Below, one piece after another: positions 1-64,000 of a stretch of DNA of 64,000 nt; the stretch's first letter is position 1; every line of letters starts with the position of its first letter. A model generated the notes under the pieces. It was given only the letters and a program-made list of their open reading frames with translations, searched no databases and was not told the origin of the DNA. Source of the DNA: Silicimonas sp. Lineage in GTDB: Bacteria; Pseudomonadota; Alphaproteobacteria; Rhodobacterales; Rhodobacteraceae. The translations under genes were made by a program, and so were the position numbers. The stretch spans positions 1 through 64,000 of the forward strand of contig JABDJO010000127.1 of assembly GCA_013002465.1 (NCBI GenBank), in the 5' to 3' direction.

Positions 1-534
1 GATCGGCTGGCTGCGCTGATAGGTCCGGAATTCCTCGAACACGGCGGCGGCCAGTTCATTTTCGATCGGGATTGAAAACAGCGTGCGAAAGATGACGTCC
101 GCGGTCCCATGGCTCGCCAAGGCCTCCACATCAACTTCGCCTTCGGAAATCCGCGCCGCGACCGCCCGTGCAGCCTTCAACATGGCTGGAAAGCTGTCTT
201 TGACGCGTCCGCCTTCGAAAGCCGGGTCGATGATCCGACGTTGCCGCGCCCAGTCCGAGCCATTTGTTACAAAAACCGACTGGCCCAACAGCGGTCGCAA
301 GCCGCGCGTCACCCGATCGGACTTGGGAAAATCCGACGCGCGATCCACCAAAACCGTGCGCACCAGGGGCAGTTCGTTGACCAAATACGACTTCAGGCCC
401 GGAGCACGGAATTCGGCCATCTTCGCGCGGTAAAGTCGTGCTGGCTGGGCCGACAAGATGTCTTGCCGAAACAGACGCCAATAGCAAAACAGCGAAACCC
501 GCCCTTCGCGTGCCGCCGGCTTAGGCGGAATCAT
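1..534 (-). CDS. Cytochrome P450, N-terminal part (cut by window edge)
   Basis: Open reading frame of 178 codons from an ATG at 534 that runs off the left edge without a stop, so only the N-terminal part is visible. The stretch FVTNGSDWARQRRIIDPAF matches the P450 helix B'-C region (W-x-x-x-R heme-propionate motif), preceded by ASDFPKSD and followed by VIFRTLFSIP as in bacterial P450s related to CYP102-type heme domains. The heme-Cys loop and ExxR motif would lie outside the window. Its ATG overlaps the TGA of the upstream hydrolase-like gene (ATGA), so the two are probably translationally coupled and made together. Substrate cannot be predicted from this part. Confidence 0.82.
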   Translation of the reverse strand, partial: MIPPKPAAREGRVSLFCYWRLFRQDILSAQPARLYRAKMAEFRAPGLKSYLVNELPLVRTVLVDRASDFPKSDRVTRGLRPLLGQSVFVTNGSDWARQRRIIDPAFEGGRVKDSFPAMLKAARAVAARISEGEVDVEALASHGTADVIFRTLFSIPIENELAAAVFEEFRTYQRSQPI

Positions 535-1811
535 GACAATGTCGATGTAAAACGAGAGGCCGGAACATCAATCCGGCTTTGTGACGAGGCACGGTCCCGA
601 AATCGCTGACCAAGGGTGCGATCCCCTGCCGTGATGCGGAAATAATCGTAGTCACCGGGCAAATCGAAGGCACAGAGATATTGAAAATGCAGGCGAAAAT
701 ACCTGTGCTTCAATGCTTTGAGCGTTTCCGGCATCAGCGTCTTGGAAAACGCCGCCGAGACGATGATCGGCCACTTCTGACCCTTTTGCGGCGCAACGCC
801 CGACACCGAAACCGGGTCTGACAGTGCAAAGCAACACCCGTCCCCCGGTGCCGACACATCCAGCCATGTGATGTCTTCTGCCGTCGCCAAAAGCCGCAAA
901 TCCCGCCGCAAACGCCGCGCTTCGGGCAGGAAACTGACCATCGGGATCACTTGTCCAAGGGTCAACAACGACAACTCGGCCCCCGTTCCCTGGAACCGAT
1001 TTGACCGCAGGATATCAGCCGCAACCGAAACCGCCATTTGCGCCCCCGAGGAATGTCCCACGATCAACACTTCGTCTACGTTTTCACGCAGCGCCGCCTC
1101 GATCCGGTGGCGCCATTCGACCAGACGCGCCTCGATTTCCTCGGGATAAGCTCCGCGCCGTTTGGCCGTGTAGGCGTAATCGTGCATCAGGTAATAGGCA
1201 AAAGTCTTGTCGTCCTGCGCCTTGAACCACCGTAACGCCATGACCATGACCGGTAGAAAAATCGTCCAGAACACCGTCGTGCCCACAATCGTGCGCATTA
1301 CCGTGCTTGATCCCCCTCCGAACAAAGCCGTCAAAAGGGATGCCACCTGCAGCACCAGATAGGCGGCAAGACTGGCCAGCGTGGATGCCAGAAATACCGC
1401 AATCATCAACTGCCCCAAAAGCATGGCAATCGGATAGAGCGCCGCAAGAACGGGGCCTTTCGACAACCACGACAAGCGCCTCAGCGTGCCCGTCGACAGG
1501 TAAATCCAGGAGGTCTTAACAAGCGAGGCATAGGTGCCAAGAATACCGCCCCGCATGGAATTCTGAACAAGATCGTGCCAAACCAGTACGTCAACCTTGG
1601 TTTGCACGTTCATGCCATTGAACTCGGCCCGCACCCGCCAGCCGGTGTCACTTTTGTCCGATCGCTGTTCGATCCGATAGCCCGAGATCTTTGCCTGCTT
1701 GCGACTTTCGGTCCGGTAAAGCTCCCGGTAGCGGCGTGGCGGATAGGGATCGTAGCCGGGGATGTAAAACACCCGGCGACGCGCCACATGTGTTTTGCCC
1801 CTGTGTAACAT
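531..1811 (-). CDS. Membrane protein with alpha/beta-hydrolase-like domain, P450 partner
   Basis: About 426 residues from the ATG at 1811; an in-frame GTG at 1835 is an alternative start. The N-terminal part is soluble and opens with a strand and FYIPGYDPYPPR. Two long hydrophobic segments follow (around residues 118-165 and 172-195). The C-terminal half carries VLIVGHSSGAQMA, a nucleophile-elbow motif G-x-S-x-G typical of alpha/beta hydrolases, with Ser near residue 254. The end overlaps the P450 start by ATGA, suggesting a two-gene unit. No named family is recognised. It may be a membrane-anchored lipase or esterase that supplies or processes a P450 substrate, but that is inference from adjacency only. 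Confidence 0.65.
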   Translation of the reverse strand: MLHRGKTHVARRRVFYIPGYDPYPPRRYRELYRTESRKQAKISGYRIEQRSDKSDTGWRVRAEFNGMNVQTKVDVLVWHDLVQNSMRGGILGTYASLVKTSWIYLSTGTLRRLSWLSKGPVLAALYPIAMLLGQLMIAVFLASTLASLAAYLVLQVASLLTALFGGGSSTVMRTIVGTTVFWTIFLPVMVMALRWFKAQDDKTFAYYLMHDYAYTAKRRGAYPEEIEARLVEWRHRIEAALRENVDEVLIVGHSSGAQMAVSVAADILRSNRFQGTGAELSLLTLGQVIPMVSFLPEARRLRRDLRLLATAEDITWLDVSAPGDGCCFALSDPVSVSGVAPQKGQKWPIIVSAAFSKTLMPETLKALKHRYFRLHFQYLCAFDLPGDYDYFRITAGDRTLGQRFRDRASSQSRIDVPASRFTSTLS

Positions 1812-2010
1812 GGTGCAAACACTAGCCTTTCCCACGACCGGCGGAAAGCCAGAAAATTCCGCAGATTTTCCGCAACTATGAAGAATTCGCGAAACAGTCT
1901 TTCGACACTTCAGGCGATCAGACCCGGATCATGAACAATTCGACACACTGTCATTCATCTTGCCGAAAATATGCATGCGCGATCCGCCAAGGCAAACGCC
2001 CATTTGAGGG

Positions 2011-2766
2011 TCAACCGAACGTCTGCAACACGGGAAACGTCTCGTTCAGCCACCAGCTGAAATCGGTGAATTTGCCGGTCAGCATCAACAATCCGACGGT
2101 CCATAGCAAAAGCCCCATGATCCGCTCGATCCGTTCCATATGTTGGCGCATCCAACGCATGAGCCCGGACAATCGCGGGAAAAACGCCGCAACCAACAGA
2201 AACGGAATGCCAAGGCCCGCCGCGTAGGCGCCCAAGAGTGTCGTGCCACGCACGACATCCGCCTCGTTGGCGGCCAATGACAGGATCGCACCCAGGATCG
2301 GTCCGATACAGGGTGTCCAGCCAAAGGCAAAGGCCAGCCCCAGGATGTAAGCGCCGAACATCGACCCGCCCCTGTCACCGGCCTCCATGCGCATCTCGCG
2401 ATCCATGATGCCAATCCGGTAAACACCCAGAAAATGGGCCCCGAATACCATGATCACGACACCGGCAATGGTGACGAACCAGTCCTGATTGCTGAGGAAA
2501 AACCGGCCGAACGCACTGGCCGTGAAGCCCAGGAACAAAAACACCGTCGACAGGCCCAGAACAAAGAACAATGCCGATCCTAGGGCGCGTCGGCTTGCCT
2601 TGTCTTCGCCGTCTTGCATGTCAGAGACGGTAACGCCGCCCATGTAGGCCAGATAGGGCGGTACAATGGGCAATACGCACGGGCTGAGGAACGACAACAA
2701 TCCGGCCACCAATGCGACCAGCATCGAAGGCACGAGGCTTGCGTCAAAGATATCTATTCCAAACAT
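2011..2766 (-). CDS. ccdA: Cytochrome c biogenesis protein CcdA
   Basis: 251 residues, almost entirely hydrophobic, with about six membrane segments. CcdA passes electrons from cytoplasmic thioredoxin across the inner membrane to periplasmic thiol reductants used for heme attachment to apocytochrome c. The two expected membrane cysteines are present: LLSFLSPCVLPIVPPYL near residue 30 and GWTPCIGPILGAIL near residue 155, each in the Pro-Cys or Cys-Pro context of the DsbD/CcdA family. Length fits the short CcdA type rather than full DsbD. It is divergent from tusA, with about 110 bases between them. Confidence 0.93.
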   Translation of the reverse strand: MFGIDIFDASLVPSMLVALVAGLLSFLSPCVLPIVPPYLAYMGGVTVSDMQDGEDKASRRALGSALFFVLGLSTVFLFLGFTASAFGRFFLSNQDWFVTIAGVVIMVFGAHFLGVYRIGIMDREMRMEAGDRGGSMFGAYILGLAFAFGWTPCIGPILGAILSLAANEADVVRGTTLLGAYAAGLGIPFLLVAAFFPRLSGLMRWMRQHMERIERIMGLLLWTVGLLMLTGKFTDFSWWLNETFPVLQTFG

Positions 2767-2878
2767 CGCCGTCCTTTTGCCCCGGAGCCTTGCTTACCCC
2801 GAAACCGGCACGTCCGACCAGTCAATAAGGCTCACATCTCGGTGGACAAATTGTAACACTGGGCTTACCGCTCGGCTC

Positions 2879-3106
2879 ATGAACATCGATGTGGAACTTG
2901 ATGCAACGGGGCTTCTTTGCCCGCTGCCCGTCCTGAAAGCCGCAAAACAGCTCAGATCCATGTCCCCGGGGGACGTGCTGAAACTGATCGCGGATGATCC
3001 TGCTGCCGTTGTCGATGTGCCGCATTTTTGTGCTGAAGCCGGGCACAAACTTCTCGCATCCGAAGACGTTGAGGGTTACCAGCTTTACTTCATTCAGAAG
3101 GGGTAA
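2879..3106 (+). CDS. tusA: TusA-family sulfurtransferase
   Basis: 75 residues from the ATG at 2879 (MNIDVELDATG); the longer in-frame extension upstream has no family similarity. ATGLLCPLPVLKA holds the CPxP motif with the persulfide-carrying Cys near residue 14. TusA-like proteins relay sulfur to tRNA thiolation, molybdenum cofactor synthesis or other acceptors. The length and two-layer alpha/beta pattern fit the family. The stop lies inside the 3' end of the convergent Sel1 gene (17-base overlap). Whether it is TusA itself or a paralog of the SirA/YedF group cannot be settled from sequence alone. Confidence 0.88.
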   Translation: MNIDVELDATGLLCPLPVLKAAKQLRSMSPGDVLKLIADDPAAVVDVPHFCAEAGHKLLASEDVEGYQLYFIQKG

Positions 3107-3572
3107 GCTCGCTCTCACACCCCTGGAAATCAGTCAGCAAACATTGATCGGCGCGCGCCCTGGCTTCGTTGATCTGTGCCTGCGACATGTCGTTTTCAAG
3201 GATTTGTCGCAATTTGATCGCCACCGATATCCGGAAATGGCCCGGCTTGGGGTTCTGCAATGCCATTGTGGCCCACATATGCGAGAGGACATCATCCCGG
3301 TCTTCGCCCCAGCCTTCAGCGTACTTTCTGGCCAGCCCGTATTGTGCACCGGCATGCCCGCGCTCGGCTGCCCATCGATAAAGCCCAGCAGCACGGCAAT
3401 GGTTCAGATCGGCGTCGGTGCCGGTACTGGCCTTGATCGCTTCTTGATATGCCAATTCGGGATCCCCGCCCCAATGGTCAACCAGGCATTTGGGCCCTGC
3501 CGTCGCCATTCCTGGCGCGGCAAGGGACAAAAGCATCGCGATAATGGGCAGCTGACGACCGCTGTCAGCCAC
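3090..3572 (-). CDS. Secreted Sel1-repeat (TPR-like) protein
   Basis: 160 residues from a GTG that sits inside the last codons of rne, so the two genes overlap and the downstream gene is probably coupled to rne. Residues 1-26 form a signal peptide ending ATAG. Then come Sel1-like helical repeats, including GLYRWAAERGHAGAQYGLA and WATMALQNP. Sel1 proteins act as protein-protein scaffolds in the periplasm. An internal ATG at 3536 could also start the gene but would shorten the signal peptide's N-region. The function is unknown; the position behind rne may be only transcriptional convenience. Confidence 0.75.
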   Translation of the reverse strand: MADSGRQLPIIAMLLSLAAPGMATAGPKCLVDHWGGDPELAYQEAIKASTGTDADLNHCRAAGLYRWAAERGHAGAQYGLARKYAEGWGEDRDDVLSHMWATMALQNPKPGHFRISVAIKLRQILENDMSQAQINEARARADQCLLTDFQGCESELTPSE

Positions 3573-6129
3573 GACCCATTGACCACCAGCCTCGCTTGCG
3601 CGGCTTGTCGGAAGGCGCAGCCACCGGTTCCTGTACTTCCGCCGCCATCGCCGGTTCTGGTTGCGGTGCGGGTGCAGGCTCGGCTGCGGGCACTGGTTGC
3701 TCGGGTTCGGCTACTGGAACTGGCACTTCAGAGTCTTCCAATGCTCCAGGCTCAGTTGCTACAGGTTCCTTCTTCCGGCGTGTCCGTCGACGCTTCGGCT
3801 TTTCGGCAACCTCTTCAGTGGCCTCGCCCACATCGGCGTCCTCGGTTGCCTGAACTTCCTCCGGCTGAGCCTCGGCGGTTTCTGTTTCGGCAGGCGCGTC
3901 GTCCTTCTTCCCTCGACGGCTTCGGCGGCGCTTCGGCTTTTCCTCAGTCTCGGCAGGCGCATCCTCGGTCGCCTCTACCGGAGCCTCGCCGTCACTGGCA
4001 TCGGGCTCAGAAGTGGCCTCCTGCCGCGCGCCATCTTCGCCTTGGGCCTCTCCGCCCTTGCCACGACGGCGGCGCCGACGACGGCGTTTTTTCTTTGGCC
4101 GATCTTCATCGTCCTGTACGGGCGGATCGGACTCAACATCGGCGGAATCCTCTGCTTCAACGGCCATTTCATCTTCGATCTCGGCCATCAACGATGCATC
4201 GACCGACACCACTGGCGCCGTCGCCTCGACCTTCCGGGTCGCCGTCTTGAATTTCTCGATCGTGAAGTCGGGCGAGATCATGAAGGGATCGGCCTCAAGC
4301 CGCACTGCCATGCCATATCGAGCTTCGATCTGGGCGATATGCTCGCGTTTCATATTCATCAGGAAGTTGATGATGGACACAGGCGCCTTCACCAGCACCT
4401 CGCGCGACCGCCGCCGCACGCCTTCTTCCTCAAGCTGGCGCAGAATGGTCAGACCGACACTGTCAACTGACCGGATCAGGCCGGTCCCATGGCACGACGG
4501 GCACGGTTGCGTCGACGCCTCAAGCATACCCGGACGCAGGCGCTGACGCGACATTTCCATCAAGCCAAAGCCCGAGATGCGGCCGACCTGAATGCGCGCG
4601 CGGTCAGTTTTCAGTCGATCCTTGAACCGCTTTTCAACCGCCGCGTTGTTCTTGCGCTCTTCCATGTCGATAAAGTCGATGACGATCAGCCCGGCGAGGT
4701 CGCGCAGACGCAACTGGCGTGCCACCTCCTCGGCCGCTTCAAGGTTGGTCTTCAAAGCGGTATCTTCGATCGAGGCTTCTTTTGTTGCTTTGCCCGAGTT
4801 CACGTCGATGGCTACCAAGGCCTCGGTGATGCCGATCACGATATAGCCGCCGGATTTCAACTGCACTGTCGGATTGAACATGGCCGCCAGATAGCTTTCC
4901 ACCTGATAGCGGGCAAAAAGCGGCATCGGATCGTTGTAGTGTTTCACGTTCTTGGCGTGGGACGGCATGATCATTTTCATGAAGTCCTTGGCCGTGCGGA
5001 AGCCTTCGTCGCCTTCGACCATGACCTCGTCAATCTCGCGGCTGTAAAGATCGCGGATCGAGCGTTTGATCAGATTGCCTTCCTCATAGATCTTGGCGGG
5101 CGCAATGGACAGCAAGGTAAGCTCGCGGATCTGCTCCCAAAGACGCTGCAAGTATTCGTAATCGCGTTTGATTTCGGATTTTGTACGTTTTGCGCCGGCG
5201 GTGCGTACGATCAGGCCGGCACCCTTGGGCACCTCGATCTCGCCGGCGATTGCCTTCAGTTTCTTGCGGTCGGCAGCATTGGTGATCTTGCGGCTGATCC
5301 CGCCACCGCGGGCGGTATTGGGCATCAGGACGCAATAGCGACCTGCAAGGCTGAGATAGGTGGTCAGAGCGGCGCCTTTGTTGCCGCGCTCTTCCTTGAC
5401 AACTTGTACCAAGAGGATCTGGCGAACCTTGATAACCTCTTGAATCTTATAGCGTCTTTGACGTTGCTTGCGCGGACGCCGGATTTCTTCGGTGGTGTCG
5501 TCGTCGGCGACCGCCTCGATGGATTCGTCCTTTTCGGCGGCATCGTCCATGGCGACATAGGGCTGATCGTCCTGATCGTCCAATTCGACCACATCCATGC
5601 CCGGAATTGCCGGAGCGGGGGCATCGGATTCTGTCGGATCTGCAAGCTGCGTGTCAGCAGAGCCTGTGTCTTCACCAGACGCGGCAGGTTCATCTTCCTG
5701 TTTGTTTTCAGTGCCTTCTGCAGATACCTCTGCCTCTTTCGTGACGGTTTCATCATCCGAGACAACCGCCTCGGCCTTGGGCTTGCCACGCCCGCGTCGA
5801 CGACGCTTGGGCTTGTCTTCTTCGGCAGCCTCGGCTTCGGCAAAGGCCATTTCCTCGGCGATCAGCGCTTCGCGATCGGCGACGGGAATTTGGTAGTAAT
5901 CTGGGTGAATTTCCGAAAAAGCCAGGAAACCATGGCGATTTCCGCCGTAATCGACAAACGCCGCCTGAAGCGACGGTTCGACCCGTGTTACCTTGGCAAG
6001 ATAGATATTTCCGGAAAGTTGGCGCTTGTTTTCGGATTCAAAGTCAAATTCCTCGACCTTGTTTCCGTCCACCACCACGACGCGAGTTTCTTCCGCGTGG
6101 GTGGCATCGATAAGCATTTTCTTTGACAT
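3565..6129 (-). CDS. rne: Ribonuclease E/G family endoribonuclease
   Basis: 854 residues. RNase E makes 5'-end-dependent single-strand cuts that start mRNA decay and process rRNA and tRNA. The S1 domain (from about residue 38) is split by an acidic, Lys/Arg-dotted insertion of roughly 130 residues (about 92-225), an alphaproteobacterial trait. The DNase I-like core has the two metal-binding aspartates in ALVAIDVNSGKAT (D442) and LIVIDFIDM (D485). The zinc-link motif CPSCHGTG follows at 543-550. The tail alternates Arg/Lys clusters with Glu/Ala-rich linkers and ends PRKRGWWSMGRG, a likely degradosome or RNA-binding scaffold. It has a long structured leader. Confidence 0.97.
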   Translation of the reverse strand: MSKKMLIDATHAEETRVVVVDGNKVEEFDFESENKRQLSGNIYLAKVTRVEPSLQAAFVDYGGNRHGFLAFSEIHPDYYQIPVADREALIAEEMAFAEAEAAEEDKPKRRRRGRGKPKAEAVVSDDETVTKEAEVSAEGTENKQEDEPAASGEDTGSADTQLADPTESDAPAPAIPGMDVVELDDQDDQPYVAMDDAAEKDESIEAVADDDTTEEIRRPRKQRQRRYKIQEVIKVRQILLVQVVKEERGNKGAALTTYLSLAGRYCVLMPNTARGGGISRKITNAADRKKLKAIAGEIEVPKGAGLIVRTAGAKRTKSEIKRDYEYLQRLWEQIRELTLLSIAPAKIYEEGNLIKRSIRDLYSREIDEVMVEGDEGFRTAKDFMKMIMPSHAKNVKHYNDPMPLFARYQVESYLAAMFNPTVQLKSGGYIVIGITEALVAIDVNSGKATKEASIEDTALKTNLEAAEEVARQLRLRDLAGLIVIDFIDMEERKNNAAVEKRFKDRLKTDRARIQVGRISGFGLMEMSRQRLRPGMLEASTQPCPSCHGTGLIRSVDSVGLTILRQLEEEGVRRRSREVLVKAPVSIINFLMNMKREHIAQIEARYGMAVRLEADPFMISPDFTIEKFKTATRKVEATAPVVSVDASLMAEIEDEMAVEAEDSADVESDPPVQDDEDRPKKKRRRRRRRRGKGGEAQGEDGARQEATSEPDASDGEAPVEATEDAPAETEEKPKRRRSRRGKKDDAPAETETAEAQPEEVQATEDADVGEATEEVAEKPKRRRTRRKKEPVATEPGALEDSEVPVPVAEPEQPVPAAEPAPAPQPEPAMAAEVQEPVAAPSDKPRKRGWWSMGRG

Positions 6130-6760
6130 GTTGACTTTCTGCGCAACGCAAAAGATCGGCCAGGTGGGGCCAAGCTGTTGAAATTGCGGCTAATTGTGGC
6201 GACATGACGCGGCCCATCCAATGGATGGCACCCCGGTACATTCGGGGAAAAGCCTGTAGCTTTCCACGCGCGCGTCATCGCGGTTCTTCTCCGGCACCCT
6301 CTTTTCGGGGTGCCCGTTCAAGGCCCGGCACTTTCGGGGTGTCCCCAAGGCTCGGGCAATTCCAACTCGTGGCCAAAATGGCCGATAATCCGGACCAGAG
6401 AGCCGGAGATACCGGCTAACCTTCTGGAACGGCGAAACTTTTTCGAGGCTGCACGCATACAATGCACGCGCTTTGCCATCTGCCTTCAACATAAGGGGTG
6501 GTTGGGTTCAATTACAATGACGAATGTTGCATCCTGGGCATTTCCGGGCCGCGATGCGTGGCAACTTTATAAGGGTGCCGTAACCCGTACGTTCGCTGTT
6601 TCCCGAAAAATTTCCCATTTGTACGTGTTTCAAACCGGCAAATTACCGTTTTGTACGCGATTTTCGAACGCATGAATGAAGAAGGTGTAACCCCTGAGAC
6701 CGTTAACAAGGGCCGCGACACCGTCTTTACAACCGACGTCAACCGCTTCAGATCGAACCC
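6130..6760. other. 631-base gap between divergent rne and ldt genes; structured rne leader
   Basis: No convincing gene. On the rne side, three hairpins lie in a row in the would-be 5' leader: 6214-6228 (arms ccatcc/ggatgg), 6231-6247 (ccccg/cgggg) and 6293-6314 (ggcaccc/gggtgcc, 7 bp). The segment around 6240-6345 repeats the word ttcgggg three times. RNase E of Escherichia coli controls its own mRNA through a long structured leader, so an analogous role is plausible here. The ldt side (about 6500-6760) is AT-richer and probably holds both promoters, but I cannot place -35/-10 boxes with confidence. Confidence 0.5.
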
Positions 6761-7489
6761 ATGAGCCGGTTGAGTTCACTTGTCACGTTTTGCCTGGTCG
6801 TCCTATTGGCGGCTTATGTCTATGTCGCGCGTTTCGACACCGGGACCGGGCCACAGGACATTGCCGAGATCCGGCAGCGCGTGACGCCCATTCTGACCGC
6901 CGACCTCGCCCGCCATGGGCTGAAATTCGGCGCGCCGGTCTTTCTGCGCATCTTCAAGGAAGAGCGCCAGCTTGAACTGTGGGTCGCCGGGACAGACACC
7001 TTCAGGCTTTTTCGCACCTATGACATCTGCAACTACTCAGGTGAGCTTGGGCCGAAACTGAAGGAAGGGGATCGCCAGTCGCCAGAGGGCTTTTATTCGG
7101 TTTCGCGTGGCGCGCTGAACCCGAACAGCCGGTTTCATCTGTCGTTCAATCTTGGGTTCCCGAATGCATTGGACCGCGCGCAGGGGCGCACCGGTAGTTT
7201 CCTGATGGTCCACGGCGCCTGTGCTTCGATCGGGTGCTATGCAATGACGGACGCGGGCATCGAGGAGATTTATGTGCTGGCCGAAGCCGCGCTTCTCGCT
7301 GGTCAGCCCAAGTTCGAAGTCCACGCCTTCCCTTTCCGCATGAGCGACGATCGTCTGGCGCAAGCGGCGGGCAATCCGTGGCTTGGGTTCTGGACGTCGC
7401 TGAAACCGGCCTATGATGCTTTCGAGGTGACCCGCATTCCCCCTGACGTTCTGGTCAGTGGCGATCAGTATGAAATAGCGCGCCAATAG
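6761..7489 (+). CDS. YkuD/YafK-type L,D-transpeptidase family protein
   Basis: 242 residues with an N-terminal signal anchor (SLVTFCLVVLLAAYVYVA). The catalytic motif of the YkuD fold is present as VHGACASIGCYAMTD, with His151 and Cys159. The surrounding pattern (KEGDRQSPEGFYSV, then NPNSRFHLSFNLGFPNALDRA) is that of the YafK/DpaA subgroup. In E. coli that subgroup detaches Braun lipoprotein from peptidoglycan or acts as an amidase instead of making 3-3 crosslinks. It acts on the periplasmic side. No Shine-Dalgarno is evident before the ATG, but the start is fixed by the signal sequence. It is divergent from rne and convergent with the HAD gene. Confidence 0.9.
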   Translation: MSRLSSLVTFCLVVLLAAYVYVARFDTGTGPQDIAEIRQRVTPILTADLARHGLKFGAPVFLRIFKEERQLELWVAGTDTFRLFRTYDICNYSGELGPKLKEGDRQSPEGFYSVSRGALNPNSRFHLSFNLGFPNALDRAQGRTGSFLMVHGACASIGCYAMTDAGIEEIYVLAEAALLAGQPKFEVHAFPFRMSDDRLAQAAGNPWLGFWTSLKPAYDAFEVTRIPPDVLVSGDQYEIARQ

Positions 7490-7559
7490 CTGCGACAGTC
7501 CGGGCACTCCGGCGGAAGTGCAAGGGGCGGCGCAAATCCCAGACAAAGAACCGCCGGCC

Positions 7560-8210
7560 CTAAAGGCCCGCTGCCTCCACCGCCTCGACAAGGGTCGTGG
7601 CAACGGCCTGACCAAGGTCAGGCAGGGCCAACCCCGGCGGGCGCAGGTCGGGTATTTGCCAGACCCGGCATCCGGCGGCCACGGCCGCACGCGTGCCAGT
7701 GTCGCTGTCTTCAAAGGCGACACAGTTCGCCGGATCCCGCGCGACCGCCAACGCCCCTTTAAGGTAGGGTTCGGGATGCGGCTTGTTCGACGTCACGCTG
7801 TCGCCGCCGATGACGTCCACAAAGGCCGGAAGAAGACCCACCCGGTCAAGGTGATGCCTGGCGCGGTCCCGGCCCGTTGATGTCACGACCGCCATTGCCA
7901 CGCCTTTCCTTGCCAGCCGGGTCACGGTTTCAAATGCACCGGGGCGAAGTGGTACGCCGGATTCAAGGTGATCTGCGAAACAGGCGTTCCAGCGGCTGTC
8001 CACGGTGTCGGCGTGATCGGGAAACAATTCGGCCAGGCGCGCGCGGGTCTGACCTCCGGACGAGCCGATCAGCGTCAGAAACAGCCCCTCGGCTTCGGGA
8101 GCGCCCATGCCGAAAGGAGCGACCACGTCCTGAAAGGCCCGCAAGGCAACACGTTCGGTATCAAGAAGAAGGCCGTCCATGTCGAAAAGGACGGCCCTGG
8201 GGTTACTCAA
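7560..8210 (-). CDS. HAD-superfamily phosphatase (beta-phosphoglucomutase-like)
   Basis: 216 residues if started at the TTG at 8210, which overlaps the dctD stop as TTGA. A longer frame reaches 8276 but its extra 22 residues read antisense-like inside dctD. Motif I is AVLFDMDGLLLDTE with the nucleophile Asp and acid Asp. Motif II is VVTSTGRD, motif III lies near SNKPHPEPYLKGA and motif IV is CVAFEDSDTGTRAA. The cap is helical as in the PGMB/Gph subfamily. The substrate is unknown; such enzymes hydrolyse small sugar phosphates or phosphoglycolate. Tight coupling to dctBD suggests co-transcription, not necessarily shared function. Confidence 0.85.
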   Translation of the reverse strand: MSNPRAVLFDMDGLLLDTERVALRAFQDVVAPFGMGAPEAEGLFLTLIGSSGGQTRARLAELFPDHADTVDSRWNACFADHLESGVPLRPGAFETVTRLARKGVAMAVVTSTGRDRARHHLDRVGLLPAFVDVIGGDSVTSNKPHPEPYLKGALAVARDPANCVAFEDSDTGTRAAVAAGCRVWQIPDLRPPGLALPDLGQAVATTLVEAVEAAGL

Positions 8211-9562
8211 AGATAATCCGATCTTTGCAACCCGTATTTCGCCATCTTCTCGTTCAGCGTTCGGCGCGGCAGGCAAAGCTCTTCCATGACGTTGACGATG
8301 GAACCGCGATGGCGCCGCATGGTGTTGTCGATCAGCATCCGCTCGAAGTGTTCGACGTATTCCTTCAATGGCTTGCCTTCGGTCGTCACCGTCATTTCGG
8401 CGCTTTCCTCGTTATCGGCCATCAGAAGCGACGCGATGGTGCCCGCCCCGCGGCGCGATTGCAGGACGGCGCGTTCCGCAATATTGACCAATTGGCGAAT
8501 GTTGCCGGGCCATGGGGCCTGAAGAAGTTGCGCGGCCTCCTGGGCCGAAACCTCGGGGGCGTCACAGCCGTATTCGTCGGCGTATTGTTCCGAGAACTGC
8601 TGGAATAGCATCAGGATGTCTTCGCCCCGTTGGCGCAACGGCGGCAGGGTGATCTTCATCGCCGCCAGACGGTAAAACAGGTCGGGCCGCAGCGCATCCT
8701 CGCAGGTTCTTCCGGCCTCTTGCAGGTTGCAGATCGCGACAATGCGGGTTTCGGCGGGCGTGCCCTGTTCGTTCATCCAAGACAGAAGCCGGGCCTGCAA
8801 GGGTTGCGGCAGCGCTTCGATGTCTTCCAGCACCAGGGTGCCGCCACGGGCCTCTTCCAGAAGCGGCAGTTGGCCGCCTTCTTCCATTGGGCCAAAGAGG
8901 CGGGCGGCAAGGGTTTCTTCGTCATGGGCGGCGCAGGAGAACAGGACGAACTTCTTGCCCGCCTTGGCACCGACGGCGTGCAGCGCGTGGGCCACCAGTG
9001 TCTTGCCGGTGCCGGTTTCGCCTTCGATCAGCACATGGCCGTCGGCCTGGCCCAGATCGAGGATGTCCTCGCGCAGGCGCTCCATCACGGGCGAAGCTCC
9101 GATGAGCTTTTGCATCAGGCCCGTGCCGTCGGAAAGTTCGCGCCGCAAGGCCCGGTTGTCGAGCGTCAGGCGGCGCGCGTTCGCGGCCCTTTTCGTAAGC
9201 TCGGTCATCTTGTCGGGGTTGAAGGGTTTTTCGAGGAAATCGAATGCACCCACCTGCATGGCCTCGACCGCCATCGGCACGTCGCCGTGGCCGGTGATCA
9301 TGATCACCGGAAGTGCTGAATCGACGCTCATCAGGCGTTTCAGGAAACCCATGCCGTCCATCCCCGGCATCTTGATGTCGCTGACCACGACACCCGGGAA
9401 ATCCGGCGTGAGCGCTTTCAGCGCATCTTCGGCGCTGCCATAGGTTTCGGTATCAAACCCCGAAAGCGCCAGCCATTGGCTGATTGATTGGCGCATGTCC
9501 TGTTCGTCGTCGACAATGGCGACCTTCATCGTCTGGCTCATCGGTCCAACTCCGTCTGTCAT
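8207..9562 (-). CDS. dctD: DctD-type response regulator, NtrC family, lacking GAFTGA
   Basis: 451 residues: receiver domain (phospho-acceptor D62 in VVVSDIKMPGMDG), AAA+ domain (Walker A GETGTGKT at 181-188, sensor region and RPDLFYRLAAMKITLPPLRQR), and a Fis-type helix-turn-helix near 420-445 (LPRRTLNEKMAKYGL). DctD with DctB activates C4-dicarboxylate uptake genes in rhizobia. The loop that normally carries GAFTGA, the contact to sigma-54, is replaced by LFGPMEEGGQLPLLEEARGG and is about six residues shorter. The Walker B acidic pair reads LVLED instead of the usual LFLDE. It may therefore not work through sigma-54. Its ATG overlaps the dctB stop (ATGA). Confidence 0.92.
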   Translation of the reverse strand: MTDGVGPMSQTMKVAIVDDEQDMRQSISQWLALSGFDTETYGSAEDALKALTPDFPGVVVSDIKMPGMDGMGFLKRLMSVDSALPVIMITGHGDVPMAVEAMQVGAFDFLEKPFNPDKMTELTKRAANARRLTLDNRALRRELSDGTGLMQKLIGASPVMERLREDILDLGQADGHVLIEGETGTGKTLVAHALHAVGAKAGKKFVLFSCAAHDEETLAARLFGPMEEGGQLPLLEEARGGTLVLEDIEALPQPLQARLLSWMNEQGTPAETRIVAICNLQEAGRTCEDALRPDLFYRLAAMKITLPPLRQRGEDILMLFQQFSEQYADEYGCDAPEVSAQEAAQLLQAPWPGNIRQLVNIAERAVLQSRRGAGTIASLLMADNEESAEMTVTTEGKPLKEYVEHFERMLIDNTMRRHRGSIVNVMEELCLPRRTLNEKMAKYGLQRSDYL

Positions 9563-11304
9563 TCTGCTGCCTCGGTGCTTTGCGCCGCAAGCGGCAGGGT
9601 TATTTCGAACACAGCCCCTCCGCTCTGACCGTTTCGCGCGGTCAGGCGACCGCCAAGGTCGTTTACGATCCCGGAGGAAATGGCAAGGCCAAGTCCGACG
9701 CCATCGCCGGGGGCCTTGGTGGTGTAAAAGGGTTCAAAGAGGTTTTCGAGGTCTTCGATTCCGGCCCCGTTGTCACGCACGGTGATCACCACTTCGTTGC
9801 CCACGGTGACCAGAAGTTTCACTTGCCGGTCATTGGACGCCTTGGTGGCGTCAAGAGCATTTCGAAGAAGGTTGACCAGCACCTGTTCCAGGCGGATGCG
9901 ATCGGCTTCGACAATCACCGGATCGCGCGGCAGAGAGGTGGTGATATGGACGTCGCCACGCCGAAGCTGCGGTTCCATCATCGAAAGCGCGGAAGACACG
10001 GAATCCCTTACATCTATGGCTTCAAAGGCATCCCCGCCCTTTCTGGCATAGGATTTCAACTGCCGTGTAATTGCCCCCATGCGTTCGATCAGATCGTCGA
10101 TCCGCTGGAACGAGGAAAGAGCCTCGTCGGGTCGTCGTCGCTGCAACAGAAGCTTGGCCCCGGCGAGGTAGGTCTTCATCGCCGCAAGTGGTTGGTTCAA
10201 CTCGTGACTGACCGCCGCCGACATCTCGCCCAGGGCGGCCAGTTTCGAGCTTTGCTGCAGTGTCTGTTCAGCCACTTCAAGGTGCCTTTCGGCCTTTTCG
10301 CGTTCGGCAATTTCCCGCTGTAGCGCCACGTTAAGCTGGCGGAGTTCAGCCGACTCGCGCTGGAAAAATCTGAGACGCGACGTCGCTTTTCGGCTGACCA
10401 GATAGAACACCAACGCCATGAGAATCGCAAATCCCATGATTTCCAGCGCAAGGACCGAGTTCACCCGTTCCCGCACGCCGGCATAGGTGGTGAACGAAGT
10501 GATGTTCCACCCCTGAAAGCCAATGCGGGATTCCTGGCGCATCACTGCTTCGCCCTGAAGATAGGTATCCGCAGGCAAGGCCCCCCACCGCGCCGTCACG
10601 CGGAACGCCCGTTCAATGGCCGATTGCGCCGGGCGCACTGACAGGGCTTCTTCCTCGGTCAACCCGCGCCAGCGCGCTTCGGTGGAAAGAATAATGGTGC
10701 CTTCGCTATCGGCGACGATGACCGCATCGGTGAAACCGGCCCAGGAGCTTTCGAACTTTTTCAGATCGACCTCGACCATGATGACGCCGATCATCTCGCC
10801 CTGGGCCTCGATCTTGCGTGAATAGGCAAAAACCCGGCCACCCGATTCCAGAAGGCTGGTGGTGAACACGGTGTCATTCGAGCGCGAGGCTTCGACATAA
10901 TAGGGCTCAGCGCGGTGGATCGAGCCAATGAGCGCCCGATCGGTTGCCGCCACGGCGCGACCGTCGCCGTCCATCAGCAAAAGACCTTCGGCCCCGATTT
11001 CGTCGCGGTATTCGATCAACCGGCTGGAGCTTTGGGAAAAATCGCTGGAATTCAGCGCCCCGATCAGGGTCGGATCTCGCGCCAGAAGCTGCGGCACGAT
11101 CTGGTTGCGCTGCAGTTCAGAAAGGATGTTGCCGGAGTAAAGGGCAAGGCGCACTTCGGCGCGCGATTGCGTGGTCTCGGTGAACCGGGCAGTCAGAAAC
11201 TGGTTCGTCCACCAGATCACGATGACCGCCACGACGACAAGAAAGACCATGGCAAGCCGCGCGCGCCATGGCGTTCCGCCGGATTTGAAGGGCGTATCGC
11301 TCAT
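9559..11304 (-). CDS. dctB: C4-dicarboxylate sensor histidine kinase DctB
   Basis: 581 residues. The first membrane segment (about 16-33) and the second (about 285-303) enclose a periplasmic double-PAS/Cache sensor region of about 250 residues, as in DctB. A coiled-coil linker follows (about 310-355). The HisKA box is MSAAVSHELNQPLAAMKTYL with phospho-His near 367; the HATPase part has NLLRNALDATKA, VRDNGAGIEDL and GDGVGLGLAIS. DctB senses external succinate, malate or fumarate. No dctP/Q/M or dctA transporter lies in the window, so the target genes are elsewhere. It is the first gene of the dctB-dctD-HAD run. Confidence 0.95.
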   Translation of the reverse strand: MSDTPFKSGGTPWRARLAMVFLVVVAVIVIWWTNQFLTARFTETTQSRAEVRLALYSGNILSELQRNQIVPQLLARDPTLIGALNSSDFSQSSSRLIEYRDEIGAEGLLLMDGDGRAVAATDRALIGSIHRAEPYYVEASRSNDTVFTTSLLESGGRVFAYSRKIEAQGEMIGVIMVEVDLKKFESSWAGFTDAVIVADSEGTIILSTEARWRGLTEEEALSVRPAQSAIERAFRVTARWGALPADTYLQGEAVMRQESRIGFQGWNITSFTTYAGVRERVNSVLALEIMGFAILMALVFYLVSRKATSRLRFFQRESAELRQLNVALQREIAEREKAERHLEVAEQTLQQSSKLAALGEMSAAVSHELNQPLAAMKTYLAGAKLLLQRRRPDEALSSFQRIDDLIERMGAITRQLKSYARKGGDAFEAIDVRDSVSSALSMMEPQLRRGDVHITTSLPRDPVIVEADRIRLEQVLVNLLRNALDATKASNDRQVKLLVTVGNEVVITVRDNGAGIEDLENLFEPFYTTKAPGDGVGLGLAISSGIVNDLGGRLTARNGQSGGAVFEITLPLAAQSTEAAE

Positions 11305-11335
11305 GCCATGATTCTAGGGGGTGCGGCCCTTTGGC

Positions 11336-12004
11336 TCAAGCGTCGACGACACTTGCCGCCAAGGATGTGAACATGGCCTGCCCATCGGTCAGACCGAGTT
11401 TTTCGTCCGCGGCGCGTTCGGGATGCGGCATCAGGCCGAGAACCCGGCGGTTTTCCGACAAAATTCCCGCAATTCGATCAACGGATCCATTTACATCCGA
11501 TTGATATCGCAGGGCAATTCGATCCTCACCCTGCAAAGCGCGCCGGATGTCATCGGTTGCTTGATAGTTTCCGTCGTGGTGCGCCACCGGCAGCGAAATC
11601 ACCGCGCCTTGGTCATAGCCGTTGGTAAAATCGCTGGCCGTTGTCGCAATTTCCAGCGGCACAGAGCGGCACATGAACCGAAGTCCGGCGTTTCGCATCA
11701 GCGCGCCGGGTAGCAACCCGGTCTCTAGCAGCACCTGAAATCCGTTGCAGATCCCGATGGCATAGCCACCTTTCTCGACGTGCCTTTTGAGGGCCGAGAC
11801 AATTGGCGAACGCGCGGCAATTGCCCCACAGCGCAGGTAATCGCCAAAAGAAAACCCACCGGGGATACCGACAATATCGGTACCCGCCGGCAAGTCCTGA
11901 TCCTTGTGCCAGACCATGTCGACCTGAAACCCCGCCGCGCGAAAGGCCACCGCAAGGTCGCGGTCGCAGTTCGATCCGGGGAAGACAAGGACGGCGGCTT
12001 TCAT
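11336..12004 (-). CDS. purQ: Phosphoribosylformylglycinamidine synthase, glutaminase subunit
   Basis: 222 residues from the ATG at 12004 (MKAAVLVFPGSNCDRD); the upstream in-frame codons overlap the GNAT gene and are not conserved-looking. PurQ is a class I glutamine amidotransferase that gives ammonia to PurL for FGAM formation in purine synthesis. The nucleophile elbow is GICNGFQVLLE and the His-Glu pair is LMPHPERAADE. GIPGGFSFGDYLRCGAIA is the usual oxyanion-side segment. In most relatives purQ directly follows purS; here a dehydrogenase and an acetyltransferase gene lie between them. PurL is not in the window. Confidence 0.96.
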   Translation of the reverse strand: MKAAVLVFPGSNCDRDLAVAFRAAGFQVDMVWHKDQDLPAGTDIVGIPGGFSFGDYLRCGAIAARSPIVSALKRHVEKGGYAIGICNGFQVLLETGLLPGALMRNAGLRFMCRSVPLEIATTASDFTNGYDQGAVISLPVAHHDGNYQATDDIRRALQGEDRIALRYQSDVNGSVDRIAGILSENRRVLGLMPHPERAADEKLGLTDGQAMFTSLAASVVDA

Positions 12005-12057
12005 GGGCGATGCTCCATTTTCGATGGGACAGCGTTTGGCGGAAAGTCGGGGTGAAC

Positions 12058-12600
12058 TCAAGACCCGGTTGATCGGACAAAGATATCGGTTTCGCCGTCT
12101 GACAGGTGGGTGTCGCGGTGAAACCCGGCCTTTTCCAGTACCCGGGCCGAAGCGGGGTTTTCGCGGGCGACGCCGCCAATCAGCCGGACCGGATCACCGG
12201 CGTCGAAAGACTGGACTAGGCCGACCACCAGTTCGCTTGCATACCCCCTGCCCCAGGCGGATTCGCTGAACAGATAACCAACGTGCAAATCCGGCGGAGC
12301 CGCCGTGGCACCGGGGGCAAGGATCAGAAGTCCGACCACCTTTTGGGAGGCGCGAAGAGCCACGGTCGAGCATAAGGCCTCGGCGGCGCGGTCATCCATC
12401 CAGCGGTCCAGGTCTCTGTCGACAGCCGAAAGCTGCAAGGGGGGCGGCAACGGCTTCAGGACCGGCGGTGTCAGGATGGCGGCGAAGGCGGTTTTCAGAG
12501 CAATGCGTTTTTTGGGATCGGCCAAAGCCGGGCCCCAGTCGTGGATTGACAGGCGTTCGGTTTCAAAGGTTTGGGGCGTCATTACTCGGCCCTCTGTCAT
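12058..12600 (-). CDS. GNAT-family N-acetyltransferase (RimJ-like)
   Basis: 180 residues from the ATG at 12600, six bases beyond the dehydrogenase stop; a second ATG at 12582 (MTPQTFETERLSIHDWG) is equally possible. The beginning TFETERLSI and the end NPASARVLEKAGF are hallmarks of the acetyltransferase_3 (RimJ/RimL) branch, with the acetyl-CoA pyrophosphate loop as SAWGRGYASELV. The substrate is unknown. It lies between purS and purQ in the same direction with short gaps, so it is probably co-transcribed with purine genes. Confidence 0.87.
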   Translation of the reverse strand: MTEGRVMTPQTFETERLSIHDWGPALADPKKRIALKTAFAAILTPPVLKPLPPPLQLSAVDRDLDRWMDDRAAEALCSTVALRASQKVVGLLILAPGATAAPPDLHVGYLFSESAWGRGYASELVVGLVQSFDAGDPVRLIGGVARENPASARVLEKAGFHRDTHLSDGETDIFVRSTGS

Positions 12601-12605
12601 CGGAG

Positions 12606-13643
12606 TCAGGCCGTGAAATCGGTGATCACCGCAACGCCGGGCGGTGTCGGGCCGTTGAAGGCGGCGAGTTCGCGGCTTGCCTCGGACAGGGTCACTTCGC
12701 GCGCGACGATCGGGGAAAGGTCGACATGGCCCCCTTCGATCAGGTTAAGAAGCGACGGATAGCGGTGAGACGGCATGCCCCGCGTGCCGAAAAGCGCGAG
12801 GTTGCCAGCATAGACTGTGTTGAGATTGAGCTCTTGCACCGCATGATGGCCGACCGGCATCCCGACCTGCACATGCCTCCCGAGAGGCCGGAGGCAGGCC
12901 AGCGAAGCCGCGACCGTCACGGGGAACCCAAGGGCTTCGACCGAAACATGGGCGCCACCCCCGGTGATCTCGTGGATGCGCGCCGCACTTTCGCCGTCAG
13001 AGGCGTCAACAGCATGGTCTGCACCCAGGCCACGCGCATGGTCCAGCTTTTCTTCGACGATATCGGTGACGATGACCCGGGCGCCTAGGGCACGGCCCAA
13101 AAGCATGGCGGCCAGGCCGATGCCGCCGGTTCCATGGACGGCCAGCCATTCCCCCGCCTGCAACGCCGCACGCCCGGTCAGGGCATGCCAGGCGGTGGTG
13201 ACCCGGCACCCAAGCGCGGCGGCCAGTACGGGCGACATATCCCCAGGCAGTCGCGCCAGGTTGTGATCGCGCGGAACCGCGACGAACTCGGCAAAGGCGC
13301 CGGGTTCGATGAACCCCGGCAGGCGCTGATCAAGGCAGGTATTGCTTTCGCCCGAACGGCACTGAGGACAGGTACCGCAAGCCAGGATGAACGGCGCGAT
13401 CACCCGGTCACCGACCTGATAAGTGGCCTCTGGCCCTGCTTCGACCACTTCGCCGCAGTATTCGTGGCCGCCGATCTGCCCCGGCTTGACGCGAGGATGC
13501 TCGCCGACCCAGCCATGCCAGTCGCTGCGGCAGATGCCGCAAGCCAGAACTTTCAGAACCACTCCGTCTTCGGGACAGTCGGGCGACGCGATATCTTCGA
13601 TGGACAGGGGCTGGTTGTATTCCCTCAGCACCGCCGCCCGCAT
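12606..13643 (-). CDS. Zinc-dependent alcohol dehydrogenase (MDR family)
   Basis: 345 residues. Catalytic zinc ligands are in ACGICRSDWHGW (Cys37) and GGHEYCGEVVEAG (His-Glu). The structural zinc lobe is CGTCPQCRSGESNTC with four cysteines. The NAD(P)-binding loop is GTGGIGLAAMLLGRALGARVIVTD. The layout matches class III-like or AdhP-like medium-chain dehydrogenases, close to the bacterial cinnamyl/benzyl alcohol group. The physiological substrate cannot be told. Its start overlaps the purS stop (TGATG), so it is translated from the purine operon message. Confidence 0.92.
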   Translation of the reverse strand: MRAAVLREYNQPLSIEDIASPDCPEDGVVLKVLACGICRSDWHGWVGEHPRVKPGQIGGHEYCGEVVEAGPEATYQVGDRVIAPFILACGTCPQCRSGESNTCLDQRLPGFIEPGAFAEFVAVPRDHNLARLPGDMSPVLAAALGCRVTTAWHALTGRAALQAGEWLAVHGTGGIGLAAMLLGRALGARVIVTDIVEEKLDHARGLGADHAVDASDGESAARIHEITGGGAHVSVEALGFPVTVAASLACLRPLGRHVQVGMPVGHHAVQELNLNTVYAGNLALFGTRGMPSHRYPSLLNLIEGGHVDLSPIVAREVTLSEASRELAAFNGPTPPGVAVITDFTA

Positions 13644-13882
13644 CAGATCAGCTCGACGTCGTAACGTTCGATCACGGTGTTGGCGAGCAGGGCTTCACAC
13701 ATCTTTTCGACTTCGGCGCGGGCGGCGCTTTCGTCGGTTTCGGCAAGGTCCAGTTCGATCACCTTGCCCTGACGCACACCCGACACACCGTCAAACCCCA
13801 TCGACCCGAGCGCATGGCGCACGGCTTCGCCCTGGGGGTCAAGAACGCCGGTTTTCAGCATGATATGGACGCGCGCTTTCAT
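13643..13882 (-). CDS. purS: Phosphoribosylformylglycinamidine synthase subunit PurS
   Basis: 79 residues from the ATG at 13882 (MKARVHIMLKTGVLDPQGEAV). PurS is the small structural subunit that bridges PurL and PurQ in organisms with a split FGAM synthase. The pattern LDPQGEAVRHALGSMGFDGVSGVRQGK, read across residues 13-41, is diagnostic, and the length is typical. Its ATG overlaps the stop of the RraB-like gene (ATGA) and its stop overlaps the dehydrogenase start (TGATG), a fully coupled arrangement. Confidence 0.95.
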   Translation of the reverse strand: MKARVHIMLKTGVLDPQGEAVRHALGSMGFDGVSGVRQGKVIELDLAETDESAARAEVEKMCEALLANTVIERYDVELI

Positions 13883-14232
13883 TCCTGGACTCCTGTTGCC
13901 ACTGCACATTCCCAACCGTCGTAGTCCCATCCAATCGTCGCCAGGCGGTCTTCCAATCGGTTGGTCAGGTCGTCAAAACCGCCCGAGGCGACTTCGCGGT
14001 AGTGTTCGAAAACGATGCCGGGGCTGTCGTCGGTTTCTGTATAGGTCACTTCGATTTCGTCGTTGACAATAGCGCGAGCCGCGTCCTTGTCACCGGGGTC
14101 GCGGTCATCCAGCGGATAGGCAAAGTGGATGACGTGACGGACCAAGGTTCCGTCGTCGCCATGCGCAGCCAGCGCCTTTCGCACGCCGTCGTTTTTAGGA
14201 GAGGCCGACTTTTTCTTGAACAGTCCGAACAT
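13879..14232 (-). CDS. RraB-like regulator of ribonuclease activity
   Basis: 117 residues from the ATG at 14232 (MFGLFKKKSASPKNDGV). The central LVRHVIHFAYPLDDRD and the end LATIGWDYDGWECAVATG resemble the RraB family, which in gammaproteobacteria binds the C-terminal region of RNase E and inhibits it; the YDGW motif is the clearest link. It lies immediately downstream of purC and overlaps purS by ATGA. The match is by eye only, and the acidic C-terminal tail of E. coli RraB is missing. An alternative is an uncharacterised DUF695/RraB-superfamily protein without RNase E function. Confidence 0.55.
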   Translation of the reverse strand: MFGLFKKKSASPKNDGVRKALAAHGDDGTLVRHVIHFAYPLDDRDPGDKDAARAIVNDEIEVTYTETDDSPGIVFEHYREVASGGFDDLTNRLEDRLATIGWDYDGWECAVATGVQE

Positions 14233-14234
14233 TT

Positions 14235-14996
14235 TCAGTTGATCAGCGTGGGCTTCGTGGCGTGCGTTACGTTCTGCGGCAAGACACCCAGGCGGCGGGC
14301 GACCTCGGTATAGGCGTCGGTGAGGCTGCCCAGATCGCGGCGAAACACGTCCTTGTCCAGCTTTTCGCCACTGTCCATATCCCAAAGGCGGCAACTGTCG
14401 GGGCTGATTTCGTCGGCCACGATCAGGCGCTGGAAATCGCCGTCCCAGATGCGCCCGATTTCGATCTTGAAATCCACCAGCTTGATGCCGACGGCCATCA
14501 TGCAGCCCGACATGAAGTCGTTCACCCGCAAGGCCAGGGCGATCATGTCGTCCAGATCCTGCTGGCTGGCCCAGCCGAAGGCGATGATGTGTTCTTCCGA
14601 CACCAGGGGATCGCCAAGGGAATCGTCCTTCAGACAGAACTCGACAATCGGGCGCGGCAGGACCGTGCCCTCTTCCAGCCCCAGCCGTTGCGACATGGTG
14701 CCCGCGGCATAGTTTCGCACAATGACTTCCAGGGGAATGATCTCGACCGACCGGATCAGTTGTTCGCGCATGTTGATCCGGCGGATGAAATGGGTCGGAA
14801 TCCCGATCTGCGAAAGGCCCTTCATGAAGAACTCGCTCAGGCGGTTGTTCAGCACGCCCTTGCCTTCGATGACGTCCTTTTTCTGCGCATTATACGCCGT
14901 CGCATCGTCCTTGAAATATTGGACAAGCGTGCCCGGCTCGGGACCCTCGTAAAGGATCTTTGCCTTGCCTTCATAGACTTTCTTGCGACGTGCCAT
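14235..14996 (-). CDS. purC: Phosphoribosylaminoimidazole-succinocarboxamide synthase
   Basis: 253 residues. PurC (SAICAR synthetase) ligates CAIR and aspartate with ATP in purine synthesis. It begins [18 protein letters not shown] with the ATP-binding KAK segment. Signature parts are [11 protein letters not shown] (SAICAR synthetase signature 1) and [34 protein letters not shown] (signature 2 region, around residues 173-206). It is the first gene of purC, RraB-like, purS, dehydrogenase, GNAT, purQ. The gap to the next gene is two bases. It is divergent from the zeta inhibitor gene with 186 bases between. Confidence 0.97.
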
Positions 14997-15182
14997 TTCG
15001 TCCTCGGGAAATCATGTCCGCCAGAAAAATCGCGCAGGCGCGGACCTCGCGCCTCTTTAGGGCAAAGCCCGGGCTGCGGCAAGCCGCGTTCCCTGAATTC
15101 GCAAGATCGCATGCCCCCTTGCGAGCGGCCTCTGCGGGGGGCATATCAGGGGAAAGCAAACTCATCCGGAGAACAGCCAGAT

Positions 15183-15497
15183 ATGAGCACCTTCGAGGAC
15201 CGCGAAAACGCCTTCGAGAACAAATTCGCCCATGATGCGGAAATGCAGTTCAAGGCCGAGGCCCGCCGCAACAAGCTTTTGGGGCTTTGGGCGGCTGAAT
15301 TGATGGGCAAGACCGGCGACGAGGCAAGTGCTTATGCCACCGAAGTCGTTAAATCCGATTTCGAAGAGGCCGGCGACGAAGACGTCTATCGCAAGGTGTC
15401 CGGCGATTTGGGCGAAACTGCCAGCGAGGACGAAGTTCGCGCCAAGATGGCCGAGCTTTTGACCGTTGCAAAAGCGCAGTTGATGGACGAAGCCTGA
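15183..15497 (+). CDS. F1-ATPase inhibitor zeta subunit (DUF1476)
   Basis: 104 residues from the ATG at 15183, with ggag about ten bases ahead. The opening TFEDRENAFENKFAHDAEM and the core ARRNKLLGLWAAELMG are the hallmark of DUF1476, shown in Paracoccus denitrificans to be the zeta subunit that blocks the alphaproteobacterial F1-ATPase from hydrolysing ATP, in the manner of mitochondrial IF1. The N-terminal tail inserts at the alpha-beta-gamma interface; the rest is a four-helix bundle. It sits beside purC in many relatives. The protein is cytoplasmic and acts on the membrane-bound enzyme. Confidence 0.93.
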   Translation: MSTFEDRENAFENKFAHDAEMQFKAEARRNKLLGLWAAELMGKTGDEASAYATEVVKSDFEEAGDEDVYRKVSGDLGETASEDEVRAKMAELLTVAKAQLMDEA

Positions 15498-15575
15498 GCC
15501 GCCCCCATTTTAACACCCTCTAAACACCGGTCCTGTAGATCCTGACCCCGGGGGCATCTTTCGGGGTGCGGGTTC

Positions 15576-17438
15576 ATGAGTTTCAGGGTCGGGGAAAAGT
15601 CAGGCCGCAGCCTTGTCGCGCATGTTCTGAAAAAGAACATCCTTCCTGTCGCGATTGCCGCACTTTGCGTCTATGCCGTGGCGCAAAAGCTGGGTGAAAC
15701 CGGTTTCGATCAGATCCTTGAGGTGGTCTTTGCAGTCACGCCCTTGCAGTGGGTGTTGGCGATTATGGCCACTGCCGCGAGCTTCCTTGTTGTTGGGCAA
15801 TATGACGCCCTTTTTCACCGCTGGCTGAAAACCGGTGTGCCATTCGCGCGCGCGACATGGACGGGCGCCTCGGCGATTGCATTGGCGCAAACCCTTGGGA
15901 TGGGTTTGGCCACGGGCACGATTGCCCGATGGCGGGCCCTGCCCGAGGTGTCGATTGCCACCGCGCTGAAGGTGACCAATTATGTCTCGGTCAGCTTCAT
16001 GGCCGCCCTTGGGCTGTTGTCGGCGGTATTGCTTGCCCTTCCCACGAGCGACGTTCTGGTGTGGGGCGGCTACTTGATCCTGGCCATGGGGGGCGTGGCG
16101 CTTGCGTGTCTTCTTTCGCTCGCTCAACCTTGTTGGCTGCCCTTTCCGGTGCCGCCGATCCGGTTGATGCTGCGGCTGGTGGTTCTGGCAGGGATCGACA
16201 CCGGGCTGGCGGCCCTGGCCTTGTGGGTCTTTCTGCCGCACGAGGTTCAACCGACGTTCCTGCTTCTGTTCACCGCATTCACCCTGTCGCTTGGCGCCGG
16301 GCTGATCTCGGGCGCGCCGGGCGGGGTCGGGCCATTTGAACTTTGCCTTGTCACCCTGTTGCCGACGGTGCCAGAGCCCGATCTGTTGGGGGCGGTGCTG
16401 GCATTCCGGCTGACCTATTACGCCCTTCCAGCCTGCCTTGCCATCGGTCTTCTGGTTCGTCCCAGACGCCCGGCACCCCGCAATGTCCGGGGTGCGGGCG
16501 CGTCCGAACTCCCCGCCTTCCAGCGGGCCGAGGCTTGTCTTGCACAAACGCCCGGGCACCGCATTGCCCTGACGGCGCCAAAGCGCGCGCTGCATCTGGC
16601 CGAGGCCAGTCAGACCCTTGTCGCAATTGGTGATCCGGTGACGGGCGGTACTTTTAAACCCATTGATTTCAACAATCTGTCCGACGCAGCTGGCCGTGAT
16701 CAACGCTGGCCGATCCTGTACAAATGCAGCGGCAGAAGTGCCCGTGCCGCCCGAAGCCTTGGGTGGTATGTCGTCCGGATATCTCAAGAGGCGTGGGTCA
16801 CGCCGCAGACGTTTACCCTTGATACGCGCGCGCGGCGGCAGCTTCGCCGCAAGCTGAAACAGGCAGCGCGCGCCGGGGTACGCGTGAACAAGGCCGAACA
16901 CCTGCCAATGGCCGAACTGGCCAGGGTGTCCGCTGAATGGGTTGCCCGCACAGGCCCGGAGCGCGGATTTTCGATGGGTCGATTCGACCCAGGGTATGTT
17001 GCGTCCCAGCGGTGCTATCTGGCGTGGTCGGGCGACAGGCTTGTGGGATTTGCAACGTTCCATGTCTGTGATCACGAATGGGCGTTGGACCTGATGCGCT
17101 GTGCCGACAACATGCCGGACGGCACCATGCACACTGTGCTGTCCCAGGCAATCGAGGACGCCGCGCGATGCAAGATCCCGAAGGTGTCGCTTGCGGCCAT
17201 GCCATTGGAAGCGCCGTCCGCCGTGTTGCGCCACCTTGCCTCCCACCCGAGGGCCAAGGGGCTGCGGCGCTTCAAGCTGTCGTTCGGCCCAAAGACCCGG
17301 TATCTTTATGCCGCTGCCCCGAACCGGGCGGTCCTGACATTGGGCGCCATCGACGTCCTGCTGCGCATCCGGGCACCCGGGCCGTCGACCGCAAGTGAAC
17401 CCGTACCAGCGGACGACCCGGAATGGCAGATCGCCTGA
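15576..17438 (+). CDS. MprF-like bifunctional lysyltransferase/flippase
   Basis: 620 residues. The N-terminal half (about 1-300) has some eight membrane segments of the UPF0104/LPG-synthase type with the loop SGAPGGVGPFELCL. The C-terminal half is a soluble DUF2156 domain of double-GNAT fold (DTRARRQLRRKLKQAARAGV, ALDLMRCADNMPDGTMHTVL). MprF moves an aminoacyl group from tRNA to phosphatidylglycerol and flips the lipid, lowering surface charge. The protein is shorter than the 840-residue staphylococcal enzyme, as in other alphaproteobacteria. The amino acid and lipid acceptor cannot be inferred. It stands alone, and its end nearly meets the convergent hydrolase gene. Confidence 0.82.
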   Translation: MSFRVGEKSGRSLVAHVLKKNILPVAIAALCVYAVAQKLGETGFDQILEVVFAVTPLQWVLAIMATAASFLVVGQYDALFHRWLKTGVPFARATWTGASAIALAQTLGMGLATGTIARWRALPEVSIATALKVTNYVSVSFMAALGLLSAVLLALPTSDVLVWGGYLILAMGGVALACLLSLAQPCWLPFPVPPIRLMLRLVVLAGIDTGLAALALWVFLPHEVQPTFLLLFTAFTLSLGAGLISGAPGGVGPFELCLVTLLPTVPEPDLLGAVLAFRLTYYALPACLAIGLLVRPRRPAPRNVRGAGASELPAFQRAEACLAQTPGHRIALTAPKRALHLAEASQTLVAIGDPVTGGTFKPIDFNNLSDAAGRDQRWPILYKCSGRSARAARSLGWYVVRISQEAWVTPQTFTLDTRARRQLRRKLKQAARAGVRVNKAEHLPMAELARVSAEWVARTGPERGFSMGRFDPGYVASQRCYLAWSGDRLVGFATFHVCDHEWALDLMRCADNMPDGTMHTVLSQAIEDAARCKIPKVSLAAMPLEAPSAVLRHLASHPRAKGLRRFKLSFGPKTRYLYAAAPNRAVLTLGAIDVLLRIRAPGPSTASEPVPADDPEWQIA

Positions 17439-17447
17439 GCGCCGCCC

Positions 17448-18215
17448 TCAAGGCGTTCCGGGCGCAGAAATCCAGCGCTCGATCGCCTCGATCACCGTCG
17501 GGAAAGCGGCAAGATCGGCGTGGGTGGCGCCGGGGATCACCGAACGGCGGGCATTGGGCAGGGCCCGGTCCAGGGCTTCGCTGTATTTCGGTTGAATTAT
17601 CGCATCCTCGGCACCGTGCAGGATCAGAACCGGCGCGGACACGTCCTTTGCAAGGGCGAGCGAATCCCAGGTTTGAACAAACGGCAAACGACAGGCGGGC
17701 AAAAACGATCTGTCAGCCATGATCCGGCACATTCGGGAATAGGGTGCTTCGAGGATCATCGCATCAATATCATGGTGCGCCGCGACGTGCATAGCCAAGC
17801 CGCTTCCCATGGAAAACCCTTGTACAACAACAGGTTTTCCAAATGACCTCGCGTAATCCAATGCCTTCAGGGCGTCTGCCTTCAACAGGGATTCACTGGG
17901 TGTACCCGGTCGCCCGCCCCCGCCCCGGTATTCAAGCGCGACCACGTGACGCCCGGCCTGCAGGTGTTGGCGCAGCCCCGGTTCAAAGGCCCAAAGCGCG
18001 CCCGCATTGCCCATGAAATACAGCAGGACCGGCCCTTCCCCTGCGGCCACCTGCAACGAGATCGGCGTGCCATCACCGCCCGGCAGCGACACCCGGGAAA
18101 ACCCGGCAATCGGCTGATCTTCTTGCAGAAACGGATAGATAAACCGCGGATGCAGCCAGACCATCATGATCGCATAAACGACATAGGCGCCCGCCAAGGT
18201 CCAAACCACGGACAT
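17448..18215 (-). CDS. Membrane-anchored alpha/beta hydrolase (BEM46/ABHD17-like)
   Basis: 255 residues from the ATG at 18215, preceded by cgggg. The N-terminal anchor is VVWTLAGAYVVYAIMMVWLH. LLYFMGNAGALW is the oxyanion-hole strand of the BEM46 group. The nucleophile elbow is VQGFSMGSGLAMH, the Asp is in ILHGAEDAIIQ, and the His is in IPGATHADLA. It is the gene after coaD, seven bases beyond its stop. The hydrolase at 55080-55856 is a clear paralog (LYFTGNAGG and the same layout). The substrate is unknown; eukaryotic relatives are depalmitoylases. Confidence 0.85.
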   Translation of the reverse strand: MSVVWTLAGAYVVYAIMMVWLHPRFIYPFLQEDQPIAGFSRVSLPGGDGTPISLQVAAGEGPVLLYFMGNAGALWAFEPGLRQHLQAGRHVVALEYRGGGGRPGTPSESLLKADALKALDYARSFGKPVVVQGFSMGSGLAMHVAAHHDIDAMILEAPYSRMCRIMADRSFLPACRLPFVQTWDSLALAKDVSAPVLILHGAEDAIIQPKYSEALDRALPNARRSVIPGATHADLAAFPTVIEAIERWISAPGTP

Positions 18216-18222
18216 CCCCGGT

Positions 18223-18714
18223 CTAGTCAAACTTGGCCACGAGGTTCCGCTGCACCGTTGGCGTGACAAACCGCGAGACATCGCCGCCAAGCCGCGCGAT
18301 TTCCTTTACCAGTTTCGAGGCGATCGCCTGGTATTCGGCATCCGCCATCAGGAACACGGTCTCGATCGAATTGTTGAGGACTCGGTTCATGCCAACCATT
18401 TGATATTCATACTCAAAATCCGCCACAGCCCTGAGCCCGCGAACGATGATACTTGCCCCCACATCCTGGGCACAGTCAATCAGGAGGTTGTCAAAGGCAT
18501 GGGCTTCGATCTGGCAGCCGGTTTCGGCGGCGATATCTGCGCATTCCGCTTCGATCATCGCCACGCGATCCTCTAGCGAGAACAAGGGACCCTTGTCGCG
18601 ATTGATCGCGACTCCTATCACCAGTTTGTCGACCAGAACCGTCGCGCGCCGGATAATGTCGAGATGCCCCAGTGTAACCGGATCAAATGTTCCGGGGTAA
18701 AGACCGATACGCAT
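18223..18714 (-). CDS. coaD: Phosphopantetheine adenylyltransferase
   Basis: 163 residues from the ATG at 18714, which has gaggag eight bases ahead; an extension to 18732 is less likely. CoaD joins 4'-phosphopantetheine and ATP to dephospho-CoA, the fourth step of CoA synthesis. YPGTFDPVTLGHLDIIRRA contains the nucleotidyltransferase T/H-x-G-H motif, and VRGLRAVADFEYEYQM and the FVTPTVQRNLV end are typical. Length matches the family. Confidence 0.97.
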   Translation of the reverse strand: MRIGLYPGTFDPVTLGHLDIIRRATVLVDKLVIGVAINRDKGPLFSLEDRVAMIEAECADIAAETGCQIEAHAFDNLLIDCAQDVGASIIVRGLRAVADFEYEYQMVGMNRVLNNSIETVFLMADAEYQAIASKLVKEIARLGGDVSRFVTPTVQRNLVAKFD

Positions 18715-18803
18715 GATTGTGCTCCTCGACACTGGGCCTGACGCTGACTTCCACGGTTGCTGCGCGGTCTCAAGCTTTTTGGGTGAATGCGGGAATTTCC
18801 TGC

Positions 18804-19235
18804 CTAGAACCCTTTGATCATCCCTTCCAGGGCGTCTTTTTCCATCGACAGTTCGGAAAGACGCGCCTTGACCACGTCACCGATGGAAATCAGGCCGATC
18901 ATCTTGTCGCCTTCCATCACCGGCATGTGGCGAAACCGCCCGTCGGTCATCTTGGTCAGAACCTGGTCGGTGGTGTCGTCAGGGACACAGGAAATGAGGT
19001 TGCTGGTCATCAGGTCCGAAACATTGTCTTTCAGGCAACCTTCGCCGCGCCGCCCCAATTCGCGCACGATATCGCGTTCCGAGAGGATGCCGTCGGGTTT
19101 GTCGTTGTCTGACACAACCACCGCGCCGATCTTTTTCTCGGACAACATCCGCGCGGCATCGGCAACGGATGCATTGGGCGAGATTGTGACGACATCGGTG
19201 CCGCCTTTCATACCAAGTATTTGGCGCACGAGCAT
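18804..19235 (-). CDS. CBS-domain pair protein
   Basis: 143 residues containing two CBS domains and nothing else. The first (about 8-65) has SVADAARMLSEKKIGAVVVSD and GILSERDIVREL; the second (about 75-130) has LTKMTDGRFRHMPVMEGDKMIGLISIGDVV. Such stand-alone CBS pairs bind adenine nucleotides or S-adenosyl compounds and report energy state to a partner. The C-terminal helix LSELSMEKDALEGMIKGF is common in this alphaproteobacterial family. The partner is unknown. Confidence 0.92.
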   Translation of the reverse strand: MLVRQILGMKGGTDVVTISPNASVADAARMLSEKKIGAVVVSDNDKPDGILSERDIVRELGRRGEGCLKDNVSDLMTSNLISCVPDDTTDQVLTKMTDGRFRHMPVMEGDKMIGLISIGDVVKARLSELSMEKDALEGMIKGF

Positions 19236-19292
19236 GGGGTCCCTCCATGGACATAAACTTTTTGTGAGGGTCCCACCTTGGCGGCGTCTCTG

Positions 19293-20180
19293 TCAAGCGC
19301 GTGTGCGATGCGCCATTTCGGCGCGCATGCCTTCGGTCAAGGCCTGTGCAAAGCGGTTCAAACGCTCGACGCGAGCGTCGTCGGCGTGGCGGATCAGCCA
19401 GAAGGTCCGCGTCAGTTCGACGCTTTCGGGAAGGATCGCCTGCAATTCGGGCGCATCTTTCAAGGCAAAGTCATGTACGACACCGATGCCGGCGCCAGCG
19501 CGCAAAAGCCCAAGCTGGACCGACACCAGGTTCGATGCCATGTGAACCGTTTCCAAACCCAGTTCGGACAGGTAGTCCAACTCGCGGTCGAAGATCATGT
19601 CGGGGATGTAACCCACCAGATTGTGGTGTTTCAGATCGTCGCGCGACGTGATCGGACCATGGCGATCAAGATATTCCGCCGATGCGGCAAGGTGCAGGGA
19701 ATAGTTGGATATCTTCTGCAACCTGAGCCGCCCGGCCCTGGGGCGGCTGACAGCGATGGCCATGTCGGCCTCGCGTTTGGACAGATTGAAGACCCGGGGC
19801 AAGGCGACGATCTGAACGCTGAGGCCAGGATTCGCTTCGACGATGGCGCGGATCACGTGGGGCAAAAGGAAGGTCGCACAGCCGTCGGGCGCGCCAAGGC
19901 GGATCGTGCCGGTCAGCCCTTCGTCGGCGCCGCGCACTTCGGACAAGGCACCCGTCATGGCCTGTTCGGCCGCCTCGGCATGGGTGCGAAGTTGTTCACC
20001 CGCCGGGGTCAGCACATAGCCTTGCGGGGATTTGACGAACAATACCGCGTCCATCTCGCGTTCAAGGCGGGCGATGCGCCGCCCAAGCGTGGCCGGGTCC
20101 AACCGCAAGAGTTTCGCGGCCGCCGACAGGCTTTCCTGGCGTGCCACGGACAGGAAAATTCGCACGTCATCCCAATTCAT
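19293..20180 (-). CDS. LysR-family regulator divergent from mmsA
   Basis: 295 residues from the ATG at 20180. The winged HTH is at residues 1-60 (DDVRIFLSVARQESLSAAAK, then LDPATLGRRIARLEREM), followed by a periplasmic-binding-like effector domain. It is divergent from mmsA, with 102 bases between the starts, the usual geometry for a LysR regulator and its target. It probably controls valine or propionyl-CoA-generating catabolism through mmsA. The shared intergenic region also contains a TTTGCAAA-like double site that may belong to a different regulator. Confidence 0.9.
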   Translation of the reverse strand: MNWDDVRIFLSVARQESLSAAAKLLRLDPATLGRRIARLEREMDAVLFVKSPQGYVLTPAGEQLRTHAEAAEQAMTGALSEVRGADEGLTGTIRLGAPDGCATFLLPHVIRAIVEANPGLSVQIVALPRVFNLSKREADMAIAVSRPRAGRLRLQKISNYSLHLAASAEYLDRHGPITSRDDLKHHNLVGYIPDMIFDRELDYLSELGLETVHMASNLVSVQLGLLRAGAGIGVVHDFALKDAPELQAILPESVELTRTFWLIRHADDARVERLNRFAQALTEGMRAEMAHRTRA

Positions 20181-20192
20181 TCGGACCTCGTC

Positions 20193-20208
20193 CTTGCAAT
20201 TTTGCAAA
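20193..20208. promoter_or_regulatory. TTTGCAAA-type double half-site in lysR-mmsA intergenic region
   Basis: The sequence reads cttgcaat followed directly by tttgcaaa, two half-sites with their GC centres exactly 8 bases apart. The same 8-base spacing is found at 52335-52350 (pccB promoter) and 53626-53641 (pccR promoter). PccR of Rhodobacter sphaeroides is known to bind TTTGCAAA half-sites in front of propionyl-CoA carboxylase genes. MmsA produces propionyl-CoA, so common control by the PccR of this window is a reasonable inference. The site could instead serve the adjacent LysR regulator. Confidence 0.5.
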
Positions 20209-20282
20209 ACCTTTTTGGGAAACTGCCGCTTTTCCTTGCCCATGACCAGCCTGTAATGTCTGGCCAAAGCATGGAGGATTCG

Positions 20283-21782
20283 ATGGAAGAGCTGAGCCAC
20301 TTTATCAACGGACAACGTGTCGCCGGAACGTCAGGCCGATTTGCCGACGTTTTCAACCCCGCAACGGGTGAGGTTCAGGCCAGGGTCCCCCTTGCCTCGG
20401 TCGAAGAGATCGACGCCGCGGTCGCCAAGGCCGCCGAAGCCCAGGTGGAATGGGCCAAGGTCAATCCGCAGCGGCGCGCCCGCGTGATGATGAAGTTCGG
20501 CCAGTTGATCAACGATCACATGGACGAGCTGGCCGAACTGGTCAGCCGCGAGCACGGCAAGACCCTGCCCGACGGTCGCGGCGATGTGCAGCGGGGACTT
20601 GAGGTGATCGAGGTATGCATGGGCGCGCCTGCCCTGTTGAAGGGCGAATACACCAACGACGGCGGCCCGGGCATCGACCTTTACGCCATGCGCCAGCCCT
20701 TGGGCGTGGTTGCAGGCATCACGCCCTTCAACTTTCCGGCGATGATCCCCCTGTGGAAGATGGGCCCTGCGATTGCGGCGGGCAACGCGATGATCCTGAA
20801 GCCCTCCGAGCGATGTCCGTCGACCTCGCTGAGGTTGGCCGAATTGATCAAGGAAGCCGGGTTGCCCGATGGCATTTTGCAGGTTGTGAATGGCGACAAG
20901 GAAGCGGTGGATGCGCTTTTGGATCACGAAACGATCCAGGCCGTCGGCTTTGTCGGATCGACGCCGATTGCGCAGTATATCTATGGCCGGGCCTGTTCGA
21001 ACGGCAAGCGCGCCCAGTGTTTCGGAGGTGCCAAGAACCACATGATCGTGATGCCCGATGCCGATATGGACAAGGCCGCCGACGCTTTGGTCGGTGCCGG
21101 GTTCGGGGCTGCGGGCGAACGCTGCATGGCGATTTCAGTGGCTGTGCCGGTGGGGGAAAAAACCGCCGATGCGCTGGTCGAGCGGCTGGTGCCCCGCATC
21201 GAAGCCCTGAAGGTCGGCCCCTATACTGCGGGCGACGACGTGGATTTCGGCCCCGTCATCACCAAGGCGTCGCAGGATCGGATCAACGGGTTGATCGACA
21301 GCGGTGTCGATCAGGGCGCTGATCTGGTGGTCGATGGCCGTGGATTTTCGATGCAGGGTTATGAAGACGGGTTCTTTGTCGGGCCATCCTTGTTCGACAA
21401 TGTCACGGCGGACATGGACATCTACAAGGAAGAGATCTTTGGCCCCGTGCTGAGCCAGGTGCGCACCGAAACCTATGAAGAAGCGCTTAAGCTGACCATG
21501 GACAACCCCTATGGCAACGGCACCGCGATCTTTACGGCCGATGGCGACACGGCCCGGGATTTCGCATCCCGCGTCAATGTCGGCATGGTCGGTATCAATT
21601 TCCCGATCCCGGTCCCCCTGTCCTATTATTCGTTCGGTGGCTGGAAAAAATCGGCCTTTGGCGACCTGAACCAATACGGGCCGGATGCCTTCAAGTTCTA
21701 TACCAAGACCAAGACCGTGACCGCGCGGTGGTTTTCGGGGATCAAGGAAGGCGGCGAGTTCGCCTTCAAGGCCATGGACTGA
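20283..21782 (+). CDS. mmsA: Methylmalonate-semialdehyde dehydrogenase (acylating)
   Basis: 499 residues from the ATG at 20283, with ggagg seven bases ahead; an in-frame ATG at 20271 overlaps that ribosome site and is less likely. MmsA converts methylmalonate semialdehyde from valine (or malonate semialdehyde from beta-alanine or inositol) to propionyl-CoA or acetyl-CoA with NAD and CoA. Typical parts are GITPFNFPAMIPLWKMGPAI, GSTPIAQYIYGRACSNGKRA, and the catalytic Cys in GAAGERCMAIS. Length is typical. Its product feeds the PccAB and mutase enzymes encoded at 41882-52229. A strong hairpin follows the stop. Confidence 0.95.
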   Translation: MEELSHFINGQRVAGTSGRFADVFNPATGEVQARVPLASVEEIDAAVAKAAEAQVEWAKVNPQRRARVMMKFGQLINDHMDELAELVSREHGKTLPDGRGDVQRGLEVIEVCMGAPALLKGEYTNDGGPGIDLYAMRQPLGVVAGITPFNFPAMIPLWKMGPAIAAGNAMILKPSERCPSTSLRLAELIKEAGLPDGILQVVNGDKEAVDALLDHETIQAVGFVGSTPIAQYIYGRACSNGKRAQCFGGAKNHMIVMPDADMDKAADALVGAGFGAAGERCMAISVAVPVGEKTADALVERLVPRIEALKVGPYTAGDDVDFGPVITKASQDRINGLIDSGVDQGADLVVDGRGFSMQGYEDGFFVGPSLFDNVTADMDIYKEEIFGPVLSQVRTETYEEALKLTMDNPYGNGTAIFTADGDTARDFASRVNVGMVGINFPIPVPLSYYSFGGWKKSAFGDLNQYGPDAFKFYTKTKTVTARWFSGIKEGGEFAFKAMD

Positions 21783-21820
21783 GCAACAAAGAGGAAATGC
21801 GCCGACTTCGTCGTCGCGAG

Positions 21821-21846
21821 GGGGCCGCTGCTGGCGCAGCGGCCCC
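21821..21846 (+). terminator. Terminator hairpin after mmsA
   Basis: Perfect 10-bp stem, ggggccgctg (21821-21830) with cagcggcccc (21837-21846), loop ctggcg, followed by ttt. It lies 38 bases after the mmsA stop. It is immediately followed by the Rhodobacteraceae-type intergenic motif described separately. Confidence 0.8.
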
Positions 21847-21881
21847 TTTGCCTCCGGCGGGAGTATTTTGAACAGAAGAAG
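21847..21881 (+). repeat. Rhodobacteraceae-type post-terminator motif, copy 1
   Basis: Directly after the mmsA hairpin comes ctccggcgggagtatttt and then gaacagaagaag. A second, diverged copy lies on the opposite strand at 41784-41820, again directly after a strong hairpin downstream of a gene. I recall this ctcc..ggagtattt..aagaagaag pattern as very frequent in intergenic regions of Rhodobacteraceae genomes. Its function is unknown; it may be part of terminator or mRNA 3'-end processing. Confidence 0.5.
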
Positions 21882-21977
21882 TTACCGGCGCAGGCGCAGG
21901 CGCGCCAGGTATCAGAAAGCTGTTTCTTTTCAAACTGGAAACGCGTTAAACGGGGCCAGAACCCATGAGACAGGCCC

Positions 21978-23066
21978 ATGACCCGCGCCATCAGACCACA
22001 CCCGGGGATCGAAGCGATCGCGCCCTATAAGGGCGGCGACAGCCAGATTGCGGGCCGTGACGACGTGCTGAAGCTGTCGTCGAACGAAAATCCCACCGGC
22101 ACCAGCGATGCGGCGATGGCGGCCTATGCCAGTGCCGGTCATCGACTGCACCGATATCCCCCTTCGGACCACATCGCCCTGCGAACCGCCCTGGCCGAGG
22201 TGCATGGTCTGGAGGTCGATCGGATCATCTGTGGTGCGGGATCGGACGAGATCATCGCCTTTCTCTGTCAGGCGTATGGTGGCGCCGGGCGCGAGGTCAT
22301 TCACACCCGGCACGGGTTTTCCATGTACCGTATTTCAGCGCTTGCATCCGGGGCGACGCCGGTCGAAGTGCCCGAAGTGGAGCGCATCGTCGATGTCGAT
22401 GCCATTCTGGCGGGCGTGACCGACAGGACAGGTCTTGTCTTCATCGCCAACCCTGCCAACCCGACCGGAACCATGATCGACGCCGCCACCACCGCTCGGT
22501 TGGCGTCCGAGCTTCCTGACCATGTGCTTTTAGTGCTTGACGGTGCCTATGCGGAATATGTCGAGGGGTTTGATGGCGGTGCTGCTTTGGTTGACGCACG
22601 CCAGAACGTCGTCATGACGCGGACCTTTTCCAAGCTATATGGGCTGGGAGGCCTCAGGATCGGCTGGGGATATGGCCCGGCGCATGTGATCGACATGCTG
22701 AACCGGGTGCGCGGGCCGTTCAACCTGTCACGGGCACAATTGGACACTGCCGAGGCTGCGTTGCGCGACCGCGCGTGGGCCCGTGCCTGCCAGAGCGACA
22801 ACGCAAGGATGCGCACCTGGCTGGCCGTGGCATTGCGTGACATCGGTGTGGCGTCTGACCCTTCGGCGGCGAATTTCATCCTGGCCCGGTTCAGGGACGA
22901 CGCCGAGGCCAACGCCTGCGAGGCCGCTTTGCGCGCCGACGGGATTCTTGTGCGCAAGGTGGCGGGGTATCACCTGCCGGAATGCCTGCGGATTACAATC
23001 GGAACCGAAGCCGACTGTCGGCGCGTCGCCGCTTCGGTCCGACGTTTCAAAGAAGGCGCATCATGA
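21978..23066 (+). CDS. hisC: Histidinol-phosphate/aromatic aminotransferase
   Basis: 362 residues, a fold-type I PLP aminotransferase. LSSNENPTG near residue 34, DGAYAEYV with the PLP-contact Asp and Tyr, and the Schiff-base Lys in [17 protein letters not shown] are diagnostic of the HisC group. The usual length is about 360. The stop overlaps the tyrC start (ATGA). That coupling suggests this HisC acts with TyrC in tyrosine or phenylalanine synthesis, as an aromatic aminotransferase, possibly in addition to its histidine role. Confidence 0.93.
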
Positions 23067-23980
23067 GCGAGATATATAACCGTGTTGCCCTGATCGGGCT
23101 GGGGCTGATTGCGTCGTCGATGGCCTATGCCATGAGGCGCGATGGTTTGGCCCGAACGATCACCGGCACCGCTCGATCGCGCGAAACCCGCGATATCGTC
23201 CGCGAGATCGGGTTCTGCGACGAGGTGTTCGATACCGCTGCCGAGGCCGTGAAGGATGCCGATCTGGTGGTGCTGGCCGTGCCAATCGGGGCCATGGAGG
23301 CGCTGGCCCGTGAAATCGCCCCACACCTGAAGGCCGGTGCCACCGTCACGGACGTGGGCTCGGTCAAACGCGCGGTTATCGACGCCGTGGGGCCGAATCT
23401 GCCGAATACTGTTCACTTCATTCCCGGTCACCCCCTTGCGGGCACCGAGCATTCCGGGCCGCGCTCGGGTTTTGCGGAGTTGTTTGAAAACCGTTGGTGC
23501 ATTCTTGTGCCGCCCGAAGATGGTGACGCCGAAGCGGTGTCTCGGTTGCGCGCACTTTGGGAAGGCATGGGATCCCATGTGGAAATGATGGAGGTCGATC
23601 ACCACGATCTGGCGCTGGCCGTGACCAGTCATTGTCCGCATCTGATCGCCTATACGATGGTTGGCGTGGCAGATGACCTGAGGCGCGTGACAGACAGCGA
23701 AGTCATCAAGTATTCTGCCGCCGGGTTTCGCGACTTTACCCGGATTGCCGCCAGCGACCCGACCATGTGGCGCGATGTGTTTCTGAACAACAAGGAAGCG
23801 ACATTGGAAATCCTGGGCCGGTTCACCGAAGAATTGTTCGCTTTGCAGCGCGCCATCCGCACCGGTGACGGGGACCACCTATTCGACTATTTCACACGAA
23901 CCCGGGCCATCCGGCGCGGCATCATCGAGGCCGGACAGGACACGGATGCGCCGAACTTTGGGCGAGGGAAAGCGAAATGA
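23063..23980 (+). CDS. tyrC: Prephenate/arogenate dehydrogenase
   Basis: 305 residues from the ATG at 23063 overlapping the hisC stop. TyrA/TyrC oxidatively decarboxylates prephenate or arogenate toward tyrosine. The Rossmann start is [19 protein letters not shown] (G-x-G-x-x-A/S), and [21 protein letters not shown] contains the substrate His of the family. The third glycine of the nucleotide loop is Ala-Ser here, which is common in cyclohexadienyl dehydrogenases. Its end overlaps the extensin-like gene (ATGA). The gene symbol follows alphaproteobacterial practice; the preferred substrate is uncertain. Confidence 0.92.
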
Positions 23981-24552
23981 AATTGATCCATGCGATAGGG
24001 CTATGTGCCGTTCTTGCCGCCTGCGGTGGCGGCTCAAGCGACATCGGTGAGCGTCCGGGCCTGCAAGCCGAGAAACTGGGCAGTGTTTCCGGCCCCGGCG
24101 GGTGCGGAATTTCAAATGCCGTGCGGGTGACCTCGGCTGCGGGCGTGCGACTGTCGCAACCCGCCACGCTATCGCCTGCGGCAGCGCTTAGGCTGGACAG
24201 TTGGCTGCGCAGCCACGCATTGCCGACAATTGGCCAACGCGGCGGCGGCCTGGTTCAGATTCGGGTTGCTTCGCATTATGCATGCCGCACTCGAAACAGC
24301 AGGCGCGGCGCGCGTCTGTCGGAACATGCCAGAGGGCGCGCGATCGACATTTCGGCCTTTGTTCTGGCGGACGGAACGACGATCACGGTGCTGGAAGGCT
24401 GGAATGGCAGTGACAGCCGTCTGTTGCGCCAGTTGCACAAGAGCGCTTGCGGGCCGTTCGGGACCGTTCTTGGTCCAAACAGCGACCGGCATCACCGGGA
24501 CCATTTCCATTTCGATATCGCCGACTATCGCAATGGGTCGTATTGTCGGTAA
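23977..24552 (+). CDS. Extensin-like lipoprotein (DUF/Extensin-like_C)
   Basis: 191 residues. It begins [20 protein letters not shown], a signal peptide with lipobox LAAC (Cys at 16). The body matches the extensin-like C-terminal family: GGCGISNAVRV, HYACRTRN, RLSEHARGRAIDISAFVLADG, and the end HRDHFHFDIADYR. The His/Asp pattern (SEH...D, H-x-H) resembles the D-Ala-D-Ala carboxypeptidase/LAS metallopeptidase fold, so a cell-wall hydrolase role is possible but unproven. It overlaps tyrC, so it is probably co-transcribed with hisC-tyrC. Confidence 0.85.
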   Translation: MKLIHAIGLCAVLAACGGGSSDIGERPGLQAEKLGSVSGPGGCGISNAVRVTSAAGVRLSQPATLSPAAALRLDSWLRSHALPTIGQRGGGLVQIRVASHYACRTRNSRRGARLSEHARGRAIDISAFVLADGTTITVLEGWNGSDSRLLRQLHKSACGPFGTVLGPNSDRHHRDHFHFDIADYRNGSYCR

Positions 24553-24570
24553 CTGAGCCTTTTCAATCGC

Positions 24571-25563
24571 TTAGCGGATCACGATTCGGGGCGCCAGCCC
24601 CAAGGGGATCAATCCCAAATTGACCCAGCCGTCGGAAAAATCCAGCGGCACGTCCAACACATCGCCGGGGCCCGATAGAAGGCCAAGACCGGTTTCCAGT
24701 GATCCGCGCAGCGAAGACGGCACGAGCCCGACGGCTTCGGCCATGTCCAGAAGGCGCCGCCACTCGACCGCACGAACCATGATCTGACCTTCGGGTCGGC
24801 CAACGTCATCAACCGCAAGCGCGCCCGCGGCACGGAACGTGATGTCGCCCCAACGGGCCGAGAGGTCGGACAGGTCAATGAGTGTGATCTGCGGGCGGGC
24901 CTGTTCGACGGCGCGGCGGTCCCAGGGGGCCGTGAAATCCAGTTCTGCGTCCAATCGAATGTTTTCCACCTGTTCCGGCAGCAAACCGCCGGGGTCGAGC
25001 ATGTTGCGCGCCTGATCCGTGGGCACGAGCCCCGACACTTCTGCCCCAAGGCGATAGGACTTCGGGCGGGCGGCCACCCTTTCGGCGGCGAACCGGCCCT
25101 GATCGAGCGAAATCGTCCAGCCCAAAGTCGACGTTGCGCCAAGGTTTTCCAGAACCAGCCGCGCGCGATCAAGTGCGAGTTCCGTTGACGGCTCAAGGAA
25201 CAACGAAGCCCGGGCATCCTCGTGCGTGAACGTCAAGGTTTGCACCGGCGTCGAAAACCTGTGCGTGTCGGGAAGAACCGCTATGACCTGATGGGGTTTG
25301 TAGGCCAGGGACAGGAATTGCACGAAGGGCGCAGACCAGGCGATGCCGGTGCCGGGATCGGCCAGGGCGACCTGGCTGATCGTTGTGTCGAAGCGGTTGG
25401 GAAACCCGCGCGTTGCAAGATCGGCATAGTCGGCCGCCCAGCCTTCGCTGCGGCGATCCTCGACCCAGGTTCTCATCCCCTTTTCATACGCAATCTGCCC
25501 AAAGGCCCACCAGCACATCCAGATGAGCGACCCGACCAGCAGTGCAACGACCAGACGAACCAT
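24571..25563 (-). CDS. DUF2125 family membrane-anchored protein
   Basis: 330 residues from the ATG at 25563, with gggaagaggg ahead. A longer start at 25608 would overlap the divergent ChaC start codon and is unlikely. The N-terminal anchor is VRLVVALLVGSLIWMCWWAFGQ and the rest is probably periplasmic. The family pattern is clear: YADLATRGFPNRFDTTIS near residue 45, then IAWSAPFVQFLSLAYKPHQVIA. DUF2125 proteins are common in alphaproteobacteria and have no assigned function; the beta-rich body recalls AsmA-like or lipid-transfer domains. Confidence 0.82.
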   Translation of the reverse strand: MVRLVVALLVGSLIWMCWWAFGQIAYEKGMRTWVEDRRSEGWAADYADLATRGFPNRFDTTISQVALADPGTGIAWSAPFVQFLSLAYKPHQVIAVLPDTHRFSTPVQTLTFTHEDARASLFLEPSTELALDRARLVLENLGATSTLGWTISLDQGRFAAERVAARPKSYRLGAEVSGLVPTDQARNMLDPGGLLPEQVENIRLDAELDFTAPWDRRAVEQARPQITLIDLSDLSARWGDITFRAAGALAVDDVGRPEGQIMVRAVEWRRLLDMAEAVGLVPSSLRGSLETGLGLLSGPGDVLDVPLDFSDGWVNLGLIPLGLAPRIVIR

Positions 25564-25606
25564 ACGCCCTCTTCCCTTGTCCCCACCGGCCTGTTTTAAG
25601 GCGGCC

Positions 25607-26179
25607 ATGACGGAAGAGAAAGTCTTTGAACTGAAACCGCTTTGGGTCTTTGGCTATGCCTCGCTTTTGTGGAACCCCGGATTTCCGGTGTCCGAGCAAA
25701 AGCTGGCGACGCTTCGGGGATACCACCGCTCGTTCTGCATGTCGTCGATCCACCACCGTGGGACCGAAGAAAATCCGGGGCTTGTGCTGGCACTGGACGA
25801 GGCCGAAGGAGCGGAGTGTCATGGGCTGGCACTAAGGGTACCTGACGCGGCGGTGGCTGAAACGGTGGCCTATTTGCGCGAACGGGAACTGATCTCGTCG
25901 GCTTATGTGGAACGCTTGTTGCCGCTGGATTTGGACGGCGGACAGACGGTGACGGCGCTGGCTTATGTGATCGACACCAACCACGTGCAGTACGTGGCCG
26001 GAATGGACCTTGAACGGCAGGCGCAGATAATCGCTGCTGCGGTTGGTGGGCGCGGGCCGAATACCGAGTATCTGTGGAACACCGCCGACCACTTGCGCGA
26101 GATGGGTGTCGAGGATGACGACCTTGATTGGCTGGCCAGGCGGGTGCGTGATCTGACCGGCTCGGGCGGGGTGGCCTAG
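25607..26179 (+). CDS. ChaC-like glutathione gamma-glutamylcyclotransferase
   Basis: 190 residues. The start LWVFGYASLLWNPGFP holds the Y-G-S-L-type loop of the gamma-glutamylcyclotransferase fold (here YASL as in ChaC). YLRERELISSAYVERLLPL carries the catalytic Glu region. ChaC enzymes cleave glutathione to 5-oxoproline and Cys-Gly in the cytoplasm. Length fits the bacterial family. It stands about 100 bases ahead of the motor-pair genes. Confidence 0.87.
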   Translation: MTEEKVFELKPLWVFGYASLLWNPGFPVSEQKLATLRGYHRSFCMSSIHHRGTEENPGLVLALDEAEGAECHGLALRVPDAAVAETVAYLRERELISSAYVERLLPLDLDGGQTVTALAYVIDTNHVQYVAGMDLERQAQIIAAAVGGRGPNTEYLWNTADHLREMGVEDDDLDWLARRVRDLTGSGGVA

Positions 26180-26278
26180 CATGGCTTGCGCACCCTGCCC
26201 TGGGCACTTATTGCGGTTGGCACCGGCGACGGTATTAACTATCCTCCCTGAAAAGATAGCACGAGGGCCGGGGACCTG

Positions 26279-27442
26279 ATGGACCAACCGGATCGCGAGG
26301 CCGAGCGCCACTTCACACAGCCCTACCGTCAGATCCTGACGATGCTCGTCGTATTGGGCCTGGTCGGTTTTGGCGCCTATATCGCCTATCCGCAGGTGGC
26401 CCCGGTCTTCTTGGCCAACCCTTATCTGAACGGGTTCATCGGTTTCGTCTTTGTAATCGGTGTCTTGGCCTGTTTCTTGCAGGTCTTTCAGTTGGTTTCA
26501 TCGGTTAGCTGGATCGAGGGGTTTGCCCACGACCGCCCGGGTCATCAGTTTACCAAGGCGCCACGACTTCTGGCTTCGCTGGCGGCTTTGCTTCGCAAGA
26601 AAGGTGCCCGGACCCAGTTGGGCGCGTCGTCCAGCCGGTCCATCCTTGATTCCGTCGCCACACGGATCGACGAAGCGCGCGACATCACGCGGTATATCGT
26701 CAACCTTTTGATTTTCCTTGGCCTTCTTGGAACGTTCTACGGGCTTGCCACCACCGTTCCCGCCGTTGTCGACACCATCCGGTCATTGGCGCCGCAGGAA
26801 GGCGACAGCGGGGTCGCGGTTTTCGAGCGGCTGATGTCTGGGTTGGAAGCCCAGTTGGGCGGCATGGGCGTTGCCTTTGCCTCGTCCCTTCTGGGATTGG
26901 CGGGGTCATTGGTCGTCGGTTTGCTGGAGTTGTTTGCCAGCCACGGGCAGAACCGGTTCTACCGCGAACTTGAGGAATGGCTGTCGGCAATCACCAAGCT
27001 TGGGTTCACCAGCGACGAGGGATCAAGCGTCGATCAGGGCGCGATTGCGCAACTGTCGGAACACATGGCCGAGCGTCTGGACCAGATGCAGGCCTTTTAT
27101 TCCGAGGCTGCCGACCGCCGCGACGCCGCCGAGGACCGTATGGGCGAGTTGACCCAGGCAGTTGCCGCGTTGAGCAGCCAACTTGGCGGTAACGACAGTG
27201 CCCGCGTTGTTGAAAGCCAGGAACGGCTTGCCGTGGCTCTGGAAGGGCTGGCACAGGAAGGCACGGGCAATTTCGACGCCGAAAGCCGGATGCGGCTTAG
27301 GTCCATGGATGTTCAGATGCTGCGTATTCTGGAAGAGATATCCGCCGGTCGGCAGGAAAGCATTGGCGAATTGCGTGCCGACATTGCCCAGTTGACCAAG
27401 GCGATCCGCACTTTGGGACGCCGCGGCTCGGACGGGATCTGA
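26279..27442 (+). CDS. MotA/TolQ/ExbB-type proton channel protein
   Basis: 387 residues. Two N-terminal membrane segments (about 20-42 and 48-68) are followed by a cytoplasmic loop and a MotA/TolQ/ExbB domain: ITRYIVNLLIFLGLLGTFYG near 140 and LGGMGVAFASSLLGLAGSLV near 200. The tail (about 235-387) is soluble and partly coiled-coil. It is paired with the MotB-like gene starting four bases after its stop, so together they probably form a 5:2 ion-driven motor that pushes or rotates the partner in the periplasm. The process it powers is unknown. It is not a flagellar motor gene by context. Confidence 0.85.
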   Translation: MDQPDREAERHFTQPYRQILTMLVVLGLVGFGAYIAYPQVAPVFLANPYLNGFIGFVFVIGVLACFLQVFQLVSSVSWIEGFAHDRPGHQFTKAPRLLASLAALLRKKGARTQLGASSSRSILDSVATRIDEARDITRYIVNLLIFLGLLGTFYGLATTVPAVVDTIRSLAPQEGDSGVAVFERLMSGLEAQLGGMGVAFASSLLGLAGSLVVGLLELFASHGQNRFYRELEEWLSAITKLGFTSDEGSSVDQGAIAQLSEHMAERLDQMQAFYSEAADRRDAAEDRMGELTQAVAALSSQLGGNDSARVVESQERLAVALEGLAQEGTGNFDAESRMRLRSMDVQMLRILEEISAGRQESIGELRADIAQLTKAIRTLGRRGSDGI

Positions 27443-27446
27443 CCCG

Positions 27447-29603
27447 ATGGCACTGACCCGGCGATCCGTGCAGCGCATGTCAGGTTCGATCTGGCCGGGC
27501 TTCGTCGATGCGATGACGGCCCTGTTGCTGGTCCTGATGTTCGTTCTGACCATATTCATGATCGTTCAGGGTGTGTTGCGCGAAACGATCACCGGCCAGG
27601 AAAGCGAACTGGACAAGCTATCTGACGAAATCACGTCGCTCAGCCAGGCCCTGGGGCTGTCGCAGCAACAGACCGCACAACTTGAAGACGATCTGGCCAG
27701 TCTGCAAAACGAAAGTGATCGACAGGCAACGCTGATTGCCAATCTTACCGGCCAGATCGACGAGCAATCCCGCAGCCTGGCAGAGCGCGACACGCGGATC
27801 GCAAGCTTTGAAGACCAGGTCGCCACGCTTTTGACCGAACGCGACGCCGCTCTGGCCGAGGGAACGGCACTGGCCGCCACGGTTGAGGAACTTGAAGCGG
27901 CGCGTGCGCAGCTTATCACCGAACAGGAAGCCATGCAGCTGGCCCTGGCCCAGGCGCGCGACGAGATCGACGCGCAGGCCGAAGCGGCCCGGTTGGCTGC
28001 CGCGCAGCGCGAGGCGCTTGAGGCTTTGACCGCCGACCTTCAGGCCCAGGCCGAGGCGCGCGAAGCTTCGCTGGCCGAAACGCTGGCCGCGCTGAACGAG
28101 GCGCAAAGTGACGATGCAGCGGCGGCGGCAGCGCTGGCCGAAGCTGCAGCACAGGCCGAGCGTATCACCGCACAATTGGACGCAACCGAAGCCGCGCGTC
28201 TGGCCGAGGCCGCCGCCGCCGAAGCCCTCAGGGCACGTTTGGCCGATGCCGAGACGGAATTGTCGGATCAAGAGCAAGCCCGACTGGCCGAAGCCGCTGC
28301 GGCGGAAGCCTTGCGCGAGCGCCTGAGAAATGCCGACGCCGAACTGACCGCGATGTCGCTTGCGCTGGAAGAACAGCGCAAGAAGGCCGAAGAGACCCTG
28401 ACCCTTTTGGCGGCGGCCAATTCGGTTGAGGAAGAGCTGAATGCCAAGTTGGCAGAGGCGCTGATCCAGTTGGAATCGACCGAGGGCGACCTGGAGCGTA
28501 CCCAGGCCTCGACCAGCGAGTTGGAAGATCGACTGGCACTGGCACTGACCGAGCGCGATACGGCGCGAACCGAGGGCGAAACGCTGCGCGCCCGGCTGTC
28601 GGAGGCCGAAGCGCAGCTGACCAGCCTTGGAGCGAACGCCGAGGAACGCGACGCCGAATTGACCCGCTTGACCACCGAACGCGATGCGCTTCTTGCACGG
28701 CTTGCCAGCCTTGAAAGTTCGGCCACGGATGCCGCCACCTTGCGCGAACAACTGGCCGCCGCGCTGGCCGCAAAGCTTGCCGCCGAAAACGCAAGCGCCG
28801 AACAGATGACCGAGCGCGAGCGCCAGGAAACCCTGTTGGCCACGGCGCGAAAGCAGTTGGAACAGGAAGAAGCGATTTCTACCGAAGCTCAGCGGCAGGC
28901 CGCCGTTCTGAACGAACAGGTGGCGACGCTGAGGGCAGAGCTGGACACGCTTCAGGGGCTTCTTGACAGCGCCGCCGCCCGCGACAGTGCGTCGAAAATC
29001 CGCATCGAGGCTTTGGGCAGCCAGTTGAACCAGGCCCTGGCCCGCGCCGCCGCAGAAGAAAAGAAACGCGCCGAACTTGAAGCCGCCGAGGCCGAACGGC
29101 TTCGCATTGAGGCCGAACGCCTGACTGAAGAAGTTGCCGACCTGGCCGATTACCGCTCGGAATTCTTTGGCACCCTGAGGCGTGTTCTGGGTGACCGTGA
29201 AGGTATTCGGGTTGTGGGCGACCGGTTTGTGTTTTCGTCCGAAGTGTTGTTCGAAAGCGCCTCGGCCACCCTGTCGCCCGCTGGCCAATCGCAGATCGCC
29301 CAGGTGGCGGCGATCCTTTCGGATGTATCCGACCAGATACCTGACCAGATCGACTGGATCATCCGGGTCGACGGACACACCGACGACATTCCCTTAAGCG
29401 GGACCGGGGCGTTTGCGGACAACTGGGAGCTTTCACAGGGTCGTGCACTTTCGGTTGTAAAATTCATGACCGATGCTCTGGGCTTTCCGCCAGAACGTCT
29501 GGCGGCCACGGGATTCGGCGAGTTTCGACCCGTGAACACAGATGACACCTCGGCGGCGCGTGCCCAGAACCGCCGGATCGAATTGAAACTGACCGAACGC
29601 TAG
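27447..29603 (+). CDS. MotB/OmpA-like protein with very long coiled coil
   Basis: 718 residues in three parts. A single membrane segment near the N-terminus, GFVDAMTALLLVLMFVLTIF, has an Asp (D21) in the position of the proton-binding Asp of MotB/ExbD. About 500 residues of Ala/Glu/Gln/Leu-rich coiled coil follow (about 50-570). The C-terminal domain is OmpA-type peptidoglycan-binding (FESASATLSPAGQSQIAQVA, DGHTDDIPL, NWELSQGRALSVVKFM, ENRRIE-like NRRIELKL). The coiled coil could span most of the periplasm. It is conserved in Rhodobacteraceae next to its MotA-like partner as I recall, without assigned function. Confidence 0.88.
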   Translation: MALTRRSVQRMSGSIWPGFVDAMTALLLVLMFVLTIFMIVQGVLRETITGQESELDKLSDEITSLSQALGLSQQQTAQLEDDLASLQNESDRQATLIANLTGQIDEQSRSLAERDTRIASFEDQVATLLTERDAALAEGTALAATVEELEAARAQLITEQEAMQLALAQARDEIDAQAEAARLAAAQREALEALTADLQAQAEAREASLAETLAALNEAQSDDAAAAAALAEAAAQAERITAQLDATEAARLAEAAAAEALRARLADAETELSDQEQARLAEAAAAEALRERLRNADAELTAMSLALEEQRKKAEETLTLLAAANSVEEELNAKLAEALIQLESTEGDLERTQASTSELEDRLALALTERDTARTEGETLRARLSEAEAQLTSLGANAEERDAELTRLTTERDALLARLASLESSATDAATLREQLAAALAAKLAAENASAEQMTERERQETLLATARKQLEQEEAISTEAQRQAAVLNEQVATLRAELDTLQGLLDSAAARDSASKIRIEALGSQLNQALARAAAEEKKRAELEAAEAERLRIEAERLTEEVADLADYRSEFFGTLRRVLGDREGIRVVGDRFVFSSEVLFESASATLSPAGQSQIAQVAAILSDVSDQIPDQIDWIIRVDGHTDDIPLSGTGAFADNWELSQGRALSVVKFMTDALGFPPERLAATGFGEFRPVNTDDTSAARAQNRRIELKLTER

Positions 29604-29644
29604 AACCAATCAGCCACAGTATCCCAAGAACCCGGGCGAAACAG

Positions 29645-29684
29645 TCTGTTTTGGGACAGGTCGGGCAAATTCTGCTATGTTTTC
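29645..29684 (+). promoter_or_regulatory. Possible promoter ahead of nuclease gene
   Basis: In the 111-base gap before the nuclease gene, gggaca and tatgtt are 17 bases apart, each matching four of six bases of the -35 and -10 consensus. This is a weak, by-eye call. Confidence 0.25.
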
Positions 29685-29714
29685 CAAGTTAGTGAGTACC
29701 AATGGACCAGTGTT

Positions 29715-30242
29715 ATGGGCTTTTTCAGCTTAATTCTTGGGCATGCGCCCGCCCCTTCGACATCGACGAACAAGCGATTTGCCGACCGTGATGAACGGTC
29801 CAAACGCGCCGTGGCTGTGGCCAAAGCAGCCGTGCAACAGGAAAACATCACGCTTCAGGGCAAATGCTTCGTGGTCGACGGCGATACGATTGTCATCGAC
29901 CAGACCCATGTGCGGATCGCGGGGATCGACGCGCCCGAGCTTGATCAACCCTGGGGCCACAAGGCGAAATCCACGTTGATCGGGCTTTGCCGGGATCAGA
30001 TCGTGACCGCCCATGTTACCGGTGAATTGTCACACAACCGCGTCGTTGCAAAATGCACGTTGCCTGACGGAAGCGATCTGGCGGCGGAGATTGTGCGCCG
30101 TGGCCTGGCCTTGGACTGGGCGGCCTATTCGGGTGGCAAATACCGCCGGTTTGAAACCGCTGATGCACGGCGCAAACTCTGGCGCTCGGCAAGGCGCCAG
30201 GCCCCGGTTTCTAAAGAAGTTTCCGGATCTTCAGCTGCGTGA
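29715..30242 (+). CDS. Thermonuclease (SNase-like) family protein
   Basis: 175 residues. The SNase OB-fold spans about residues 47-150: CFVVDGDTIVIDQTHVRIAGIDAPELDQPWG holds the Asp and Arg of the calcium and phosphate site. LVRRGLALDW-like VRRGLALDWAAYSGGKYRRFE is the closing part. The N-terminal 40 residues are Ser/Ala-rich, with no clear signal peptide, so its location is uncertain. The 3' end overlaps the convergent CorC gene by 32 bases. Confidence 0.87.
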   Translation: MGFFSLILGHAPAPSTSTNKRFADRDERSKRAVAVAKAAVQQENITLQGKCFVVDGDTIVIDQTHVRIAGIDAPELDQPWGHKAKSTLIGLCRDQIVTAHVTGELSHNRVVAKCTLPDGSDLAAEIVRRGLALDWAAYSGGKYRRFETADARRKLWRSARRQAPVSKEVSGSSAA

Positions 30243-31521
30243 TCCGATTGTCTTCCCGTTCCACGATTTCGAACCGGAACCCGTGAAACGAAAAAACCTG
30301 CCCCTTTATCGGGATCGTCTGTGCTTCGTGGATCACGAGACCGGCGATGGTCACTGCTTCGTCGTCCGGCAGTGACCAGTCGGTCGCGCGGTTCAAATCC
30401 CGGATGGTTGTTGCACCGTCAACAAGGAAATCACCGGTGTCGGTGCGCCACATCGGAGGCTCTTCGCCAGCGTCGAATTCATCCGTGATCTCGCCCACGA
30501 TTTCCTCAAGGATGTCCTCCAGCGTGATCAACCCTTCAAGGGCGCCGTATTCATCAACCACAAGCGCAAAATGCGTCGCACGGCGCAGGAATTGCCGCAT
30601 CTGTTCGTCCAGAGTGGTGGTTTCGGGCACGAAATAGGGCTCCATCGCCACGTCCATGACCTTGAACCCGTCAAAAGGATCGGACCCGGGCTCTAGCGTG
30701 GAAAACCTGCCATAGATGGCGCGCAGCAGATCCTTTGCGTGCAATACCGCAATGATGTTTTCCTGATCGCCGCGAAAGATCGGAAGACGGGTGTGGGCTG
30801 AATGGAGACAGATTTCGAGAATTTCCTGCGGCGGCAAGTCCGCGTCGATCATCTCGATCTGGCTGCGGTGCAACATGATCTCTTCGACCGTCCGGTCCCC
30901 CAGATCGAGGGCGCCCAAAATCCGGTCCCGGTGCTCTTTCTCGACGACGCCTTCGGAATGGCCAAGCTGCAAAGCGCCCGCGATTTCCTCGCGCACCGAC
31001 ATGATGCGGCTGTCCGGGTCGATCCTGACACCGAACAGCAACAAAACGCCGCGTACAATGCCACGCACGCTGCGCACGACCGGGTCCAGCAAGAACACGA
31101 TCCACGCAATCGGTCGGGCCACCCGAGACGCCGCGGTTTCAGCGTTCGAGATCGCATAGGTTTTTGGAAGAACCTCAGCAAAGATCAGCACAAGAACCGT
31201 CATCACCAGCGTCGCCAGCGCAACGCCGCTTTCGCCAAGGGCACGCGTGAACATGGCCGTGGCAAGCGAAGTCGCCAGAATGTTGACCAGATTATTGCCC
31301 AGAAGAACCGAACCGATCAGCCGCTCGCTGTCTTCGGTGATCTCAAGCGCTGCCTCGGCGCCGCGCTCGCCTTTTTCGGCGCGCGACTTCAGCTTGCCCC
31401 GCGACGCCGCGGTCAATGCCGTTTCACTGCCCGAGAAAAACGCTGACAGGACCAAAAGAAGAAGGATCGCACCGCTGGTGATCCAGAAGGCGGCGTCGAT
31501 CAAAAAAGTGTCGCTATCCAT
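30211..31521 (-). CDS. CNNM/CorC-type membrane protein with CBS pair
   Basis: 436 residues from the ATG at 31521 (MDSDTFLID); upstream in-frame codons overlap the divergent gene's leader. The DUF21/CNNM domain (about 1-200) has FFSGSETALTAASRGKL and GNNLVNILATSLATAM. A CBS pair follows (LPIFRGDQENIIAVLHAKDLL; FALVVDEYGALEGLITLEDILEEIVGEI), then a CorC/HlyC C-terminal domain. This family exports or regulates magnesium and other cations at the inner membrane. In many relatives, as I remember, this gene follows aroB; here it lies about 4 kb from aroB in another orientation. Confidence 0.9.
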   Translation of the reverse strand: MDSDTFLIDAAFWITSGAILLLLVLSAFFSGSETALTAASRGKLKSRAEKGERGAEAALEITEDSERLIGSVLLGNNLVNILATSLATAMFTRALGESGVALATLVMTVLVLIFAEVLPKTYAISNAETAASRVARPIAWIVFLLDPVVRSVRGIVRGVLLLFGVRIDPDSRIMSVREEIAGALQLGHSEGVVEKEHRDRILGALDLGDRTVEEIMLHRSQIEMIDADLPPQEILEICLHSAHTRLPIFRGDQENIIAVLHAKDLLRAIYGRFSTLEPGSDPFDGFKVMDVAMEPYFVPETTTLDEQMRQFLRRATHFALVVDEYGALEGLITLEDILEEIVGEITDEFDAGEEPPMWRTDTGDFLVDGATTIRDLNRATDWSLPDDEAVTIAGLVIHEAQTIPIKGQVFSFHGFRFEIVEREDNRITQLKIRKLL

Positions 31522-31590
31522 TTTGCTTGTACATCTGGGGCTTTGACGTCTTATGGGGTGCCGCGCGCCACCAATCAAGAGAGTGCCACC

Positions 31591-32388
31591 ATGCAGGTCA
31601 GCGATTTCGGCAGGTTTGACACGCCTTTGGTCCTTTTCGGCGGGACCTATTCCAATCTTCAAGCCCTGCTGGCCTTGCAAGCTGTCATTGGAACAAGGTC
31701 TGCGATCTGCACAGGGGATGTGGTGGCTTATGGCGGTAATCCCAGTGAATCCGTGGCCCTGATCCGGGAGTTAGCGTACCCGGTCGTGGCGGGAAATTGC
31801 GAACGCCAGATTGCCGAAGGAGCCGATACATGCGGCTGCGGGTTTGGCGCGGGATCGGCCTGCGACCTTCTTTCCCGCGGCTGGTATCCCTTTGCCCTTC
31901 AATGCTGTGACGCCGAAACACGCGCATGGATGGCCGCGTTGCCGGACGTGGGGATTTTTGTGCAGAACAACCGGCGCTTTGCGGTCCTTCACGGGGGTGC
32001 GACGGAGATCAGCCGGTTCCTTTGGCCATCAAGTGAAGCAAGTGATTTCCAGCGCGAAATCAGCGTATTGGAGACCGTTCTTGGCCCAATTGACGGCGTT
32101 GTCGCGGGCCACTCAGGGATTGCCTTTCACCGTATGATCGGGCGGCACCACTGGATCAATGCAGGCGCGATTGGCCTGCCCCCGCACGACGGGCGTTGCC
32201 AGACGCGGTATGCGGTGCTGGATGATGGCGATGTGACGTTCCATCGGCTGGACTATGATGCCCAATCGGCGCGGGCCGCGATGGAAGCCAAGGGATTGAC
32301 GCAAGGATACGATCAAACGCTTACAACCGGCATATGGCCAAGCGAAGACATTCTACCGGTCGAGTTGCGGCGCCAAGCCGACGGTTAA
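31591..32388 (+). CDS. Metallophosphoesterase-like protein with lost metal ligands
   Basis: 265 residues from the ATG at 31591, with aagagag ahead; a start at 31543 is also open. The order of motifs follows calcineurin-like phosphoesterases of the YfcE/ApaH-like type. However, motif I (D-x-H-x-N) reads FGGTYSNLQAL, motif III (GNHE) reads AGNCERQIAEG and the late GHTH motif reads AGHSGIAFHR. Only the CTGDVVAYGG part of motif II and a lone His (AVLHGG) remain. It is either a pseudoenzyme or uses another metal site. The reading frame is intact and codon use is normal, so it is not simply decaying. Confidence 0.7.
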   Translation: MQVSDFGRFDTPLVLFGGTYSNLQALLALQAVIGTRSAICTGDVVAYGGNPSESVALIRELAYPVVAGNCERQIAEGADTCGCGFGAGSACDLLSRGWYPFALQCCDAETRAWMAALPDVGIFVQNNRRFAVLHGGATEISRFLWPSSEASDFQREISVLETVLGPIDGVVAGHSGIAFHRMIGRHHWINAGAIGLPPHDGRCQTRYAVLDDGDVTFHRLDYDAQSARAAMEAKGLTQGYDQTLTTGIWPSEDILPVELRRQADG

Positions 32389-33311
32389 TCCTGTGCCATG
32401 GGATGGTGTTCAAGCACCAACTCGCGCAGCCGGTCTTCAAGCACGTGGGTGTAAATTTCGGTCGTTGCGACGTCTGCATGCCCCAAAAGCGTCTGGATGG
32501 CCCTCAGATCGGCCCCATGGGCCAAAAGATGCGTGGCAAAGGCGTGCCGCAGCGTGTGCGGTGTGACCTTGTCCGAGGCAACACCGGCAGCCACCGAGAG
32601 ATCCTTCAGCAGGTTATAGAACCAATGGCGGGTCAGATGCCCGGACTTGCCGCGTGAGGGATACAGAAACTTGGACATGGGCGTGCCCTTTTCAGCCAAG
32701 GCAACCTCGGCCACCAGATCGCGGTGGGAAAGCCAGTCTGCAAGAGCATGGCGCGCCGGTTTGGACAACGGCACAATCCGCTCTTTCCCCCCCTTGCCGC
32801 GCACCAGCAACATGCGCGGATCACCTCGGGCGGCGGCAACCGGCAAGGACATCAATTCGCTGACCCTGAGACCCGTTGCATAGAGGATTTCCAAAAGACA
32901 GGTGTTGCGCAGGCAGTCTTCGGGCTTACCCATGGTGCGTGCAGCCTGCAAAAGGTGATCGACCTCGGCTTCACTGAGCGTGACCGGCAGGCGTTTTTCA
33001 CGCGACGGCCCCTTGATACGGATCGCCGGGTTGTCGTCGCGCCACCCTTCTTCGAACGCAAATCGAAAGAACTGGCGAATGGCCGACAATCGCCGCGCCC
33101 GGGTTGCGCGCGCCTTTCCGGCGTCGTCAAGACTGATCAGATAGCTTTCGATGTCGGTCTGCTGAACCGCCATCAGTTCCTGCCCCTGCCGGGTGATCCA
33201 GCCCGCGAAATCCTGCAGATCACGGGCATAGGCCAGGCGCGTGTTCTCGGCAGCGTCCAATTCCGCGGCCTGTGCTTCAAGAAAGGCGGAAATTCGGTGG
33301 GCTGTACTCAT
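32385..33311 (-). CDS. xerD: Site-specific tyrosine recombinase XerD
   Basis: 308 residues. XerD with XerC resolves chromosome dimers at dif. The N-terminal SAM-like domain (1-100) is followed by the catalytic domain with R149 in ATGLRVSELMSL, K176 in GKGGKER, H252 and R255 in HTLRHAFATHLL, H278 in LLGHADV, and the nucleophile Y287 in TTEIYTHV. The match is to the chromosomal XerD type in length and core, with no mobile-element neighbours or att-like repeats. Its ATG overlaps the stop of the upstream uncharacterised gene (ATGA). Confidence 0.95.
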   Translation of the reverse strand: MSTAHRISAFLEAQAAELDAAENTRLAYARDLQDFAGWITRQGQELMAVQQTDIESYLISLDDAGKARATRARRLSAIRQFFRFAFEEGWRDDNPAIRIKGPSREKRLPVTLSEAEVDHLLQAARTMGKPEDCLRNTCLLEILYATGLRVSELMSLPVAAARGDPRMLLVRGKGGKERIVPLSKPARHALADWLSHRDLVAEVALAEKGTPMSKFLYPSRGKSGHLTRHWFYNLLKDLSVAAGVASDKVTPHTLRHAFATHLLAHGADLRAIQTLLGHADVATTEIYTHVLEDRLRELVLEHHPMAQD

Positions 33312-34852
33312 GCGGCACCTTCCTTCAGCACCAGTTCGACGGCAATCCGGCGCGCCAAAGCCTCTAACCCAATGTGGCGCAACAGGGCCAGCGACTGCGT
33401 TGTTGCTTTCGGATTTCCCGCCGCTCCGTCCTGAAGCTGGGAAATCGCGCGCAAAAGCGCTTCGCCTGTGCGGCCGTCGTCAATCAGAGCCTGATAGGCG
33501 CTTCCCGGTCCAATGGCCGAAAGGCCGCGCAGGACGGCGCGACCAAGGTCGTCGGGTGCGGGCCCGGTGTTGCCCTGGCCCAGGGCCACTGCAAGCAGGA
33601 ACCTGTCTTTTTCGGTCGCAAAATCCGCCGCAAGCTGCGGTCGCCCGGCCCAAAGGGCAATTTCAAAGGCCAGGTGCGCCGCCCTTTGGTCAAGTTCAAG
33701 ACCCTCGATGCGATCCGCCACCCAAGGCGCAAACGCGGACTTGAACCCGCCCAGATTGGCCGCGCGCCAAGCTGCGGGTAACGTCTTCTGCACGTCGGCG
33801 ATATCACGTTTGTCCAGTGCCCGTTGCAGCGCCCGAACGGCCGCCACCCGATCGAATATGCCGCCCGACGCCGCGGGCTTACGTTCTGAAAAAACCTCGA
33901 TCAGCCGCTCGATCGGCAGGGCATCCACCGCCGTCAGACGTTCCGCTGCCTTCAGCCGCGCCTGCCATCCCACAATGTCCGACAGATCGGCGACGGCGAA
34001 AGCTACGGGCAGTTCACCGGTTGGAATGCGTTCGCCCACGGCTTCGTAAAGTCGGAACAACAACGGCGATGGCAACCGGGGTGCTTGCGGAAGCGGATCG
34101 CCTTCGAACAACTCGGGGTCAAGGAAGTGCAGCAATAGCTGATCTTCGTCATCGGACAGGATGCCAAGCGCTTCGGCATTTCCAAGCGTAAGCGCGGCCA
34201 CATCCCATTCGCCAAGCCGCGCAAGGCAAAAAATGCGCGCCGGATAGGTCGGCGACAGATCGGGGGTTTCGCCGATCTGACGGCAGGCATCGGTTTCCGT
34301 TCCTGTCAGCAGAGCGATGTCGAACGTGCGGCGAAAGTACGCGGGCCGGGGATCATCGGCTGCAACGATCAACTGCCCGGCAAGATCAAGCTGCCCCATG
34401 GCCAAAAGCCGGTCGACACGGGCAAGGAAAAAGCTGTCGTCGACCACCGCGTCAATCGGCGGGTCCAATTCAAGTGTCAAAAGATCGCGCAGGAAACCCA
34501 ACAGCGAAGGCGGCGCGTCGGCACCAATATTCAAGGTGGCAAGAGTACGCGCAAGATCGCTGGCGGACGTGCGCCCCCAAAGGCCCGGATCCAGCCCGAA
34601 GTCGGTGGCGGGGCGCAATCCCGCCCGATCCGGCAGGGGAGCGTCCAACGCCATGACGGTGATCTCGCCGGGAAGTGAGGCAAAGGGCACATGCGGTTGA
34701 GGCTGGTCTTCGACCTCCGGCAGATCGACCGAGTCCGACAGCCATCCTATGGCCGACAGGGGTGCGTCCCCGGTCGCAAAAGCCATCCCCCAAGGGAAAA
34801 TCCCCATGGCAAGTACACCCAGCAACATCTTGATGTTGCGTCTAATTTTCAT
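33308..34852 (-). CDS. Uncharacterised secreted alpha-helical protein upstream of xerD
   Basis: 514 residues from the ATG at 34852 (MKIRRNIKMLLGVLAMG), with a signal peptide ending GMAFATG. The mature protein is helical and acidic, resembling TPR/SHL-type repeats (SLLGFLRDLLTLELDPPID, LAMGQLDLAGQLIVAADDP, ARLGEWDVAALTLGNAEALG), but I cannot name a family. It starts inside the last codons of a 44-residue membrane protein gene and overlaps xerD by ATGA. The three genes therefore form one coupled unit. It is likely periplasmic. Function is unknown. Confidence 0.72.
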   Translation of the reverse strand: MKIRRNIKMLLGVLAMGIFPWGMAFATGDAPLSAIGWLSDSVDLPEVEDQPQPHVPFASLPGEITVMALDAPLPDRAGLRPATDFGLDPGLWGRTSASDLARTLATLNIGADAPPSLLGFLRDLLTLELDPPIDAVVDDSFFLARVDRLLAMGQLDLAGQLIVAADDPRPAYFRRTFDIALLTGTETDACRQIGETPDLSPTYPARIFCLARLGEWDVAALTLGNAEALGILSDDEDQLLLHFLDPELFEGDPLPQAPRLPSPLLFRLYEAVGERIPTGELPVAFAVADLSDIVGWQARLKAAERLTAVDALPIERLIEVFSERKPAASGGIFDRVAAVRALQRALDKRDIADVQKTLPAAWRAANLGGFKSAFAPWVADRIEGLELDQRAAHLAFEIALWAGRPQLAADFATEKDRFLLAVALGQGNTGPAPDDLGRAVLRGLSAIGPGSAYQALIDDGRTGEALLRAISQLQDGAAGNPKATTQSLALLRHIGLEALARRIAVELVLKEGAA

Positions 34853-34976
34853 CCAATGACACCGGAGCGCTGACATCCGATTGCTCGGGGCTGAGATCGC
34901 CCAGATACGCGTACCCCAAGATCGCAGCTGCAACCAGAACGGCCAGCACAAGGATAAATTTCAGCAGTCGAAGCAT
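34842..34976 (-). CDS. Small single-pass membrane protein (44 aa)
   Basis: A 44-residue gene too short for usual cut-offs: start ATG at 34976, stop TAG at 34842-34844. It opens MLRLLKFILVLAVLVAAAIL, a clean membrane segment, followed by GYAYLGDLSPEQSDVSAP and an acidic end. The coding frame overlaps the start of the next gene by 11 bases and faces aroK across about 120 bases. Strong hydrophobic segment, good codon use and coupling make it a likely real gene. Function is unknown, possibly a partner of the secreted helical protein. Confidence 0.65.
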   Translation of the reverse strand: MLRLLKFILVLAVLVAAAILGYAYLGDLSPEQSDVSAPVSLDEN

Positions 34977-35098
34977 CCCAATAAACCTCTTGCCTCTGAC
35001 CCGGATATTCCGGATCCACGCCGCACTTTGGCGGTCTTTCGGGATTTATAACTGGTCTTTTGCGGAAGATCACGCCATTCAAGGCGACGGACCGGAAA

Positions 35099-35665
35099 GA
35101 AGTGCTGGACGCTGCTGTTTTGCCATTCAAACTTAAGAAAACCGTGGTCATGGTCGGCATGATGGGCGCCGGCAAGACCGCCATCGGCACCGCTTTGGCG
35201 CGTCGGCTGGACGTGCCGTTCCTGGACAGCGATACCGAGATCGAACGCGCCGCAAATCTGACCATTGCCGAGATTTTTGAACGCAACGGCGAAGATTTCT
35301 TTCGCGCCCGCGAAACCCAGGTCATTGCCCGGCTTCTGGATGGCAGCGCCTCGATACTGTCGACCGGGGGTGGCGCGTTCCTTCGGGGCGAAAACCGACA
35401 GATGATTTCCCAGAACGGTGTGTCGGTTTGGCTTAGCGCGGACCTTGAGCTTCTTTGGCAGCGGGTGCGCCACAAGACCACGCGGCCGCTTTTGCATACG
35501 GCGAACCCCAAGGAAACGCTTGCGTCGATCCAAAAGGACCGCGACCCGGTTTATGGGTTGGCCGATCTTACGGTGAAGGCTGACGCCGAATACTCGATTG
35601 AAGACATGACCGACCGGGTGATTGCGTCGCTTTTGACCCGACCAGATGTGCTGGAGAACGCCTGA
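35099..35665 (+). CDS. aroK: Shikimate kinase
   Basis: 188 residues from the GTG at 35099 (ggaaag ahead); a TTG at 35060 gives a 201-residue version. AroK phosphorylates shikimate with ATP in the chorismate pathway. The Walker A is VVMVGMMGAGKTAIG, the shikimate-binding Asp is in FLDSDTEIE, the Arg in FFRARETQVI, and GGGAFLR is the substrate loop; the lid is HKTTRPLL. Its stop overlaps the aroB start (TGATG), the usual aroK-aroB pair. Confidence 0.93.
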   Translation, partial: EVLDAAVLPFKLKKTVVMVGMMGAGKTAIGTALARRLDVPFLDSDTEIERAANLTIAEIFERNGEDFFRARETQVIARLLDGSASILSTGGGAFLRGENRQMISQNGVSVWLSADLELLWQRVRHKTTRPLLHTANPKETLASIQKDRDPVYGLADLTVKADAEYSIEDMTDRVIASLLTRPDVLENA

Positions 35666-36780
35666 TGAGCTTTGAGACCATTCACGTCCCTCTTGGAGAC
35701 CGCAGTTATGACGTCCGCGTGGGCCAGGGGCTTTTGGCAACCGCAGGGGCGCAGATCGCGCCGATCCTGCATCGTGCCCGTGTCGCCGTTCTAACAGATG
35801 AAACCGTCGCCGCGCGCCACCTCGACACACTTGAAAGCGGTCTTGACGCTGCTGGCATTCAGATGGTGTCGCTGGCCTTGCCCGCGGGCGAAGCCACCAA
35901 AAGCTGGCCAGCGCTTGAAAAATCGGTCGAATGGCTGTTGTCGGAGCGCATCGAACGTCAGGATGTTCTTGTTGCCTTGGGTGGCGGTGTGATTGGCGAT
36001 CTTGCGGGCTTTGCCGCCGCGATCCTGCGGCGCGGTGTGCGTTTCGTTCAGATCCCGACGTCTTTGCTGGCGCAGGTCGACAGTTCGGTCGGCGGCAAGA
36101 CGGGCATCAATTCGCCCCATGGCAAGAACCTTGTCGGCGCATTTCATCAACCCTCGCTGGTGCTGGCCGATATCGGCGTGCTTGATACCCTGGCACCGAG
36201 GGATTTTCTGGCCGGGTATGGCGAGGTGGTCAAATATGGTCTTTTGGGCGATGCCGACTTTTTTCAGTGGCTGGAAACCAACGGTCCGGCACTTGCCGCG
36301 GGTGATCGCGCACTGAGGTCCCGGGCGGTCTGCCGATCCGTGGAAATGAAGGCAGACATCGTCGCCCGCGACGAAACCGAGCAAGGCGACCGGGCACTGT
36401 TGAACCTTGGCCATACCTTCTGCCACGCGCTTGAGGCCGCCACCGGGTATTCTGACCGTCTGCTGCACGGCGAGGGCGTGGCAGTCGGATGCGCGCTGGC
36501 GTTCGAAATGTCGGCGCGAATGGGGCTTTGTTCGCAGGAGGACCCAAGCCGGGTGCGTGTGCATTTGAAATCCATGGGCATGAAGACAGACGTTGCCGAT
36601 ATACCGGGCGACCTGCCGGGTCCGGAAGAGTTCATCGCGTTGATGGGGCAGGATAAAAAGGTGATTGACGGGCAACTGCGCCTGATCCTTGCGCGCGGGA
36701 TCGGCGATGCCTTCGTGGCCGACGACGTTCCGGGCGATATCCTGAAATCGGTGCTGCAAGATGCGCTGTCGGCGCGCTGA
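35665..36780 (+). CDS. aroB: 3-dehydroquinate synthase
   Basis: 371 residues. AroB cyclises DAHP to 3-dehydroquinate using NAD and zinc. The NAD loop is LVALGGGVIGDLAGFAAAI, the substrate loop is VDSSVGGKTGINSPHGKNLVG (read around residues 130-150), and the metal ligands are Glu in GYGEVVKYG, His in NLGHTFCHALE and His in LLHGEGVAVG. Length is typical. It is translationally coupled to aroK. A degraded fragment of an unrelated gene follows its stop. Confidence 0.96.
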   Translation: MSFETIHVPLGDRSYDVRVGQGLLATAGAQIAPILHRARVAVLTDETVAARHLDTLESGLDAAGIQMVSLALPAGEATKSWPALEKSVEWLLSERIERQDVLVALGGGVIGDLAGFAAAILRRGVRFVQIPTSLLAQVDSSVGGKTGINSPHGKNLVGAFHQPSLVLADIGVLDTLAPRDFLAGYGEVVKYGLLGDADFFQWLETNGPALAAGDRALRSRAVCRSVEMKADIVARDETEQGDRALLNLGHTFCHALEAATGYSDRLLHGEGVAVGCALAFEMSARMGLCSQEDPSRVRVHLKSMGMKTDVADIPGDLPGPEEFIALMGQDKKVIDGQLRLILARGIGDAFVADDVPGDILKSVLQDALSAR

Positions 36781-36782
36781 CG

Positions 36783-37070
36783 TCGATCTTTCGCGAAGTT
36801 CTCGGGTCCGACTATTACCTGCTTCCCATGACGGTCAGGTAGTTCCACGAACCACGCCCATACGCATTTCAAGGCGCAGCCTCTTCAGGCGGCGCCCATG
36901 TTTCGGCTCGTAATCTGCGGCGAATTTTCGGATTCCCTACGATTGAGGATCAACTCGCGGTCAATACTTGGTTGCAGATGACCGAAGGCGGGGTCGAGTT
37001 CTATTCGCAGGCCGATTTTCCGCTCATAGGGCGGTTGGTCCACTATCGCGGAACAGTCAGACCGGTCTAG
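36783..37070 (+). pseudogene. Remnant of a DUF4166-like gene
   Basis: A 96-codon frame between aroB and ssb that has no start codon and one in-frame stop (TAG at 36840-36842). It reads SIFREVLGSDYYLLPMTVR, stop, FHEPRPYAFQGAASSGG, then ARNLRRIFGFPTIEDQ, VNTWLQMTEGGVEFYSQADF and a final stop at 37068-37070. This resembles the start of DUF4166 proteins (YRRVLG, LP..VR.LH, ARLFGFP). The rest of the domain is missing, so it looks like a truncated decaying copy. The family call is from memory of the pattern. The final stop overlaps the ssb stop from the other strand. Confidence 0.55.
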
Positions 37071-37537
37071 AACGGGATCTCGTCGTCCAAATCCTGATTT
37101 GCGGGGGCCTGCTGATCGCTTCCACCGCCGCCGCCGTAGCTGTCACGGTCATCATATCCGCCGCCACCGCCGCCGCCACTGTCGCCACGGCTATCCAGAA
37201 GTGTCAGTTCGCCCCGATAGGGTCTGAGAACAACTTCGGTCGAATAGCGGTCGTTGCCTGACTGATCCTGCCACTTGCGGGTTTCCAACTGGCCTTCGAT
37301 GTACACCTTCGAGCCCTTGCGCAGATATTGTTCCGCAATCCGGGCAAGCGGTTCCGAAAAGATGGCAACCGAGTGCCATTCGGTGCGTTCGCGGCGTTCA
37401 CCGGTGTTGCGATCTTTCCAGTTTTCAGACGTCGCAATACGCAGATTGCAGACCTTGCCGCCATTCTGGAATGTGCGGGTTTCCGGATCGCGGCCCAGAT
37501 TTCCGACGATGATGACCTTGTTTACCGAGCCTGCCAT
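37067..37537 (-). CDS. ssb: Single-stranded DNA-binding protein
   Basis: 156 residues. The OB-fold (1-110) starts [20 protein letters not shown] and has [20 protein letters not shown] and [16 protein letters not shown] Gly/Asp-rich flexible linker follows (about 117-143), with the acidic tip DLDDEIPF that recruits repair and replication partners. SSB protects single-stranded DNA in replication and repair. I looked for an alphaproteobacterial SOS box (GTTC-N7-GTTC) upstream and did not find one. Confidence 0.97.
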
Positions 37538-37691
37538 GGTGGTATTTCCCCCCCGAATCTCTTGTTGTCGGCGGAATGTACACTCACCACAGCGGGGTTA
37601 ACAGGGTGTGAAGGCTACCGGACCAAATTGAATGAAACTGTCCGGCATCTGCTCGAAAACGTCCCTGGGCGTCAGTGCTCCCTTGAGCGCC

Positions 37692-38684
37692 TCAGATGTC
37701 CAGTTCGACCGACACCGGAAAGTGATCAGAGGCCGTCAAAAGGGCATCTCGAAGCTCGGGCATCTGTTCGCAGGCTGGATCATCAAAAGGATGCCAGATC
37801 CGCCAGTCATGGGCTTTGTCGCGCAAATCCGGTGAAACCATGACGTAATCCAGAAGTGCCTGCATCCAGCGCCCTTTGATCCAGAACCGGGCCGAGGCTG
37901 GCGCAATACCACCCAAACGACGGCGCAAAATGGTTTCAGCGTGGGGATCGTAAAGCCGCCTGTCGTCCACGTCGCCAATCACGATTTCAACGCCCGAGCG
38001 ACCGAACAGCCGTTCGTATTCGTCCAATCCCGGGCCGTCGTTGAAATCGCCAAGCACAATCAGGGGATCGTCCTGGTCCAGATGGTCTTCGACCCGTTCG
38101 CGCAGCCAAATACACTGTGCCAGTTGCTTGCGCCGGTTCTGGATCGCGATCCGCATCACTTCCTCGGGTCGCCGCGCCCCGTGCGGGGCTTTCGATTTCG
38201 CATGGACCCCGATCAATCGCAGAGCCGTCCCATTTGCCGTCGTCACAGCCAGTTCAAGCGGCGGTTTGGACCAGCGCACCTTCTCGGGCGCGTCGTCGAC
38301 ATCCAGGTCAATGCGGTACTCGGCGTCAAATCTTGGCTGCCCAATCGGATCGTGTTTGGCCGTTAGTTTCTCGGGGTCATACAGCAGCGCGATTTCTTGC
38401 TGGGTATCGTTCACGAACCCCTGCACCGCGCGGCAACACCGCAATCCCATCACTTCGGCAAAATTCTGAAGGGCGGCAACCCCGTCCCGGCGCCGGTGAC
38501 TGTCAGGCGCCTCGATGATCATGACCGCATCGGCGTCGAGCGCCGTAAAGACGATCCCGAGGGCCTCAAGTTGCTGGTGGCGGGTTACGTCGTGTCGCCC
38601 TGACCATTCATCGTCATCCAGCGGCCGACTTTCGTCGTCAAAAAGGTTGGAAAACCACTCGACGTTATAGGTCGCGATGCGCAT
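37692..38684 (-). CDS. Endonuclease/exonuclease/phosphatase family protein
   Basis: 330 residues from the ATG at 38684, overlapping the upstream gene's stop (TGATG). Motifs of the EEP (DNase I-like) fold are present in order: RIATYNVEWF, VMIIEAPDS (Glu position), LIGVHAKSK, VLGDFNDGPG and the end TASDHFPVSVEL. The substrate (DNA, RNA or phosphoinositide-like) is not evident. No signal peptide is seen, so it is probably cytoplasmic. It is coupled to the DjlA-like gene. Confidence 0.85.
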   Translation of the reverse strand: MRIATYNVEWFSNLFDDESRPLDDDEWSGRHDVTRHQQLEALGIVFTALDADAVMIIEAPDSHRRRDGVAALQNFAEVMGLRCCRAVQGFVNDTQQEIALLYDPEKLTAKHDPIGQPRFDAEYRIDLDVDDAPEKVRWSKPPLELAVTTANGTALRLIGVHAKSKAPHGARRPEEVMRIAIQNRRKQLAQCIWLRERVEDHLDQDDPLIVLGDFNDGPGLDEYERLFGRSGVEIVIGDVDDRRLYDPHAETILRRRLGGIAPASARFWIKGRWMQALLDYVMVSPDLRDKAHDWRIWHPFDDPACEQMPELRDALLTASDHFPVSVELDI

Positions 38685-39364
38685 CAGGCAGCTTCCTTGC
38701 GGATCGACTCCCAAGCCTTGTTGATGGCCACCAGTCGTTTTTCCGAAAGCTTGATGGCCTCTTCCGGTACGCCGCGCGCGATCATCCGGTCGGGATGGCT
38801 TTCGCGGACAAGCTGCCGCCAGGCCTTCTGCACGTCTTCCACCGCCGTTCCGGGCTCAACCCCCAATACATCCCATGGATCGGGTTCGGCGTCCGGGACA
38901 AACCGGGCGCGCAATGCGCGGAACTGGCGATCCGACATGCCGAATATCGTCGCAACGCGCGCCAGATAATCGTCTTCGCCTGCGTGATAGTTTCCGTCGG
39001 CCACCGCAATGTGAAACAACCCCTCGATCAGATCGCAAAGCGTTTGGTCGGCTTCCTGAAACATGCTCGCCACGCGCCGAGCATAATCTTCGAAACCCGC
39101 CACATCCTGACGCGCAAGGTTAAAAACCTTGGCTGCACTTTGTTCATCCTCGCGCGGGATATGAAAAACCTCGCGGAATGCGGCGACCTCGTCGCGGGTC
39201 ACAAGCCCGTCGGCCTTGGCCATCTTCGCGCCCAAGGCAATCACCGCGATGGTGAATCCAACTGATCGTTCAGGCGGCGAGCGCAGTTTTTCAAAAACCT
39301 GCGCCAGGCTTTCGCCAGCAGTTAGGGCGGAAATCGCCTCGGAAATACGTGTCCAGATTGACAT
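38684..39364 (-). CDS. DjlA-like TerB plus J-domain protein
   Basis: 226 residues. Residues about 35-150 form a TerB-like helical domain (FTIAVIALGAKMAKADGLVT, IAVADGNYHAGEDDYLARVA). Residues about 160-226 are a J-domain: PWDVLGVEPGTAVEDVQKAW and the HPD tripeptide in SHPDRMIARG. J-domains stimulate DnaK. Unlike E. coli DjlA there is no N-terminal membrane segment, so it is soluble. The first gene of a two-gene unit with the EEP-family gene. Confidence 0.87.
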   Translation of the reverse strand: MSIWTRISEAISALTAGESLAQVFEKLRSPPERSVGFTIAVIALGAKMAKADGLVTRDEVAAFREVFHIPREDEQSAAKVFNLARQDVAGFEDYARRVASMFQEADQTLCDLIEGLFHIAVADGNYHAGEDDYLARVATIFGMSDRQFRALRARFVPDAEPDPWDVLGVEPGTAVEDVQKAWRQLVRESHPDRMIARGVPEEAIKLSEKRLVAINKAWESIRKEAA

Positions 39365-39422
39365 TTGAGTGACAGTAATGCCCTTCGCAGGCTAAGGAAA
39401 TCGGAATTCACCAGTCCTGGCT

Positions 39423-39908
39423 TTAACTTGGCCCCAGCCATTTGCGCATCAACACGAGGTCCATCCAGCGACCGAATTTGAAGCCCACCTTTGGCAGTCG
39501 CGCAATTTCTTCGTACCCAAGTCGTGCGTGAAAGGCGACACCGGCCGGGTTTTCGGCACTGACGCCAGCCCAAAGCGACCCGATGTCGGCGGCACGGGCA
39601 TGATCTTCGGCGGCCGCCATCAGGGCACGACCCACCCCTTTGCCGCGCGCTGTCTCGGCTAGGACGATGGTATGTTCGGCCGTGCGGGCATATCCCGCCC
39701 CTTTGCGAAACTGATCATAAGTAACAAAGCCCACAACCTGTCCATCAACCTCGGCCACCAAAAAACACGGCAAGGTGCGTATGGCCTCGCCAAATTCCGC
39801 CTCTGTGCGCTCTTGTGGATTGAACGTGATCGACGTGTCCCGAATGATCGGGTTCTGGATCTCGGCCAACCGTGCGGCGTCCCCTACCACAGCCCGACGC
39901 ACGATCAT
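39423..39908 (-). CDS. GNAT acetyltransferase, phosphinothricin-acetyltransferase-like
   Basis: 161 residues. It matches the Pat/Bar/YncA branch: [55 protein letters not shown] (acetyl-CoA loop), NPAGVAFHARLGYEE, and KFGRWMDLVLM near the end. Such enzymes acetylate L-amino acids or phosphinothricin analogues, and many act on methionine sulfoximine or aromatic amines. The exact substrate is unknown. Its ATG overlaps the VOC gene's stop (ATGA). Confidence 0.88.
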   Translation of the reverse strand: MIVRRAVVGDAARLAEIQNPIIRDTSITFNPQERTEAEFGEAIRTLPCFLVAEVDGQVVGFVTYDQFRKGAGYARTAEHTIVLAETARGKGVGRALMAAAEDHARAADIGSLWAGVSAENPAGVAFHARLGYEEIARLPKVGFKFGRWMDLVLMRKWLGPS

Positions 39909-40531
39909 GCCAGAACCCGTTTCCCTTCGGGCGTTGAAATCGACGCAATCAGGCGTTTTTCCGGGCCTTTGCGCACGGATACCAAATCAACGGTCTCAAG
40001 GGCCGGAAATGCCACCAACAGCGTCGCGGCATCGGGGTGGAACACGTCCAGTCGGGTCAGACGAAACCCATGATCAGGCAGTCGGCGGTTCGGGTGCGTC
40101 GTGCCGCTCCACTGCATAAGAGCAGGGGCGGCGTCGTCGAAGGGCAGACGGCCGAATTCCGGCACCCCCATGCGCCAGGACATGTCCCCGCGCGATATCG
40201 TCATCGGGCGACCGGAGCCAGCGGGAGCGGCATCCAAAGCTTCGTCCAGATCATCGGTGCGGCAAATCCAGTTCATGACGCGCGGTGGCCCGGAATAGGC
40301 ATCAAGATTGAACCAGCGTCGATGCCTTGGTTTTGGGGCTGCCGGATCGACCGCGATCACTTCCAGGTATGCATCCGGCCCAAGGGACAGCAGCCTGTTA
40401 TGAGTACCCATGTCGGGGTGCTGCCCGCCCGGAGACAGTTCTGCCCCCAGAACAGCCTCGACAAAGGACGCGCCCTCCTCAAGGGTCCTGCAAACCACGG
40501 CAATATGGTCCAGAGATAGAGAAAATCTCAT
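39905..40531 (-). CDS. Glyoxalase-like VOC family protein
   Basis: 208 residues. [21 protein letters not shown] and [20 protein letters not shown] follow the glyoxalase-like (Glyoxalase_3) pattern with the His and Glu of a vicinal oxygen chelate metal site. The C-terminal half repeats a weaker module. The reaction is unknown. It is the first gene of a coupled pair with the acetyltransferase and is divergent from the LysE gene across 161 bases in which I see no other gene. Confidence 0.82.
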
Positions 40532-40692
40532 TTTCTTGTACTTTTCTGCAAGCAGACCGCGCTCTTGTCGAGTCCGGACGCCTAACTTTTTAAAGTGCCG
40601 TTACGGAGCGACGACCTGTGAACGCATAGGATCAGTGGGCAACCTTGCTCAAAGGGCTTTCTCCTTGGAACCGTCCGATCTAAGGGTTTTCC

Positions 40693-41295
40693 ATGACCTT
40701 TGACGTTTTCTTCGCCCTTGTTGGTTTTGCCTTGGCAACCTCGATCACACCGGGGCCCAACAACCTCATGCTGATGGCGTCGGGCGCCAATTTCGGATTT
40801 CGGCGCACCGTGCCTCATATGGCCGGAATCAGCCTTGGGCACATGTTCATGATCGTGCTTATCGGCCTGGGATTGATCCGATTGTTCGAGACCTTTCCGC
40901 TGCTTCACACGGCGCTGACAATTGCCAGTGTTGCTTATCTTTTGTTCCTTGCCTGGAAGATCGCCCATGCCGCCCCGCCAGCCGAAGGCAAGGCCGGAGG
41001 CACGCCAATGACGTTCCTGCAGGCCGCAGCGTTTCAATGGGTGAACCCCAAGGCCTGGTTCATGGCGCTGACGGCGATCACCGTCTATGCGCCGTCACAA
41101 AGCCTTGCCGCGATCCTGTCGGTGGCCGCGGTGTTTGCCGCGGTTAACCTGCCGTCGGTGTCCGTCTGGACCTGGATGGGCCAGCAGATCCGGCGGTATC
41201 TGACCAGTCATAATCGCCTGAGAACCTTCAACTGGACGATGGCCGCGCTTCTGGTGGCCTCGCTTGCGCTGATTCTGAAACCCGTGTCAGGTTAA
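40693..41295 (+). CDS. LysE/RhtB-family exporter
   Basis: 200 residues with about six membrane segments. The family signature is in the first helix, ALATSITPGPNNLMLMASGA, with the conserved PGPN. LysE/RhtB carriers export amino acids or their analogues. FQWVNPKAWFMALTAIT is the second conserved part. The 3' end overlaps the convergent MAPEG gene by nine bases. The substrate is not predictable. Confidence 0.9.
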   Translation: MTFDVFFALVGFALATSITPGPNNLMLMASGANFGFRRTVPHMAGISLGHMFMIVLIGLGLIRLFETFPLLHTALTIASVAYLLFLAWKIAHAAPPAEGKAGGTPMTFLQAAAFQWVNPKAWFMALTAITVYAPSQSLAAILSVAAVFAAVNLPSVSVWTWMGQQIRRYLTSHNRLRTFNWTMAALLVASLALILKPVSG

Positions 41296-41772
41296 CAGCC
41301 GCCAGAGCGACACGATGGTTGCAAAAACCGTCGGATAGAAAGTGGCTGCAAATCCCACGGCCCTCATCGGCGGCGAAAGGTGATAGCCGACCCAGAACAG
41401 CACCCGGGCCACCCCAAGGGAGATCCCGAGCGCAATGACGGTCACCGACCCAAGCTGCATCGCAACGAATGGCCAAAGCAGGACGGCCAAAAGCATCTGC
41501 TCGCTTGTGTTGGTCAGAACCCGTTGGTCGATGTCTGCCGCCGAGCCCGGTCGAAAGGCCTCTCCGTCAATGATCTCGTCATCGAAAAATCGCCGCCCGG
41601 CCAAGCGCCCGATCACCAAAAGCAGAACAAGGCCGCCCGGAACAAACGCATAGACCAGCGCAAGATTGAGCGGAATAAAGGGCTGCGGCCCCTGCCCTGG
41701 CAGCCAAACGATCAGGATAGCCCAAATCGCGCCAATGCCCATGCCCGCAAGAATTTGTCGACGCTTCGTCAT
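41287..41772 (-). CDS. MAPEG-family membrane protein
   Basis: 161 residues, four membrane segments. The MAPEG-type stretch is DQRVLTNTSEQMLLAVLLWP (around residues 80-100) with the Arg, Asn and Glu of the glutathione-binding helix, and RVLFWVGYHLSPPMRAVGF later. MAPEG proteins include microsomal glutathione transferases; bacterial members are mostly uncharacterised. It lies downstream of the methylmalonyl-CoA mutase in the same direction but behind a terminator-like hairpin. Confidence 0.8.
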   Translation of the reverse strand: MTKRRQILAGMGIGAIWAILIVWLPGQGPQPFIPLNLALVYAFVPGGLVLLLVIGRLAGRRFFDDEIIDGEAFRPGSAADIDQRVLTNTSEQMLLAVLLWPFVAMQLGSVTVIALGISLGVARVLFWVGYHLSPPMRAVGFAATFYPTVFATIVSLWRLLT

Positions 41773-41783
41773 CTGACCTCACT

Positions 41784-41820
41784 CCACCCCTCTTCTTGGC
41801 GGAAATATCCTGGGGGAGTG
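41784..41820 (-). repeat. Rhodobacteraceae-type post-terminator motif, copy 2
   Basis: On the minus strand, just after the hairpin at 41821-41841, the sequence reads ctcccccaggatatttcc and then gccaagaagagg. It aligns with the copy after mmsA (21847-21881): ctcc, a short GC run, (g)gatatttt, and a purine-rich aagaag end. Same order relative to gene and hairpin in both cases. Confidence 0.45.
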
Positions 41821-41841
41821 CGAGGGGGCAACGCCCCCTCG
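41821..41841 (-). terminator. Terminator-like hairpin after methylmalonyl-CoA mutase
   Basis: Perfect 9-bp stem cgagggggc / gccccctcg with a 3-base loop, 41 bases after the mutase stop. There is no T-run, but the family-typical motif follows directly, as behind mmsA. Confidence 0.6.
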
Positions 41842-41881
41842 CCCCGGGCGACCGGCGCAGCGGGGCGCAAATCCCTAGCCA

Positions 41882-43993
41882 TCAGCCCCCCCGAATGAGG
41901 CGCAGGATGTCCGAAGCCGCTTCGGGGATATTCGTGCCGGGACCGAAGATCGCCTTGACCCCTGCTTTTTCAAGAAACTCATAATCCTGTTGCGGAATGA
42001 CGCCGCCGCAGATCACGATGATATCGCCTGCATCCCTTTCGGCCAATGCCTCGATCAGTTTGGGTGCCAGGGTCTTGTGCCCGGCGGCCTGAGAAGAAAT
42101 GCCAACCACGTGGACATCGTTGTCCACCGCATCCTGCGCGGCCTCCTCGGGCGTCTGGAACAATGGCCCGACATCCACGTCAAATCCAATGTCGGCAAAG
42201 GCCGTCGCGATCACCTTGGCGCCGCGATCATGGCCGTCCTGGCCCATCTTGACCACCAGCATGCGCGGCCTGCGGCCTTCGGTTTCCGCAAAGCTTTCGA
42301 CCTCTTTCTGGATCTGCGCGAACCCTTCGTCGCCCTCATAGGCGGCTCCGTAGACGCCCGCGAGGGTCTTCACTTCGGCCCGGTGGCGTCCGAATACCTT
42401 TTCCATGGCCATTGATATTTCTCCTACTGAGGCACGTGCCCGCGCCGCCTCCACGGCTGCGGCCAAAAGGTTGCCATCGCCCGACGCGGCTTGCTCCAAC
42501 GCTGCAAGAGCGGCTTCGCAAGCATCGGCATCACGGCTGGCGCGAATGTTTTCCAGTCGCGCGATCTGGGACGCGCGCACTTTGTCATTGTCGACTTCTA
42601 GGATGTCGATCGGGTCTTCCTTGTCCTTGCGGTATTTGTTGACGCCGACGATCACTTCTTCGCCACGGTCGATCATCGCCTGACGGCGCGCGGCCGATTC
42701 CTCGATCCGAAGCTTGGGCATACCGCTGGCGACGGCCTTGGTCATGCCGCCCATCTCTTCGACTTCGTCCATCAATGCCCAGGCTTTTTCAGCCAGTTCG
42801 GCGGTCAGGCTTTCAACGTAGTACGAACCAGCCAAAGGATCGACGACGTTGGTCACTCCGGTTTCCTCTTGCAAAATCAACTGGGTATTTCGCGCAATCC
42901 GGGCAGAGAAGTCTGTTGGCAGCGCAATCGCCTCGTCCAGCGCATTGGTGTGCAAAGACTGGGTCCCGCCCAAAACCGCGCTCATGGCTTCATAAGCCGT
43001 GCGGATGACATTGTTGTATGGATCCTGCTCCTGCAAGCTCACACCGGACGTCTGGCAGTGGGTCCTGAGCATCGAGGAGCGCGGGTTCTTCGGTTCGAAC
43101 TCGGCCATGACCCGGCTCCACAGCAACCGCGCCGCGCGCAGCTTCGCGGCCTCCATGAAAAAGTTCATGCCGATGGCGAAAAAGAACGATAACCGCCCCG
43201 CAAAGGCGTCCACATCCATGCCGCGCGCGATGGCCGCACGCACGTATTCGCGCCCGTCTGCAAGGGTATAGGCCAGTTCCTGCACCAGGTTCGCGCCGGC
43301 TTCCTGCATGTGATAACCCGAGATCGAGATCGAGTTGAACTTCGGCATTTCGTCAGAAGTGTACTGGATAATGTCGGCCACGATCCGCATCGAAGGCTCG
43401 GGCGGATAGACATAGGTGTTGCGCACCATGAACTCTTTCAGAATGTCGTTCTGAATGGTTCCCGACAAAAGCGCCTTGTCGTGCCCTTGCTCTTCACCTG
43501 CGACAATGAAGCTGGCCAGGATCGGAATCACCGCCCCGTTCATCGTCATCGAGACCGAGACCTGATCCAGCGGAATGCCGTCAAAGAGGATCTTCATGTC
43601 CTCGACACTGTCGATGGCAACACCCGCCTTGCCGACATCACCCAACACGCGGGGATGATCGCTGTCATAGCCCCGGTGCGTGGCAAGATCGAAGGCAACC
43701 GATACCCCCTGCTGACCGGCGGCAAGGTTTCTGCGGTAAAAGGCGTTTGATTCCTCGGCTGTCGAAAACCCGGCGTATTGGCGAATGGTCCAGGGGCGAC
43801 CGGCATACATCGTTGCCTTCACACCACGGGTGAACGGTGCATACCCCGGAACGCCTCCCATATGATCCAGTTGGTCGGTATCACCGCTGGAATAATGCGG
43901 CTTCACGCGGATACCTTCCAACGTGTCCCAATGGATATCGTCAATGCTTCGGCCACGAAGCTCTTTCTCGGCCAGGGCTTTCCAATCGTTCAT
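41882..43993 (-). CDS. Methylmalonyl-CoA mutase
   Basis: 703 residues from the ATG at 43993 ([14 protein letters not shown]); an extension to 44074 reads out of the divergent gene's leader. The enzyme uses adenosylcobalamin to convert (R)-methylmalonyl-CoA to succinyl-CoA. The substrate barrel has [20 protein letters not shown] and [11 protein letters not shown], and the C-terminal B12 domain has [13 protein letters not shown] with the cobalt-ligating His, then [12 protein letters not shown]. It is a single-chain mutase of the ScpA type. With pccA and pccB nearby it completes propionyl-CoA assimilation. No MeaB or epimerase gene is in the window. Confidence 0.96.
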
Positions 43994-44098
43994 AACAGGA
44001 CCTCTTTTGGCGGTTTGGTCGCGATTTCCGGGCTCAGGGGCGCAAAACCCCTTCGATTTTCCGAAATGCGACATATATTCAAGGGGAACGGAGACAGT

Positions 44099-44590
44099 AT
44101 GAAAAATCGTATCGCCCTGATTCTATTTGCTTTTGCAGCCGCCACGGTGGCCGCGGCACAGACACTTGCAACAGATGCAAGCACGACAGAACCATCGCCG
44201 GTGTCGGTCTGGGAGGAATCGCCCGATACGATTTTCGACGCGCGCGACGTGTCACTTGACGATTTCAAGTGGGTCGCCAGACCTGTCGTCGTCTTTGCAG
44301 ACTCGCCACTGGATCCGGCATACAAGGAACAGATCGAGCTGTTGACGGCCCGGATTGACGAATTGACCAAGCGCGATGTCGTTTTGATCGTCGATACGGC
44401 TTCGGCGGAAAAATCCGACATTCGAACAAAGCTGCGCCCGCGAGGATTCATGCTGACCGTTATCAGCAAGGAGGGCCGGGTCGTTCTGCGCAAACCCTTT
44501 CCCTGGGACGTGCGCGAAATCAGCCGCTCGATCGACAAGCTCCCGATCCGAAGGCAGGAAATCCGCGAAAGCAAATCGGCTGTCGAATAG
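44099..44590 (+). CDS. DUF4174-like secreted protein
   Basis: 163 residues from the ATG at 44099, with cggag eight bases ahead. Signal peptide 1-20 ends AAAQT. The mature part has [38 protein letters not shown] and [21 protein letters not shown], the pattern of DUF4174, a thioredoxin-fold-like periplasmic family without the CxxC. Function is unknown. It is divergent from the mutase gene, and its 3' end meets the convergent GT-C gene. Confidence 0.72.
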
Positions 44591-44591
44591 G

Positions 44592-46127
44592 TCATTTTGC
44601 CCCAGCCATCGTGAATGTTGCACCTTCCGGAAGCCCCGGCATCCATTCCTTCACTTGCCGTGTCAGCTCGGGCGCGAGTTCCGCATTGCGGGCATAGAAC
44701 GATACGTCCGGTCCGCCCAGAAAAGCACCCGGCGCGGTCACTGAGAGAACGCCGATTTTCTGCCAGTTGGGGCCCAGATTGCAAAAAAGCCAATCGTCAT
44801 AGATCATTGCCAGTTGAACGCCGTGGTTATCCGCCAGAACGTCCACCCAGGTTTTGCAGTCACCGGCTAGACGAAAGCTTAGGGCATCGCCGTTGGCCAA
44901 GCCCCAAAGGTCCAGGACATAGTTCGGGTTCTGCCAGGCGACATAGCCAATATCGTTGAGGGCAACCGGCACCTTGACGTAATCCTTCGCAAGCCGGGCC
45001 ATCTGGCTTTGTTGCTGGTTAATGGCCCGCATATTGGCCATGTTGTTGTCGACATAAGGTCCATAGGTCAGAAACCCGCCGACCAATGCGACCGTCAAAA
45101 CGCCGGTCTTCAGAAAATCGCTGGCCGGGCGAAGTAACAGCGCCAGAACAGCAAACGCTGAAACAACAGCATAGTTTTCGTATCGGTCCAGCCAACCGAC
45201 GGATCCGAAGGCCAGATGCGCCAGTCCGGCGGCCGCTACCGCCAGTCCGATGTAGCCCGCCCGGCGGTCTTTCATCAGCGTTCCGATGGACACCACCGCC
45301 ACAACCACGCACAAAGCCAACAGGTAACGTCCACCATAGGCGCTTGCGTTGTTGGCCAGGTTGGCGGAGGCCCTTGCCAGAATGCCACCACCGCCTGAAC
45401 CCTGATCGGACAGTTTCGCCACCACCGAGTTGGGGAGGGCATCAAGGCCAAGCATGGTCAGAAAGCCCGCAAATACCGCGACGGGAACCGCGGCCAGGGC
45501 AATCAGGCCTGCCCCGGCCAATGGTCGGCCCAAAAGTGCAACGACACCGCCTGCGGCAAACGCCAGTGCCAAGCCCTCAATTCGGAATGCCGGGGCCAGA
45601 AATACGCCGCCCAGCAACAACCAGCCAACCCGACCGAATGTGGCGAACCGCCATAGACCCAGGACGATTGCAAGGCTCGCGGCGGTGTGCGCCATATTCT
45701 CCATGCCCGCATAGGCCGTGCCGTAAAGGCTGAGCGCAGCGGGCGCGGCAATCACCAACCAGAATGCGGCCCGTCCGATGCCTGCCTCCCGCAGGATGGT
45801 GGCCAAAAGACCGGCGGCCACGACGAGAGAAACAGCGTTCCAGAACAACGGTAACCAACGTTGCGCGCCTGACCCCGCAAATGGCGTGAGCAGAAGCGGA
45901 TAGGCAGGGGATGACGCAGCAGAGGCATATTCGCCCGCGTTCACCCCATAGCCGCCAGACGCGATTCGCTCGGCCATGGCGAGGTGAATGTAGACATCGT
46001 CGAGAGGATACTCGAAAACGCCGCCATTGCCTGCCATCGCCACGGCAAGGAACCCGGCCAAGGTGACCAAGGCCGCAACAATCGCCGGGGTCACGATCCG
46101 ATCTGGGTATGTCGCGTGATCCGTCAC
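44592..46127 (-). CDS. Multi-pass GT-C-fold-like membrane protein
   Basis: 511 residues from a GTG at 46127, 19 bases beyond the pccA stop. About ten membrane segments. The first periplasmic loop has YPLDDVYIHLAMAERIASGG, the Asp-Asp pattern of polyprenyl-phosphate-sugar-dependent (ArnT/PMT-like) glycosyltransferases. The C-terminal part (about 385-511) is soluble. It may transfer a sugar to an envelope component, but no neighbouring sugar genes support this. Likely co-transcribed with pccA, without obvious connection to propionate use. Confidence 0.7.
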   Translation of the reverse strand: MTDHATYPDRIVTPAIVAALVTLAGFLAVAMAGNGGVFEYPLDDVYIHLAMAERIASGGYGVNAGEYASAASSPAYPLLLTPFAGSGAQRWLPLFWNAVSLVVAAGLLATILREAGIGRAAFWLVIAAPAALSLYGTAYAGMENMAHTAASLAIVLGLWRFATFGRVGWLLLGGVFLAPAFRIEGLALAFAAGGVVALLGRPLAGAGLIALAAVPVAVFAGFLTMLGLDALPNSVVAKLSDQGSGGGGILARASANLANNASAYGGRYLLALCVVVAVVSIGTLMKDRRAGYIGLAVAAAGLAHLAFGSVGWLDRYENYAVVSAFAVLALLLRPASDFLKTGVLTVALVGGFLTYGPYVDNNMANMRAINQQQSQMARLAKDYVKVPVALNDIGYVAWQNPNYVLDLWGLANGDALSFRLAGDCKTWVDVLADNHGVQLAMIYDDWLFCNLGPNWQKIGVLSVTAPGAFLGGPDVSFYARNAELAPELTRQVKEWMPGLPEGATFTMAGAK

Positions 46128-46146
46128 CCGGCTATGTGTCCGGACA

Positions 46147-48147
46147 TCATTCGAACTCCATGATCACGTCATCCACCGCCAGGCTGTCGCCTGCACTGGC
46201 ATTGACTTTGGACACTTTGCCCTTTTTCTCGGCGCGCAGGATATTTTCCATTTTCATCGCCTCGACCGTGCAAAGCGCCTGCCCTTCTTCGACTTCATCG
46301 CCTTCTGAAACGTCGACCTTCACAATCAGCCCCGGCATCGGGCAAAGCAGCATCATGGAGGTATCAGGCGGCGTCTTTTCCGGCATCCGCGAGGCAAGTT
46401 CGGCCTGCGGTGGCGTGCGGATGGTCACCTTCAGATCGGCGCCGCGGTATCGAATGCGGAACCCGTGGCTATAGCTTTCGGCTTTCAAAATCAGCGGCGC
46501 CCCACTGACATCCAAACGCGCAAGAAGCTGACCAGGTGTCCAATCGCTTTCCACCCGCAGGGTTTCACCGTTGTCAAACTGGACATCCGCGCCAGAATGA
46601 TCCGCCGTAATGGTGACCGGGATTGATTGGCCCTGAAGCGTCACGATCCAATCGTCGCCCACATGGCGGGTGTGATTGTCCATGCGCCCGGCGATCCGGG
46701 TGCGGCGGATTTCGGCAACGCGGTTCATCGCCGCCGTTGCTGCCGCGATCCGACGCAGCGTCGGTTCGTCGTGTTCAACGCCAGCGAAACCTTCAGGGTA
46801 TTCCTCTTCGATAAAGGCCGTGGTCATGTCGCCTGCGACGAACTTCGGATGGTCCATTACGGCGGCCAGAAAGGGGATGTTGTGCCCGATACCCTCGATT
46901 TCGAATGAATCGAGAGCGATGCGCATCTCCTCGATGGCGGTCGCGCGATCCGGTGCCCAGGTGCAAAGCTTGGCAATCATCGGGTCATAGAACATCGAAA
47001 TCTCGCCGCCTTCATAGACGCCAGTGTCGTTGCGCACCGCGCGCGCTTCCTCTGCCACCTCTTCCGGCGGTCGATAACGGGACAGACGGCCGATCGAAGG
47101 CAGGAAGCCGCGATAGGGATCCTCGGCGTAAAGCCGCGATTCCATGGCCCAGCCGTTGATACCGATGTCGCCTTGGGTGATCGACAATTCCTCACCCGCC
47201 GCAACCCGGATCATCTGTTCGACCAGGTCAATGCCGGTGATCAGCTCGGTCACCGGGTGTTCCACCTGCAAGCGGGTGTTCATCTCAAGAAAATAGAAAT
47301 TCCGTTCGCCGTCGACGATGAATTCCACCGTGCCGGCACTTGTGTAACCTACGGCAGCGGCCAGAGCGCAGGATTGTTCGCCCATGGCCTTCCGCGTGGC
47401 CTCGTCAAGGAAGGGTGACGGTGCCTCTTCGACCACCTTCTGGTTGCGACGCTGGATCGAGCATTCGCGCTCGTTCAGATAGATCGTGTTGCCATGGCTG
47501 TCGGCCAACACCTGAATTTCGATGTGGCGTGGCTGCGTGACGAATTTTTCGATGAAGATGCGGTCGTCACCGAATGAACTGGCCGCCTCGTTCTTGGATG
47601 ACTGGAACCCCTCGCGCGCCTCATCGTCGCTCCAGGCGATCCGCATGCCCTTGCCACCACCACCGGCACTGGCCTTGATCATCACGGGATACCCTATTTC
47701 ATTCGAGATTTTCACCGCTTCGTCGGCATCCTCGATCAATCCCATATACCCGGGCACAGTGGATACATCAGCGTCCTGGGCGATTTTCTTCGACGTGATC
47801 TTGTCGCCCATGGCTTCGATGGCACCTTTGGGCGGGCCGATGAAGGCGACGCCCTCGGCCGCCAAAGCCTCGGCAAATTTTGGGTTTTCCGAAAGGAAGC
47901 CATAGCCTGGGTGAACGGCCTCGGCACCGGTTTGACGCACCGCCTCCATCACCTTGTCGATCACGATATAGGATTGATTTGCAGGCGGCGGCCCAATGTG
48001 GACCGCTTCATCCGCCATTTTGACGTGCAAGGCGTTCTCGTCGGCGTCCGAATAAATGGCGACCGTCTTGATCCCCATCTTTTGGGCCGATTTGATGACG
48101 CGGCAGGCGATTTCCCCCCTGTTCGCGATCAGGATTTTCTTGAACAT
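46147..48147 (-). CDS. pccA: Propionyl-CoA carboxylase alpha subunit
   Basis: 666 residues. The biotin carboxylase part (1-450) starts MFKKILIANRGEIACRVIK and has GGGGKGMRIAWSDDEA (ATP loop), ECSIQRRNQKVVEEAPSP and EMNTRLQVEHPVTE. The middle is the BT domain linking to the beta subunit. The biotinyl domain ends the protein with TVEAMKMENIL, biotin Lys at 632. The length fits PccA and not MCC. It carboxylates biotin, which PccB uses on propionyl-CoA. The gene has gagggg ahead of its ATG. It is separated from pccB by about 2.5 kb of small genes. Confidence 0.96.
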   Translation of the reverse strand: MFKKILIANRGEIACRVIKSAQKMGIKTVAIYSDADENALHVKMADEAVHIGPPPANQSYIVIDKVMEAVRQTGAEAVHPGYGFLSENPKFAEALAAEGVAFIGPPKGAIEAMGDKITSKKIAQDADVSTVPGYMGLIEDADEAVKISNEIGYPVMIKASAGGGGKGMRIAWSDDEAREGFQSSKNEAASSFGDDRIFIEKFVTQPRHIEIQVLADSHGNTIYLNERECSIQRRNQKVVEEAPSPFLDEATRKAMGEQSCALAAAVGYTSAGTVEFIVDGERNFYFLEMNTRLQVEHPVTELITGIDLVEQMIRVAAGEELSITQGDIGINGWAMESRLYAEDPYRGFLPSIGRLSRYRPPEEVAEEARAVRNDTGVYEGGEISMFYDPMIAKLCTWAPDRATAIEEMRIALDSFEIEGIGHNIPFLAAVMDHPKFVAGDMTTAFIEEEYPEGFAGVEHDEPTLRRIAAATAAMNRVAEIRRTRIAGRMDNHTRHVGDDWIVTLQGQSIPVTITADHSGADVQFDNGETLRVESDWTPGQLLARLDVSGAPLILKAESYSHGFRIRYRGADLKVTIRTPPQAELASRMPEKTPPDTSMMLLCPMPGLIVKVDVSEGDEVEEGQALCTVEAMKMENILRAEKKGKVSKVNASAGDSLAVDDVIMEFE

Positions 48148-48326
48148 ATCGTCCCCTCTCGGTTGCTCGCTTTGACGGCAGCAAAGTTCTTCACGTTGTT
48201 CCCGCGATTGATCGCAAGCGCGGGCACTTTCTTTCCGTCTAGTGTTGTTGGGTCGTGATCCATCCTCCGTGTGCCGCTTAGATCAGCCTGCTTTTTTCCG
48301 GCGGGCGACAGCGGTTGGAGGGCCTC

Positions 48327-48740
48327 ATGACACGAAAACTCATTCTCTGCGGCGCTGCAGGGTTGGCCCGGATCCTGAGACCCGCGCTTGCGCAAGAAGA
48401 CCGCATCGCGGTTCTGGAAGCCAGGGTGGCCGAACTTGACGAACGACCCAAGCTTAGCCTTGGCTTCAGCGGTCTTGTCGTCGAATCCGAGGGCGTCGCC
48501 CTTGGCCGGTCCCAGGTGGCCAACGTCTGGACATTTGGGGTTGCCTATGGGCTTTGCGAGACTGACATCGGCGCGCCGACCGACACGTGACAACTGGATA
48601 CGGTCCATCTGACCGCAATCTATCAATTGCGGGAAAACACCAGTGTTGGGCTTAAGTATATCACCGGTGAACGCGATCTCTTTGAGAGGAGCAGCGTATC
48701 TGCCGACAAAGCTCAGGCGGCCGTTCAGTTCAATTTTTGA
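48327..48740 (+). pseudogene. Decayed porin-like outer-membrane protein gene
   Basis: One frame of 138 codons with a good ribosome site (ggaggg) before the ATG at 48327, broken by an in-frame TGA at 48588-48590. It reads MTRKLILCGAAGLARILRPA, then a short coiled coil RIAVLEARVAELDERPKLSL, NVWTFGVAYGL, stop, HLTAIYQLRENTSVGLKYITG, and the end AAVQFNF with a C-terminal Phe as in outer-membrane beta-barrels. The signal peptide core holds two Arg (GLARILRPALAQ), which would impair export. A full porin is about 300 residues, so an internal deletion is likely too. Opposite in direction to the pcc genes. Confidence 0.6.
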
Positions 48741-48798
48741 GTGGATCGGGTCGCCGTTTTTCCTGGGGATGGCGACCCTTTCGTCGATTGGCCTGGGA

Positions 48799-48993
48799 TC
48801 AGATGTCGTCGGCCAACGCGCCGACGCCAGCACCCAGAATGGCGCCGGTGAGGCACTTGCCTTCGTCCAGCGCGTCTCCCACAACACACCCGGCAAGACC
48901 GCCGACGGCCGCGCGTTCCAAGTCGGTGCCCTGGCTGCATGCCGAAAGACCGAGGATCGCGGCGACCGCGACAAGGGATAGTTTCTTATACAT
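48799..48993 (-). CDS. Small lipoprotein, pair A copy 1
   Basis: 64 residues from the ATG at 48993. Signal peptide with lipobox GLSAC (Cys at 19), then DLERAAVGGLAGCVVGDALD, EGKCLTGAILGAGVGALADD. The glycine-zipper-like GxxxG spacing and two extra Cys are shared with the neighbour at 49189-49386 (DLERAAVG.. GC..G..L..G.C..GA..G...G...DD). The two are tandem duplicates. Function is unknown; glycine-zipper lipoproteins often insert into or stabilise the envelope. Confidence 0.75.
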   Translation of the reverse strand: MYKKLSLVAVAAILGLSACSQGTDLERAAVGGLAGCVVGDALDEGKCLTGAILGAGVGALADDI

Positions 48994-49119
48994 AGTGTTC
49001 TGCCTCTGATTTGTCGGGGTTTTATTCCCCATGCCGTCAGAAGCCCTTTTGCGGCTTGATAGGCAATAACAAAAGCAGAGCAGCGACGAGGCTCGGCAAG
49101 TTTCGACCGAAAACCCTGG

Positions 49120-49147
49120 CACCTGGCCTGAGATGGCAAGCCAGGTG
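49120..49147 (-). terminator. Hairpin between the two pair-A lipoprotein genes
   Basis: Stem cacctggc / gccaggtg, 8 bp, with a 12-base loop, 42 bases downstream of the copy at 49189. On the minus strand a tttt run follows six bases later, so a weak terminator is possible. Confidence 0.4.
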
Positions 49148-49188
49148 TGCGTTTTTCATTTGGACGGGCCCAGCCAGGGGCAATTCCC

Positions 49189-49386
49189 TTAGAGGTCGTC
49201 GGAAATAACGCCCGCTGCCCCACCAATGACTGCACCTTCGACACAGCGCCCGTCGACAAGGACTTCGCCCGCCACACAGCCGATGGCGGCACCAACCGCA
49301 GCACGCTCAAGGTCGGAGTTGATTTGGTCGCAGGCCGACAGGCCGACAATGGCGGCAATGAACGCGAATGATGTGGTCTTTTGCAT
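49189..49386 (-). CDS. Small lipoprotein, pair A copy 2
   Basis: 65 residues, MQKTTSFAFIAAIVGLSAC with lipobox Cys at 19, then DLERAAVGAAIGCVAGEVLV, DGRCVEGAVIGGAAGVISDD. It aligns over its full length with the gene at 48799-48993, including both internal Cys. The two lie 195 bases apart in the same direction. An FNR-like box lies about 80 bases upstream of its ATG. Function is unknown. Confidence 0.78.
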   Translation of the reverse strand: MQKTTSFAFIAAIVGLSACDQINSDLERAAVGAAIGCVAGEVLVDGRCVEGAVIGGAAGVISDDL

Positions 49387-49461
49387 GGCGGATTCCCTTC
49401 ATGATTGTTCAGGGGGAGTGTTTCCCCACCCCAAGTCAGAGGGTTTTCTGGGCCGGGCGCA

Positions 49462-49475
49462 ATGATATTAATCAA
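49462..49475. promoter_or_regulatory. FNR/FnrL-like box
   Basis: atgatattaatcaa matches the FNR consensus TTGAT-N4-ATCAA at nine of ten positions. Its centre is 82 bases ahead of the lipoprotein ATG at 49386, compatible with a class II site at -41.5 and a leader of about 40 bases. A weaker version (ttgat-aggc-aataa, 49056-49069) lies 70 bases ahead of the copy at 48993. Confidence 0.4.
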
Positions 49476-49518
49476 TCCGCGCCAATGACCGGCGGCTAAT
49501 TGCTGGTATCGACGAATA

Positions 49519-49558
49519 CACGTTGGTCCGGTCAGAAAATTCTGACCAGACCGACGTG
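49519..49558 (-). terminator. Long imperfect hairpin downstream of the 119-residue gene
   Basis: Arms cacgt, ggtc and ggtcaga pair with tctgacc, gacc and acgtg, giving 16 Watson-Crick pairs with one wobble and one mismatch around the loop aaat. No T-run follows. It could be a terminator of the gene ending at 49721 or a palindromic repeat unit. Confidence 0.45.
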
Positions 49559-49720
49559 AAGGGGAAGGGTAACGGTTTTGACTTACAGAGACGCCTCGCA
49601 TGCTGGAGGGGTGCGCCTCGGGGATCAGACTGCACGTGGAAAGCAGCCGGGAAAAGAAAAACTGCTTGAGCCGGTCAAAACCGGCGGTTCTTCGCCAATC
49701 CATTGAAAACAGAAGCGGTT

Positions 49721-50080
49721 TCATGCCACCCAAGTCCCGTCTAAGGCGTCAGGAAAGCTGGCGCGGGCACGCAATTCGTCGATAACAAGCATGCTTTCGT
49801 AGCATTTGGGGTCAAACGGGTCCTCTGCGGGGACCACTTCACGACCGAAAAGCCAGGACAGGCGGCCTGCATCAAGATTGCCCCTTTCGAAGGGCAGATT
49901 GCCGAAATGATCCCAAAGACAGGCCATGAACGCAGCATCCGCCTTGCGATCAGCAGGCTTTCTGTCCGCGAAACGCTCGCGCTCGACCAAAGGCGTTACA
50001 CCTTTAGGATTTGCGCGACGGATGGTGAATTGAAAATCGGTGCCGGGAAACCGGCCGGGGAAGCCTTTGTGCTTCAGCAT
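49721..50080 (-). CDS. Uncharacterised 119-residue protein in pcc cluster
   Basis: 119 residues from the ATG at 50080. No signal peptide. The sequence starts MLKHKGFPGRFPGTDFQFTI and is basic at first, acidic later (FGREVVPAEDPFDPKCYESM), and includes CLWDHFGNLPFE. No domain is recognised. Same direction as pccB and pccA and placed between them, flanked on each side by a pair of tiny lipoprotein genes. It is probably cytoplasmic. Function is unknown. Confidence 0.65.
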   Translation of the reverse strand: MLKHKGFPGRFPGTDFQFTIRRANPKGVTPLVERERFADRKPADRKADAAFMACLWDHFGNLPFERGNLDAGRLSWLFGREVVPAEDPFDPKCYESMLVIDELRARASFPDALDGTWVA

Positions 50081-50105
50081 GACCCAACCTCCGCGAGGCG
50101 GGTCG

Positions 50106-50134
50106 TCGACCGGGCGCCTAAGACGCCCGGTCGA
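50106..50134 (-). terminator. Hairpin after pair-B lipoprotein gene
   Basis: Perfect 11-bp stem tcgaccgggcg / cgcccggtcga with a 7-base loop, 12 bases beyond the stop of the lipoprotein gene at 50147. No T-run follows, so it may also act as an mRNA 3' stabiliser. Confidence 0.55.
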
Positions 50135-50146
50135 TAGAAGTACTGA

Positions 50147-50275
50147 TTAGTACTTCGACATGGGTGCTTCTTCCATGACAGGCTCTTCAACCATAACAGT
50201 CTCTTCCTGCTGAGCGCAGGCTGCGACGATGGTGAACAGGCCAAGGGCGAGAAGGGTCTTAAGTGTAGTGGACAT
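50147..50275 (-). CDS. Tiny lipoprotein, pair B copy 1 (42 aa)
   Basis: 42 residues, too short for ordinary cut-offs: ATG at 50275, stop TAA at 50147-50149. It reads MSTTLKTLLALGLFTIVAAC, with lipobox Cys at 20, then AQQEETVMVEEPVMEEAPMS and KY. The ribosome site gggagacagtt is almost the same as in the neighbour (ggagacagtc). The mature part is only about 23 residues and is rich in Glu and Met. It is a tandem duplicate of 50330-50455. The Met/Glu-rich tail could bind a metal, but that is a guess. Confidence 0.75.
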   Translation of the reverse strand: MSTTLKTLLALGLFTIVAACAQQEETVMVEEPVMEEAPMSKY

Positions 50276-50329
50276 AACTGTCTCCCGTTATTTGAAGCAG
50301 ACCGGTTGGGGCCCGGCCCTAGACTTCGG

Positions 50330-50455
50330 TTAGAATTTCGACATGGTCTCTTCTTCCATGACCATAGTGTCGTCATGGGTTTCTTCTTGCTGCGCGCAGG
50401 CGGCAAACAGAGTGAAAAGGCCGAGAGCCAAGATAGATTTGATTGCGATCGACAT
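50330..50455 (-). CDS. Tiny lipoprotein, pair B copy 2 (41 aa)
   Basis: 41 residues from the ATG at 50455, with aaggagacagtc directly ahead. It reads MSIAIKSILALGLFTLFAAC (Cys 20), then AQQEETHDDTMVMEEETMSK and F. It aligns with the neighbour at 50147-50275: the same ALGLFT..AACAQQEET, VMEE and MSK(Y/F) ending. The mature peptide of about 22 residues is acidic and Met-rich. Located about 240 bases downstream of the pccB stop. Confidence 0.78.
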   Translation of the reverse strand: MSIAIKSILALGLFTLFAACAQQEETHDDTMVMEEETMSKF

Positions 50456-50696
50456 GACTGTCTCCTTCGGTCCGTCAAGGCCGTTTTTTGTACTTGGCCT
50501 TTCCAAGTGTCCCGCACGCCCCGAAGAACGCACGAAGCGAAACTAACCGACCGAAATCCCATACCCGGTGTCGGACATGACTTCTCGGCGGTTAAGTGCT
50601 GATTAGCGCATTTTGGTAGAGGGTTTCCAGCCCTTCCATAATGTGCCGAATTTCTCAGGATTATGTGGCAGGAAAGCTTCATCGGCGGAATTTCGA

Positions 50697-52229
50697 TCAC
50701 AGCGGAATGTTGTCGTGTTTCTTCCAGGGATTCGTCAGCTTTTTGGTGCGTAGCGACGCAAAGGCCCGGCAGATGCGACGCCGCGTCGAATGCGGCGAAA
50801 TCACCTCGTCGATGAAGCCGCGTTCAGCGGCACGGAAAGGATTGGCAAAGTTGCGTTCATATTCCGCGGTGCGTTCCGCGATTTTATCGGGATCGCCCAG
50901 TTCGGACCGATAGAGGATTTCGGTCGCGCCCCTTGCGCCCATCACCGCGATCTGCGCCGTCGGCCAGGCATAGTTGAAGTCGCCCCGAAGGTGCTTTGAC
51001 GCCATGACGTCGTAGGCGCCACCATAAGCTTTTCGTGTAATAACAGTGACTTTTGGCACCGTTGCTTCGCCATAAGCGAACAAAAGCTTTGCGCCATGCT
51101 TGATCACTCCGCCATATTCCTGAGCCGTTCCGGGAAGGAAACCTGGCACGTCAACAAGCGTCAGGATCGGAATTTCAAAGGCGTCGCAAAACCGCACGAA
51201 CCGCGCGGCCTTTCGCGAACTGTCAATGTCCAGAACCCCGGCCAGGACCATGGGCTGGTTGGCAACGACGCCAACCGGCTGGCCTTCAAGGCGGATGAAA
51301 CCGGTGATGATGTTGCCCGCGAAATCGGCCTGAGTTTCGAAGAAATCGCCTTCGTCCGACACCTTCAGAATCAATTCCTTCATGTCGTAGGGCTGGTTCG
51401 GATTGCTGGGAATCAGCGTATCGAGGCTGGATTCCTCGCGTTCCGGATCGTCAAAAAACGGGCGCGACGGCGCCTTGTCGCGGTTGTTCAAGGGCAGAAA
51501 ATCGAAAAACCGCCGGATTTCGGCCAGGGCTTCGACATCGTCGGCGAAGGCTCCGTCGGCGACCGAGCTTTTCTTGGTGTGCGTAGAAGCGCCGCCCAAT
51601 TCTTCGGCTGTCACGACCTCGTTGGTGACCGTTTTTACAACGTCGGGACCGGTGACGAACATATAGGAACTGTCCTGCACCATGAAAATAAAATCGGTCA
51701 TTGCCGGGCTATAGACCGCCCCGCCCGCGCACGGACCCATGATGACACTGATCTGCGGCACAACGCCCGAAGCCATGATGTTGCGCTGAAACACCTCGGC
51801 ATAACCGGCCAGCGACGCCACCCCTTCCTGAATGCGGGCCCCGCCGGAATCGTTCAGCCCGATGACCGGTGCTCCGTTCTGGATCGCCATATCCATGACC
51901 TTGCAGATTTTCTGGGCGTGCGTTTCGGAAAGCGAGCCGCCAAAAACCGTGAAATCCTGGCTGAACACGTAGACCAGGCGCCCATTGATCGTGCCCCACC
52001 CGGTAACAACGCCATCGCCGGCAGGCTTGGTTTTTTCCATACCGAACTCGGTCGTCCGGTGGGTCACGAACATGTCGAGTTCTTCAAACGAGCCGTCGTC
52101 CAGCAAAAGCCCGATCCGTTCACGGGCGGTCAGCTTGCCCTTGGCGTGTTGCGCCGCCACCCGCTTCTCGCCGCCGCCCGCGCGTGCATTGGCGCGTCGT
52201 CTTTCCAACTCTGCAAGGATATCGGACAT
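50697..52229 (-). CDS. pccB: Propionyl-CoA carboxylase beta subunit
   Basis: 510 residues from the ATG at 52229 ([20 protein letters not shown]); the upstream in-frame codons lie in the promoter. The carboxyltransferase domain pair of the crotonase-like fold has [38 protein letters not shown] (oxyanion loop) and [21 protein letters not shown] with [19 protein letters not shown] (second loop). It carboxylates propionyl-CoA to methylmalonyl-CoA using the biotin on PccA. Its upstream region carries several TTTGCAAA-like half-sites. Confidence 0.96.
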
Positions 52230-52271
52230 TCGGCTCTCCCGTTTTGTTCTTGCAATCCGGGTTACCCTCAC

Positions 52272-52350
52272 TTTGCGGTTCACGGAAGCAAAACATTGAA
52301 AATTTGCAAATCCTGCGAAATTCAACGTCACACATCTGCAAATCTGCAAA
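52272..52350. promoter_or_regulatory. PccR-type operator cluster between pccB and MFS gene
   Basis: Half-sites in the 168-base divergent region: tttgc at 52272 with gcaaa at 52288; the palindrome atttgcaaat at 52302-52311 followed by ctgcgaaa (52313-52320); and tctgcaaa twice in tandem (52335-52350), centres 8 bases apart. PccR, the short-chain fatty acyl-CoA regulator of R. sphaeroides, binds a TTTGCAAA pair (I recall a four-base spacer) ahead of pccB. Spacing here is different, so the assignment to the PccR encoded next door is an inference from motif and position. Confidence 0.65.
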
Positions 52351-52397
52351 CTCTGTTTCACATGGACTTGTCCCGAACCCGGGCGTAGGAAACGGCA

Positions 52398-53621
52398 ATG
52401 ACAAATCGACCCGATGTCCGTTTTCTGGATCGGACAACACCCCCACATGTTCTGACCCTAGTATTGATGACCGGTCTTGGCGCCATGAACATGAGCGCCT
52501 TTTTGCCCTCGCTGCCCCGAATGACGGAATATTTCGGGACCAGTTATGGTGTCATGCAACTGTCGGTGTCGCTTTATCTGGCCGTAAACGCCGTGCTTCA
52601 GCTGATGATCGGGCCACTCAGCGACCGTTATGGACGGCGCAATCTGTCTTTGGCCTGCCTTGTTGTTTTCATCCTGTCGACCCTTGGGTGTATTTTTGCG
52701 CCAAGCGTCGAGATATTCCTTGTGTTCAGGATGTTGCAAGGTGCTGTTGCGGCGGTTTTCGTGCTGTCGCGGGCCATCGTCAGGGACATGGTGCCGCAAG
52801 ACGAAGCGGCCTCGATGATCGGATATGTCACCATGGGAATGGCGCTTGTCCCGATGATCGCCCCATCCATTGGTGGCGCATTGGAGGGTGCCTTTGGCTG
52901 GCAATCCGTTTTCTGGTTCCTTGCGGTTGCCGGTGTCGGAGTACTTGCGCTTTGCTGGGTGGATTTGGGCGAAACCACGAAGGGCGGCGGCGTCCGGTTC
53001 TCACAACAGTTCAGAGAGTATCCCGAGCTTTTGGCCTCGCGCCGTTTCTGGGGCTATGTCATTTCGGCCGCATTTGCTACCGGGGCGTTTTTCGCATTTC
53101 TGGGTGGCGCGCCTTATGTCGCCTCAAATGTGTTTGGGCTGTCTTCCTTCTGGACCGGTGTCTGCCTTGGGGCACCCGCAATCGGGTATTTCACCGGCAA
53201 CTACATCACTGGGCGGTTTGCGGTGCGATTTGGCGTCAACTGGATGATCCGATCTGGCGCCATTGCCGCCTCGGTCGGATTGGGGGCGGCGGCTGTCCTG
53301 ACCGCGTTTGGGTTTGCGTCACCGTTCATGTTCTTTGGGGCCTGCACGTTTGTCGGACTTGGCAATGGCATGGTCATTCCGAATGCAAGTGCGGGTATGC
53401 TGTCGGTACGGCCACATCTGGCAGGCACGGCGTCGGGCCTTGGCAATGCCATCACCATCGGAGGCGGCGCCGCGCTTTCGGTACTGGCCGGGAACATGAT
53501 CCAACGCGGCGGCGACAGCCTGACCCTTTTGGTCATCATGTTCGTGACCTCATTCCTGGGCCTTTTGGCGATCCTCTATGTCATCTGGAGGGAAAAGCAG
53601 ATCGGCGCCACGATCTCTTGA
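52398..53621 (+). CDS. MFS transporter, Bcr/CflA type
   Basis: 407 residues, 12 membrane segments. The MFS motif A is [15 protein letters not shown] between segments 2 and 3. [20 protein letters not shown] is typical of the Bcr/CflA drug-exporter subfamily. It lies between pccB and pccR, divergent from the former and co-directional with the latter, under the shared operator region. It may export an organic acid or acyl compound that accumulates during propionate use; the substrate is not known. Confidence 0.87.
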
Positions 53622-53625
53622 AAAG

Positions 53626-53671
53626 TTTGCCAATTTGCGAAACGGTATTTGCAGATATTCAAATCTGCGAG
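53626..53671. promoter_or_regulatory. PccR-type operator ahead of pccR
   Basis: tttgccaa followed directly by tttgcgaa (53626-53641, centres 8 bases apart), then tttgcaga (53648) and tctgcgag (53664), centres 16 bases apart. The last also forms the inverted repeat gcagat-N6-atctgc. The cluster ends six bases before the pccR ATG, so binding there would block the gene's own expression (autoregulation, inferred). Confidence 0.62.
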
Positions 53672-53676
53672 GCGCC

Positions 53677-55071
53677 ATGGCCACCCAGAAACTCTATGCC
53701 GGTGCGAAACTGCGCGAAACCCGCACGCGCCTTGGCCTCACGCAAAAGCTGTTTGCCGAGAAGCTGGGTGTTTCGCTGCCCTACCTCAATCAAATGGAAA
53801 ACAACCATCGTCCGGTTTCGTCTGCTGTCATCCTGTCTTTGGTGCAGGAATTCGATTTCGATGTGAACGAGCTTGCCGTCGGTGAAGGTGAACGGATGGT
53901 CACCGACTTGCGCGAGGTGCTGGCCGACCCGATCTTTGCCGAAGCGGTGCCGCCCCACGTGGATTTGCGGCTGGTGGCCTCGAACGCGCCGCAGGTGGCG
54001 CGGGCTTTTTTGACCCTGCATCGCGCTTATGTTCAGGCGAACGAACGGCTGGCGTCACTGGATGCGGCCCTTGATCAGGATGGCGTCAGACCCGGTGCGT
54101 CGCCCTGGGACGAAGTGCGGGATTTCTTTCATTATTGCGACAACTATATTGATGCCGTCGACCACGCCGCCGAGCGGTTCACAAATGGCAAATCTGCCGG
54201 TCAGGCAATCCGGGACGCTTGTGACGGGCTTGGGATCCAGCGGCGTGATGCCGAAGAAGAAAGCGTAACGCGCCGGTATGACCGTGCCACACGCACCCTT
54301 TGGCTTTCGCCGACGGCTGCTGAATCAACCCGGCGCTTTCAGACGTTGCACCAGATTGCGCTGGAAACACAGGGCGATCTGATCGACGCCACACTGGATC
54401 TGGCCCGGTTTCAGTCAGACACCGCACGCGACATCGCAAAGATTGGCGTGGCGAACTATTTCGCTGGTGCCGCCCTAATGCCCTATGGTGCCTTTCTGGC
54501 CGCTGCCCGTGACACCCGTCATGACCTTGAACGTCTGGCCCGGCAATTCGGCGCATCGCTTGAGCAGGTTGCACACCGGTTATCGACGTTACAGCGGCCA
54601 GGGGCGAAAGGTGTGCCGTTTTTCTTTGTCCGGGTTGATCAGGCCGGAACGATCACCAAGCGTCATTCGGCGACGAGGTTGCAGTTCGCACGCTATGGCG
54701 GCGCCTGCCCCTTGTGGAATGTCCACCGCGCTTTCGAAACGCCGAACCGGTTCCTGCGCCAGTTGGCCGAGACCCCGGACGGCATGCGCTATCTTTGCCT
54801 GGCCCGGGAAATCTCTGTTCCAGGCACGGCGTTTCGGGCCCCGACCCGGCGCTTTGCCATCGCCCTTGGATGCGAAATCAGCCACGCCGGATCGGTGGTT
54901 TACTCGGATGGCCTGGATCTGTCGGACAGTGCTGCGTTTGAGCCAATCGGGATTTCATGTAGGATATGCGAACGGCGGAATTGTCACCAGCGTTCGGTTC
55001 CCCCTTTGGAAAGCGAACTGACGATACGCCACGACCGACGCGAAACCCTGCCCTATGAGGTTGCCGGATAG
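53677..55071 (+). CDS. pccR: Short-chain fatty acyl-CoA regulator PccR
   Basis: 464 residues from the ATG at 53677. An N-terminal Cro/C1-type HTH (about 8-62: KLRETRTRLGLTQKLFAEKL, SLPYLNQMENNHRPVS) is followed by an IrrE/DUF955-type region with the HTH-regulator family's DUF2083 end (GCEISHAGSVVYSDG, IGISCRICERRNCHQRSVPP). This is the ScfR family; in R. sphaeroides PccR controls propionyl-CoA carboxylase. The Cys pairs near the C-terminus (C-x2-C, C) are conserved in the family. It is located one gene away from pccB, with putative operators at both promoters. Confidence 0.9.
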   Translation: MATQKLYAGAKLRETRTRLGLTQKLFAEKLGVSLPYLNQMENNHRPVSSAVILSLVQEFDFDVNELAVGEGERMVTDLREVLADPIFAEAVPPHVDLRLVASNAPQVARAFLTLHRAYVQANERLASLDAALDQDGVRPGASPWDEVRDFFHYCDNYIDAVDHAAERFTNGKSAGQAIRDACDGLGIQRRDAEEESVTRRYDRATRTLWLSPTAAESTRRFQTLHQIALETQGDLIDATLDLARFQSDTARDIAKIGVANYFAGAALMPYGAFLAAARDTRHDLERLARQFGASLEQVAHRLSTLQRPGAKGVPFFFVRVDQAGTITKRHSATRLQFARYGGACPLWNVHRAFETPNRFLRQLAETPDGMRYLCLAREISVPGTAFRAPTRRFAIALGCEISHAGSVVYSDGLDLSDSAAFEPIGISCRICERRNCHQRSVPPLESELTIRHDRRETLPYEVAG

Positions 55072-55079
55072 ATGGTTCG

Positions 55080-55856
55080 ATGCTGAAAACCGCGCTTTTC
55101 GTCTTTGCGACCAGTTATGTCGCCTGGTACATCGAGCGCCACGAAATCGCGGCCATTTACCCATTCGACAAGACCTATGCCTCGCCCGACGCCGCCGGCG
55201 AACCGAGGATGAGCGAGGAGACCTTTCTGACCGACGACGGCGAGCGCCTTGTCCTGTGGCGCGCCAAGGCCAAGGTTGGCCAGCCGACAGTTCTGTACTT
55301 TACCGGCAATGCGGGCGGCTTGAAGGAACGATCCGAGAGGTTTCGCCGTCTGATCGACCGTGGTTTCGGCGTTGTTGCCCCTGCCTATCGCGGGTCCAGC
55401 GGTTCAACGGGCACCCCAAACGAAATGACACTGTTGGGCGACGCCCGGGCAGTGGCCCGCGCCGAAATGTCGCCGAACCTCATCATCTATGGCGAAAGCC
55501 TGGGCGCCGCGGTCGCAATCCGGCTTGGGGCGGAAGGCATCGGTTCGAAAATTGTGCTTGAGGCCCCTTTCACCTCGATCCGGGCCCTTTTGCTGGCGCA
55601 GTACCCGGCCGAGCAGCTTGATCACCTCATCACGCAGAAATGGGAAAACCACCTTCATATTCCTGCGCTCACACAGCCGCTTCTTATCGTTCACGGCGAT
55701 CGCGATCGCCTGGTGCCGATGGCCATGGGCGAACAATTGTTCGCCGCCGCCGGTTCAACAGACAAGACGTTTCTAAGGATCGACGGCAAAGGTCACAGCG
55801 GCCTTTGGACCGTCGGCATGCAATCCAGGCTGTTCGCGTTTCTGAACCGCGACTAG
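55080..55856 (+). CDS. Alpha/beta hydrolase (BEM46/ABHD17-like)
   Basis: 258 residues, starting eight bases after the pccR stop. The N-terminal anchor is KTALFVFATSYVAWYIE. VLYFTGNAGGLKE is the oxyanion strand, YGESLGAAVAIRLGA the nucleophile elbow, VHGDRDRLVP the Asp and DGKGHSG the His. It is a paralog of the hydrolase at 17448-18215. It may be transcribed with pccR. A thioesterase or depalmitoylase-type activity is possible; the substrate is unknown. Confidence 0.85.
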   Translation: MLKTALFVFATSYVAWYIERHEIAAIYPFDKTYASPDAAGEPRMSEETFLTDDGERLVLWRAKAKVGQPTVLYFTGNAGGLKERSERFRRLIDRGFGVVAPAYRGSSGSTGTPNEMTLLGDARAVARAEMSPNLIIYGESLGAAVAIRLGAEGIGSKIVLEAPFTSIRALLLAQYPAEQLDHLITQKWENHLHIPALTQPLLIVHGDRDRLVPMAMGEQLFAAAGSTDKTFLRIDGKGHSGLWTVGMQSRLFAFLNRD

Positions 55857-56605
55857 GCGCGCAATGCCCGCAAACTGACCTCTTCGACAGATTGACGGAT
55901 AAGTGCCAGGCAATCCGGATTCGAGAACCGGTGATCGGCGCCCTTGACCAAGGTCAACCGCATGTCGGGTCCGGTCGCGTGGTCCAGCAGCCGGGTGGCG
56001 GTCTCTGTGGAAACCGCCGTGTCGTCGGTGCCTTGAAGGAACCGTGTCGGGAATGGCAAAGGCAGAGGGTCACGCATTACCAGGCGCGTTCGGCCCTCTT
56101 CGATCAGCCGCCTGGTGATGATGTAAGGTTCGTCCGAGTATTCAGACGGCAGGGCGATCTGCCCTTCGCGTTCCAGTTCCGCTTTTTGACTGTCGTCGAA
56201 CGTGGCCCAATAGCCGTCCTCGGTGAAATCCGGCGCTGCGGCGATGGTCACGAGGCCAGCGAGCGTTTGCGGCATCTCACGGGCCAGCAACAATGCAATC
56301 CAGCCGCCCATGGATGACCCCACAAGGATCTGGCGACCGCGCGTCAGCCCGGATATGATCGCGGCAGCATCCTCGGCCCAGTCCCCGATGGCACCTTCCA
56401 GGAAATCACCCGAAGATTGCCCATGCCCGGAATAATCGAACCGCAAGAAAGCGCGGCCGTTTTCCTTGGCCCAGGCTTCGAGATCAAGCGCCTTGGTACC
56501 CTCCTTGTCCGACTGAAAACCGCCCATGAAGACCACACCCGGTCCATCGCCCTCGGTTTGGTCATAGGCGATCTGGCGGACGTCATGGTGAAAGGTGCCG
56601 GACAT
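55853..56605 (-). CDS. Alpha/beta hydrolase (ABHD10-like)
   Basis: 250 residues from the ATG at 56605, which has aggag six bases ahead; the longer start at 56626 overlaps that site. VVFMGGFQSDKEGTKALDLE and FLRFDYSGHGQSSGDF are the hallmarks of the ABHD10-like group, thioesterases for palmitoylated proteins or acyl glucuronides in mammals. The nucleophile elbow is LVGSSMGGWIALLLA, and HRFSNPDCL holds the His. Its stop overlaps the stop of the convergent hydrolase. The substrate is unknown. Confidence 0.87.
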   Translation of the reverse strand: MSGTFHHDVRQIAYDQTEGDGPGVVFMGGFQSDKEGTKALDLEAWAKENGRAFLRFDYSGHGQSSGDFLEGAIGDWAEDAAAIISGLTRGRQILVGSSMGGWIALLLAREMPQTLAGLVTIAAAPDFTEDGYWATFDDSQKAELEREGQIALPSEYSDEPYIITRRLIEEGRTRLVMRDPLPLPFPTRFLQGTDDTAVSTETATRLLDHATGPDMRLTLVKGADHRFSNPDCLALIRQSVEEVSLRALRA

Positions 56606-56772
56606 GGGGTCTCCTCTTTTTGGCAAAGGCTAGACTATCGAACGCCGGGTGCAATCGGTGCTTTTTTGTTAACCTCGCGTTGACAGTCACCGGCACTTAT
56701 ATCATCTGACACCGACCATAACCCGCAACCGGGCGTTCCGTGGGCGCCAAACTGACGAGGAGCACGAGCCTG

Positions 56773-58719
56773 ATGGCCCAGATTTCCCTTACTTTTCCCG
56801 ATGGCAATGCACGTGATTTCGCGGCCGGCATCACGCCTGCCGAAGTGGCGGCCGATATTTCAACATCGCTTGGGAAAAAGGCGATCAGCGCGACGGTTGA
56901 CGGCGACCATTGGGATCTTGCCTGGCCGATCGACACGGATGCCTCGATTGCCATTCATACGATGAAGGACGATGCGCCAGCGCTTGAGCTGATCCGCCAT
57001 GATCTGGCGCATATCATGGCGCGCGCGGTGCAAGAGATCTGGCCCGACGTGAAAGTGACGATCGGCCCGGTGATCGAACATGGGTGGTATTATGATTTCG
57101 ACCGCCAAGAGCCGTTCACGCCCGAAGACCTGGGCGCCATCGAAGCCAAGATGAAGGAAATCATCAACGCCCGCGACCCGATCCGCACCGAGGTCTGGGC
57201 GCGTGAGCGTGCGCTTCAACATTACCGGGACAACGGCGAAGACTATAAAGTCGAGCTGGTCGAGGCGATACCCGGCAATGATCCCATCCGCATGTACTGG
57301 CACGGTGACTGGCAGGATCTGTGTCGTGGACCGCACCTTCAGCACACCGGCCAAGTTCCGGCCGATGCCTTCAAACTCATGAGCGTGGCCGGCGCCTATT
57401 GGCGTGGCGACAGCAACCGGGCGATGCTTCAGCGCATCTATGGTGTGGCGTTCAAGAACCGCGACGATCTGAAGAAACACCTGACCATGCTGGAAGAGGC
57501 CGCCAAGCGTGACCATCGTCGGTTGGGACGCGAGATGAACCTCTATCACATGCAGGAAGAGGCGCCGGGCCAGATATTCTGGCACCCGAACGGCTGGACC
57601 TTGTATGTCACGCTCCAGGATTTCATGCGACGGCAGCAGCGGGCTGGTGGATACCAGGAAATCAACACGCCCCAGGTCCTGAACCGGACTTTCTGGGAAA
57701 AGTCGGGACATTGGGAAAACTACGGCGACCACATGTTTGTGGTCGAGGTGGAAGAGGAACACGCCAAGGAAAAGGCCATCAACGCCCTGAAGCCGATGAA
57801 TTGCCCCTGCCATGTTCAGGTCTTCAATCAGGGCATTCGCAGTTACCGCGAATTGCCCTTGCGTCTGGCCGAGTTTGGATCGTGTTCACGCTATGAACCT
57901 TCAGGCGCGCTTCATGGGTTGATGCGGGTTCGCGGTTTCACGCAGGACGACGGGCATATCTTCTGCACCGCCGAGCAGATCGAATCCGAGTGTGTGCGGT
58001 TCGTTAATTATCTGGACGGAGTGTATCGCGATCTTGGATTTGAAACCTTCGACATCAAATTCGCAACCCGGCCCGAAAAACGGGTCGGCGCCGACGAGGT
58101 TTGGGATCATGCCGAAACGGCGTTGGAGAATGCGGTCAAGGCCACCGGGCGCCCATACGAATTGGAGCCGGGGGACGGCGCTTTTTATGGCCCGAAGCTG
58201 GATTTCTATCTGACCGATGCGATTGGCCGCGTCTGGCAGTGCGGGACGTTTCAAGTCGACCCCAACCTTCCGGAACGTCTGGGCGCGGAATACGTTGGCG
58301 ATGACGGCTCCAAGCATCGGCCCTTCATGCTCCATCGGGCGTGCCTTGGCAGCTTTGAACGCTTTCTGGGCATTCTGATCGAAAACCACGCAGGGCGGTT
58401 TCCCTTGTGGCTGGCGCCCCGGCAAGTTGTCGTCGCCGCGATCACCTCGGACTCTGATGCCCAGGTCGAAGCAATCGTTGAAACCCTGTGCGATGCCGGT
58501 GTCAGGGCCGAAGCCGACATCCGGAACGAGAAGATCAATTATAAGATCCGCGAACACTCCGTGGCCAAGGTTCCCGTGATCCTGGCCATCGGGCAGCGCG
58601 AGGTTGATGAAGGCACAGCGACGGTCAGGCGATTGGGCAATAAGGCGACCGAGACAGTGCCCCTTGAGACGATCATCAAGGATCTGACCGCAGAAGCGAC
58701 ACCGCCCGATCTGCGATGA
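56773..58719 (+). CDS. thrS: Threonyl-tRNA synthetase
   Basis: 648 residues from the ATG at 56773, with gaggag 12 bases ahead. The TGS domain (1-62: [20 protein letters not shown]) is followed by the editing domain ([19 protein letters not shown] with the H-x3-H motif, and [15 protein letters not shown]). The class II core has the zinc Cys in [13 protein letters not shown], plus [20 protein letters not shown] and DDGHIFC. The anticodon-binding domain is at the end. It charges tRNA-Thr. Length is typical. A TTGACA (-35-like) lies at 56680-56685, without a good -10 at standard spacing. Confidence 0.97.
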
Positions 58720-58801
58720 GGCATGCAGGCGAGCGGCCGCCTTTTGTCCGCGCTGACGCCCTTGCGAATTACCGGAAGACCGCCGACCGGGGGCCCTAGT
58801 A

Positions 58802-60349
58802 TCAGGCCGCTGGCGCGTTTGGCATGTTCGAGTAAGTCACGTCTTCCAGCCAGTCCAGTGCAGGGCGGGGGTGCCCGAACAGGTATCCCTGCCCTTTCCT
58901 GCATCCAAGCTCTGACAGCAGTCTTGCCTGGCTCTGACGCTCGATCCCACCAATCAACACCTCAAGCCCCAGTCGCTCTGCAAGGCCCAGAACTGCCGTC
59001 AGGATGATCCGCGCCTCCTCGCTCTGGTCGGTTCGGTCGACCAAGGAGCGTTCGATATTGATTTGATCCGCTGGCAGATCGCGCAAGTGGGAAAGCGAGG
59101 CGTATCCGCTTCCGAAGTCGTCGATGGCAACCTTACAGCCGAATTCCTTCAACCGGATGAGCGAGGGACAACAGCCATGGGCGGACTCCAACGAAACGGT
59201 TTCGGTGATTTCGACGGTCAGCAATTCAGGCGGCATTTTGTGGCGACGAAGGCAATCCGCCACGAAATCCGCGCCGCTTTCCCGCCGCAGATGCAAGGCC
59301 GACATGTTGACACTGAGCGAAAACGCGGTCTTCCGGCGACGGTTCCAGTCGGCAACAATCTCGATTGCGCGATCCATCATATAGCGATCAAGATCAATTA
59401 CCTGCCCAGTCTCTTCGGCCGTGGCGACCAAATCCACGGCAGGCACATAATCACCGCCGCGCGACCAACGCACCAATGCTTCGAACCCGAAGATTGTTCC
59501 GTCGTCAAGATTGACGCGCGGCTGCAAAAAAACCTCCAATTCGCGATTGCGCAATGCACCAGGCAATTCTTCCACCATGGCATCACGGTCAACGTACTTC
59601 GCTTCAAGCGACGTGTCATAGACCCGAAACAATTGCCCGCTTGAACGGGCGGCGAACAAAGTGAATTTGCCCATGCGCAGGATGTCGTCGTATCCGATCC
59701 GTTCCGAGTCATTCAACTGCGAGATGTCCACCGCGCCAATCCAAACACGAGGTGTCAGGGTTTCGCCGCCCTTTGAAACGGGGGCGGCGCAGATCGCGGA
59801 TAACCGCTCGCAGAAATCCGCCAGTTCGCCACCCCTGACGCGTGGCAACAAGACACCAAATCTGTCGCCCCCCACGCGCGCCGCAAATCCGCCAGCTTCT
59901 TCCGCCATCGCCCGGATGCGGTGCGCCAGTTCCTTGATCAAGGCGTCTGCAAATGCCCGGCCACGGCGTGTGTTGACCTCTCTTGTGCCAGCGATGTCGA
60001 CAAAGATGATCGCTGCATCACATCCGGCGGTCATCGTCACGGTGACCTTGTCCTGAAATCTTGTCGCGTTCGCGATTCCGGTCATTGGATCGAAAGACAA
60101 AGATGCGGCCCAGGGCGCGGCGACACTGCGCCGCCTTCGAAGCACTGCAATGGTGCGGCGATGCAAAAGCAACAACGCGATACATCCCCCCGAGGTCGCC
60201 GTCAGGGCCAGTGATCGCCAATCAAACCCGACACTGGCGGAGAATTCCATCAAAGCCCGAGCCAAAACAGCGGACAACGCGGCAATGGCAACGACCATCA
60301 CACGTATGGAAACAAGAACACGAGACAGGGCGATAACATCCTTATGCAC
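58802..60349 (-). CDS. GGDEF/EAL protein with lost catalytic residues
   Basis: 515 residues from a GTG at 60349. Two N-terminal membrane helices (about 12-35 and 47-62) lead to a GGDEF domain (about 85-245) whose signature is GGDRF instead of GG(D/E)EF, so no cyclase activity is expected. In the EAL domain (about 255-505), E290 of FGFEALVRW, N348, E380/E383 (VEITET), D410/D411 (AIDDFGSGYASL) and Q487 are kept. The catalytic Lys (LKID) reads INIE (N431) and the first Glu of EGVE reads GGIE (G467). It is probably a c-di-GMP-binding or signalling pseudoenzyme. Confidence 0.85.
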   Translation of the reverse strand: MHKDVIALSRVLVSIRVMVVAIAALSAVLARALMEFSASVGFDWRSLALTATSGGCIALLLLHRRTIAVLRRRRSVAAPWAASLSFDPMTGIANATRFQDKVTVTMTAGCDAAIIFVDIAGTREVNTRRGRAFADALIKELAHRIRAMAEEAGGFAARVGGDRFGVLLPRVRGGELADFCERLSAICAAPVSKGGETLTPRVWIGAVDISQLNDSERIGYDDILRMGKFTLFAARSSGQLFRVYDTSLEAKYVDRDAMVEELPGALRNRELEVFLQPRVNLDDGTIFGFEALVRWSRGGDYVPAVDLVATAEETGQVIDLDRYMMDRAIEIVADWNRRRKTAFSLSVNMSALHLRRESGADFVADCLRRHKMPPELLTVEITETVSLESAHGCCPSLIRLKEFGCKVAIDDFGSGYASLSHLRDLPADQINIERSLVDRTDQSEEARIILTAVLGLAERLGLEVLIGGIERQSQARLLSELGCRKGQGYLFGHPRPALDWLEDVTYSNMPNAPAA

Positions 60350-60553
60350 GTTCGATTTGCGCTTAACACCTTGGGCTTAGGCGAACGGTGCTAAGGATCG
60401 GTGAAGCAATACACCCTTTTGTTTCAATTTCTAACGACCGCGTTAAACACGGAGCCGTGAATGGAATGTCATGACGATTTCAGCTTTCTATGTGCCAGCC
60501 GCCAATTTGGTGGCGATGAATTTTGTTTGCTACAAACACGAGGACTGAACCTG

Positions 60554-60862
60554 ATGTCGAACAAGACCAAAACCCTTGCCGTTGCAGGCGCTGTTGCTGC
60601 TGCTCTTTCCGCCACCATGACTGTTCCGGCTCACGCCCAGGCAAAAGAGAAATGCTTTGGCGTGTCTCTGGCCGGCAAGAACGACTGTGCCGCCGGCCCG
60701 GGCACCACTTGCGCCGGAACATCGACCGTGGATTACCAGGGCAATGCCTGGACCCTGGTCGACGCTGGCACGTGCGCGGAAATCGAATTGCCCGAAATGG
60801 CTGATGGATCGGCTCGCATGGGTTCGCTCGAAGCGATCGAGCGCGACCTGCCTCAGGGCTAA
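60554..60862 (+). CDS. bufA1: Bufferin-type precursor BufA1 (DUF2282)
   Basis: 102 residues from the ATG at 60554. Signal peptide 1-28 ends VPAHAQA. The core reads [38 protein letters not shown] and AGTCAE, with Cys at 34, 45, 53 and 74, the DUF2282/BufA1 pattern (EKC.GV..AGKNDCA...CAGTS...GTC). Bufferins are exported RiPPs whose cysteines are converted by a DUF692/MNIO enzyme (gene at 60927) to copper-binding heterocycles, described in Caulobacter. Unusually the last Cys is followed by a 28-residue acidic tail. A terminator-like hairpin separates it from bufB. Confidence 0.88.
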
Positions 60863-60878
60863 ATCCCTGTCTTTTTAG

Positions 60879-60912
60879 TGGCGCCTCCGTTATCCTCGGG
60901 GGCGCCATTTTT
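60879..60912 (+). terminator. Strong hairpin between bufA1 and bufB
   Basis: Stem ggcgcctccg (60880-60889) with cgggggcgcc (60897-60906), 10 bp with one G-U pair plus an outer T-A pair, loop of seven bases, then ttttt (60908-60912). It lies 17 bases after the bufA1 stop and 14 before the bufB ATG, so it should give excess precursor message with partial read-through. Confidence 0.82.
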
Positions 60913-60926
60913 ATGAGGCCCGCCTG

Positions 60927-61787
60927 ATGCTGGATGCGTCCAACCACCAATTTGACCGCCTGCCAAACAAGCCTGGCGTGGGGTACAAACCGCAGCATTT
61001 CACTGCCATCACAGAGAACGCCGGTGCGGTTGAGTGGCTTGAAATTCATGCGGAAAACTACATGGGCGACGGCGGTCGGCCAATTGCGCAGCTGCGCCAT
61101 CTTGCCGAGCGATTCGCGTTCTCGGTCCATGGCGTTGGCCTGTCCATCGGGGGCGAGGGCCCACTTGACCCCGACCATCTGGCGCGTTTGAAACACCTGG
61201 TCGGCTGGCTCAATCCGGCCAGCTTTTCTGAACACCTGGCCTGGTCGACCCACGAGTCGGCGTTTCTGAACGACCTTTTGCCCCTGCCCTATACCGAATC
61301 GACACTGGCCCGCGTTGCGGACCATATCGACGAGTTGCAGGACACAGTCGGGCGACAAATGCTGCTGGAAAACCCGTCGTCTTACCTTGCCTTCGAAGAG
61401 AGCACTCTGGACGAGACCGAGTTCTTGCGGGAGGTGGCAGATCGCACTGGCTGCGGGCTGCTTTTGGATGTGAACAACGTTTTTGTCAGCGCCACCAATC
61501 TCGACACCGATCCAAGGTCGTATATCGACGCCTTTCCCCTTGATCTGGTTCAGGAAATTCACCTTGGCGGCCATGATGAAGACAAAGACGATCACGGTGC
61601 CCCCTTGCTGATCGACAGCCATGGCCGCGAGATTGCCGACCCGGTTTGGGCGCTTTTCGAATATACCATCCGCCGAGGTGGCGCGCGTCCAACCCTGATA
61701 GAATGGGATAACGATGTGCCCGAATGGCCCATGCTTGAGGCCGAAGCGCAACGCGCCGCGACCATGCTGGAGACAGCAATCACATGA
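60927..61787 (+). CDS. bufB: Multinuclear non-heme iron oxidase BufB (DUF692/MNIO)
   Basis: 286 residues, TIM-barrel DUF692. Conserved metal-site segments in order: [86 protein letters not shown] and [14 protein letters not shown] enzymes use two or three irons and oxygen to remodel Cys in a RiPP precursor; with a DUF2282 partner they make bufferin thiooxazoles. The gene is followed directly by its usual partner, with an ATGA overlap. The start at 60927 follows gagg. Confidence 0.93.
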
Positions 61788-62533
61788 GCGTCACCCAGAC
61801 CCCGTTTCGCGTGGCCGTGCTTGATCCTGATGCCGAACGCCCGTCTGGCCTGAAAGACGGACAGGGCCGTGCTGCCGGACGACGTTTTGACGTCTATCGC
61901 AACAATGTCGCGGTTTCGCTGTCCGAAGCGCTGGAAGCGGCGTTTCCCGTCATCCGTAAGCTGGTTGGTGAGGAAAATTTCAAGATTTTGGCGTCGGCGT
62001 TTCTGCGGGCCCACCCGCCATGCACGCCGCTGATGATGTTCTATGGCGCTGAAATGCCTGAGTTTTTGGGTGACTTTGGCCCAACTAGGGGCACCGGATA
62101 CCTTTCGGATGTGGCGCGGCTGGAATTGGCCTTGCGCGAAAGCTATCACGCGGCAGACGCCGATCCGGTGGACCCGACGGCGCTACAGGCGCTTCCTGCA
62201 GAAGACCTGATGCAAAGCACGATCACCCTTGCCCCTTCTGTCAGAGTGATCCGTTCCGAATGGCCGGTCTATTCGATCTGGCGCTACAATACCGAGGCTG
62301 ATGCACCAAAGCCCGTCATGGCTGCCGAAGACGTATTGATTGCGCGCCCCGAGCTTGACCCGGCCCCACATCTGCTACCTTCTGGTGGTGGCACTTTCGT
62401 GGCCGCCTTGTCGGATGGCCAGCTTTTCGGGGCGGCGGTCGAAATCGCCACAAATGCAAGCGAAACCTTCGATCTTGGCGCCGTTCTGGCACTGTTGATC
62501 GAAACCGAAGCCATGACCAAGATCGGAGATTAA
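61784..62533 (+). CDS. bufC: DUF2063 partner protein BufC
   Basis: 249 residues, DUF2063 (putative DNA-binding) family, the standard RiPP partner of MNIO enzymes. The N-terminal helical part has [28 protein letters not shown] (residues about 27-54, the family signature YRNN...L...FP...LVG) and [20 protein letters not shown]. The C-terminal part is a beta-rich domain ([17 protein letters not shown]) that is thought to present the precursor to the oxidase. Overlaps bufB by ATGA and lies six bases ahead of the DoxX gene. Confidence 0.9.
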
Positions 62534-62539
62534 TTCCAC

Positions 62540-63142
62540 ATGATCCGCGCCTTTTTGAACCTGCCCAACCGTCTGATTGCCTGGGTCGAACCCGCTTCGG
62601 TGCCTGTCCTGACGACGCTTGCCCGACTGGTATTCGCTGCCGTTTTGCTGATGTACTTCTGGAATTCCGGCCTGACCAAGCTGCCCGAAGGCATGAAGAC
62701 GTTTCTGGACGGCGGCGATATCGGTCTGGTGGATGCCCTGAAAAGCCTTTTGTCACCGACATTTAACGCGTTTGGCCAGATCTTTCCCAAAGGGGCGGAA
62801 GCAGCCAGCTATGACATCACCCAAGCCACCCAGTTTCAGAAGATCGTCATTGTCGCCGGTACATTGGCCGAGTTCATTCTGCCGGCGCTTGTGGTCATCG
62901 GGCTTTGGACACGGGCGGCCGCTTTGGGCATGGTCGTCTTCGTGGTGGTCCAAAGCCTGACCGACATTTACGGGCACGGCGGCGAACCTGGCGCCTGGTT
63001 CGACAAAGCGTCGGATGCATTGATCCTGGACCAACGCGCCTTCTGGGTATTTCTGCTTCTTTACCTGGTTTTCCGCGGCGGCGGCCCGATTTCACTCGAC
63101 CGTTTCCTGGCGCCTTACGAGCCCGTCTACGAAGACTATTAG
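62540..63142 (+). CDS. DoxX-family membrane protein (BufD-like)
   Basis: 200 residues with four membrane segments. LARLVFAAVLLMYFWNSGLT, FQKIVIVAGTLAEFILPALV and LWTRAAALGMVVFVVVQSLTD are the DoxX pattern. DoxX proteins often close MNIO/bufferin operons and are thought to help in thiol or quinone redox chemistry at the membrane. It starts six bases after bufC and is the last gene of the cluster. The stop is five bases from the convergent membrane protein gene. Confidence 0.87.
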   Translation: MIRAFLNLPNRLIAWVEPASVPVLTTLARLVFAAVLLMYFWNSGLTKLPEGMKTFLDGGDIGLVDALKSLLSPTFNAFGQIFPKGAEAASYDITQATQFQKIVIVAGTLAEFILPALVVIGLWTRAAALGMVVFVVVQSLTDIYGHGGEPGAWFDKASDALILDQRAFWVFLLLYLVFRGGGPISLDRFLAPYEPVYEDY

Positions 63143-63146
63143 GCGG

Positions 63147-63512
63147 TCAGAAGTGTGCCTTTTCCTCGTCCGGGCGACCGGCGGCAACCGCCAGAACACC
63201 GGCGAGGCCACACATTGAAGCCGGGAAAATCGCGAAGAAACCGGTAAAAGTCGTATATATTGCGGCCGCGGCCACAATCAGCAACAGTCCACCCCACAGG
63301 GCGCGATAGCGCGCCATACCGGCACCGGCAATCGCAAGCAGTGGAGCAACGACACTCATCGCACGCAACAGGGCCGGATTGTCGGGAACGGGTACGAACT
63401 CGCCCAACTCCTGCCAGCGATCCAATGCTTCGGTATAGCTGAAACTGACGATGCCCATGATGAGGGCAAGGATCCCGCCAATCATACCAAGGGCGGTGGC
63501 TGCGTTACGCAT
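63147..63512 (-). CDS. Small four-helix membrane protein
   Basis: 121 residues from the ATG at 63512 (MRNAATALGMIGGILALIMG). About four membrane segments: 7-25, 55-72, 78-95 and 97-113. YTEALDRWQELGEFVPVPDN forms the first loop. It resembles DUF4064-like integral membrane proteins, without a known role. Convergent with the buf cluster and co-directional with the ArsC-like gene, with about 50 bases between that gene's stop and this start. Confidence 0.7.
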   Translation of the reverse strand: MRNAATALGMIGGILALIMGIVSFSYTEALDRWQELGEFVPVPDNPALLRAMSVVAPLLAIAGAGMARYRALWGGLLLIVAAAAIYTTFTGFFAIFPASMCGLAGVLAVAAGRPDEEKAHF

Positions 63513-63559
63513 TTTGTCACTCCTCTCACACTGGGTTCTATCTAAAGTCCCCAGCAGGA

Positions 63560-63889
63560 TTATCCAAGGTGTCGATCCTTTGCCGTCTTGTCCCATCCCA
63601 GTGTCAATGCACCGCCATCTTCAATCACAGGACGTTTCATCAGTGTGGGATGACGCGCGATCAATGTTTCAGGGGTGCCGATCCGTTCCGCTTCCGAGAG
63701 GTTGCGCCATGTCGTTGAACGGCGGTTGACCAGTGCGCCACTAAATTCCGCGACAAACCTTGCCAGTTGGTCCTGAGACAGGGGGTTTTTTCGAACATCC
63801 TGAAATACGACTGTTCTTCCAGAGTTTTCGATCTGCTTTCTGGCTAGTCGGCAAGTATCACAGGTCGTCAATCCATAAAGTGTAAGCAT
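63560..63889 (-). CDS. ArsC/Spx-family (YffB-like) reductase-like protein
   Basis: 109 residues from the ATG at 63889 (MLTLYGLTTCDTCRLARKQI). Thioredoxin-like ArsC fold with C-x-x-C (TTCDTCR) at residues 10-13, VVFQDVRKNPLSQDQLARFV, and the family end HPTLMKRPVIEDGGALTLGW. It fits the Spx/YffB branch rather than true arsenate reductase, because the Cys context is CxxC and length is short. Role is unknown, perhaps thiol-disulfide exchange or glutathione-dependent reduction. Nothing is recognised in the remaining 111 bases to the window end. Confidence 0.87.
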   Translation of the reverse strand: MLTLYGLTTCDTCRLARKQIENSGRTVVFQDVRKNPLSQDQLARFVAEFSGALVNRRSTTWRNLSEAERIGTPETLIARHPTLMKRPVIEDGGALTLGWDKTAKDRHLG

Positions 63890-64000
63890 CACCTGCCTCG
63901 CATGAATCATTGAGGTTTTCCTTGTGTTTTTCGGAAAATTCCCCAGACTTCTATCCGCAACAGACGTCAAACCGGCTGCCGTTTCAACGGCATTCTTACG

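Follow-up and report, generated by a model that had tools for sequence, protein, structure and literature searches.

A Buf1 bufferin operon of Silicimonas sp. with what seems a family-wide variant of control region and precursor tail

A four-gene cluster of Silicimonas sp. (Rhodobacteraceae; contig JABDJO010000127.1) raises the question of how a bufferin-type peptide is made and, above all, switched in a roseobacter. The cluster occupies positions 60554-63142 of the window, a stretch of 64,000 nucleotides, and a sequence-only reading had taken it for a complete bufferin-type cluster and left its regulation open. Judged by its sequence, the region is a complete Buf1 bufferin operon. Its gene content is ordinary and very common, and the peptide system is already known. 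What seems new is how the operon is controlled and how the precursor ends, features that appear to form a family-wide variant; the titles and abstract openings searched in the bufferin literature, a scope outside which most subscription journals fell, held no description of this control region, of the hairpin behind the precursor gene, or of the tail.

All four genes are intact, lie on the plus strand where the sequence-only reading had placed them, and follow the standard bufferin order. They are bufA (60554..60862; Buf1 bufferin precursor, 102 aa), bufB (60927..61787; MNIO [DUF692] maturase, 286 aa), bufC (61784..62533; DUF2063 partner, PME type 1, 249 aa), and a gene for a DoxX-family membrane protein (62540..63142; 200 aa). 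In the profile search that had been proposed as a check, all four proteins scored above cut-off. The protein encoded at 60554, whose failure to match the DUF2282 profile had been named as grounds for rejecting the assignment, reached 85.7 bits against PF10048 (cut-off, 22.4), so that the assignment stands. BufB scored 341.7 bits against PF05114 (cut-off, 25) and also passed the NCBIfam equivalog NF050167 (MNIO_BufB) with 372.1 bits (cut-off, 310); its nearest solved sequence is 3bww (E value, 1.3e-45). The earlier reading had pointed to conserved His, Asp, and Glu segments in this enzyme, and 12 BufB residues (H68, H84, E102, H103, H109, D116, H133, E148, N149, D181, N183, and N184) are indeed kept in 84 of 84 family loci, with 5 more (H212, D230, H232, E259, and D261) kept in 83. 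BufC directly follows the MNIO gene, with the described ATGA overlap at 61784-61787, and scored 86.2 bits against PF09836 (DUF2063; cut-off, 27.2), while it stayed below the cut-off of the HvfC model NF050145 (48.6 bits; cut-off, 142). The match of the DoxX protein to PF07681 is marginal (24.1 bits; cut-off, 23.6), and its score with the HvfX model NF050144 lies below cut-off (21.8 bits; cut-off, 80). Gene order, the BufB equivalog, and the partner match the published Buf1 cluster as it appears in excerpts of PMC12452194, which supports the bufferin-type reading.

A thrS-like gene (56740-58719) and a GGDEF/EAL-like gene on the strand opposite to bufA (58802-60349), both named by eye, lie upstream of the operon, and a small ArsC-family protein is encoded behind it on the minus strand (63560-63970; PF03960, 41.5 bits). 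By a crude clustering of flanking open reading frames (ORFs), a thrS cluster lies upstream of bufA in 52 of 84 family loci and an ArsC-like cluster downstream of the operon in 26 of 84.

Of the 120 genera sampled from the family, 85 (the window genome counted) have a DUF2282 gene. The window assembly has a single DUF2282 gene and a single MNIO gene. The neighbors at these 85 loci are bufB in 85, bufC in 83, and DoxX in 79, counts in which a locus cut by a contig end (L044) figures as having neither bufC nor DoxX. Leaving out L116, where bufA is cut by the contig start, gives the set of 84 family loci. A set from named genomes started from the best 80 loci, of which 79 were scored (L232 has too short an upstream region) and 71 were retained once 8 exact duplicates had been removed; nearly all of the 71 belong to the same family as the 84. 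A class-wide profile search found DUF2282 in 47 of 142 genomes. Loci were taken from 30 of these 47, one being the window's own, and 28 of the 29 new ones were scored (L258 was dropped); without L250, which is of the same family, 27 loci outside the family remain. On a wider scale, about half of the reference genomes of Pseudomonadota contain a cluster of an MNIO plus a partner, according to excerpts of PMC13097082.

The N terminus of BufA shows, by eye, the charged, hydrophobic, and A-H-A parts of a Sec-like signal. Its translation has cysteines at 34, 45, 53, and 74, as the earlier reading had noted, and none of the four columns varies across the 84 aligned family loci. With 15.9 bits against the BufA2 model NF050166 (cut-off, 60), BufA is not of the Buf2 type. 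The precursor ends in a C-terminal tail, GSLExLxRDLPx (residues 90 to 102). Over the 84 loci, mean column identity is 0.87 in the core and 0.79 in the tail (90 to 101), versus 0.61 in both the linker (77 to 89) and the signal. Of the 71 named loci, 70 have the form RD[LIM]P, which outside the family is confined to 2 of 27; among the 84 family loci, 74 have the looser form RD[LIMR]P. The same-family locus of the class-wide set, L250, has both this tail and the upstream operator described below. On these alignments the tail is typical of the family, and one might guess that it serves the maturation enzymes as a follower or as a signal for processing. Two loci (L051 and L079, in genomes G007 and G099) carry two bufA copies ahead of bufB. 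G099 has a perfect operator match upstream of the first copy, and BufB of L079 is split across two ORFs, perhaps by a frameshift.

Upstream of bufA, much of the family has two palindromes 15 bp apart, with the consensus TnACG-N4-CGTGA-N2-CACG-N4-CGTGA-n-TGG. In the window this candidate operator lies on the plus strand at 60432-60464, in the presumed -35 region of bufA, and reads TAACG-N4-CGTTA plus CACG-N4-CGTGA, then ATGG, with one half-site deviating as CGTTA instead of CGTGA. It scores 39.0 bits with the position weight matrix, versus 4.0 bits for its own opposite strand and 2.9 bits for the next-best separate site of the 64-kb window. An operator above 20 bits was found in 57 of the 84 family loci, the same loci on which the matrix was trained (the final matrix comes from 58 sites above 8 bits, L047 included), and the maximum over 1,680 Markov-shuffled upstream sequences was 4.9 bits. 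It was also found in 56 of the 71 nonduplicate named loci derived from the best 80, Ruegeria pomeroyi (L184; 35.2 bits) included; the 15 misses count L181, which has no upstream DNA. None of the 27 loci outside the family in the class-wide set has it. One further operator-like site with one mismatch was seen in L076 (G063:C9:6219-6251), downstream of bufA and before bufB, at a locus whose upstream operator scores 26.1 bits.

With up to three mismatches allowed, the window genome contains a single match, the bufA site itself, with one mismatch. The 120 family genomes contain 83 such sites, versus 16 for the pattern read backwards. Fifty-five of these 83 are no more than 700 bp from bufA, as are 38 of the 39 found with up to two mismatches. 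Since 27 of the 28 sites away from bufA have three mismatches and the backward pattern yields 16 matches, the distant three-mismatch sites are close to chance. A negative control with an N3 spacer in place of N4 gave no site in the window's own genome and one each in 6 of the 120. At the level of nucleotide conservation, the upstream element is conserved and nearly confined to bufA. A TAnnnT hexamer stands 37 or 38 bases past the start of the core in 35 of the 57 operator loci, which, on the assumption of the usual 17-bp spacer, places the operator immediately at the upstream border of the -35 region, a frequent binding place of activators. In the window itself, TAnnnT is absent at 37 to 38 bases past the core start, and a sigma-70 consensus scan of 60350-60950 returned no promoter. 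Among the flanking ORF clusters at the 84 loci (those in at least 3 loci, named by eye), no common regulator gene beside the operon emerged, in a clustering that can miss genes because wrong frames are often picked.

The question of regulation that the earlier reading had left open is therefore answered in part: a conserved, bufferin-specific element is present upstream, and signs of the SigF-NrsF pair are not. This pair, the only switch of a bufferin cluster met in the literature covered, governs the homologous Caulobacter cluster, which is SigF driven, NrsF held, and copper induced in excerpts of PMC8224329; SigF promoters there read GTAACC-N16-CGAA, by an excerpt of PMC3511200. The same control could operate here if the draft assembly had lost the sigma pair. 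Seventeen of the 120 family genomes encode NrsF, and as the window assembly is 93% complete, NrsF might be missing from it. Nevertheless, a search of the assembly for NrsF gave no match while the Caulobacter control was positive, so that the switch is apparently absent. No match to the SigF consensus with up to two mismatches lies between 59117 and 62075, and the 44 matches across the window equal chance (44.4 expected). Moreover, the family itself sets NrsF apart from the operator. Fourteen of the 17 NrsF genomes have a bufA locus, within about 3 kb of NrsF in 12 of them, and none of these 14 loci has the operator (best score, 10.4 bits in L047). The SigF consensus begins with GTAAC, and this string stands within 130 nt upstream in 12 of the 14 NrsF loci, 7 of the 57 operator loci, and 1 of the 13 of 84 loci with neither operator nor NrsF. 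We therefore regard control of this operon by SigF-NrsF as very unlikely. A membrane-protein cluster in the flanks of 4 loci fits NrsF matches by position. A quick BufB tree, in which 7 of 81 inner branches are starred, groups 12 NrsF loci together, places L041 among the operator loci, and sets L098 at their base. The split, with 8 and 3 changes on this tree, runs mostly along one clade boundary; as the tree is weakly supported and a test on independent pairs had no power, the mutual exclusion does not count as many times independent. The distribution is suggestive of two alternative regimes, operator and NrsF.

Ordinary copper export offers another candidate regulator. The absence of CueR and of a copper ATPase nearby, remarked on by the earlier reading, holds for the operon's own contig, all profile matches being on other contigs. 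A CueR gene and a copper ATPase gene, both above cut-off, adjoin on contig C131 (about 7859-10122; G000), a second copper ATPase above cut-off is on contig C12, and ordinary copper export is accordingly present elsewhere in the genome, with the C131 pair likely the main export unit. Were the upstream element a CueR site, the operon would belong to the regulon of this protein. The copA promoter, however, carries an inverted repeat that by eye reads CCCTC...GAGGG and differs from the element at bufA. The operator matrix found no site in the 14-kb copA region (best score, -0.1 bits), and the sole genome match to the operator pattern is at bufA. CueR control is hence extremely improbable, and a putative activator at the tandem palindromes remains the preferred reading.

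The gap between bufA and bufB contains a second conserved feature. In the window, a hairpin at 60877..60909 on the plus strand (fold of 60855-60926; -33.3 kcal/mol; z score, -3.70) ends 17 nt ahead of the bufB start and is followed by T. Across the family, a hairpin exceeding the 95th percentile of shuffles occurs in the 75 nt past bufA at 75 of 84 loci (median score, 30 versus 15); the two control regions gave 1 of 84 (within the bufB coding sequence) and 5 of 84 (farther upstream). Its sequence varies between loci. It is common to operator loci (51 of 57) and NrsF loci (14 of 14), and also occurs in 10 of the 13 loci with neither, so it does not belong to the operator regime. An equally strong hairpin was found in 11 of the 27 loci outside the family. 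A candidate stem-loop in the bufA 5' leader (60498-60514) was rejected, with 8 of 84 loci above the 95th percentile, 5 of 84 in the control, and a z score of -1.31 in the window, even though the terminator scan lists it as terminator-like. Three Rfam matches (E values, 0.51 to 0.81) fell far below gathering scores and are attributed to chance.

The hairpin might be a full terminator, with bufBC transcribed from a promoter of their own. In the window, T follows the GC stem (TTTTTATG), a small hairpin with a T-run covers the bufA stop codon (60854-60869) just ahead of the main one, and hairpins are terminator-like in 23 of 84 loci, versus 10 of 252 shuffles. The main hairpin of the window is itself absent from the three terminator-like sites of the scan. 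Only 15 of the 71 loci with a hairpin and a located bufB start are T-rich downstream, which means that simple termination is no general rule; the gap to bufB, 17 nt in the window and below 35 nt in 49 of these 71, leaves little room for a promoter, and no promoter-like site appears in 60350-60950. Complete termination is thus quite improbable, and the short gap together with the few T-rich cases makes it most likely that bufBC are read through the hairpin. Trimming or protection of the mRNA is a more likely role than simple termination. The hairpin between pufA and pufL of Rhodobacter reportedly trims or protects mRNA in an analogous way.

By analogy with published relatives, BufB would oxidize BufA cysteines to 5-thiooxazoles, with BufC presenting the substrate. 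The modified residues would most likely be the central pair, Cys45 and Cys53, and the outer pair, Cys34 and Cys74, would form a disulfide; excerpts of PMC12452194 report this arrangement of modified central and disulfide-bonded outer cysteines for Buf1. In the related fontiphorin, each thiooxazole costs four hydrogens (PMC13097082, in excerpt). Sec would then export the peptide, which may bind excess copper in the periplasm, as bufferins are reported to do (PMC12452194, in excerpt). Both the thiooxazoles and the copper role proposed for this BufA derive from those relatives. The peptide could instead serve mainly another metal or stress, given that the Caulobacter SigF regulon responds also to chromate and cadmium (excerpts of PMC3511200 and PMC8224329) and that fusions of MerC with bufferins exist (PMC12452194, in excerpt). 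Against this, the sequestration reported for bufferins is of copper, and a Caulobacter sigF mutant is copper sensitive (PMC8224329, in excerpt); a main role other than copper is unlikely.

In the preferred mechanism, the operon would be switched by a putative activator that responds to a presumed signal and binds the tandem TcACG-N4-CGTGA at the -35 region, a site picked out by its conservation. The hairpin behind bufA would pass only part of the transcription, or of the mRNA, on to bufBC and so yield much precursor and little enzyme. This proposal as a whole, a Buf1 operon with a candidate activator at the tandem palindromes and hairpin-limited expression of bufBC, appears probable to us. A broader version is tentative, and on balance we lean slightly against it: the roseobacter family would have swapped SigF-NrsF for a dedicated activator with about one target, the hairpin would set a high precursor-to-enzyme ratio, and the tail would be a follower or processing signal. 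A site so nearly confined to bufA offers bait for a regulator of marine roseobacters that would be new and might sense metal, and the hairpin between the two genes lets the balance of precursor and enzyme be tested directly.

Among known systems, the EGKCG-type captophorins (fontiphorin, oxazolin, and gonophorin) likewise combine an MNIO with a DUF2063 partner, and 5-thiooxazole chemistry is proposed for the whole captophorin class in excerpts of PMC13097082; the window precursor, in contrast, is a DUF2282 protein with four cysteines and no EGKCG repeats. Related by description are the GIG operons of Cupriavidus and Legionella. The Cupriavidus operon is named as the counterpart of the Caulobacter cluster, and gold, silver, and copper induce it (PMC8224329, in excerpt); that of Legionella responds to copper and gold (PMC5413113). 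The Caulobacter cluster CCNA_03363-03366 (Buf1) has a precursor with four cysteines, an MNIO, a gene in the position of the partner, and DoxX, arranged as in the window, its third gene being annotated "hypothetical protein" in the excerpted table of PMC8224329. Unlike that cluster, the Silicimonas operon comes without NrsF in the assembly and without a SigF-consensus promoter, and has in turn a tandem-palindrome operator and a precursor that ends in the GSLExLxRDLPx tail.
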